From a virus, in IMG/VR virus record IMGVR_UViG_3300034023_000418, positions 1-32,510 of that record: a stretch of DNA of 32,510 nucleotides; one strand, 5' to 3'. The notes below the pieces were generated by a model. The model had not been told where the DNA came from, did no database searches, and worked only from the letters and a program-made list of their open reading frames with translations. Position numbers and translations under genes: made by a program. The first letter of the stretch is position 1, and every line of letters starts with the position of its first letter. Shown in pieces: positions 1 to 32,510 of this stretch.

Positions 1-3000
1 ACCGGAATCAGCGAGGGCTTTACCAAGGCCGTATCGCAGGCCGAGATGTCGCAGATCCTAGAGCGCCAGCGAGAACGCGGTGGCTACCTTGAGGAGTATG
101 AGAAGGCTGCGCTTCGGTCGTATCAGCAAGAGTTGTCTGAACTCTCAAAGGAGACTGGACTCGCAGAAGCCGGCGCATATCTCGTAAGTCAGCAGCTCAC
201 GGACTGGCGAATTGAGGATGTAGAAAGGGTTGTGACTGGTGGAGTGATTGGTGGTGGGGCGGGATTTGTTGGCGGGCCACTTGCCCCAGCTACTGTTCCT
301 GCTGGCATCGCGCTTGGCTTGAAGGCTGGCGCTGCGACCACCATTCTTGAACGTTCGCGCCGCATGCAAACGGCCATGCTCTACGGCGAACTTGAGCCGG
401 AGCTCGGGCATGACATGGCGAACAAGATCGCGTTCGGCGCTGGAATCCTGAATGCATCGCTCGATGTTGGTTCGCTCGGCCTCATCACGGCACCGCTGCG
501 TGCGCCGCTGAAGGCGGCGTTTGGGCAGGCGGTCAAGGAGGCGGTCAGGAAGCGGACGGTGCGCGACTCATTCGCACGGTTCGGCCTGTGGTACGCCGGC
601 TCTGTCGCGGCGGAGACAGGCACGGAAACGCTTCAGGAGATGAACAACGTTCTTGCGATGGAACTTGGCCTGTACCTTCAGGAGAAGCCGCTGGTGCTGT
701 CCACGCCAGAGGGACGCGCCGAGGTCGCTGACAGGCTTGCCGCGACGGCTGTGGAAACGGCGCTTGGCATGGTGACGGTGGGCCTGCCAGGTCCTGCGGT
801 CCAGTTCTACTCGGATGTTCGCGGCGCGGCACGGGCGATGAACGAGCACAAGAAGCTTGAGAACATCACCAAGGCCGTGTCGGAGAGCAAGCTGCTGCCA
901 CGAAACTCCGCGGCACTGGAGTCGTATATCGCGTCAACGGCGGAGGGTTCGGATGCATCGACGGTGTTCATCGACGCGGCGACCACGAACGACATCCTGC
1001 GGCAGTCCGGCCTGACGGACGTGGAGCTCGACGCCGCGCTTCCCGGCGTCCGTCAGCAAATTGAGACGCTTCAGGAGAAGGACATCCCGCTTGGCGGGTC
1101 GGACATCACGATCCCGATGGAGCAGTTCACGGTTCGGATCGCCAAAACTCCGTTGCAGGAACAGTTGAAGCAGCACGCACGCCTGTCTGCGGGCGCACCG
1201 AGCTTCCTTGAGGCGCAGCGCATCCGTGCCGAGATGGCACAGACCCGGGCGGAGGCAGAGCAGATCCTCGCCACGAAGCAGGAAGCCGACGCTGCGTTCG
1301 TCGCCGAAGCGCAGCAGGTTGAGGACGAGGCGTTTGAGCAGGTCCGTGCGGTCGGCCAGTTCACCGACATCGAGGCGCGGACGATTGCCAAGTTGCGTCA
1401 GGCGATGGTGGTCGTGGACGCCGCCGAAGCCGGGATGACGCCGGCCCAGTACCAGCGCGAGCGCGGCGTGCCGTTGCGCGTGCAAGGCGAGGTCGCGCCT
1501 GTCGCGACGTTCGAGCAGGCCGCTGCCGTTGATAAGTTTGGCGTCGCTACGCCGCAGTACCGAAGGGCTTGGCACAAGGCAACCACAGGAAGTCCAATTA
1601 CGGTAACTGCGTGGCATGCTCCTAGTGGATCAAACGCTGCGAAACTGACGGAGTTTGCTCGCGAGCGGATGGGTCGCGAAACGACCCTCGGAGGAGGATG
1701 GTACGGAGCGAGAGATAAGGATGTCGCGCAGACATATGGCGCTCCGAAGGAGTTTCAGGTCACGCTTCAGAACCCATACGTCTTCAGCGAGGCAAGCAAG
1801 TCGTTCGTTCTGAAGATTACTAACGAGGAACTACAGCGACTGCGAGATGCAGGTCACGATGGAATCATCGTGAAGGGAGTGAACGCAACGCTGCAAGGCC
1901 AAGACCGCTCGCACCTTGAAGTTATTGCGTTCAACCCGGAAGCCGCAGTTAAAGAAGTCACCGCGCCATTCGACCAAGCCGCCACGCTCGACGCCGACTA
2001 CCTCGCGGCGGTCGAGCGCGGCGACATGGCGACGGCGCAGCGCATGGTGGACGAAGCGGCAAGTGCGCAGGGATACACGGTTGAGGCTTTCCACGGAACG
2101 CCAGAGGGCGGATTCACGGAATTCAACGATTCGCCGCGTGGCTTGTTCTTCACGAGCAAGCCGTCAATCGCGCAGGGTTACACGTACTTCAGAAACCCGT
2201 GGTTGAGTCCGAGCGAAGATGCGGCAATTTACCGAACTCGACTGCGGATGCAAAATCCGCTCATCATCGATGCGGACGGTCGGAGGCACAACAACATTCC
2301 ATTCCCTGGACGCGAGTTCCGTCCGACGGTGTTCGGCAATTTGCCACAGGGAGCAGTATCCGTAGAGGAAGCTGCGCGCCTTGCGTTTGAGGCAGGACAT
2401 GACGGACTTGTCATCAATAACGTGATGGACAGCGTGCTGCCGGAAGACAGGACACGCAGCACGGTCTATGTTGTCCCGGCAAAGGAGCAGGCAAAACTCG
2501 CCGACCCCGTCACCTACGACGAGCAGGGCAACATCGTCCAGCTGTCGCGCCGCTTTGACATCACTAGCCCGAAGCTGTTCGAGCAGGCGGCTGTTGCCCC
2601 GCGTTTGATGGCCGTTCATAATCTGTCCGCTGACAATCTGCAATTTGCGGAGCGGATGGGTGGTCTTGCGGTTCCATCAATCGGAGTCATTACCGAAGAA
2701 GCCGGCGGCGTTGAGGGATTTGGTGAAATTACGCTGCTCGGTACACGCGAGATGGCCGATCCTCGTACAACTCCAGTATTTGAGGCCGACGCATATTCGG
2801 CTAGGTTCCCACGCCCTGAATGGCCGAAAGTTTCGACTGCAAAGGCAGATGCCGTTGTCGCATCCATTCGTGATCTACAAACCGAGTTTGATGACGTAGG
2901 ACTGGTTGATAGCACATTTGATTTTCTCGTCAACGAACCAGATGCCAACAAGTTAGCGGATCGGTGGTTGCGTTCGCCAGCAATCATGGCGATGTACTTG

Positions 3001-6000
3001 CGAGAGCGTGGAATTGAAATCGCTCCGATACTGGAAACACGACCAACATTGTCGCGCCTGACATGGGAGGCAATCGATCGTCTGACTCCAATTTATTTGG
3101 CAGTCGATCAACAGCAGGCATATGACGTGATGGAGGCCAGTCCTGAATACGCGGCTCTCAAGGTTGCATACGCCGATGAAGTGCGTAGGCAATATCAGGG
3201 CGTTGCAGAAGAACTACCAGAAGGACGTGTTGAAGAGTGGGCAAAGCAATTCACTCCAACGACGCTACAACGATTGAGCAGAGATGTTCGAGAAACGAAT
3301 CGCCAGCGTGTAGCAAGAGAAGCAACAGCAGATGCGATTACGGAAAAGTTGGAGCCGCTGTACGCGGAATACAAAACCTGGGTCGATCAGAAAACGCGAG
3401 GACAGTTTGGTGCGCCATTCCTTCGTGATGGAAAACTAAAGCGTCCATATACGCTTGGAAATATTGTTGAATTCATGGCGTCTGCTAACGTCAAGGGCGA
3501 AGAAAAAGGTATGACGTTTGGGGCTGGTGCAGCTCGGGCGAAGCGTGCGCGAGCGTTCCCTGATCTTGAGGAAATGCGCGAGGCAGCAAAGACAGCCATT
3601 GTCAATCTAGACGAATACAGCAAGGCACGAAAGGAATCGGAAAATACTCTTGAGGCTTACCGTCTGGCAGTTGTGGATTACACTCGGCTGACGGATTACC
3701 GTGGCAAGCAAGACACATGGGCCGCAATGGACGCGTCTATGAAGGCGCTGGCTCGGTACGGTAAGCGCAAGAAGCGAAACGCAAAGGCAATGCGCGAAGC
3801 ATTGAGCCGTGAGCAATTTGCTATTAGCAGCCTGCCAGCGGAAACTATCGAACAGGCAATTGATGCCGCTGATGCTCTGTTCAATGCTCCAGTTCCATAC
3901 TTTGAGGCCAAGCCGCAACGTGCGGTGCGACTAGATGAGTTTGCTGGAGCAGTAATTCCGACAGATGCATCACCGCAAACCCGCGACATTCTTGAGCGAA
4001 GTGGCATTCCATACATGTCGTATATCGCTGGGAATGAACAGGATCGCCAACGAGCAGTGCGTCAGATGGCGGTTTCTCCAGAGGCGCGTGGTGAGGTGCT
4101 GTTTCAGGCCATGCCGTCTCCCAGCCCGGCCCGCGGCGGATTCGACCCGCGCACCCTGAACGTCCTCGTCGGCAAGGGCGGCGACGTATCGACGCTCGCG
4201 CACGAGCTGATCCACCTCCGCGTCGCCGAGTACCTCCGCATGGCGCGTGGCACCACCCCGCCGGCGCGTGTGAACGCCGACCTCGAGACGCTGTTCGGGT
4301 TCATGGGCGTGGAGGGCGCGACGTTCCAGGAGCGTCTCGACAACTACGAGACGATGACCATCGACCAGCGCAGGCCGCTGGAGGAGAAGGTCACCTACAA
4401 CTTCGAGATTTACTTGTACGAAGGCAAGGCTCCGAGCGTGGAGCTGCGCGGCGTGTTCGATCGTCTCGCCGCGTGGATGCGCCGCGTGTACAAGTCGATC
4501 CGCGATAACCTGAACGAGATCTACCGCCGCGAGTTCGGCACCGACCTGCCGATCCTCACGCCCGAAGTGCGCTCCGTGTTCGACCGCATGCTCGCATCCG
4601 AAGAGCAGATCAAGCGGCAGGAGGCCATCGAGGGGATGAAAGGTTTGTTCCAGACGCAGGCAGAAAGCGGCATGGGAGACGCCGAGTGGGCCGCGTACCA
4701 GGCCATGCAGCAGGAGGCCACGGAGGCCGCCGTCACCGACCTGAACACCGCCAGCATGCGGCAGGTGCAGTGGCTCGGGAACGCCCGCGCACGAATCCTG
4801 CGCGACCTCCAGAAGAAGCACGACGCCAAGCGCAAGGATGTCACTGCCGAGGTGGCCGCCGCCGTCAAGGTGGAGCCCGTGTACCGGGCTATGACCTACC
4901 TGCGCTACGGTCGGTTCGTGGACACGGACGGGGCCGAGGTCGAGGTCGATGGCACGCACCGACTGGACATTGAGAAGGTCCGTGCCATGTATGCCGGCCT
5001 GCCGTCTGCCGAGGGCGTGGAGCTGATCCGCGCCACGGGTATGGCCGTGCCGGCGAACGTCCGCCCGGACATCACGCCGCTCGGGACGGGCAAGTACGGG
5101 ATGCTCGGCCGCGACGGGCTCGACCCGGACATGGTCGCCGAGATGTTCGGGTACTCGAGCGGTGACGAGATGGTCCGCGCCCTGCTCGCTGCCAAGCCCA
5201 TGAAGGATGCCGTAGCCGAGCGCACGGACGCCGAGATGCTGCGGCGGTTCGGTGATATGAACACTCCTGCGGCGCTCGAGGCCGAGGTGCAGAAGGCGCT
5301 CCACAACGAGGCCCGCGCTCGGTTCGTGGCCGTGGAGCTGCGGCACATCGCCAAGGCGACGCAGCCCGTGCGCGTCATGCTCGAGACGGCCAAGCAGGTC
5401 GCCGCCGACATGATCTCGGATACGACGATCCGCGATCTTCGCCCGGGCGAGTTCGTGGCCGCCGAGGCCCGCGCTGCCCGCGACGCCGAGCGTATCCAGC
5501 GCACCTACGGGATTACGGAGCCTGCGCCGGAACTGGCGCAGCGGTACGGCACCGACCGCCAGCAGGCGCTGATCCGCGCCAAACGGGCGCAGCTCTACCA
5601 GAACCAGCTCGCCGCCGAGGCGCTCCGCGTGAAGGAGTACGTGGACAAGCAGGTCAAGTACCTGCGCGGCGTGATGCGCGACAGCAACGTCAAGCGCATG
5701 GGAGCCGCCGCGGCCGACCAGGTTGCCGGCCTGCTCGAGCGGTTTGAGGTGGCCCCGGTCAGCCTCAAGCGTCTTGACGAGCGTCGGTCGATGGCGAAGT
5801 ACCTCGCAGACCTTGAGGATGCCGGCGTGGTGCCGGACATCGCCGAGGAGATCGCCGACGAGGCACGCCGCGTCAACTACAAGCAGCTCAAGGTCAGCGA
5901 GTTCCGCGACCTGGTGGACGCCGTCAAGCAGATCGAGCACATCGGCAAGAACGAGCAGAAGATGCGTCTGGCCGAGGAGCGTGCCGCATTTGAGGAGGTG

Positions 6001-8034
6001 CGCGACGATGTGGTTACGCGCATTCGTGCGGTCGGCAAGGTGCGCGAGCTCCAGATCGACCCTCGTACACCGCTGACCGGGATCGGGCGCACGGCGGCGT
6101 TCCTGCGCGGGTTCGCTGCCCAGCATCTGAAGGCGGCGTCCATCGTTCGCATCCTCGACGGCGGAAAGGATGACGGACCGCTCTGGAACGCCATCATCCG
6201 CACGGCAAATGAAGCGGCTGATTTTGAAACGCGACGGCGTGCTGAAGCATCGTTGAAGTTTGGTGAGATCCTGAAGCCCGTGTTCGCGCTCGGCGGCATG
6301 GGCGGCAAGGGGATGTACTTCCCGTCCATCGGGCGCAGCCTGAACCGGGAGGCCAGGATCGCCATCGCCATGAACCTCGGCAACGACGGAAACCGTCAGC
6401 GCCTGCTTGACGGCGAGGGCTGGACGCTTGAGCAGCTCCAGCCCGTACTCGAGAGCCTGACCGAGGCCGAGTGGCTAGCCGTGCAGAAGGTGTGGGACTT
6501 CATCGACGGCTACCGCCCGGAGATCGCCGCCAAGGAGCGACGCCTGTACGGCAAGGAGCCCGAGTGGGTAAAGCCCACCCCGTTCACCGTCCGCACGTCG
6601 GACGGCAAGGAGGTCGCCTTGCAGGGCGGCTACTACCCAGTCAAGTACGACCCGGTGGCATCCGACCGCGTGGCGACCGTGGACGCCGCAGAAGAAGCCA
6701 AGCGTGACCTTCAGGGCGCGTACACGGCGGCCACGACGCGGCGGTCGTTCGTCAAGGCCCGTGCGAAGGAGGTCCGCGATAGGCCGCTCCTGTACACGCT
6801 CGACGCCGCCTTCAGCGGGGTAAACGATGTGATCCACGACCTGGCGTGGCACGAGTGGCTCATCTCCACGAACCGCCTGCTGCGCGATCCCAAGTTTGCC
6901 AACGCCGTTCGCGAGACGCGTGGACCAGAGTTCCTGAAGCAACTGCGCGACTGGTCGAAGGACAACGCGACCGGGGCACGTGGCCAGCAGGTCGCCGGCG
7001 AGGCGGTCCTGTCATGGCTGCGGCAGGGGATCAGCGCGTCGGGCCTCGGATTCAACGTGGTCAGCGCGGCCATGCAGGTCACCGGGTTCAACCAGAGCAT
7101 CGTCCGCATCGGTGCCAAGTACGTCGGCCAAGGCATCGTGCAGTTCTCGACGAGCCCGTTCGAGTCGGCCAAGACGGTCGCCGAGAAAAGCTCGTTCATG
7201 GCCGAGCGCGGCCGCACGCAGTTCCGCGAAATCAACGAGATCAAGAACCGTGTACGCGGGCAGACAGAGGTGGCCCGTCGCGTGACGGCTGGCACCTACT
7301 TCCTGATGATGAACATGCAGCGGTCGGTGGATATCCCGACCTGGCTTGGCGCGTACCAGAAGGCGCTCGACGCCGGGAAGGACGATGCCAAGGCCGTGGC
7401 GCTCGCCGACCAGGCGGTGCGCGACTCGCAGGGCAGCGGCCTCGTCTCGGACCTCTCGGCGATGGAGCGTGGCGGGCCTGCCATGAAGCTGTTCACGGTG
7501 TTCTACTCCTACATGAACACCGTCTACAACATGACCGCCGTGCAGACGATGACGGCCCGCGGCAAGGGCAAGTTGGCCGCCGACTACGCCATGCTGCTGG
7601 TGGTCCCGGTCGTGCTCGGATATGCCATCAAGAGCGCCATCCAGCCCGACGCCGGCGATGACGAGCTCGACCCCGAGGCGCTCGCCCGCAAGCTTGCCGC
7701 CGAGGAGCTGTCGTACCTGATGGGGACGATGGTGATCGCCCGCGAGTTTGGCGGGGCAGCGCAGCTCCTGACGGGCGCGGAGGGCGTCCGCATGGGCTAC
7801 GGCGGCCCTGCCGGCTTGCGAGCCGTAGGCGAGGTCTACGGGCTTGCCACGCAGGCTGGGCAGCTTGAGTTCGACCGCGCCTTCCGCAGGGCGGCCATCA
7901 ACACGCTCGGTGCGTTCACCGGGCTCCCAAGCGCCCAGATCAACCGCACCATCGACGGCATTGAGGCGTTGGTGGAAGGCGAGGTCGAAGGGCCGTCCGC
8001 CGTGCTCGCGCCGCTGACTGGCGTGCAGCGTTAG
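1..8034 (+). CDS. Giant polyvalent virion protein (5' end cut by window): two ART-like domains, zincin motif, C-terminal membrane segment
   Basis: The frame is open to base 1; the first ATG is at 46 (2,662 residues from there), so the true start is probably outside the window. Counting from 46: a Gly/Ala-rich hydrophobic stretch at about 62-100; an ADP-ribosyltransferase-like domain at 520-645 (VTAWHA start, AGHDGI near the end); a second at 678-805 (AFHGT, GLFFTS, AGHDGLV); a conserved mobile-element domain at about 853-1349 (opens LMAVHN, closes near FEAKPQRAV); a zincin motif HELIH at 1386-1390; long helical regions; and a hydrophobic segment at about 2510-2530. This layout is that of the polyvalent proteins of phages and conjugative elements, which are delivered with DNA. 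Its place before the tail fibres suggests an internal or ejected virion protein. Role in ejection and in modifying host targets is inferred. Codon use changes sharply between domains. Confidence 0.85.
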   Translation, partial: TGISEGFTKAVSQAEMSQILERQRERGGYLEEYEKAALRSYQQELSELSKETGLAEAGAYLVSQQLTDWRIEDVERVVTGGVIGGGAGFVGGPLAPATVPAGIALGLKAGAATTILERSRRMQTAMLYGELEPELGHDMANKIAFGAGILNASLDVGSLGLITAPLRAPLKAAFGQAVKEAVRKRTVRDSFARFGLWYAGSVAAETGTETLQEMNNVLAMELGLYLQEKPLVLSTPEGRAEVADRLAATAVETALGMVTVGLPGPAVQFYSDVRGAARAMNEHKKLENITKAVSESKLLPRNSAALESYIASTAEGSDASTVFIDAATTNDILRQSGLTDVELDAALPGVRQQIETLQEKDIPLGGSDITIPMEQFTVRIAKTPLQEQLKQHARLSAGAPSFLEAQRIRAEMAQTRAEAEQILATKQEADAAFVAEAQQVEDEAFEQVRAVGQFTDIEARTIAKLRQAMVVVDAAEAGMTPAQYQRERGVPLRVQGEVAPVATFEQAAAVDKFGVATPQYRRAWHKATTGSPITVTAWHAPSGSNAAKLTEFARERMGRETTLGGGWYGARDKDVAQTYGAPKEFQVTLQNPYVFSEASKSFVLKITNEELQRLRDAGHDGIIVKGVNATLQGQDRSHLEVIAFNPEAAVKEVTAPFDQAATLDADYLAAVERGDMATAQRMVDEAASAQGYTVEAFHGTPEGGFTEFNDSPRGLFFTSKPSIAQGYTYFRNPWLSPSEDAAIYRTRLRMQNPLIIDADGRRHNNIPFPGREFRPTVFGNLPQGAVSVEEAARLAFEAGHDGLVINNVMDSVLPEDRTRSTVYVVPAKEQAKLADPVTYDEQGNIVQLSRRFDITSPKLFEQAAVAPRLMAVHNLSADNLQFAERMGGLAVPSIGVITEEAGGVEGFGEITLLGTREMADPRTTPVFEADAYSARFPRPEWPKVSTAKADAVVASIRDLQTEFDDVGLVDSTFDFLVNEPDANKLADRWLRSPAIMAMYLRERGIEIAPILETRPTLSRLTWEAIDRLTPIYLAVDQQQAYDVMEASPEYAALKVAYADEVRRQYQGVAEELPEGRVEEWAKQFTPTTLQRLSRDVRETNRQRVAREATADAITEKLEPLYAEYKTWVDQKTRGQFGAPFLRDGKLKRPYTLGNIVEFMASANVKGEEKGMTFGAGAARAKRARAFPDLEEMREAAKTAIVNLDEYSKARKESENTLEAYRLAVVDYTRLTDYRGKQDTWAAMDASMKALARYGKRKKRNAKAMREALSREQFAISSLPAETIEQAIDAADALFNAPVPYFEAKPQRAVRLDEFAGAVIPTDASPQTRDILERSGIPYMSYIAGNEQDRQRAVRQMAVSPEARGEVLFQAMPSPSPARGGFDPRTLNVLVGKGGDVSTLAHELIHLRVAEYLRMARGTTPPARVNADLETLFGFMGVEGATFQERLDNYETMTIDQRRPLEEKVTYNFEIYLYEGKAPSVELRGVFDRLAAWMRRVYKSIRDNLNEIYRREFGTDLPILTPEVRSVFDRMLASEEQIKRQEAIEGMKGLFQTQAESGMGDAEWAAYQAMQQEATEAAVTDLNTASMRQVQWLGNARARILRDLQKKHDAKRKDVTAEVAAAVKVEPVYRAMTYLRYGRFVDTDGAEVEVDGTHRLDIEKVRAMYAGLPSAEGVELIRATGMAVPANVRPDITPLGTGKYGMLGRDGLDPDMVAEMFGYSSGDEMVRALLAAKPMKDAVAERTDAEMLRRFGDMNTPAALEAEVQKALHNEARARFVAVELRHIAKATQPVRVMLETAKQVAADMISDTTIRDLRPGEFVAAEARAARDAERIQRTYGITEPAPELAQRYGTDRQQALIRAKRAQLYQNQLAAEALRVKEYVDKQVKYLRGVMRDSNVKRMGAAAADQVAGLLERFEVAPVSLKRLDERRSMAKYLADLEDAGVVPDIAEEIADEARRVNYKQLKVSEFRDLVDAVKQIEHIGKNEQKMRLAEERAAFEEVRDDVVTRIRAVGKVRELQIDPRTPLTGIGRTAAFLRGFAAQHLKAASIVRILDGGKDDGPLWNAIIRTANEAADFETRRRAEASLKFGEILKPVFALGGMGGKGMYFPSIGRSLNREARIAIAMNLGNDGNRQRLLDGEGWTLEQLQPVLESLTEAEWLAVQKVWDFIDGYRPEIAAKERRLYGKEPEWVKPTPFTVRTSDGKEVALQGGYYPVKYDPVASDRVATVDAAEEAKRDLQGAYTAATTRRSFVKARAKEVRDRPLLYTLDAAFSGVNDVIHDLAWHEWLISTNRLLRDPKFANAVRETRGPEFLKQLRDWSKDNATGARGQQVAGEAVLSWLRQGISASGLGFNVVSAAMQVTGFNQSIVRIGAKYVGQGIVQFSTSPFESAKTVAEKSSFMAERGRTQFREINEIKNRVRGQTEVARRVTAGTYFLMMNMQRSVDIPTWLGAYQKALDAGKDDAKAVALADQAVRDSQGSGLVSDLSAMERGGPAMKLFTVFYSYMNTVYNMTAVQTMTARGKGKLAADYAMLLVVPVVLGYAIKSAIQPDAGDDELDPEALARKLAAEELSYLMGTMVIAREFGGAAQLLTGAEGVRMGYGGPAGLRAVGEVYGLATQAGQLEFDRAFRRAAINTLGAFTGLPSAQINRTIDGIEALVEGEVEGPSAVLAPLTGVQR

Positions 8035-8043
8035 TACCCGTAA
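8033..8043 (+). repeat. Intergenic 11-mer AGTACCCGTAA, copy 1
   Basis: The 11-mer straddles the stop codon of the giant gene, and GTACCCGT recurs a few bases later. Identical copies lie at 27425-27435 and 30774-30784, all at or just after late-gene stop codons. Function is unknown; a phage-specific control or processing site is possible. Confidence 0.4.
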
Positions 8044-8089
8044 CCGTACCCGTGATCCGTAGCCTCCGATACGCCGAGGAACACCCGAG

Positions 8090-10189
8090 ATGACGATTAG
8101 CAGCACTACCCGCATCGCTGGCCCGTTCTTGAGCGGCACCGCGTTGCCCTTTACGTTCAAGGTGTTCGCCTCCGCCGACCTTGAGGTCGTGCGCCTGAAC
8201 ACTTCAACGGGCGTTGAAACGTCGCTTGTTCTTGGCAGCGACTATACGGTCGCGTTGAACGGCAACCAGAACACGAACCCGGGCGGGACGGTGAACCTGA
8301 CGGTGGCCGCCTCGGCGACGAGCACGGTCACGATCACGTCGGACATCGCCAACCTTCAGCCAACCGACCTGACGAACCAGGGCGGGTTCTACCCCGAGGT
8401 CATCACGGACGCGCTGGACCGGGCCACCATCCAGATCCAGCAGATGTCCGAGGACGTTGGACGCAGCCTGAAGGGGCCGATCTCGGACGGCAACCTGAAC
8501 ATGGAGCTGCCGACCGCCGCGCAGCGGGCGAACTCGTTCTTGGCGTTCGACGCCAACGGCGTCCCTACGGCGGTGGTGTCTGGCTCAAGCGGAGCGCCCA
8601 CGACGATCACTCGTCAGGTGTTCAGCGGTACGGGGTCGCAGACGGTGTTCACGCTGGCGAGTGACCCGGGTGCGCTCGGCAACAGCGCCCAGGTCTACAT
8701 CGGCGGCGTGTACCAGCAGCGCAGCACCTACACGATTGCCGGCACGACGCTGACGTTCTCGGCGGCTCCGGTGGCCGGGACCGACAACATCGAGTTCGTG
8801 AACTACCTGACGAGCAGCATCGGAAGCACCAGCGCGGACCTCGTCACCTACACGCCAGCAGGGTCTGGCGCTGTCGCCCGCAGCGCGTCGAGCAAGTTTG
8901 GTGACGTTGTCAGCGTCACGGATTTTGGCGCTATCGCGGACGGGACAACAGACAACACGGCAGCAATCTTGGCAGCCGCCGTTTCAAGCGGCCACAAGTT
9001 GCTGTTGATTCCGTACAAAGTCAAATACAGCAGGTCAACGCTGCTTTCGTCGGTGACGCTGCCTGATGATGTCGTATTTATCGACTGGTCTGGAATCAAT
9101 GATTTCTCAGCTTCTGGAGAAACAACAAAGCATTTCGGAATTGTGTCGCGGGATTCTGCCCCGGATGACACGCACTTTGCTGTTGACAGCGGGCATCACG
9201 CCATTATCAATCTCAACAATTTCGGGACCGCAGGAAGCGTATCTGCGTCCGTGCGCGCAGCCACAATCGCCTGGTCAAGCGGACAGTTTGCTCTCGGGCC
9301 ATCTGACAAACAGGGATTTCGCGGAGCAGCCCTTGAGCAATTCGCCAAGAGCGGAGGATCTGATCATTGGATAAAGTCACTGCGCTCGCTTGCCCCGTGG
9401 GTTGCAATTGGCGGAAACTATGAACGCTGGGCAAGCGGTCAGGTAATTGCCGCTATTGGCGTTTACAGGGCGACAGGTTCCAACCATTATGTGTCTGCTA
9501 GCACTGGCACAACAGGTTCAACGACACCAACTCACACCAGCGGTACCGTGTCAGATGGAGGAGTGAATTGGACGTGGGTGGATTCGGCAGACCGCACTGT
9601 TTGGGCGATGCGTGAGGATGGACGCGCCGGAATTGGTTCGACATCGTTCGCGGCGACGTGGCGTCATAAGGTTTCAGCCGTTGACGCTAGTGGAAATTAC
9701 AGTTTTGAAGGCGAAGCAACTGGTGCAAGCAAAGTTGCCGCATTGAAGTTGTTTCCTACGGATGCTGGATCTGCCGTTCTTCCGACGCCGTACTTGGCAG
9801 CCAACGCCAACGGTTTGAACATCATGCGATCCGATGGATCGACGAACATTGTTCGTTTCACGGATAACGAGGGCATGATCGCCAGGGAATTGGTGTTGGT
9901 ATTCACTTCCAACGCCTCTACCGGAGCAACGCCGAGCGTTGATGGCATCAGCGTCTTGTCGGTTGAGAACTCAAGCGCAACGACGATCACCGGATTTTCT
10001 GGTGGATCTGAGGGGCAATTCATCCATCTGTATTTCCTCAACGCAAACACCACGCTCCAGAATAGCGCGACGTTTACCCTGACAGGATCTACAAACGTGA
10101 CCCCAAGCGCCGGATCTGTTGTGACCATGATGAAGGTTCCGCCAGGCATCAGCAACCGCTGGGTCGAAGTAGGCCGTTCTATCAAGTGA
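8090..10189 (+). CDS. Tail fibre / tailspike 1 with T7 gp17-type virion anchor
   Basis: A 699-residue receptor-binding protein. Residues 1-130 (FKVFASADLEVVRL, GSDYTV, then a Gly/Thr-rich strand segment and an amphipathic helix ending SLKGP) match the T7 gp17 N-terminal domain that anchors fibres to podovirus tails. A second small beta domain lies at about 175-245. From 273 the pattern VVSVTDFGAIADGTTDN is the start of a pectate-lyase-type beta-helix as in tailspikes. The C-terminal half carries the fibre motif THTSGTVSDGGVNWTWV and ends with a conserved cap, close to that of the second fibre gene. GAGGA precedes the ATG at good spacing. From about 8,900 on, codon use is more AT-rich than in the anchor, typical of swapped receptor-binding modules. 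No depolymerase active site could be assigned. Confidence 0.88.
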   Translation: MTISSTTRIAGPFLSGTALPFTFKVFASADLEVVRLNTSTGVETSLVLGSDYTVALNGNQNTNPGGTVNLTVAASATSTVTITSDIANLQPTDLTNQGGFYPEVITDALDRATIQIQQMSEDVGRSLKGPISDGNLNMELPTAAQRANSFLAFDANGVPTAVVSGSSGAPTTITRQVFSGTGSQTVFTLASDPGALGNSAQVYIGGVYQQRSTYTIAGTTLTFSAAPVAGTDNIEFVNYLTSSIGSTSADLVTYTPAGSGAVARSASSKFGDVVSVTDFGAIADGTTDNTAAILAAAVSSGHKLLLIPYKVKYSRSTLLSSVTLPDDVVFIDWSGINDFSASGETTKHFGIVSRDSAPDDTHFAVDSGHHAIINLNNFGTAGSVSASVRAATIAWSSGQFALGPSDKQGFRGAALEQFAKSGGSDHWIKSLRSLAPWVAIGGNYERWASGQVIAAIGVYRATGSNHYVSASTGTTGSTTPTHTSGTVSDGGVNWTWVDSADRTVWAMREDGRAGIGSTSFAATWRHKVSAVDASGNYSFEGEATGASKVAALKLFPTDAGSAVLPTPYLAANANGLNIMRSDGSTNIVRFTDNEGMIARELVLVFTSNASTGATPSVDGISVLSVENSSATTITGFSGGSEGQFIHLYFLNANTTLQNSATFTLTGSTNVTPSAGSVVTMMKVPPGISNRWVEVGRSIK

Positions 10190-10203
10190 TACACCAACTA
10201 ACC

Positions 10204-10242
10204 ATGACCTCCCACCACCACGACGAACTGTTCCTCGCTTGA
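10204..10242 (+). pseudogene. Remnant of a duplicated copy of the holin-like gene start
   Basis: Twelve codons (MTSHHHDELFLA) followed by TGA. They match the first 12 codons of the gene at 12112 in 32 of 36 bases and sit at the same place relative to the end of a fibre gene. This is best read as the left-over start of the next gene copied with the fibre, then interrupted, with the HNH gene following 30 bases on. Confidence 0.7.
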
Positions 10243-10272
10243 CGGACTCACCTTTGTCTAGAACTTCACGCC

Positions 10273-10761
10273 ATGAGCACTCCTGTAATCACTGCTGAAC
10301 GAGTACGAAGCCTTTTGGCCTATGACCCGCAGACCGGGCTGATTACATGGCGCGCCAGTCGCCGTGGAATTGCTGCTGGGTCGGTGGCCGGAACACGCAC
10401 TAGTCATGGATATGTGCAGATTTCAGTAGATGGTCGTTTCTATCGCGCACACCGTTTGGCTTGGCTCATTGTTCATGGATCATTTCCTGACGGCGAAATT
10501 GATCACATCAACAGAAACCCAAGCGACAACCGTCTTGTCAATCTTCGGGTAGTTACCAGAACTGTGAATTTGCACAATTGCGGAACGCGATGCGACAACA
10601 AGTCTGGATTGACTGGTGTGTCGTGGAGCCGGGATCGCCGCAAATGGGTTGCGCAAATCCAGGTCAATGGCGCAACCAAATATCTTGGCCGTTTTGTTAC
10701 CGCTGAAGCTGCTAGGTCTGCATATCTTGCCGCAAAAACCCCTTTTCTTCCACAACCATGA
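10273..10761 (+). CDS. HNH homing-type endonuclease with AP2 DNA-binding domain
   Basis: A 162-residue protein. An HNH_3-type nuclease core lies at about 45-102: GYVQISVDGRFYRAHRLAW, then EIDHINRNPSDNRLVNLR, with H60, D77, H78, N80, N86 and N90 as the expected signature residues. An AP2-like domain follows at about 110-155 (SGLTGVSW, KWVAQIQVNG, YLGRF, EAARSAY). The C-terminus stops earlier than in most AP2-HNH proteins, which usually run on with HGEFA-like residues, so it may have been clipped at the insertion junction. Such free-standing enzymes nick or cut phage DNA and spread their own gene; they are often found between phage structural genes. The stop overlaps the start of the second fibre gene (ATGA at 10758-10761), which suggests translational coupling. 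Confidence 0.9.
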   Translation: MSTPVITAERVRSLLAYDPQTGLITWRASRRGIAAGSVAGTRTSHGYVQISVDGRFYRAHRLAWLIVHGSFPDGEIDHINRNPSDNRLVNLRVVTRTVNLHNCGTRCDNKSGLTGVSWSRDRRKWVAQIQVNGATKYLGRFVTAEAARSAYLAAKTPFLPQP

Positions 10762-12107
10762 TGACCAAGCCAACCTCTGAACAGGTCACGTTCCTCGCAG
10801 CCGGCACCGGCGCGACCCAGCGCACTGCGCTCGACAAGCTCCGCGATGTCGTGAGCGTCAAGGACTTTGGGGCGGTAGCAGACGGAGTGACAGACAACAC
10901 CGCTGCCATTTTGAGCATGGCAATCAACAGCGGCCAGAAGTTGATTGAAATCCCTTATAACGTCAAGTTTGATCGTGCCGCGTTACTTGCCAACGCAACA
11001 TTCCCTGTCGATGTCGTGTTGGTTGATTACTCCGTAATCAATGACTTTTCGTATACCAAGAACATCGGGATTTCATCGCGTGACACCGCTGCCGATGACA
11101 CGACGTTTGCGATCAACAGCGGACACTTCCCAGTCCTGACGTTGAACAACTTCGGAACCGCAGGGACGGCGTCTGCCGCAGCGAGGCAGGCAGCAATTCA
11201 ATGGAATACTGGACAGGTTGCAAGCGGCGGATTTAGAGGTGCTGCCTTTGAAGGCTATCGCAAGATTTCTAGCATAGACATGTGGGAGCGAACATGGCGT
11301 TCGCTTGCTCCGTGGGTCGCCATCGCAAACAACTGGGAATACTGGGCGTCTGGCCAGGTCATCACCATCGGAACGTATCGCGTCGGGCCGACATCGCAGG
11401 TATACGTTTCGGCGACCGCCGGAACCACCGGAGCAACCGGGCCAACGCACACCAGCGGAACGGTCAGCGACGGCGGCGTGAACTGGACGTGGGTCGATTC
11501 CGCTGACCGGACGCTTATGGGCTTGCGAGAGGATGGACGAATTGCCTGGAACACTGGTGCCAGCAATGCGTCCATGACCTTTCGTGTGTCAGTGGTAGAC
11601 ACGCAAGGCGACTTCGTATTTCGCGGCGAATCACGCGGAGCATCAAAATACTCGGCGTTGCAATTGCGGCCAACAGACGCAAGTGGGACAATCATCTCCG
11701 CGCCGTATCTGCTGGCTGATGCAAACGGCGTGCTAAACATCATGCGGAGTGATTCCGCAACTGCGATTGCACAGTTCAGCGATGCAGATGGCTTCAAGCC
11801 ACGCGAGGTCGTTCTCACATTTACGAGCAACGCATCGACCGGGGCGACCCCAAACGTGGACGGAGTGAGCGTGCTTTCCGTGCAGAACGGTTCCGCCACG
11901 ACAATCACAGGATTTGCCGGTGGTTCCGAAGGTCAGTTCGTGCATCTGTATTTCAGCAACGGAAATACGACGCTTCAGGATTCTGCCGCGTTCAGACTTG
12001 CTGGATCGACGAACGTGACACCGACCACGTCATCGGTCGTGACAATGATGAAGATTCCTCCCGGAATCTCGAACCAGTGGGTTGAAGTGAGCCGCTGTAT
12101 CAAGTGA
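10758..12107 (+). CDS. Tail fibre / tailspike 2, paralogue without virion anchor
   Basis: A 449-residue paralogue of the fibre at 8090. After a 33-residue lead (MTKPTSEQVTFLAAGTGAT...), it aligns along its length with residues 273 onward of the first fibre: VVSVKDFGAVADGVTDN, then NNFGTAG, WRSLAPWVAIA, THTSGTVSDGGVNWTWVDSADRT, NIMRSD, FTSNASTGATP, and MMK(I/V)PPGISN near the end. The T7-type anchor is missing, so it must attach another way, form mixed trimers or be released. The start is ATGATG with no clear ribosome-binding site and overlaps the HNH stop, so translation may depend on read-through by ribosomes from the HNH gene. Codon use resembles the matching half of fibre 1. Confidence 0.85.
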   Translation: MMTKPTSEQVTFLAAGTGATQRTALDKLRDVVSVKDFGAVADGVTDNTAAILSMAINSGQKLIEIPYNVKFDRAALLANATFPVDVVLVDYSVINDFSYTKNIGISSRDTAADDTTFAINSGHFPVLTLNNFGTAGTASAAARQAAIQWNTGQVASGGFRGAAFEGYRKISSIDMWERTWRSLAPWVAIANNWEYWASGQVITIGTYRVGPTSQVYVSATAGTTGATGPTHTSGTVSDGGVNWTWVDSADRTLMGLREDGRIAWNTGASNASMTFRVSVVDTQGDFVFRGESRGASKYSALQLRPTDASGTIISAPYLLADANGVLNIMRSDSATAIAQFSDADGFKPREVVLTFTSNASTGATPNVDGVSVLSVQNGSATTITGFAGGSEGQFVHLYFSNGNTTLQDSAAFRLAGSTNVTPTTSSVVTMMKIPPGISNQWVEVSRCIK

Positions 12108-12111
12108 CATT

Positions 12112-12336
12112 ATGACCTCCCCCCACCACGACGAGCTGTTCCTTGCCATCGGCCGCCTTGAGGGCAAGGTCGATTCGCTGCTCGCCATGCAGCAGCGGAC
12201 GCAGGAGGAGCTCAAGGACCACGACATTCGCCTGCGCTCGCTCGAGCACTCGCGTGGATACATGCTCGGCTGGGCGGCGGCCATCGGGGCCATGTTCAGC
12301 TTCGCCGCCAACTACCTCATCAAGCATCTCTCGTAA
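12112..12336 (+). CDS. Small membrane protein, XhlA/holin-like
   Basis: A 74-residue protein that starts five bases after the fibre-2 stop. Residues 1-45 are a charged heptad-like helix (LFLAIGRLEGKVDSLLAMQQRTQEEL). Residues about 50-70 form one membrane span (MLGWAAAIGAMFSFAANYLI) followed by K and H. A coiled coil followed by one C-terminal span is the layout of haemolysin XhlA-type lysis helpers and some class III holins. Lysis function is inferred from layout and position next to a lipoprotein and another small membrane protein; no endolysin is visible in this window. A truncated copy of its start lies at 10204. Confidence 0.7.
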   Translation: MTSPHHDELFLAIGRLEGKVDSLLAMQQRTQEELKDHDIRLRSLEHSRGYMLGWAAAIGAMFSFAANYLIKHLS

Positions 12337-12345
12337 GGACACACC

Positions 12346-12915
12346 ATGCCTACCGACATCATCATCGCCACGGACAAGCCGAACTACCTGACGACTAACC
12401 TCATCAGTATTACGTCAGGCACGGCCTACCCCACCACCGAACCGACCACGACGGCTCCTAGCACTACCGGGCAGAATTTCTTGATCCCAACGAACCTTGG
12501 TGACAAGCCGAGTCTGCTTCGCCTTGCCCCGTTCTGCGGAGCTGGAGCTGCGCCAACGACTACGACATTTGCTAGCCCTGCCTTTCGCGTAGTCGGATGG
12601 TCGATCTACACCCAGACCAGCGGGACCGCGATCTACGTCCCGACCGTCCTTGCCGACATTACGCTCGGACTCACGACCGGAACCGTGCAGACGGAGACCG
12701 TGAACGGCGTGGCACAGTATCCGTTCTCTGTGGCGACTGTCGGTGCTGGTGTGCCAACCGTGAATGTCTATAGCCCTGGCACGGCATCGGCCTCAAACGT
12801 GGAACCGTGCGCGGTGTTGGTTGATACCGTAGGAATGCAGTTCATCCAGCTTCAGTTCAAGGCTACGGCTAGCGTTGCTAGTCCGACGATGGGTACGTTC
12901 TACAGCTTCATCTGA
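12346..12915 (+). CDS. Predicted beta-rich virion protein, unknown role
   Basis: A 189-residue protein with a good AGGA site before the ATG. It is rich in Thr, Ala, Gly and Val with no long helices (ITSGTAYPTTEPTTT, TFASPAFRVVGWSIYTQTSGTAIYVP, ending MGTFYSFI), typical of small phage head or tail accessory proteins. No catalytic motif or signal peptide is seen. Placed between the holin-like gene and the SGNH hydrolase, it most likely belongs to the adsorption apparatus, but this is position-based only. Confidence 0.75.
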   Translation: MPTDIIIATDKPNYLTTNLISITSGTAYPTTEPTTTAPSTTGQNFLIPTNLGDKPSLLRLAPFCGAGAAPTTTTFASPAFRVVGWSIYTQTSGTAIYVPTVLADITLGLTTGTVQTETVNGVAQYPFSVATVGAGVPTVNVYSPGTASASNVEPCAVLVDTVGMQFIQLQFKATASVASPTMGTFYSFI

Positions 12916-12925
12916 AAGGCAAGCC

Positions 12926-14413
12926 ATGCGCGCACTTCGAACTAGGCAGATTTTTGATCTTGATGCTTCTGCAAACGCCTCTGGAATTACTGGTAGTGCG
13001 CGAGCTGGATCGTTTCTCCGCGATCTGATCAATGGAGTTGACAGCGTTGACATCATTACTATTGGTGACTCAAACGCTTTGAGCCCCGCAGGATATGGGT
13101 ATCACGTTGCATGGCACCGTGCGCTTGGTATGTACGCAGGAGCGCAGATGTATGCGACGCCGCTTCTTCCGGGCGGCAATTTTCTCAACTCAACTTCATT
13201 TACAGCACTATTTCCAGATCAGGCTCCTTTGGTTGGTTGCAGACTTGAAACGTCACTAAACGGGGCGGCAAGCGGTGGTTCTTTGGGTGGAACTATGCGT
13301 CAAATGGTTCGCTACACCAGTGACACCGCAATCAATGCCTGTGCTACTGCACTTGGTTTTGATAGCACAAACTTCGCAAATGACGGTACGACGATGCTGC
13401 TCAAGCCGAACGTTTGGCAGTGGACTCCGTGCGCGCTTGCTGCTGGAGAGCAATGGACTTCGTCGACTGGTAACTCAAACGCAGTTTGGGTCAACAAGGA
13501 ACATCCCATCGCTTACGGCATCGCTGGAACCGGGACTCAACTGCTTCAGTATCGACTTGTTTATGGCACGTTCGCTACTGGAAGTGGCTCTTTCAAGTTG
13601 AGTGTGTTCAATAAGTCTCCATTTAGTCTCAACCAGCGAAGTTCTTCGTTCTCAACAAACACAGGTACGAATGGTTACAGCACTACTCCTGCAACGCTTG
13701 ATTTTACAACTGCAACGACAGCGGTTGGAGGCGATATGGGCGTTTACTGCTCATGGGATGGTGCTAACCAGGGCGCTTCTAACGCGCCAACTGGTCCGTT
13801 TGCAGCGTTATGGATGAGCGTCGCAGCCAAGAACCGCAAGGGATATTCGGTAAGCAATCTGACCGGACATGGCGGATTGAGCACCACCGAAATTGCAGAT
13901 CGAATTGAGGGATGCGACAAGGTTCTCGATTCGTTCTTGAAGGAAATTCGTGATCGCCAGATGATGGCAGGCGGCTCAGGTCGCGCCATCGTTTGGCTCA
14001 ACAGCGGTATCAATGGACCTGATTCAAGCAGCACATGGATTGCCGCCGCAGAGCGGATCAGAAACCGTATTGCAGCGCGGTGGCAGACTATTGGTGGATC
14101 GTTGTCGAATCTTGCTTTTGTGATGTCTGTTTCGCACCCAACCACCAGCGTGGCATCTTGGGATTCGGCGCGTGCTGCGGTTGCAAGTGGAGCAAATGCT
14201 TGGGCAATTGCAAATGCAAACAACGGATATGGTGTTTCCGTGTTTGACATCGCCTCCCGATATTCGGCCATCAAGTTGACCAATGGACCCGCCCCATCCG
14301 GCACGCTTTATGATGGAGGTGGACAATCACACCTCATTGGAACCGCGCAGGTGCTTAATGGATACGACGGCGTTATGACATCGTGCGTTGCTTCTTTGCT
14401 GGCAAGCGTATGA
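12926..14413 (+). CDS. SGNH/GDSL-type hydrolase, probable virion-associated carbohydrate esterase
   Basis: A 495-residue protein. The ATG at 12926 is preferred over an upstream TTG at 12875 because GAAAGG lies just before it and the upstream part overlaps the previous gene. The SGNH pattern is visible: block I IITIGDSNA (Ser49), the oxyanion Asn block LNSGIN (N359 or N363), and a C-terminal block DGGGQSHL, in which D463 and H469 are the likely acid and base although their spacing is longer than the usual DxxH. The family removes acetyl or other acyl groups from sugars and lipids. Position among fibre genes suggests trimming of acetylated capsule, LPS or exopolysaccharide during adsorption. 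Substrate is unknown. Codon use is AT-richer than in head genes, like the fibres. Confidence 0.8.
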   Translation: MRALRTRQIFDLDASANASGITGSARAGSFLRDLINGVDSVDIITIGDSNALSPAGYGYHVAWHRALGMYAGAQMYATPLLPGGNFLNSTSFTALFPDQAPLVGCRLETSLNGAASGGSLGGTMRQMVRYTSDTAINACATALGFDSTNFANDGTTMLLKPNVWQWTPCALAAGEQWTSSTGNSNAVWVNKEHPIAYGIAGTGTQLLQYRLVYGTFATGSGSFKLSVFNKSPFSLNQRSSSFSTNTGTNGYSTTPATLDFTTATTAVGGDMGVYCSWDGANQGASNAPTGPFAALWMSVAAKNRKGYSVSNLTGHGGLSTTEIADRIEGCDKVLDSFLKEIRDRQMMAGGSGRAIVWLNSGINGPDSSSTWIAAAERIRNRIAARWQTIGGSLSNLAFVMSVSHPTTSVASWDSARAAVASGANAWAIANANNGYGVSVFDIASRYSAIKLTNGPAPSGTLYDGGGQSHLIGTAQVLNGYDGVMTSCVASLLASV

Positions 14414-14895
14414 GAACATTGATCTTTGTTCTTTTGCTTGCCGGGTGCAACCCGGTCGCTCGCATCTCCGCGAACGCGACCGCGATCCGCAACGAGGCCG
14501 GGGCGCTCATCGACCACGGAAACGCCATCGGCGACCAGGTCGTGGTGCAGGGCGCGACCCGCATCGACGAACACGCAGCCGCGATCCACGGCGACATCCC
14601 GTCCGTGCAGGCAGTCACGCCTGCGTGGCTATCTACCCTCCAGTGGTGGGGCATCGCGCTGGCGGTCGCTGGCATCGCTTTCCTCGCCTGGAACTCTGGA
14701 ATTGGGACGTTCATCCGCATCGCCATAGGGTGGTTGCCTCGCCGAAAGGTTGCTATAGCCGACCTCGCCGCAAGTACACTAGACCCGTCTCGTCCCGAAG
14801 GGGACAGGGAACTCGTGGCTGCGCTCCGGGCGGACCCGGAAATTGATGCAGCATTTAAACGCGCCAAAGGGCGCAAACAGAAAGGCACGGCATGA
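14410..14895 (+). CDS. Lipoprotein with one membrane span, possible lysis-module protein
   Basis: A 161-residue protein whose ATG overlaps the hydrolase stop (ATGA). The N-terminus MRTLIFVLLLAGC is a lipoprotein signal with a LAGC lipobox (Cys13). A second hydrophobic segment lies at about 79-95 (WWGIALAVAGIAFLAW) and is followed by a charged tail of 50 residues. Between Cys13 and the span is an Ala-rich helix with Asn/Ile heptads. A lipid anchor plus an inner-membrane span recalls unimolecular spanins, which link the two membranes, but the short periplasmic segment of about 65 residues is at the low end for that role. The function is therefore uncertain. Confidence 0.75.
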   Translation: MRTLIFVLLLAGCNPVARISANATAIRNEAGALIDHGNAIGDQVVVQGATRIDEHAAAIHGDIPSVQAVTPAWLSTLQWWGIALAVAGIAFLAWNSGIGTFIRIAIGWLPRRKVAIADLAASTLDPSRPEGDRELVAALRADPEIDAAFKRAKGRKQKGTA

Positions 14896-15005
14896 GTGAG
14901 TTTCTCGGCAGCATTTGGTTTGGCGTGATGCTTGCGCTGGCGGGCTACCTCGTCGGCAACGTCCTGCCCATCGGCAAGCTGATGGACATGTTCAAGTCAA
15001 AGTGA
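14892..15005 (+). CDS. 37-residue membrane protein
   Basis: A short ORF starting with ATGA overlap on the preceding gene. It encodes MSEFLGSIWFGVMLALAGYL followed by a short tail ending FKSK. One membrane span (about 8-28) precedes a basic end. The exact overlap and the coherent amphipathic sequence argue that it is real. It is the last gene of the rightward module. Size and place fit a lysis accessory or small holin/antiholin, but nothing confirms this. Confidence 0.6.
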   Translation: MSEFLGSIWFGVMLALAGYLVGNVLPIGKLMDMFKSK

Positions 15006-15079
15006 CCAGCCCCGAGGCGTTCGCGCCTACGGCACTGCGGGCGGGCGTGGCCTACGGGCTGCGCCCGCTGTGCCAAATG

Positions 15080-15122
15080 AAAACCCCCGCCCGGATCTCC
15101 GTCGTGAGGAGCCGAGCGGGGG
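15080..15122 (-). terminator. Intrinsic terminator of the leftward operon
   Basis: On the minus strand a 7-bp outer stem of CCCCCGC (15116-15122) with GCGGGGG (15084-15090), plus an inner CTCC/GGAG stem, is followed directly by TTTT (15083-15080). It lies 18 bases after the last leftward stop codon. The rightward genes end at 15005, so the stem may also slow transcription from that side, though it has no T-run in that direction. Bases 15006-15079 hold no supported gene. Confidence 0.75.
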
Positions 15123-15140
15123 GAGGAGAGGATGACAGGA

Positions 15141-15647
15141 TTAGCGAATCCGCAGGCTCGTGCCCCGTGGCATGAGTGTCACACCGGGGATCGTAGCACC
15201 CGCTGCCAGCGCCTCGCGTAGCGCGGCCTTGTCGGCCTCGACGCGCACGGCCTGGTACTTCTGCGGGAGCTGCTCGGGCGGCACGGTGACCTCAAGCGGC
15301 TGCGCCCCGCCGTTGGCCTGCACCGACAGGCGGAACCGAGCCGTCTCGAGTTTGCCCTTCCCGGTGGCTTCCATCGCATCCTTGAGGCGCTGCTTGAGGC
15401 GGTCGGCGAGCGCCTCGTCGGCGGCGGCCAGGTCGCGCATGCGCTTGGCCTCCTCGGCGCGGCTGTCGGCGCGGCTGCGGAGCGACTGGATCAACGCCGC
15501 GTAGTCATCGGCCTTGGCCTCAAGCTCCTCGTCAAGGCCGGCGAGCGCCTCGTCGAGTGCGGCCTGGGCCTCGGCGGTGTCTCCAGCCCCGTCGAGGATG
15601 GCCTCGACGAGGGTGGCGATTTCGGTCTGAATGGCGTACAGGTTCAT
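15141..15647 (-). CDS. Gp157-family protein
   Basis: A 168-residue protein. The start at 15647 (MNLYAIQTEIATLVEAI) is preferred over a longer frame because GAGGAG lies just upstream. The N-terminus, the long Ala/Glu-rich coiled coil (about 25-100), and the C-terminal strand region after GKGKLETARFRLSVQANGG match the siphovirus Gp157 family, first seen in Streptococcus thermophilus phages. Members commonly lie beside single-strand annealing proteins, as here next to a RecT-like gene. Their biochemical role is not settled; a recombination helper is the usual guess. It is the last gene of the operon. Confidence 0.85.
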   Translation of the reverse strand: MNLYAIQTEIATLVEAILDGAGDTAEAQAALDEALAGLDEELEAKADDYAALIQSLRSRADSRAEEAKRMRDLAAADEALADRLKQRLKDAMEATGKGKLETARFRLSVQANGGAQPLEVTVPPEQLPQKYQAVRVEADKAALREALAAGATIPGVTLMPRGTSLRIR

Positions 15648-15666
15648 GGTGTATCTCCTCGTATGG

Positions 15667-16617
15667 TCAGAAGGGCAGATCGTCTGCGTCCGTGGTCGCG
15701 GCAACGGGTGCCGGTGCGGGTGCGGTGCGGATCACGCGCATGATGGTGAGCGCACCCCCGACGCGGGCGATGTCGAGGCGCAGCTCGCTGTCGATGGCCT
15801 GCTCGCACAGGTCTGCGTACTCAGGAACAGTTGCAGCGATCCAAGCGGTGCCGTGCTCCGAAGCGGCCTGCACGGCAACGGGCTTGCCGGGACGGCGCAC
15901 GACGCGCTGGATCAGGAACAACCCCTCGTACTCCTCGGGGTAGGAGTCAGCGGGCGCGGGCGCTGCCGGGACGGGCGCAGGGGACTCCTGCGCGGCTTTG
16001 CGCTTGCGGACGGGCTTCGGGGCGTCTTCGGCCACGGGCGCGTCCTGGGGCATCGTGGCGGCCTCCACGACCTCGGGGGCCGGGAGGGCAGCGCGGCTGC
16101 GCGGGGCGTCCTCAACGATCTCCGTCTCGCCGTGTGCCTCAACGTATACGGGAGCGGCACCGAGCGCATCCGGGCAATGCTGCTTGTACCCGCTAGAGAT
16201 GCAGCGAGCGAACAGCATCGCCTTCGGCCACTTGCGCCAGTTGTCGCCGCCGAGTTGCGCCCGCCGTGCATCCTCGAGCGTGAACTCGGTGGTGCCGATC
16301 TCCTCCCACTTGCCGTCCATCGTGCGACCGAAGAACACGATGCTGCACTCGGTGTCCGAGCATGTGGCGCGGTAGTCGTACTTCCCGGCCCGCTTGATCG
16401 AGGCCGCCATCAGGTTCGCGGCCAGGACGGCCTTGCCCTTGATGATGTGCAGCCCAGTCATGGCGTCGTAGTCGGACAGACCAAGGCCGCGACCGATGAT
16501 GATCTTGGCGCACGCCGCCGCCTCGGACTGGATGTCGGGGAACATCCCCGACGCCTTGAACACCTGTGCCACCGTCATGGGGTCAAGCTGCGCCTGACCA
16601 ATTCGTGCAAGTTCCAT
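15667..16617 (-). CDS. RecT-like single-strand annealing protein with SSB-like C-terminal tip
   Basis: A 316-residue protein. Residues 1-160 resemble RecT-family annealing proteins: a helical start, the repeat-like AACAKIIIGRGLGLSDYDAM, GKAVLAANLMAASIKRAG, a WRKWPKAMLFARCISSG block and an HCPDALG end. RecT-type proteins pair complementary single strands in phage recombination and repair. An Ala/Pro-rich linker fills about 165-225. A compact C-terminal part (226-298: GLFLIQRVVRRPGKPVAVQ, LRLDIARVGGALTIMRV) may be a small beta domain. A last linker ends in the acidic tip DADDLPF, very like the tip of SSB proteins that recruits repair enzymes. Neighbours are RusA and Gp157. GGAG precedes the ATG, and a strong promoter lies about 55 bases upstream. 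RecT assignment is by pattern, not by alignment. Confidence 0.8.
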   Translation of the reverse strand: MELARIGQAQLDPMTVAQVFKASGMFPDIQSEAAACAKIIIGRGLGLSDYDAMTGLHIIKGKAVLAANLMAASIKRAGKYDYRATCSDTECSIVFFGRTMDGKWEEIGTTEFTLEDARRAQLGGDNWRKWPKAMLFARCISSGYKQHCPDALGAAPVYVEAHGETEIVEDAPRSRAALPAPEVVEAATMPQDAPVAEDAPKPVRKRKAAQESPAPVPAAPAPADSYPEEYEGLFLIQRVVRRPGKPVAVQAASEHGTAWIAATVPEYADLCEQAIDSELRLDIARVGGALTIMRVIRTAPAPAPVAATTDADDLPF

Positions 16618-16672
16618 ATGAGTCTCCTCTCGTATGCGTCGCCTCGGGCACGCGCCCGATCACGACACGCAC

Positions 16673-16701
16673 ACTATACGGGAGGGTAGAGGCCGTGTCA
16701 A
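16673..16701 (-). promoter_or_regulatory. Near-consensus sigma70 promoter for the RecT-like and Gp157 genes
   Basis: Minus strand TTGACA (16701-16696), 17-base spacer, TATAGT (16678-16673). Transcription would begin near 16666 and give a leader of about 50 bases before the ATG at 16617. The -35 element overlaps the stop codon of the rusA-like gene, so this is an internal promoter that raises expression of the last two genes of the operon. Confidence 0.8.
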
Positions 16702-17108
16702 GCCCATACTTTCACGACGGTTTCCGCACGGTCGCCGTACTCCTTGCACGCCGACAGGATGGCGACCTGCGAATCGTCGGCGTAGATCACCCCGGTCATG
16801 GAATCCAAGGCAGCTCTGCATGCCTTGTCCAGGTCGGGACGCCTGGGCGCAGCCGGCGCGGTCGCCTTCAACGCACCCTTCGCCGTGTAGTGGCTGGCGG
16901 GACGCACGAAGCGAAACAGCAGCTCGACCGCCACGGTCCCCGTCGCCAGCGGCTCGGTCCACGCCTGACGCGCCGCCAGCGCAAACACGGCGCGGTACGG
17001 CTTGACCTTGGCCGATGACTCGAGCAGCAGGATGCGCCCGCTCCTTGAACGCACGGCACGCTTCGATCCTTGGGGGGCAGCTTCTCCGGGAACGATAAAG
17101 ATTATCAC
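16698..17108 (-). CDS. rusA: RusA-family Holliday junction resolvase
   Basis: A 136-residue protein, the normal RusA length. The signature PDLDKACRAALDSMTGVIYADDSQV lies at about 91-115, with D92, D94, D102, D111 and D112 as candidates for the metal-binding acidic set, and K122 downstream (the known enzyme uses three Asp and one Lys). The N-terminus MIIFIVPGEAAPQGSKRAV has the usual strand followed by a basic patch. RusA dimers cut Holliday junctions symmetrically and would clear branched DNA before packaging. The start is GTG at 17108 after a strong AGGAGG; it overlaps the previous gene's stop by four bases. Confidence 0.92.
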   Translation of the reverse strand: MIIFIVPGEAAPQGSKRAVRSRSGRILLLESSAKVKPYRAVFALAARQAWTEPLATGTVAVELLFRFVRPASHYTAKGALKATAPAAPRRPDLDKACRAALDSMTGVIYADDSQVAILSACKEYGDRAETVVKVWA

Positions 17109-17254
17109 TCTCGCCTCCTGTGGTTCGTCTCCCGCAGGATGAACGAGTTCACTTGTTTCATTGCCTTCGCTAGTTCAAGACGCAGGTACACGACCTCCTG
17201 CATCAGTTCGATGGTAAGTGGATCATCGGTCCCGCTGACACGGACGCGGTCCAC
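17105..17254 (-). CDS. Small coiled-coil protein, unknown
   Basis: 49 residues from GTG at 17254, chosen because GAGGAGG sits six bases upstream; a GTG at 17302 would give 65 residues but lacks such a site. The sequence is MDRVRVSGTDDPLTIELMQE followed by a Leu/Val helix and a basic end (ETNHRRRE). Its GTGA overlap with rusA implies coupled translation. No family was recognised. Confidence 0.6.
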   Translation of the reverse strand: MDRVRVSGTDDPLTIELMQEVVYLRLELAKAMKQVNSFILRETNHRRRE

Positions 17255-17291
17255 TACGTCCTCCTCGTGCTCTCCTGTCCCCGGTTGCACT

Positions 17292-17492
17292 TCACCCCTC
17301 ACCTTCGTAGAGGATGCGCGAGATTTTGGCCGGCAGCACGGCCCGCAGCCGGCGTACCTCGTCGCGCAAAGCGCGGATCTCGCGTGCGGCCTCGCGGCGC
17401 TCGTCGTTCGCCATGTCGCCCATCCCAGGCCACAGCAGGTCGAGGCGCTCGAGGATGTCGCGGTCGTTGTGCTCGTCGCCTGGGTCGCTCAT
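17292..17492 (-). CDS. Small charged helical protein, unknown
   Basis: 66 residues from ATG at 17492, with GGAGG eight bases upstream. An acidic start (MSDPGDEHNDRDILERLDLL) is followed by a long Arg/Glu/Ala helix (NDERREAAREIRALRDEVRRL) likely to form a coiled coil. It belongs to a run of small leftward genes between the methyltransferase and rusA. No family was recognised. Confidence 0.65.
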   Translation of the reverse strand: MSDPGDEHNDRDILERLDLLWPGMGDMANDERREAAREIRALRDEVRRLRAVLPAKISRILYEGEG

Positions 17493-17638
17493 TGTTGTTC
17501 CTCCTTGTCGGCCTGCGCTAGCCGTTGTGCGAGTTCGTCCTGCTGTCTCTGGTTCATCGCCTTGATCGCCGCGAGTACTAGCATGACCATCGGGTCGGCG
17601 TCCTCCGGCGGCGGCTCCTCGAGCAGGAACCTGCTCAT
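17489..17638 (-). CDS. Small protein of unknown function
   Basis: 49 residues, beginning MSRFLLEEPPPEDADPMVML and ending in a Gln/Glu-rich helix. Both ends overlap the neighbours by four bases (ATGA), which is the main evidence that it is translated. No motif was recognised. Confidence 0.6.
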   Translation of the reverse strand: MSRFLLEEPPPEDADPMVMLVLAAIKAMNQRQQDELAQRLAQADKEEQQ

Positions 17639-17937
17639 GGCGCGCCATCTTCGGAATCAATGGCAATGTCCTGAAAGCAATCCCAGCCTCGGATTCTGGC
17701 AAAGTGCTCAGGTGATGGTCCAATGCTATGCACAATTGTGCCAACTGGAATCGCTGCCTCAAGGTCACATTTTGACGAAAGCAGACAACAGGCTTCCTGT
17801 CTTGCATCGTCGCGCTCGGCGGTGAGGGCTAGCACAACCTGCTCAAGCCGCACAATCTCATCAGCGGCCTCGTCCATCAGGCACGGCGCAAGGCAGTCGC
17901 GGTTCGTCCGCAGGCGGTTCACGATGTCCCGGGTCAT
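17635..17937 (-). CDS. Unknown early-operon protein, 100 residues
   Basis: ATG at 17937 with GGAG upstream. A helical N-terminal half (MTRDIVNRLRTNRDCLAPCL, then IVRLEQVVLALTAERDDARQEA) is followed by an AIPVGTIVHSIG segment and an acidic end. The opening form, roughly DIVxRLR...LMxEAADEIxRL, is common in small phage proteins of ea59/ea8.5-like type in my memory, but I cannot name a family. Four-base overlaps occur on both sides. Confidence 0.7.
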   Translation of the reverse strand: MTRDIVNRLRTNRDCLAPCLMDEAADEIVRLEQVVLALTAERDDARQEACCLLSSKCDLEAAIPVGTIVHSIGPSPEHFARIRGWDCFQDIAIDSEDGAP

Positions 17938-18191
17938 AGCAGCTCCTTCAAGATGGCGGGCAGGGGCCGGAGAACGCCCCCGGCCCCCGCCTTCTCCAAT
18001 ACACGGCTCGTTCGTTCCTCGGCGGCCTCGCGCTGGAGCTGCTCGATGCAGTCGGCGACGCCGTCGAAGAACCGCGCCTCGGCGCGACAGTGTTCGGCAA
18101 ACTCGTGATGCCGCGGCGGCGTGCGCTCGGCAGCGGCGGCACGCTCGTCGGCTCGCCGGCGGAGAAGGTAGATGGCGTAGTCAGCGTTCAT
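17934..18191 (-). CDS. Unknown early-operon protein, 85 residues
   Basis: ATG at 18191 with GGGAGG upstream, inside the 3' end of the methyltransferase gene (11-base overlap). The protein is Arg/Ala/Glu-rich and helical: MNADYAIYLLRRRADERAAA, HHEFAEHCRAEARFF, IEQLQREAAEERTS, ending ILKELL. A longer frame up to 18356 would lie wholly inside the methyltransferase and lacks support. Function is unknown. Confidence 0.65.
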   Translation of the reverse strand: MNADYAIYLLRRRADERAAAAERTPPRHHEFAEHCRAEARFFDGVADCIEQLQREAAEERTSRVLEKAGAGGVLRPLPAILKELL

Positions 18192-19752
18192 GCTCGGCCT
18201 CCCACTTTGCAATCCGCTCCCCGATCCAGGCCATGCAGTTGCAGGCCATGCTGTTTCCGAGAGCCTTGTACCGGGGGCCGTCCGGGCATTGCTCGGCAGG
18301 CTTGTTGCGCCACGGGATGCGCGTCCACCCCCGCGAAAATCCCTGAAGTGCCTCACATTCTTCCGCCGAGAGTCGGCGCACGGTCATTGCCTGGGGCACA
18401 AGCGGCGTCCCGCGCCCGGTGCCGTCCTCGCTTGCGTCGAAGCCATCGGCGCGGAGTGAATGGGCCACCGCTGGCGGCGAAGGAATGCCGAGCCCGCTTC
18501 CCACCTTCACGGCGGGGGACACCTCGGGATGTTGGTTGACTCCGTGGGTCCCGCCCGTGCTATAGAAGGCGTGAGCCACCGCAGGCGGCTGACCACCACC
18601 GGACGGACTTGGGACGGTGAGCGTCGGCTGCACTTCATGGGCGAACTTCGGAGTCTCGCAGGTTGTCAGTCCAATCGCCACCGCCGCATGGGCCGCGTTT
18701 GGCTGCGCGATGACCGGGTGGTTCATCTCATGGAACCCGGAGCTGCCGGCCGATGCCCGCAGCGCGGCAACAGCATCGTCTTGCTGCAAGCCGTCGCGGT
18801 CGTTCTGCCAGCGGTAGGCGGTCGGCTGCAACACCGCACCGAGGTTGTCCTTGTCTGGCATCCGCTGACCGCCGCCTGCATTCTGCTTCGTCAGCGTCCC
18901 GGCGCAGTCGCTTCCGTCCCACCAGCAACCGCCTTGCGGAATGTAATGGTTGGCATCCACCTCTGGTGCGCCCATTCCGATTGGCCCCTTTGCCGTCAAC
19001 GCGCCAACGGCTTCCGGGACAAACAACGGTGCGCCATGCAGAGCGTGTTGATCCTCTAGTCCGAGCTTGTCTCCGAATGAGTGGTTGAGTGTGCTTGCGA
19101 CTCTTGCAGGCCAGCAACGGCCTCGAGCGCCGCCTTCAGCATCGGCGGCAGAACTTTTGCCCTTCTTTGACTGCGCCTCAAGATGCCTTCGCAGGCCTTC
19201 TTCGAGAGCGAGAACCTGGGCGGCAGCGGCCCCGTCTCCAAGACATCCGACAACGAAGACACGTCGCCGGCGCTGCGGGACGGCTCGGGGCCATCGCCCC
19301 ACTCGCACGTATTGAGCGTCCAGCACTCGGTAGGCGAACCCATACCGGAGTTCCCCCAGCGCCCCGAGGAAGGTGCCAAAGTCCCGTCCTCCGTTCGAGG
19401 ACAGAACACCGGGGACATTTTCCCAGACGATCCACCGAGGTCGGAGCCGAGCAGCGATTGCCAGGTAGGTGAGCATGAGGTTCCCGCGAGGGTCTTCAAG
19501 TCCCTTGCGGAGTCCTGCGACGCTGAAAGACTGGCAGGGTGTTCCTCCGACCAGAAGGTCAACTGTTCCTGGCTCAATGGGCCACTCCTCAAACTTGGTC
19601 ATGTCCCCGTAGTTGGGAACGTGCGGAAAGCGGTGCTTTAGCACCGCAGCAGGAAACGGCTCAATCTCGCTGAAGCCCACGGGCTCCCAGCCAAGATGGT
19701 GCCACGCAACTGACGCGGCCTCAATGCCGGAGCACACCGATAGATATCTCAT
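18181..19752 (-). CDS. DNA (cytosine-5) methyltransferase with expanded variable region
   Basis: A 523-residue protein. Motif I is LSVCSGIEAASVAW (4-17); motif IV GGTPCQSFS carries catalytic Cys73; ENV at 111-113 is motif VI; QRRRRVFVVG (160-169) is motif VIII; RRLSAEECEALQGF (459-472) is motif IX; KALGNSMA (496-503) is motif X. It transfers a methyl group from S-adenosylmethionine to carbon 5 of cytosine. The variable region between VIII and IX is about 290 residues and holds at least six degenerate repeats of the form ALTxxxG. No restriction enzyme is nearby, so it is probably an orphan enzyme that hides phage DNA from host nucleases or marks it for regulation. The target site cannot be read from the sequence. 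ATGA overlap links it to the upstream gene. Confidence 0.93.
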   Translation of the reverse strand: MRYLSVCSGIEAASVAWHHLGWEPVGFSEIEPFPAAVLKHRFPHVPNYGDMTKFEEWPIEPGTVDLLVGGTPCQSFSVAGLRKGLEDPRGNLMLTYLAIAARLRPRWIVWENVPGVLSSNGGRDFGTFLGALGELRYGFAYRVLDAQYVRVGRWPRAVPQRRRRVFVVGCLGDGAAAAQVLALEEGLRRHLEAQSKKGKSSAADAEGGARGRCWPARVASTLNHSFGDKLGLEDQHALHGAPLFVPEAVGALTAKGPIGMGAPEVDANHYIPQGGCWWDGSDCAGTLTKQNAGGGQRMPDKDNLGAVLQPTAYRWQNDRDGLQQDDAVAALRASAGSSGFHEMNHPVIAQPNAAHAAVAIGLTTCETPKFAHEVQPTLTVPSPSGGGQPPAVAHAFYSTGGTHGVNQHPEVSPAVKVGSGLGIPSPPAVAHSLRADGFDASEDGTGRGTPLVPQAMTVRRLSAEECEALQGFSRGWTRIPWRNKPAEQCPDGPRYKALGNSMACNCMAWIGERIAKWEAEHER

Positions 19753-20081
19753 GGCGTCGCCCCCGGCCCGATGGCGCGGATGTCCTCGCCGATTTCGGAT
19801 TGAAGGACACGCATGATCTCCAACATCGGGAACCCTTCCGGCACCGATTCTGCGGTGAGGATCTGTGTCCTGTCCACGTACAGCGCAACTACGTTCCACG
19901 AGAGCAGCGTCCAGATCGTTCGCACGCGGCTTCCGTGGTAGTGGAAGTCCTCTCGCTGCTCGGCCATCCAGCGTGCGTCAATGGACGCTTGCACTTCGTG
20001 TTTGTCGCAATATGCGGCAACCTCTGGGGCATGCTCAAACAGACCGCCGTGCAGCGTCATCGTGATTTCAACGGTTCTCAT
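19749..20081 (-). CDS. Unknown protein, 110 residues
   Basis: ATG at 20081 with GGAGG seven bases upstream; a longer frame to 20153 lacks a site. It begins MRTVEITMTLHGGLFEHAPE and has VAAYCDKHEVQASIDARWMA followed by alternating strands (VRTIWTLLSWNVVALYVD) and an acidic end. This looks like a small alpha/beta fold. No family was recognised. It overlaps the methyltransferase start by four bases. Confidence 0.7.
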   Translation of the reverse strand: MRTVEITMTLHGGLFEHAPEVAAYCDKHEVQASIDARWMAEQREDFHYHGSRVRTIWTLLSWNVVALYVDRTQILTAESVPEGFPMLEIMRVLQSEIGEDIRAIGPGATP

Positions 20082-20383
20082 CGGAGCCTCCACACGCGAA
20101 TGAGGCGACCGTGCGACGATGGCCGGCGCGACGGCACGACCTGCCCGGTCCACACGAACTTCTCGTCGAAGATGCTGCCACGAGCGTTTCCGAGGTCGTT
20201 GTAGTCAAGGCCATTGTGGGCCATGAGGTTCGCTACCTCGTCGCTCGTCACGGTGTCGCCGTCGCGTGCGATGAATGCGGCGAACCCGCGGGCGGCGGCG
20301 AGCAGTTCGCTGCGGCGGTCGGCGGCGAGCGCCTTGCCGATCACCTTGCGGCGGTCGGCCTCGATGGGGTCGAACAGCGTCAT
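20078..20383 (-). CDS. Unknown phage protein with C-terminal RLIRVWRL motif
   Basis: 101 residues. The first half is helical (DRRKVIGKALAADRRSELLAAARGF). The second half (DTVTSDEVANLMAHNGLDYNDLGNARGSIF, then FVWTGQVVPSRRPSSHGRL and IRVWRL) resembles a winged-helix-type module that recurs in phage hypothetical proteins. DNA binding is possible. It overlaps both neighbours by four to six bases. Confidence 0.7.
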   Translation of the reverse strand: MTLFDPIEADRRKVIGKALAADRRSELLAAARGFAAFIARDGDTVTSDEVANLMAHNGLDYNDLGNARGSIFDEKFVWTGQVVPSRRPSSHGRLIRVWRLR

Positions 20384-20628
20384 GCCCGCCCCCTTCCTGC
20401 CAAGGCGCGGACGTTCAGGACGCCTGGGTCGCGCAGCGTGTACCCCGTGTGCGGCACGTGCTCGATGCGGACCTTGAACATGGCTCGGGCGCTGCCGAGC
20501 AAATGATTCACGGCGCGAGGCGTCACATCCCACCTCGACGCAAGTTCCTTGCGAGTCATGGGTCTACGGTCAAGGGCCGCGACCAGCCACAGAATGCGGC
20601 GCACGTATTGCGTTTGGTCGAGCCTCAC
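20380..20628 (-). CDS. Small winged-helix DNA-binding protein
   Basis: 82 residues from GTG at 20628, placed seven bases after GGAGGTGA. The helix-turn-helix is clear: MTRKELASRWDVTPRAVNHL (about 24-43), followed by a wing-like strand (VRIEHVPHTGYTLRDPG). Fold and place near the start of the early operon suggest a regulator of this or the divergent unit. Operator sites are unknown; the repeat at 20976-20997 is one candidate. Confidence 0.7.
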   Translation of the reverse strand: MRLDQTQYVRRILWLVAALDRRPMTRKELASRWDVTPRAVNHLLGSARAMFKVRIEHVPHTGYTLRDPGVLNVRALAGRGRA

Positions 20629-20873
20629 AGGGTCACCTCCGTCTCGGCGTGGACGGACAAGAACCGACGCTCGGCGATTTCCATCTCGATGACGGCGGAG
20701 TCAAACTCGTGCTCGGCGTCAAACGGAATCTCGCCCAGGCGGTGGTGCGCTTGCACGACTTCCATGCTGTAAGAGTCGCCGAGCTCCATCGCGCATGCGA
20801 GCAGCACGTCGTTATGCCGCTTGCGAAGGTCAGGCCGCTCGATCAGGTTGGTAACGGTGTCTCGGATCTTCAT
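20625..20873 (-). CDS. First gene of leftward operon, unknown
   Basis: 82 residues from ATG at 20873 with GGAGA upstream. It begins MKIRDTVTNLIERPDLRKRH and is helical and acidic toward the end (AEHEFDSAVIEMEIAERRFL). As the gene nearest the promoter it should be the most strongly and earliest expressed, a position where phages often keep host-takeover or counter-defence proteins. That role is inference only. Confidence 0.7.
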   Translation of the reverse strand: MKIRDTVTNLIERPDLRKRHNDVLLACAMELGDSYSMEVVQAHHRLGEIPFDAEHEFDSAVIEMEIAERRFLSVHAETEVTL

Positions 20874-20928
20874 CGTTCTCTCCTCGATGACGTGCGGTCC
20901 ACGGCAACGTGCCGTAACCCGCTCGCGT

Positions 20929-20957
20929 GTTGTACTGATGCGTATATCGTCAGTCAA
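20929..20957 (-). promoter_or_regulatory. Sigma70 promoter of the leftward operon
   Basis: Minus strand TTGACT (20957-20952), 17-base spacer, TACAAC (20934-20929). Transcription would begin near 20922, about 50 bases before the ATG at 20873. It is the only good match in front of the 13-gene operon. Confidence 0.7.
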
Positions 20958-20975
20958 GAGGGAACCCGTGAGAAA

Positions 20976-20997
20976 TTCTGACAATTTTTTCTGACAA
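20976..20997. repeat. Direct repeat TTCTGACAA x2, possible operator
   Basis: Two exact 9-base copies at 20976-20984 and 20989-20997, 13 bases from start to start, separated by T-tract. They lie about 20 bases upstream of the leftward -35 and upstream of the rightward promoter-like site at 21019. Such a position could control both directions. Confidence 0.45.
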
Positions 20998-21018
20998 CGT
21001 GAAATGCGGGATTCGGTT

Positions 21019-21030
21019 GCTATGGTGCGG
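21019..21030 (+). promoter_or_regulatory. Extended -10 promoter-like site for the phosphoesterase gene
   Basis: GCTATGGTGCGG contains TGC-TATGGT (extended -10 form, reading from 21018) and matches 9 of 12 bases of the site at 25054. The ATG at 21035 begins eight bases after the -10 hexamer, so the mRNA would be almost or fully leaderless. No -35 is evident. Confidence 0.4.
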
Positions 21031-21034
21031 TTGG

Positions 21035-21937
21035 ATGGGCGCAGCGATCACGCAGCATCAGCCCGGATCGTTCACGGTCGAAATGGACTTCGACGGAGCC
21101 GTGCCATCCATTGACTGGTCGCAGGAATACCTGCTGATTTCCGACGCGCACATCGATAACGCCCACGCGGATCGGTCCATGTTTGAGCGCCACATGCGCC
21201 AGTGCCGGGAGCGCGGGGCGAAGTGGCTCTCGAACGGCGATTTCCTGTGCCTTCTTCAGGGAAAATGGGACCCGCGCAGTGACACTTCGGCCTGCCGGCC
21301 CGAGCACCGCGAGGGTCGATACCTCGATGCGGTCATCAATACAACCGCCGACTACCTCGCTCCGTGGGCAGACATGGCGCTTCTGTTTGCACCTGGCAAC
21401 CACGAAACCGCGGTTCGCAAGCGGCACGAAACAGACATGAACGAGCGCCTGGTCGAGGCGCTCAAGGCCCGGAACAAGGACTGCCGTGCATATGCAGGCA
21501 GTTATGCAAACTGGGTGCGGTTCCTTGTGAGGCACAAGAACCGCCGGCAAATCTTCGGGAACAGCGTCGTGATGTACATGCACCACGGCTACGGCGGCGG
21601 CGGCCCCGTCACCCGTGGCACGATTCAGACCTCACGCATGGCGGTCTATCTGCCAGACGCCGACGTGATCTGGACGGGCCACACCCACGACGAGTGGATC
21701 ATGCCGATCCAGCGAGCGCGATTGACTTTGCAAGGGCGACCCTACCTCGACCGCGTGCTGCACGTCCGAAGCCCTGGATACAAGGACGAGTTCAGCGAGC
21801 AGAACGGGTGGGCCGTTGAGAAGGGCATGCCGCCCAAGCCGAAGGGTGCACTGTGGCTGCGGTTCTGGATGGACAACCTTCGCAAGAACGGGCTCGCTAC
21901 GCGTACCCTGCGCTGCGAGGTCCGTGAAGCGCAGTAA
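21035..21937 (+). CDS. Calcineurin-like metallophosphoesterase
   Basis: 300 residues from ATG at 21035; a GTG at 20999 would add 12 residues, but neither has a ribosome-binding site, and the promoter-like site eight bases before 21035 favours the shorter form. The metal-binding motifs are in order: SDAHID (D37, H39), NGDF (D69), GNHE (N122, H123), HHG (H183-H184) and GHTH (H216, H218). The family cleaves phosphoesters in nucleotides, nucleic acids or proteins with two metal ions. Phage members are often annotated as nucleases or phosphatases; here the substrate is unknown. It begins the rightward unit, divergent from the recombination operon, which fits a DNA-processing role. Confidence 0.88.
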   Translation: MGAAITQHQPGSFTVEMDFDGAVPSIDWSQEYLLISDAHIDNAHADRSMFERHMRQCRERGAKWLSNGDFLCLLQGKWDPRSDTSACRPEHREGRYLDAVINTTADYLAPWADMALLFAPGNHETAVRKRHETDMNERLVEALKARNKDCRAYAGSYANWVRFLVRHKNRRQIFGNSVVMYMHHGYGGGGPVTRGTIQTSRMAVYLPDADVIWTGHTHDEWIMPIQRARLTLQGRPYLDRVLHVRSPGYKDEFSEQNGWAVEKGMPPKPKGALWLRFWMDNLRKNGLATRTLRCEVREAQ

Positions 21938-21972
21938 CTGACCGTTTCAGAAGGACAGATTCAGGAGCATCC

Positions 21973-22239
21973 ATGCCGAAGCCAGCCAAGGGCAAGCGAT
22001 TCGTGAAGGTGGTACGGAACCCGGAGACGGGCCGCACTCGCAAGGTTTCCTACGGTCAGGCCGGGAAGGCCAAGAGCGGCGGCGACCGCATCAAGCCAGG
22101 GACCGCCAAGGGTAACAGTTTCTGCGCCCGCAGCCTCGGCCAAATGAAAGCGCACCCTGCGGCGGCACGCAACCCGAACAGCCCGCTGCGGCTCTCGCGT
22201 GCGAAGTGGAAGTGCAGCGGCAAGACCTCGAGAGGATAA
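21973..22239 (+). CDS. Small basic protein (DUF6321-like)
   Basis: 88 residues, strongly basic. It opens MPKPAKGKRFVKVVRNPETG and has the ordered features SFCARSLGQM, NSPLRLSRAKWKCSG and a basic end. Two Cys and the LSRxKWxC motif recall the DUF6321 family seen in many phages; the name is from memory. GGAG lies before the ATG. A nucleic-acid-binding or structural role is plausible. The gene is followed after five bases by another tiny basic protein. Confidence 0.75.
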   Translation: MPKPAKGKRFVKVVRNPETGRTRKVSYGQAGKAKSGGDRIKPGTAKGNSFCARSLGQMKAHPAAARNPNSPLRLSRAKWKCSGKTSRG

Positions 22240-22244
22240 ACATC

Positions 22245-22379
22245 ATGGCAAAGAAGACAGCAAAGCGCGGCCTGTACGCAAACATCAACGCACGACGTGC
22301 GGCTGGCACCAGTCGCCCGAAGTCGAAGTCCACCGTGAGCCCCTCGGCATACAAGGCGATGAAGCGCGGATTCAAGTGA
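22245..22379 (+). CDS. 44-residue basic phage protein
   Basis: Encodes MAKKTAKRGLYANINARRAA followed by a Lys/Ser-rich segment and AYKAMKRGFK. The GLYANI(N/H)AR...AYKAM pattern is common in very short phage proteins. GAGGATAAA precedes the ATG, and the gene fits neatly between its neighbours. Function is unknown; charge suggests nucleic-acid contact. Confidence 0.7.
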   Translation: MAKKTAKRGLYANINARRAAGTSRPKSKSTVSPSAYKAMKRGFK

Positions 22380-22386
22380 GGCACCC

Positions 22387-22650
22387 ATGCGCGTCCGACT
22401 CGGCGGCAAGTACTGGACGCTGCGGTTTAGCCCGAACCTGCACGACTACGGGAACATGGTCGATCCCGGCAAGGCGGCTGGGCGCATGCTGCGCGTTGCC
22501 ACATGGCAGAGCGAAGAGGAGCGTTTAGATACCACGCTCCACGAGGCGATTCACTGCTGCCGGCCAGAGCTTGACGAGCAGGCCGTGACCGACCTCGCCA
22601 ACGACCTGTCGCGCTTGCTGTGGAAACTCGGGTACAGGCGCGAGCAGTGA
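22387..22650 (+). CDS. Minimal zinc metalloprotease (HExxH), minigluzincin-like
   Basis: 87 residues. After a short strand region (VRLGGKYWTLRF) comes LDTTLHEAIHCC with HEAIH at 52-56, then DEQAVTDLANDLSRLLWKLG, where E64 is a candidate third zinc ligand. Length and layout match minigluzincins, single-domain zinc proteins common in phages. Target and activity are unknown, and such short forms may act on host proteins or only fold around zinc. It is a separate gene from the zincin motif inside the giant protein. Confidence 0.75.
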   Translation: MRVRLGGKYWTLRFSPNLHDYGNMVDPGKAAGRMLRVATWQSEEERLDTTLHEAIHCCRPELDEQAVTDLANDLSRLLWKLGYRREQ

Positions 22651-22671
22651 TGTTCAAGAAAGTGGAAGTAG

Positions 22672-22696
22672 CGTACACGTTATTGCGACGTGTACG
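22672..22696. terminator. Perfect 9-bp inverted repeat between convergent genes
   Basis: CGTACACGT, a 7-base spacer, ACGTGTACG. It lies between the stop at 22650 and the leftward stop at 22705. No clear T-run follows on either strand, so it may be a weak bidirectional terminator or a binding site for a dimeric protein. Confidence 0.45.
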
Positions 22697-22704
22697 TTCG
22701 ATCA

Positions 22705-23274
22705 CTATTCCTCCCAATACACCTCCTCGCCACGACGGTACTTGGCGAGGTCGGCGTCGCGCTTGAACGACGTGAAGTGCTTGTCGAGGAATCGGCAGTA
22801 GTTGTTGGGGAAGAGCAGGTACCTGCCGCCCGTTCGCTCGATGAGGTTGAGCGGCTTGTGCTCTTGCGGGTAACGACTGAACCCGTCACTCCAGTCGATG
22901 ACGATTCCGGTATGGCGCCCGGAGAACCCGAGGTCGGCGTTGGTGCCCATCACGGACAGCCCCTCGAGGTACTCAAGGTGCAGCGCCTCGACGTGGTCGC
23001 CCATCGCGCCCCAAGGCTGGAGGTCGCTCGGCTCGCATACATCAGGAAATGGCTCCAACTCGAACGCCTTTGGGTCGTGCGCGAGCTTGTGCAACGGGAC
23101 GCCGCACCATTCCGCGCCCGTCTCGAGCAGGACGTGCGCCATCACGATCTGGCCGGGGCGGGCGTAGATCGCGTGCCAGATGCCGCGTGTCGTGCCGGCT
23201 GGCATGCTGGGGCCGAGAGCCGTGTTGCACACATGCACATACAGATGAAACGGTAGATTCGCGTGGCGAGGCAT
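22705..23274 (-). CDS. Unknown 189-residue protein on the opposite strand to its neighbours
   Basis: It begins MPRHANLPFHLYVHVCNTAL and contains IYARPGQIVMAHVLLETGAEW, CGVPLHKLAH, LEYLEGLSVMG, GIVIDWSDGFSRYPQEHKPL and YLLFPNNYCRFLDKHFTSF. Many conserved-looking Trp, His and Tyr residues suggest an enzyme or binding protein, but I recognise no family with confidence. It is the only leftward gene between 21035 and 32510, with convergent genes on its left and an AT-rich divergent promoter-like element just upstream (TATATC on its strand, nine bases before the ATG). It may be an independently expressed cargo gene. Confidence 0.75.
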   Translation of the reverse strand: MPRHANLPFHLYVHVCNTALGPSMPAGTTRGIWHAIYARPGQIVMAHVLLETGAEWCGVPLHKLAHDPKAFELEPFPDVCEPSDLQPWGAMGDHVEALHLEYLEGLSVMGTNADLGFSGRHTGIVIDWSDGFSRYPQEHKPLNLIERTGGRYLLFPNNYCRFLDKHFTSFKRDADLAKYRRGEEVYWEE

Positions 23275-23282
23275 ATGCGCGA

Positions 23283-23295
23283 TGATATACTTCGC
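23283..23295 (+). promoter_or_regulatory. Extended -10 promoter-like site
   Basis: TGATATACT (TGN-TATACT form) followed by TCGC, within the same family as the sites at 23679, 24764 and 25053. It lies back to back with a possible leftward -10 for the gene ending at 22705. No good -35 is seen. Confidence 0.4.
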
Positions 23296-23311
23296 GTGCG
23301 GAGATGCGGGA

Positions 23312-23515
23312 GTGCGGGAGTCGGAGCCCTATGACCCGCAAGGGGATCGCCAGAAGGCCGCGAGGTACGACGCGATCCAGCGCAACCTTTGGGGTAATGA
23401 CAACCTGCCGCCGAGGGACAGACCAGGCGAAGTCCGGGTGCTGTCTCACGTGACGAAACCTCGGTCGCTGGAGCAAAAGTGCTACAGATCAGCACATCTG
23501 TATGCGTTTCGGTGA
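23312..23515 (+). CDS. Possible small ORF, unknown
   Basis: 67 residues from GTG at 23312 with GGAG upstream; an ATG at 23282 would overlap the promoter-like site. The sequence (MRESEPYDPQGDRQKAARYD, then AIQRNLWGNDNLPPRDRPGE) is not clearly low quality, but no family is recognised and its stop lies inside a perfect hairpin. It might be a real gene or chance reading through a regulatory stretch. Confidence 0.35.
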   Translation: MRESEPYDPQGDRQKAARYDAIQRNLWGNDNLPPRDRPGEVRVLSHVTKPRSLEQKCYRSAHLYAFR

Positions 23516-23774
23516 ACGCATACAACATTTGGGGGCGGATGGAGCTGCGGTAAGAACAAACGCGGCCCGGGACTTGCGTCAACCAGGCCGCGCTTCCGGG
23601 GGCTAATTTGTCGGGTCGCGCCGCGCTTGGCGGCTCCAACCGCCTCGCCTCGTCAGAGAGGCACGCCCGACGAGAACATGGTATACTGCCGGCAGAGCGG
23701 GTGCAACTGCTCGAACCAATCAAGGCCGGCGGTGGGGTAGGTGCGCCGCACCCGCTCCCTGCCCCACCCCGGCC
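23485..23774 (+). other. Structured non-coding region before the replication gene
   Basis: Mostly gene-free. Visible inverted repeats in order: CAGAT/ATCTG (23485-23500); TGTATGCGTT/AACGCATACA with 6-base loop (23499-23524); CGCGGCC/GGCCGCG (23561-23592); a three-way-junction shape closed by GTCGGG (23610-23615) and CCCGAC (23666-23671) around GGCGG/CCGCC and GCCTC/GAGGC arms; then, after a promoter-like site, a long hairpin of GGCCGG plus GGTGGGG with CCCCACC plus CCGGCC (23724-23774), holding a nested GGTGC/GCACC arm. It may be a replication origin, a structured leader or a small RNA. Confidence 0.5.
23679..23691 (+). promoter_or_regulatory. Extended -10 promoter-like site before the YdaU-like gene
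   Basis: TGGTATACT followed by GCCG. The hexamer matches TATAAT in five of six bases with TGN before it. Transcription would start near 23694 and yield a leader of about 95 bases containing the hairpin at 23724-23774 before the ATG at 23790. Confidence 0.5.
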
Positions 23775-23789
23775 GTTTCGAGGCAAGAG

Positions 23790-24281
23790 ATGCCGACGCA
23801 ATTTCCTTGGTTTCCGATGTACCCGACCGACTTTCTGGTCAGTACGGCGACCATGACGCCCATGCAGGGGTGGGCATACACCCAGCTTCTGATGTACGCC
23901 TGGACGAATGGAAGCATCCCGGATGACCATCGGGCATGTGCCGCGTTGACGAGGTGCGATCTGACGGAGGCGGACTGGGCGGTGATCCGGTCGCGGTTCG
24001 CGCCGATGGCAGGGCCAATGGCCACCCTATGCAACCCACGTATGGAGCGTGAGCGCCAGCGCGTGACCGAGCGCCACCTGACTGCTGCCGAGAACGGAAA
24101 GCGCGGAGCGGAGGCCCGTTGGGGACGCGGGAATGGGGTCGCCAATGGCAACCCTAATGGCCACCCCAATGGCAAATCGATGGCTGTCACAACCACAACC
24201 ATAACCACAGAAGAATCCCCCCCTACCCCCCCTTCGAGGAAGGGGGGGAGGAGGAGAGGGAATGATTCACTCCCGTTCTAG
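23790..24281 (+). CDS. YdaU/DUF1376-like replication protein with SSB-like tip
   Basis: 163 residues. The opening FPWFPMYPTDFLVSTATMTP, then GWAYTQLLMYAWTNGSIPDD and the ARWGRG basic segment after a Glu/Arg helix (ERERQRVTERHL), is the DUF1376/YdaU pattern: a winged-helix domain found in phage replication-initiation genes. The end (residues about 120-163) is a Thr- then Pro-rich linker, SRKGG, and a tip NDSLPF that resembles the C-terminal tip of SSB. Three 7-base homopolymers lie in the linker code. It sits just after the structured region, as replication initiators often sit next to origins. GAGG precedes the ATG after the long hairpin. Confidence 0.82.
   Translation: MPTQFPWFPMYPTDFLVSTATMTPMQGWAYTQLLMYAWTNGSIPDDHRACAALTRCDLTEADWAVIRSRFAPMAGPMATLCNPRMERERQRVTERHLTAAENGKRGAEARWGRGNGVANGNPNGHPNGKSMAVTTTTITTEESPPTPPSRKGGRRRGNDSLPF
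24226..24248 (+). repeat. Perfect 10-bp GC hairpin inside the coding end of the YdaU-like gene
   Basis: CCCCCCCTTC, loop GAG, GAAGGGGGGG. Another C7 run lies at 24217-24223, and G-tracts continue to 24260. The homopolymers are candidates for polymerase slippage, and the G-tracts for a quadruplex. Confidence 0.7.
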
Positions 24282-24292
24282 GAGAACCCACC

Positions 24293-24754
24293 ATGCCTGA
24301 CCACGAAGCGTTCCTTGAAACCAAGAAGCTCATGCACCGACTCTGGCCGAAGTGGAAAGCCGACGATGAGCTCGCGTCGCTGCTCAACAGCCGATGGCTG
24401 CACCTTGATCAGGACAAACTCCGCGAGTGCATCCGATCCCACCGATTCGACCGCAACACCATCCCCGACGTGACCGCGATCCACAAGGCGTACTGCCGCA
24501 TCACTGGCGGGAACTACGCGGATGTCCCGACCCCGCAACCGCGCCGCTATGCGCTCGAGCATGGACCGACCGAGCAAGAGGTTGCGGACTGGCAGCAATG
24601 GGCCGACGAACTGCTGGCGACGGCGACGGCGACAGAACTGGCACACTGCCGTGAGCGGCTTGGCCTGCTGTCACTCCAAACCGACACGCCAGGGCAGCGC
24701 CGCGTCACCGCCATCGCCATTGAGTATTGCCGCAAGAATCCACAGGTTCCGTAA
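24293..24754 (+). CDS. Unknown protein following the replication gene
   Basis: 153 residues from ATG after AGGAG. The N-terminal half (HEAFLETKKLMHRLWPKWKA, DDELASLLNSRWLHLDQDKL, IPDVTAIHKAYCRITG) is helical and could pack as a small loader-like or DNA-binding domain; the C-terminal half (WQQWADELLATATATELAHC) is a second helical bundle. Its place right after a YdaU-like gene suggests a role in replication, for instance as a helicase-loading partner, but I do not recognise a named family. Confidence 0.7.
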   Translation: MPDHEAFLETKKLMHRLWPKWKADDELASLLNSRWLHLDQDKLRECIRSHRFDRNTIPDVTAIHKAYCRITGGNYADVPTPQPRRYALEHGPTEQEVADWQQWADELLATATATELAHCRERLGLLSLQTDTPGQRRVTAIAIEYCRKNPQVP

Positions 24755-24763
24755 CACGCAACG

Positions 24764-24775
24764 GTAAACTGCCGC
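24764..24775 (+). promoter_or_regulatory. Promoter-like 12-mer before gene at 24777
   Basis: GGTAAACTGCCG differs at one base from GGTATACTGCCG at 23680. The following ATG is one base away, so any transcript from it would be leaderless. The TGN extension is absent. Confidence 0.35.
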
Positions 24776-24776
24776 C

Positions 24777-25055
24777 ATGCGACGGCGGCAACACCCCATC
24801 CTCCTCGCCAACATGGATGACTGCCTCCTCGGCGTCATGTACCCAAAGGCCACCGACCGAGCAGGAATACCCGTCGCCGTATACTCGGCAGACATGATCG
24901 CGGCCCGCCTGCGCGACCAGCATGACATGTCCATCGGCGAGGCACGCACCTTTGTCACCGACAACATCGAAACCAACGAACTCGGACCCGGAACCCCGCG
25001 CTTGATCTGGGCCGCAACGAGCGAAGATTTCGGCGAGCCCGTGTGCAAAGCCTGA
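24777..25055 (+). CDS. Small conserved-type phage protein, unknown
   Basis: 92 residues. It contains DDCLLGVMYPKATDRAGIPVAVY, MIAARLRDQHDMSIGEARTFV and NIETNELGPGTPRLIW. The order D-C-(I/L)-G-V, then a helix, then E-A-x-x-F-x-x-x-N-x-x-x-x-x-x-G-x-G-T-P recalls a small phage family seen in many tailed phages; its function is unknown to me. There is no ribosome-binding site, which fits leaderless expression from the site just upstream. An internal ATG at 24813 would remove 12 residues. Confidence 0.65.
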   Translation: MRRRQHPILLANMDDCLLGVMYPKATDRAGIPVAVYSADMIAARLRDQHDMSIGEARTFVTDNIETNELGPGTPRLIWAATSEDFGEPVCKA

Positions 25056-25065
25056 TATACTGCGG
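25053..25065 (+). promoter_or_regulatory. Extended -10 promoter-like site giving a leaderless regulator mRNA
   Basis: TGATATACT followed by GCGG. The ATG at 25070 is eight bases after the hexamer, which places it at the expected transcription start. No -35 is seen, as often with extended -10 promoters. Confidence 0.5.
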
Positions 25066-25069
25066 GGCA

Positions 25070-25315
25070 ATGAATATCCATTCGTATGACGATTTCAAGG
25101 CGGCCGTCACCACGGCCGTGGTGTCGCAGGGACGCACCCGTAGCCAGGTCGCACGCGACCTTGAACAGCAGGGCAGGCTCCGCGCACATACCGTGATGTG
25201 CCTGCTGTCCACCGCGCCCGTCATCGGGAAGCGAACCGCAACCTTCGACTCCGCCATCACACTCGCCGATGCCGCAGGACTCCGCATCACCCTCACCCCG
25301 AAGGAATCCACGTAA
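25070..25315 (+). CDS. Small HTH-type regulator, probably leaderless
   Basis: 81 residues from ATG at 25070. The sequence DDFKAAVTTAVVSQGRTRSQ, VARDLEQQGRLRAHTVMCLL, and FDSAITLADAAGLRITLTPK has the helix content and spacing of Xre-type helix-turn-helix proteins (the last part resembles the fifth helix and end strand of that fold). It would bind DNA and regulate phage genes. The ATG is eight bases from a -10-like element and lacks a normal ribosome-binding site (only GGGG two bases away); lambda cI is a known leaderless repressor. Temperate lifestyle is not shown by this alone. Confidence 0.65.
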   Translation: MNIHSYDDFKAAVTTAVVSQGRTRSQVARDLEQQGRLRAHTVMCLLSTAPVIGKRTATFDSAITLADAAGLRITLTPKEST

Positions 25316-25461
25316 TGCCCAGCAAGTCACCCGCCCAGCGACGGCTCATGGCAGCCGCTGCCCACAGCCGCAGCTTCGCCAAGAAGGTCGGCGTCCCCAT
25401 GTCCGTCGCCAAGAAGTTCAACCGCGCAGACGTGAAGGCAAAGGGCAAGAAGCGCAAGTGA
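25315..25461 (+). CDS. 48-residue basic protein (DUF3008-like)
   Basis: MPSKSPAQRRLMAAAAHSRS followed by FAKKVGVPMSVAKKFNRADV and a Lys-rich end. This is the usual form of the short DUF3008-like proteins (PxKSxAQQRLM...AKKVGVP...A) common in phages and bacteria, with no proven function. It overlaps the previous stop by one base and the next start by four. Confidence 0.75.
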   Translation: MPSKSPAQRRLMAAAAHSRSFAKKVGVPMSVAKKFNRADVKAKGKKRK

Positions 25462-25763
25462 CCAAACTCGCGGCCTACGGTGAGAACGGCCGCCGCGTCG
25501 GCGAAACACACCACAATGCCACGATCCCCGACGAAGTCATCCAAGAGATCCGAGAGCTCCACGAAGAGCACCGATGGGGCTATCGTCGCATCGCCAAAGC
25601 CCTCGGACTCCGCTGGACCACCGTCAGCAAAATCTGCCGCTACCAACGCCGAGCCTCTCTCCCCGCCGACTGGAAACGCCCCGGTGACAAGAAAGCGCGG
25701 AAGACAGACGATCTATACCCAGGAAATCGCCGACGAGATATGCCTCCGGCTCTCGAAGGGTGA
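25458..25763 (+). CDS. Small HTH protein overlapping the small terminase
   Basis: 101 residues from GTG in a GTGA overlap. The helix-turn-helix is IPDEVIQEIRELHEEHRWGY and RRIAKALGLRWTTVSKICRY (about 25-60), as in resolvase-type and HNH-associated HTHs. The last 26 codons overlap the start of the small terminase gene in another frame (25684-25763). It may be a regulator, or a DNA-binding helper for packaging given the place. Confidence 0.7.
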   Translation: MTKLAAYGENGRRVGETHHNATIPDEVIQEIRELHEEHRWGYRRIAKALGLRWTTVSKICRYQRRASLPADWKRPGDKKARKTDDLYPGNRRRDMPPALEG

Positions 25764-26106
25764 GTCGCTGAACGCCATCTGCAAGACGCCGGGAATGCCG
25801 CTTGAGCAGACGGTCAGGAACTGGCATGTCAACGACATCAACGGGTTTGCTGCGAAATACGCGCAAGCGCGTATAGCACAGGCGCACCGATGGGCCGAGG
25901 AGATCGTCGCGCTGTCGGATATGCCGCCGCCGCTCACGCCGGACGGGCGGTACGACTCCGGGGCGGTCGCGCACCAGCGGCTGATGGTCGATACCAGGAA
26001 GTGGCTCCTGTCTAAGGTATTGCCGAAGGTCTACGGCGACCGGATGAACCTCGACCATGCCGGCTCCGTCACGATCAACGTGGTGACCGGGCTGCCCGAT
26101 GATTGA
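25684..26106 (+). CDS. terS: Terminase small subunit
   Basis: 140 residues from GTG at 25684. An N-terminal HTH (YTQEIADEICLRLSKGESLN, AICKTPGMPLEQTVRNWHVN) precedes an oligomerisation helix (FAAKYAQARIAQAHRWAEEI) and a conserved RLMVDTRKWLLSKVLPKVYG block near the end. This is the layout of small terminases that recognise phage DNA and load the motor. It lies immediately before the large subunit, with an eight-base overlap. A longer frame back to 25480 would lie over the HTH gene and is less likely. Confidence 0.88.
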   Translation: MTRKRGRQTIYTQEIADEICLRLSKGESLNAICKTPGMPLEQTVRNWHVNDINGFAAKYAQARIAQAHRWAEEIVALSDMPPPLTPDGRYDSGAVAHQRLMVDTRKWLLSKVLPKVYGDRMNLDHAGSVTINVVTGLPDD

Positions 26107-27442
26107 GAACTTCCGCCTCGGATTCGTCCCGAGGGCGTGGCAGCTCGAGTGCTACACGAAACGAAGGCGGTTCTCCGTCCTTGCCCTGCACCGACGCGCC
26201 GGCAAGACGGAGCTAGCGATCATCCGGCTGATGCATGCCGCACTCAAGTGCAAGCAGGAACTGGGGTTCTTCGTCTACGTCGCCCCGTATCTGCGTCAGG
26301 CCAAGGCCATCGCCTGGGCGCGGCTCAAGCAGAAGCTCGACCCGTTCATCCGCACCGGGGCCGTGGACATCAACGAGGCCGACCTCGCCGTCACGTTCAG
26401 GTCGAACAAGGCCACGATCCGCCTGTTCGGTGGCGACAACCCCGACGCCCTGCGCGGCGTGCGCCTTGATGGCTGCGTCATTGACGAGGTCGCGCAGATC
26501 AAGCCCGAGGTATGGGAGGCCATCATCCAGCCCGCCCTGTCCGACCGCCGCGGCTGGGCGCTGTTCATCGGCACCCCCGCCGGGATCAACCTGTTCAGCG
26601 AGCTCTACTACCGCGCCGCAAGTGGTTCCCTCGAGGACTGGTATGCGGCGAAGTACACGGTCTACGACACCGACGCGCTCGCGCCCGACGAGGTCAAGCG
26701 CCTTGAGCGCGACATGCCCGAGGCCGCGTTCGCACGCGAATACCTGTGCGACTTCAGCGCCGCTGGCGACGATCAGCTCATTGCGCTCGCCGACGCAGAG
26801 AACGCCGCGCAGCGCCAGTACCAGGACGGCGACATCATCGACCAGCCGCTCATCGTCGGCGTAGACCCGGCCCGGTTCGGGGATGACCGGAGCGTGATCG
26901 TCCTGCGCCAGGGGCTACGCATGGAGCCGCCCATCGTCCACCACGGCATCGACAACATGGCGCTCGCCGCAGCCATCGCCAACGTCATCGAGGACCGCGA
27001 CCCGGACGCCGTGTTCATCGACGCCGGGGCAGGCGCTGGCGTGATCGACCGCCTACGGCAGCTCGGCTACGACGTGACCGAAGTGCCGTTCGGCGGCAAG
27101 GCCACCTATGCCAACCTGTTCGTCAACAAGCGCACCGAGATGTGGTGGGCCATACGCGAGTGGATACAGGCGGGCGGCTCAATCCCGAACGACATCACGC
27201 TGAAGCAGGAAATCAGCACGCCGATCTACTGGTACGACGCCGCCGGCAAGCGCGTGCTCGAGTCGAAGGACGAGATCAAGAAGCGGCTCCAGGGCGGCGG
27301 CAGCCCGGACATGGCCGACGCGCTCTGCCTCACGTTCGCGTACCCGGTCGCCAAGATGCTGCCACGCGAGGTGCGCGAGAAGATCGACACGCGACCGACC
27401 GACTACGACCCGTACCAAGAGATCAGTACCCGTAACCGCTAG
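26099..27442 (+). CDS. terL: Terminase large subunit
   Basis: 447 residues. ATPase part: Walker A ALHRRAGKTE (K36), Walker B CVIDE (D129-E130), coupling motif FIGTP (157-160). Nuclease part: VGVDPARFGDD (D256), VFIDAGAG (D308) and GSPDMADALC (D404, D407), the RNase H-like acidic set. It pumps DNA into the procapsid through the portal and cuts concatemers. Length and motifs are complete. It is the third gene in a packaging block that continues with the portal. The 11-mer repeat overlaps its last codons. Confidence 0.96.
   Translation: MIENFRLGFVPRAWQLECYTKRRRFSVLALHRRAGKTELAIIRLMHAALKCKQELGFFVYVAPYLRQAKAIAWARLKQKLDPFIRTGAVDINEADLAVTFRSNKATIRLFGGDNPDALRGVRLDGCVIDEVAQIKPEVWEAIIQPALSDRRGWALFIGTPAGINLFSELYYRAASGSLEDWYAAKYTVYDTDALAPDEVKRLERDMPEAAFAREYLCDFSAAGDDQLIALADAENAAQRQYQDGDIIDQPLIVGVDPARFGDDRSVIVLRQGLRMEPPIVHHGIDNMALAAAIANVIEDRDPDAVFIDAGAGAGVIDRLRQLGYDVTEVPFGGKATYANLFVNKRTEMWWAIREWIQAGGSIPNDITLKQEISTPIYWYDAAGKRVLESKDEIKKRLQGGGSPDMADALCLTFAYPVAKMLPREVREKIDTRPTDYDPYQEISTRNR
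27425..27435 (+). repeat. 11-mer AGTACCCGTAA, copy 2
   Basis: Lies in the last codons of the large terminase, just before the stop. TACAGTC occurs 16 bases further on; a similar TACAGTC follows copy 3. Confidence 0.4.
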
Positions 27443-27458
27443 ACGGAGGTCTACAGTC

Positions 27459-27905
27459 ATGGTCAGGCAGGCAACCGAGCAGGACATCGACCAATTGACC
27501 GCAATGGCCCGCGATTTCATCGGCTACAGCGCGTACGGCACGATGATCGAGCCGTCCGACGATGACATTCGCACGGGCATTTCGGCCATCGTCCGCTCCG
27601 GCGGCATGTTCGTCGCGGAGGTTGAGGGCAAGGTGGTCGGGGCCATCGCGGGTGCAATCGCGCCCATGTGGTTTGCGCCGAGCATCCCATGCGCCATTGA
27701 ACTGGCGTGGTGGGTGGACCCAGCGCACCGCATGACGCGCATCCCGTTCCGCCTCATGGCGGCGCTCGAGGGCTGGGCCAAGGACGCAGGCGCAAGGTTC
27801 CTGTGCATGAGCGAGCTCGTCGTGGACGGCGAGACGCCCATCGCCAAGATGCTTGCCCGCATGGGTTACGTCAACACCGAACGTTCGCACGTCAAGGAGA
27901 TCTGA
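27459..27905 (+). CDS. GNAT-type acetyltransferase
   Basis: 148 residues with GAGG before the ATG. The GNAT order is visible: an N-terminal VRQATEQDIDQLTAMARDFI helix, strands GGMFVAEVEGKVVGAIAG, then ELAWWVDPAHR and the helix FRLMAALEGWAKDAGARFLC, then MLARMGYV. The acetyl-CoA loop (normally Q/R-x-x-G-x-G/A) reads RMTRIP, so it is divergent. The family acetylates amines of proteins or small molecules. Similar genes often sit between terminase and portal in podoviruses, so the place is usual although the substrate is unknown. Confidence 0.82.
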   Translation: MVRQATEQDIDQLTAMARDFIGYSAYGTMIEPSDDDIRTGISAIVRSGGMFVAEVEGKVVGAIAGAIAPMWFAPSIPCAIELAWWVDPAHRMTRIPFRLMAALEGWAKDAGARFLCMSELVVDGETPIAKMLARMGYVNTERSHVKEI

Positions 27906-27906
27906 C

Positions 27907-28251
27907 ATGGCAGCGATTTCGACCATCCTCGCAGGCATCGCAGCGGGCGCAGCAGCTGCCGGAACCGGGTACTCCATCGTCGCCGGCGAGCGTGGCGCGT
28001 CCATGCAAAGGCAGGCGATGGGCCAGCAGAAGCAGGCGCAGGACGCCGCAGCCGCCCAGGCTCGCAGCCAACAGCGCCGTAGCCAGCAGTCGATGGCCGC
28101 AGCCAACCGCGCCGAGCCCGCCGTCGCCGACATCATGGGACGTGCCGCCGCCGAAATGGGTGGAGGCCCCTCGAGCACCATGCTCACCGGGCCGATGGGC
28201 GTCAATCCGCAGGATCTTCAGCTCGGCCGCACCTCTCTCCTCGGGGGCTAA
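27907..28251 (+). CDS. Small structural-module protein with hydrophobic N-terminus
   Basis: 114 residues. MAAISTILAGIAAGAAAAGT is an Ala/Gly-rich hydrophobic start; then a Gln/Ala-rich coiled coil (MQRQAMGQQKQAQDAAAAQA, ARSQQRRSQQ); then SSTMLTGPMGVNPQDLQLGR and a TSLLGG end. This pattern is familiar in podovirus genes between terminase and portal, perhaps an internal virion protein that acts on the membrane during ejection. The function is not proven. The ATG at 27907 fits after the acetyltransferase stop. Confidence 0.78.
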   Translation: MAAISTILAGIAAGAAAAGTGYSIVAGERGASMQRQAMGQQKQAQDAAAAQARSQQRRSQQSMAAANRAEPAVADIMGRAAAEMGGGPSSTMLTGPMGVNPQDLQLGRTSLLGG

Positions 28252-29964
28252 ATGAGCGAGTACACCGGAGACAACTCGTCGTATCCCGGCGCTCCCACGC
28301 GGGATCGACTGTTCACCCGGTGGGGCCAGCTCAAGAGCGAGCGTGCGTCCTGGTACGCGCACTGGCAGGAACTCACCTCCTACATCCTGCCGCGCAATGG
28401 TCGCTACTTCCGGCAGGACCGCGACCGCGGATACCGCCGCCACAACAACATCTACGACTCGACTGGCACCCGCGCCCTGCGCGTCCTCGGCGCGGGCATG
28501 ATGTCGGGTGCAACATCGCCGGCACGGCAGTGGTTCCGCCTTGCCACGCCGGACCCGGAACTCAACTCCTACGACCCGGTCAAACTCTGGCTCGATGACG
28601 TGACCAAGCGCATGCAGCGCGTGTTCCAGAAGTCGAACACCTACAACGCACTGCATCAGATGTACGAGGAGCTCGGCACGTTCGGCACCGCAGCCACCAT
28701 CCTGCTCCCCGACTACCAGAGCGTCATCCACCACTACCCGCTGACCTGCGGCGAGTACTGCATCTCAACCGACGCAAAGGGCCGCGTCTGCACGCTGTAC
28801 CGCGAGTTCGAGATGACCGTCTCGCAGGTGGTCAAGGAGTTCGGCCTCGAGAAGTGCAGCGTGTCGGTGCAGAACATGTACCGCACCGGGAACCTCGACC
28901 AGTGGGTGCCCGTGATCCACGCCATCGAGCCTCGCGCCGACCGCGACATCGGCAAGCGCGACGCCAAGAACATGCCGTGGGGTTCGTATTACTTCGAGGT
29001 CGGCGGCGAGGAAGGCGTGTTCCTGCGCGAGAGCGGGTTCCAGTACTTCCCGGCGCTCTGCCCGCGCTGGTCCGTGATCGGCGGCGATATCTACGGCAAC
29101 AGCCCCGGCATGGAGGCGCTCGGAGACATCAAGCAGCTCCAGCACGAGCAGCTCCGCAAGGCGCAGGCCATCGACTACCAGACCAAGCCGCCGCTTCAGG
29201 TGCCGGCGTCCATGAAGAACCGCGACGTGGAGACGCTTCCTGGCGGGGTGTCGTACTACGACGGGCAGTCGAACGGGATCAAGACCGCGTTCGAGGTCAA
29301 CCTGAACCTCCAGTACCTGCTGAATGACATCATGGACTGCCGCGAGCGCGTGCGTGGTTCGTTCTACGCGGACCTGTTCCTGATGCTCGCCAATACCCCG
29401 AACACCCGCATGACCGCCACCGAGGTCGCCGAGCGCCACGAGGAGAAGCTCCTCATGCTCGGCCCGGTCCTTGAGCGGCTGCACAACGAGCTGCTGTCGC
29501 CGCTTGTGGACATCACGTTCACGCGCATGGTTGCGTCTGGGGCACTGCCGCCGGCTCCGCAGGAATTGCAGGGAATGGACTTGAACGTCGAGTTCGTCAG
29601 CATGCTGGCGCAGGCGCAGCGTGCCATCGGCACCAACGCCGTGGACCGCTTCGTCGGGAACCTCGGGGCCATCGCCCGCATGAAGCCCGACATTCTGGAC
29701 AAGTTCGACCAAGACCAGTGGGCCGACGTATACGCCGACATGCTCGGCGTGGACCCGTCGCTCATCATCGCCGACAAGGAAGTCGCGCTCCTGCGCGACG
29801 CCCGCAATCAGGCGATGGCTGCGAAGGAACAGGCAGCCGCGCTTCAGCAGACCTCGCAGAGCGTCAAGAACATGGCGCAGGCACCGACCGGCCAACAGAA
29901 CGCACTCACCGACGTGATGAACATGTTCTCGGGGTACGGGTCGCCGTCAGGCGTCGAAGTCTAA
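28252..29964 (+). CDS. Portal (head-tail connector) protein, T7 gp8-type
   Basis: 570 residues. Recognisable elements: N-terminal FTRWGQLKSERASWYAHWQE and LTSYILPRNGRY, then LGAGMMSGATSPARQWFRLA, FGTAATILLPDY, PRWSVIGGDIYGNSPGMEAL and MTATEVAERHEEKLLMLGPV. These match the head-tail connector family of short-tailed phages. The dodecamer forms the DNA channel and nucleates head assembly. The C-terminus is helical and Gln-rich, as in the barrel or tail end of connectors. Starts one base after the previous stop. Confidence 0.93.
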   Translation: MSEYTGDNSSYPGAPTRDRLFTRWGQLKSERASWYAHWQELTSYILPRNGRYFRQDRDRGYRRHNNIYDSTGTRALRVLGAGMMSGATSPARQWFRLATPDPELNSYDPVKLWLDDVTKRMQRVFQKSNTYNALHQMYEELGTFGTAATILLPDYQSVIHHYPLTCGEYCISTDAKGRVCTLYREFEMTVSQVVKEFGLEKCSVSVQNMYRTGNLDQWVPVIHAIEPRADRDIGKRDAKNMPWGSYYFEVGGEEGVFLRESGFQYFPALCPRWSVIGGDIYGNSPGMEALGDIKQLQHEQLRKAQAIDYQTKPPLQVPASMKNRDVETLPGGVSYYDGQSNGIKTAFEVNLNLQYLLNDIMDCRERVRGSFYADLFLMLANTPNTRMTATEVAERHEEKLLMLGPVLERLHNELLSPLVDITFTRMVASGALPPAPQELQGMDLNVEFVSMLAQAQRAIGTNAVDRFVGNLGAIARMKPDILDKFDQDQWADVYADMLGVDPSLIIADKEVALLRDARNQAMAAKEQAAALQQTSQSVKNMAQAPTGQQNALTDVMNMFSGYGSPSGVEV

Positions 29965-29977
29965 ACAAAGGAACCAC

Positions 29978-30772
29978 ATGCCATATCTCAAGCAGGGTAC
30001 GAACTTTCTCTACGACAATACGACTAACGACATCGTCGGCGTCAAGGACGCGGACAAAGGCGAGAATTACTTCCCGATCATGCGGAACGAGCCGACCTAC
30101 GCCGGCACGACCGCAGCCGTGTCAATCGTCGCTCCTGCGGCAACGTTCACCACGCTGACCTATGAGGACAGCTCCGGCAGCGTGCGTCTGGTCAGCGCCG
30201 GCATTCACAGCCTCACGAATGCTGTCGCGCAGAACAAGCTTGTTCGCGTCACCTGGGCTGGCGGTACTGGCGTCAACGGCCTGTACACGGTCACCGATGT
30301 CAGTGCGGCTACGACCAAGATCACCATCAACTATCCGCACGCTGCTGGCCTCGGCACCCCGACCGTGACGGTTGTCGGTAATGACATCACCCTAGTGTCG
30401 GCGACCATCCCGGCGAACGCGATCAAGCCCGGAATGGAACTCGAGATCGACGCGCTATTTGCGATGACGGGAAGCGCCAACAACAAGACCCTCAAGGTCA
30501 ACATCGGCGATGCTGGATGGTATTCGCAGGCGGTTGCCGGATCGAACGTGAGTGTGTCCCTTGATAAGCAGGCGTGGGCGAACAGTGCCACGACCCTAGT
30601 CTCGAACGCCCTCGCGGCACCCGGACACGGTGCGTCAACTGGCGCGAACGTCACCATGACCCCGACTGGCGGCTTTGGCATCGCGCAGACGTTCGCCATC
30701 ACCGGGCAGATTGCGACCGCCAACGAGTTCATCACGCTCGAGGCGTGGAATCTCAAGATCACCAGCACGTGA
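29978..30772 (+). CDS. Predicted head-decoration or head-fibre protein
   Basis: 264 residues, beta-rich with many Thr, Ala, Val and Gly. It starts MPYLKQGTNFLYDNTTNDIV and has MRNEPTYAGTTAAVSIV, a strand-rich middle (LVRVTWAGGTGVNGLYTVTD), and FAITGQIATANEFITLEAWN near the end. The opening is typical of short fibre or capsid accessory proteins in this genome position. Binding to the capsid is inferred. GGA is found before the ATG. Confidence 0.7.
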   Translation: MPYLKQGTNFLYDNTTNDIVGVKDADKGENYFPIMRNEPTYAGTTAAVSIVAPAATFTTLTYEDSSGSVRLVSAGIHSLTNAVAQNKLVRVTWAGGTGVNGLYTVTDVSAATTKITINYPHAAGLGTPTVTVVGNDITLVSATIPANAIKPGMELEIDALFAMTGSANNKTLKVNIGDAGWYSQAVAGSNVSVSLDKQAWANSATTLVSNALAAPGHGASTGANVTMTPTGGFGIAQTFAITGQIATANEFITLEAWNLKITST

Positions 30773-30773
30773 C

Positions 30774-30784
30774 AGTACCCGTAA
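30774..30784 (+). repeat. 11-mer AGTACCCGTAA, copy 3
   Basis: Begins two bases after the stop of the preceding gene. It is followed by a TACAGTCC stretch and the GTG of the Bbp19-like gene. Confidence 0.4.
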
Positions 30785-30812
30785 ACATTAGTTACAGGGA
30801 TACAGTCCAACC

Positions 30813-31151
30813 GTGAGCAATTACGACCCCCTCGACCTGCGGGGCCAGGAGCGCGACAGAGCCGACAAAGAGCTCCGTGAGCGTCTGGAACGGCAGAACG
30901 AGGAGGCCGACGTGAAGTGGCTCATGTCCAGCAAGCGAGGCCGTCGCATTGTGTGGCGGCTGCTGGACCAGGCGGGCGTGTTCCGCAGTTCCTTCAACAC
31001 CAACGCGATGTCGATGGCATTCGCGGAGGGCGGCAGGAACTACGGGCTACGAATGCTCGGCATGGTCTATGCGCTCTGCCCGGAGCAATACCCGGCAATG
31101 ATGAAGGAACAGGCACACGATGAACGAACCAACGATGATGGAAACGGCTGA
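30813..31151 (+). CDS. Bbp19-like phage protein
   Basis: 112 residues from GTG at 30813. The core DVKWLMSSKRGRRIVWRLLD, QAGVFRSSFNTNAMSMAFAE and GGRNYGLRMLGMVYALCPEQ is the conserved form of the Bbp19 family named from Bordetella phage BPP-1. Position just before the scaffold matches. Its function is not established; a role in head assembly is likely. It overlaps the scaffold gene by 32 bases. Confidence 0.85.
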   Translation: MSNYDPLDLRGQERDRADKELRERLERQNEEADVKWLMSSKRGRRIVWRLLDQAGVFRSSFNTNAMSMAFAEGGRNYGLRMLGMVYALCPEQYPAMMKEQAHDERTNDDGNG

Positions 31152-31815
31152 AACCAACACCACAGCCGCTCCCGCATCCGATGCTGCCGCAGTTGTCTCG
31201 GCGACGGCCGAGAAGCTCTACGGCAGCGAGCAGAAGGCGACCACGACCCAGGGCCGGCAAGCCGCGGATGCGGCCGCTGCCGGCAAGGCTCCTGAAGCCA
31301 ACGACGCCAAGGCCGCCGAGGCACCAGCCGACGCCAAGCCGACCGCGCCGGAAACCTACGAGTTCAAGGCACCGGAGGGTCGAACGTTCGACTCCGAGGT
31401 CATTGCCGAGTACTCGAAGGTGGCGAAGGAGCTGAACCTGTCGCAGGAAGCCGCGCAGCGCGTCCTTGACGCAGTCGGCCCCAAGCTGGCTGAACGTCAG
31501 GCGGCGCAGATCGAGGCCGTCCGCACCGGATGGGCCGACAGCAGCAAGGCCGACAAGGAGTTTGGCGGCGAGCGTCTGTCGGAGAACCTGTCCGTGGCGA
31601 AGAAGGCGCTCGATGCGTTCGGCACCGCCGAACTCCGCAGCCTGCTCAACGAGTCCGGCCTCGGGAACCACCCGGAAGTGATCCGGTTCATGTTCCGCGC
31701 CGGAAAGGCGATCAGCGAGGACAGCATGGTCACGGGAACGCGAGGCGAGGCCAAGCCGGCCGGACCCCGTTCGTTCAATGACCTCGCCGACGCCCTGTAC
31801 TCCACTAGCACCTAA
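31120..31815 (+). CDS. Scaffolding protein
   Basis: 231 residues. An acidic, Ala-rich N-terminal half (AAAGKAPEANDAKAAEAPAD) is followed by ETYEFKAPEGRTFDSEVIAE, helices VAKELNLSQEAAQRVLDAV and WADSSKADKEFGGERLSENL, and NHPEVIRFMFRAGKAISEDS. This is the common form of podovirus scaffolds, placed between portal and capsid genes. It guides procapsid assembly and then leaves. Some relatives are labelled as endoproteases, but no protease motif is seen here. Confidence 0.87.
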   Translation: MNEPTMMETAETNTTAAPASDAAAVVSATAEKLYGSEQKATTTQGRQAADAAAAGKAPEANDAKAAEAPADAKPTAPETYEFKAPEGRTFDSEVIAEYSKVAKELNLSQEAAQRVLDAVGPKLAERQAAQIEAVRTGWADSSKADKEFGGERLSENLSVAKKALDAFGTAELRSLLNESGLGNHPEVIRFMFRAGKAISEDSMVTGTRGEAKPAGPRSFNDLADALYSTST

Positions 31816-31836
31816 ACCCACGAAAGGGAAACCACA

Positions 31837-32510
31837 ATGGCAGTTCTTTCCAGCACCAACCTGACGCTCGCCGATTGGGCGAAGCGCACCGATCCCGAGG
31901 GCCGCGTCCCGGTCATCGCGGAACTCCTCTCCCAGTCGAACGAGATCCTTGAGGACTGCGTGTTCAAGGAGGGCAACCTGCCCACCGGCGAGCGCGTCGT
32001 GATCCGCACCGGCCTGCCGGCCGTGTACTGGCGCGCCCTCAACCAGGGCATCCCGAACAGCAAGTCGCAGACTGCCCAGGTTGATGAAGCCTGCGGCATC
32101 CTTGAGGCTCGCAGCGAGGTCGATAAGGATCTCGCCATGCTGAACGGCAACACCGCGCAGTTCCGCCTGTCCGAAGACGTGGCCTTCCTCGAGGCCATGA
32201 ACCAGACGCAGGCGGTCACGATGTTCTATGGCAACCCCGCCATCGAGCCGAAGTCGTTCCTCGGCCTCGCTGCCCGTTACTCGGCGACCCCTGGCTCGTC
32301 GGGCGTCGGCCAGAACATCATCGAAGGCGGCGGCACCAGCACCGACAACACTTCGGTGTACCTCGTTGTTTGGGGCGACAACACCGTCTACTGCCCGTTC
32401 CCGAAGGGTTCGACCGCTGGCCTCATGCACGAGGATCTCGGCGAGCAGACCGTGTATGACGGCAACAACCGTCTCCAGGCTTACGCCACCCGTTACCAGT
32501 GGAAGAACGG
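31837..32510 (+). CDS. Major capsid protein, Bbp17-like (3' end cut by window)
   Basis: At least 224 residues; the frame runs off the window. It begins MAVLSSTNLTLADWAKRTDP and has LPTGERVVIRTGLPAVYWRA, EVDKDLAMLNG, EAMNQTQAVTMFYGNP and VVWGDNTVYCPFPKGSTAGL. This pattern matches the capsid proteins of BPP-1-like podoviruses. The AGGGAA before the ATG is a good ribosome-binding site, as expected for a very highly expressed gene. Full length in the family is usually about 330 residues, so roughly one third is missing. Confidence 0.93.
   Translation, partial: MAVLSSTNLTLADWAKRTDPEGRVPVIAELLSQSNEILEDCVFKEGNLPTGERVVIRTGLPAVYWRALNQGIPNSKSQTAQVDEACGILEARSEVDKDLAMLNGNTAQFRLSEDVAFLEAMNQTQAVTMFYGNPAIEPKSFLGLAARYSATPGSSGVGQNIIEGGGTSTDNTSVYLVVWGDNTVYCPFPKGSTAGLMHEDLGEQTVYDGNNRLQAYATRYQWKN

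Follow-up and report, generated by a model that had tools for sequence, protein, structure and literature searches.

A pseudoknot leader and a divergent, predicted terminated RNA at the head of a phage replication operon

Plasmids and a few model phages have provided well-studied examples of structured leaders and small RNAs that control replication genes. In the IncI plasmid ColIb-P9, the repZ leader forms a pseudoknot immediately before the ribosome-binding site (RBS) of the initiator gene, and the small RNA Inc is antisense to this leader. OOP of phage lambda is a short, terminated leftward RNA that starts beside the replication gene O and is antisense to cII. The mRNA of gene 32, a replication gene of phages T4 and RB69, carries a leader pseudoknot at or near its 5' end, upstream of the RBS; that of T4 spans about 28 nt, precedes an unstructured stretch of UUAAA repeats longer than 40 nt, and is bound by the encoded protein (PMC535899). 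Phage HK022 makes a cis-acting RNA, putRNA, of about 70 nt; it lies immediately downstream of an early promoter and folds into two stem-loops (PMC9378689).

Here we report two RNA elements on opposite strands of an uncultivated phage (IMG/VR record IMGVR_UViG_3300034023_000418, positions 1-32,510; this whole stretch of 32,510 nt is referred to as the window). Both structure and strand are well supported. On the plus strand, the mRNA of the DUF1376 (YdaU-like) operon would start with a pseudoknot of 80 nt (23695-23774); the minus strand carries a predicted RNA of about 120 nt (~23672-23552) with a three-way junction, a CCCCCGGAA box and an intrinsic terminator. A preliminary description had listed dense hairpins in the 290 nt of 23485-23774 and had suggested an origin of replication, a structured leader or a small RNA. 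All shapes that it named exist, and the stretch folds with an excess of structure over dinucleotide shuffles (z = -3.9). Against the same type of control, z is -4.0 for the 10-bp stem 23499-23508/23515-23524, -2.7 for the multi-arm shape (23607-23675), -4.2 for the leader (23692-23779) and -4.8 for the last hairpin alone. For the stem 23561-23592, the plus strand gives no significant value (z = -1.6), since this stem forms on the minus strand (fold energy -25.6, vs. -19.7 on the plus strand). The last hairpin (23724-23774) turned out to be only half of the pseudoknot, its loop (23748-23757) being perfectly complementary to 23695-23704 upstream. Two of the other shapes, the multi-arm one and the stem that is its left-hand neighbour, are minus-strand structures. 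Thus, the leader and the small RNA are both supported, each for its own part of the stretch, and the two checks proposed with them, covariation and fold energy against shuffles, gave strong signals, the opposite of the outcome that had been named as telling against such structures. We agree that no convincing gene covers 23485-23774; a 77-aa ORF (23282-23515) overlaps only the first 31 bases. The perfect 10-bp stem at 23499-23524 is kept in close relatives only. To the left of the region lies a 189-aa gene (22705-23274, minus strand) with a weak match to a PHROG family named ferredoxin, and positions 46-8034 encode a 2662-aa polyvalent protein with ART-PolyVal (ADP-ribosyltransferase) and PBECR5 nuclease domains.

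From 5' to 3', the leader consists of A, B, the 5' strand of P2, a short loop, A' and the 3' strand of P2. Strand A (GAGCGGGTGC; 23695-23704, plus strand) is the 5' side of the pseudoknot helix and forms 10/10 Watson-Crick pairs with A' (GCACCCGCTC; 23748-23757), which is located in the loop of P2. The 5' strand of P2 (23724-23741), with one bulged base (C23730), forms 17 pairs with its 3' strand (23758-23774), which ends 15 nt before the start codon. A' abuts the latter with 0 nt between them in every true version. Strand B (TGCTC; 23708-23712) is kept in 49/49 versions; by pairing locally with the 5' half of A in a 5-bp hairpin, it can compete with A'. Across the 49 versions, this pairing shows 99% standard pairs, 35 G-U cells and one A-C cell, and little covariation.

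Helix A:A' is paired in 490/490 cells of 49 distinct versions, a value that holds partly by construction because the finder required exact A:A' complementarity; loci found via the protein are free of this bias. Positions 5-10 of the helix underwent at least 19 independent double changes without a single broken pair (parsimony on the DUF1376 tree). The inner 10 columns of P2 are paired at 96.7%, compared with a shuffled mean of 76% (maximum 80%), a level that none of 1000 shuffles reached, and the native P2 duplex has a mean energy of -36.0 vs. -26.6 kcal/mol when strands are swapped between species. The interleaved helices (A-C-A'-C') supported by covariation are those of an H-type pseudoknot. 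P1 and P2 together contain 78 G-U vs. 2 A-C cells on the plus strand, and the plus-strand RNA is therefore the functional form. As a control, we searched for an A / P2 / A' arrangement with an A:A' helix of 10 bp and a P2 of 12 bp or more. With a permissive energy cut, 30 shuffled windows contained 7 such cases by chance; the real window contained the leader (-37 kcal/mol) and one weaker minus-strand case in coding sequence. Since chance cases arise in shuffled windows, the arrangement alone is modest evidence; it is the covariation that decides.

The promoter-like site seen earlier between the multi-arm shape and the last hairpin is real and conserved (TGGTATACT). Its -10 element (TATACT, extended by TGG; 23682-23687, plus strand) is conserved in relatives, and nearly all versions have a sigma70-like -10 element resembling TATACT, TATGAT or TATCAT 13-42 nt before strand A. 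Several lineages (L100, L119, L166, L218) also have a TTGACA-like -35 element; a simple consensus promoter scan missed the rightward promoter of the window because it has no -35. Judged from the position of the -10 element, transcription would start at ~23693-23695. Promoter-like sites reading left overlap the rightward promoter. In the window, a possible leftward -10 element (TACCAT; 23678-23683, minus strand) overlaps the rightward one, and its candidate -35 (TTGCAC) would fall within strand A; the score of 5.9 is moderate (shuffles: mean 4.8, maximum 8.5). Leftward promoter-like sites occur in several lineages and are strong in the relatives L044 (15.0) and L095 (13.8).

The leader was present in 57/59 loci found on viral contigs by DUF1376 protein homology alone; one of the two leaderless loci starts at a contig end, and the other encodes a homologue of 27% identity. 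Later pattern searches enlarged the set; once the chance hits, about half of the gapped-pattern matches, had been removed by a filter for real structure, it comprised 49 distinct sequences from about a hundred contigs. A first-round CM (R1), built on an RNAalifold structure that cannot hold a pseudoknot, was used for copy counts only. There is one copy per locus (loci up to 12 kb), and one strong copy in the whole window. Among 47 distinct versions, most have 12-20 nt between the end of P2 and the start codon (median 15); this spacing is near-constant whichever unrelated first gene follows, a regularity that could simply reflect a short leader. In L118 (leader 3168-3234, minus strand) and L234 (leader ~5538), no start codon lies close behind the leader; none is obvious in the next several hundred bases, a structured non-coding sequence with no Rfam match.

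The first gene of the operon in the window (23790-24281, plus strand) encodes a DUF1376 (YdaU-like) protein of 163 aa (PF07120, E = 1.8e-8) that also matches a PHROG primosomal protein (6e-10) and is probably a replication initiator, as predicted from these matches. In other phages, the leader precedes genes for DUF1376 (several deep lineages), HTH_36 (L122, L158, L218), HNH (L159, L171) or an unknown protein (L173), and a 150-aa protein without Pfam match recurs as the second gene in most loci examined. In L111, which is near the window phage on both sides, the leader and the first gene (23695-24281 of the window) have been exchanged together as a cassette. Since the first gene varies behind the same leader, the leader marks the head of the operon and is not tied to one protein. 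A protein search of bacterial genomes for a host gave no relative. Among 118 pattern matches on genome contigs there was one true leader, on a 3.4-kb contig in a Nocardiaceae MAG that is probably misbinned. The GAGC-type leader is absent in the related-portal phages Limnohabitans DC33, Bordetella BPP-1, MW202640, MW202722 and zth2-2. The record of Limnohabitans phage DC33 (PQ492659; L373) says Inoviridae, and its portal protein is 74% identical to that of the tailed phage studied here.

The predicted leftward RNA contains the three-way junction (23610-23671, minus strand), for which 16 minus-strand sequences gave a consensus fold with a closing stem GUCGGG:CCCGAC containing a bulged A, a CUC-UGAC-GAG arm and a second arm. 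The loop CUGACG(A/C)G and the bulged A of the closing stem are invariant, and compensatory double changes were found at 24/37 pairs of the whole RNA in the same alignment. The linker holds the almost invariant box CCCCCGGAA (23594-23602), present in 36/39 distinct versions listed; it is one base short (CCCCCGGA) in two versions and absent in the aberrant L015. The terminator-like hairpin (23552-23592; 39 versions) ends in a U-rich tail (UUUGUUCUU), its stem is rebuilt by compensatory changes, and many of its loops are GNRA or UUCG. The minus strand folds better in most of the 39 versions, as it does for the stem 23561-23592 and the multi-arm shape 23610-23671 in most relatives, and the wobble pairs are those of the minus strand. 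In part of the lineages, the junction body is missing or different, and some keep the terminator with another body. In L056, the CCCCCGGAA terminator unit is inverted (~2729, minus strand). The CUGACGAG loop bears some resemblance to a hammerhead, a reading that we reject: there was no Rfam hammerhead match, and no GAAA or cleavage element was seen.

We consider it probable that the divergent RNA pair controls the head of the replication operon and that the leader acts on translation or mRNA fate, a function suggested by position and conservation. The target of the leader would be the initiation of translation or the 5' end of the mRNA, with antitermination as an unlikely alternative. Rightward transcription would start at ~23694, and the RNA would fold into an H-type pseudoknot immediately before the first gene's RBS. 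Strand A may pair locally with B first and newly transcribed A' may then displace B, with P2 closing behind, a switch between A:B and A:A' that rests on strands that hardly vary. The pseudoknot would set translation initiation, or 5'-end stability of the mRNA, for whichever gene is first, and probably senses or recruits a factor common to all these phages and not the encoded initiator. Sequestration of the Shine-Dalgarno sequence by the freed strand B was not consistent in several lineages compared by eye. The leftward RNA would be made from the overlapping promoter, and polymerase on one promoter should therefore exclude polymerase on the other; it may also act in trans. A fuller version, which we regard as doubtful, joins these parts into one switch that times replication: the overlapping promoters choose between leftward RNA and operon, the leftward RNA reports or modulates this choice, and the leader is a translational strand-exchange switch (A:B to A:A') that many phages carry, irrespective of their initiator.

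Control of translation or mRNA fate by the leader has to be weighed against other explanations. Its location directly behind the promoter of a long operon (replication, terminase, structural), its size of ~80 nt with two hairpins, its indifference to the first gene and its likeness to HK022 putRNA (~70 nt, two stem-loops downstream of early promoters; PMC9378689) would suit a nascent leader that binds RNA polymerase for readthrough of terminators. However, there is one copy per locus where HK022 has putL and putR, the near-constant start-codon distance would have no role, and there are no clear intrinsic terminators downstream, which makes such antitermination unlikely. The near-continuous A'-P2 helix of ~27 bp might instead be cut by RNase III or protect the mRNA 5' end; no nucleotide separates A' from P2 in any true version, and small extra hairpins occur at the presumed 5' end in many lineages, but the strict Watson-Crick covariation of A:A' is explained no better than by other models, and we give this alternative little credence. 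Autogenous repression, in which the DUF1376 protein would repress translation of its own mRNA by binding to the pseudoknot, like gp32 of T4, would account for a 5'-terminal pseudoknot before a replication gene (PMC535899) but is very unlikely because this leader is also found in front of unrelated first genes (HTH_36, HNH, unknown).

The leftward RNA might resemble lambda OOP and, running away from the replication gene, act in trans to regulate either the leader or some transcript encoded upstream. Its place beside the initiator gene, its direction and its terminator speak for this tentative reading; the body differs from that of OOP, and a pattern search revealed neither an antisense partner nor a perfect complement of the box (UUCCGGGGG) elsewhere in the window. 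An origin or single-strand initiation site using DNA hairpins in 23485-23774, as had been suggested, would adjoin the probable initiator gene but is scarcely credible, because the G-U polarity marks each element as an RNA of one particular strand and because candidate origin features lie inside the gene instead. There, 12-bp iterons (CCAATGGCNACC; 23999-24029 and 24126-24168) are directly followed by a low-GC ACA/ACC tract (~24168-24203), as in a lambda-type in-gene origin. Iterons followed by a low-GC tract are the usual layout of origins in phage initiator genes. Repeated 8-mers exceed codon-shuffled controls in many first genes, with a low-GC tract right behind them. The same placement recurs with different repeats in many other first genes, the repeat families differing between phages. 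From this layout, the origin is more likely to lie inside the DUF1376 gene, so an intergenic one would be unnecessary.

No Rfam family (release 15) matched the window at or above its gathering threshold, and permissive searches returned only chance matches (MIR164, 19 of 64 bits; AS-pc01, 14.9 of 79; ncS01, 13.6 of 58), so neither RNA has a credible match to a catalogued family. The RNA pair may represent an undescribed control switch for phage replication, and it adds two new RNA families for annotation as well as a marker of this group of phages. Across about a hundred contigs of uncultivated phages, the leader fold outlasts extensive sequence turnover and initiator replacement, which makes the RNA module look more stable than the protein encoded behind it. 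The module is a compact, testable candidate for a switch of replication timing.

None of the systems compared (T4 gene 32, HK022 put, repZ and OOP) fits on all tested features. The leader shares with T4/RB69 gene 32 a pseudoknot near the mRNA 5' end and upstream of the RBS, but it has ~80 nt, long GC-rich helices, lies directly before the RBS and is indifferent to the encoded protein; it is not tied to the gene of a binding protein, being followed by DUF1376, HTH_36, HNH or unknown genes. It resembles HK022 putRNA in size, in its two stem-loops and in its place behind a promoter; putRNA, however, is described without a pseudoknot and with two copies per genome (PMC9378689), behind both early promoters, whereas loci up to 12 kb and the whole window each have one strong copy. 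In addition, putRNA acts on polymerase, suppressing termination by binding the beta' zinc-binding domain, and has no fixed start-codon distance. IncI/ColIb-P9 repZ likewise has a pseudoknot before the initiator RBS and a nearby opposite-strand small RNA, but it belongs to a plasmid; in the phage, the opposite-strand RNA diverges from the pseudoknot and does not overlap it. With lambda OOP, the predicted leftward RNA would share its short length, terminator, direction and position beside a replication gene. It differs in that no antisense gene was identified and that its promoter is strong only in some lineages, while its terminator and body are conserved; the body is a structured three-way junction, accompanied by the nearly invariant CCCCCGGAA box.
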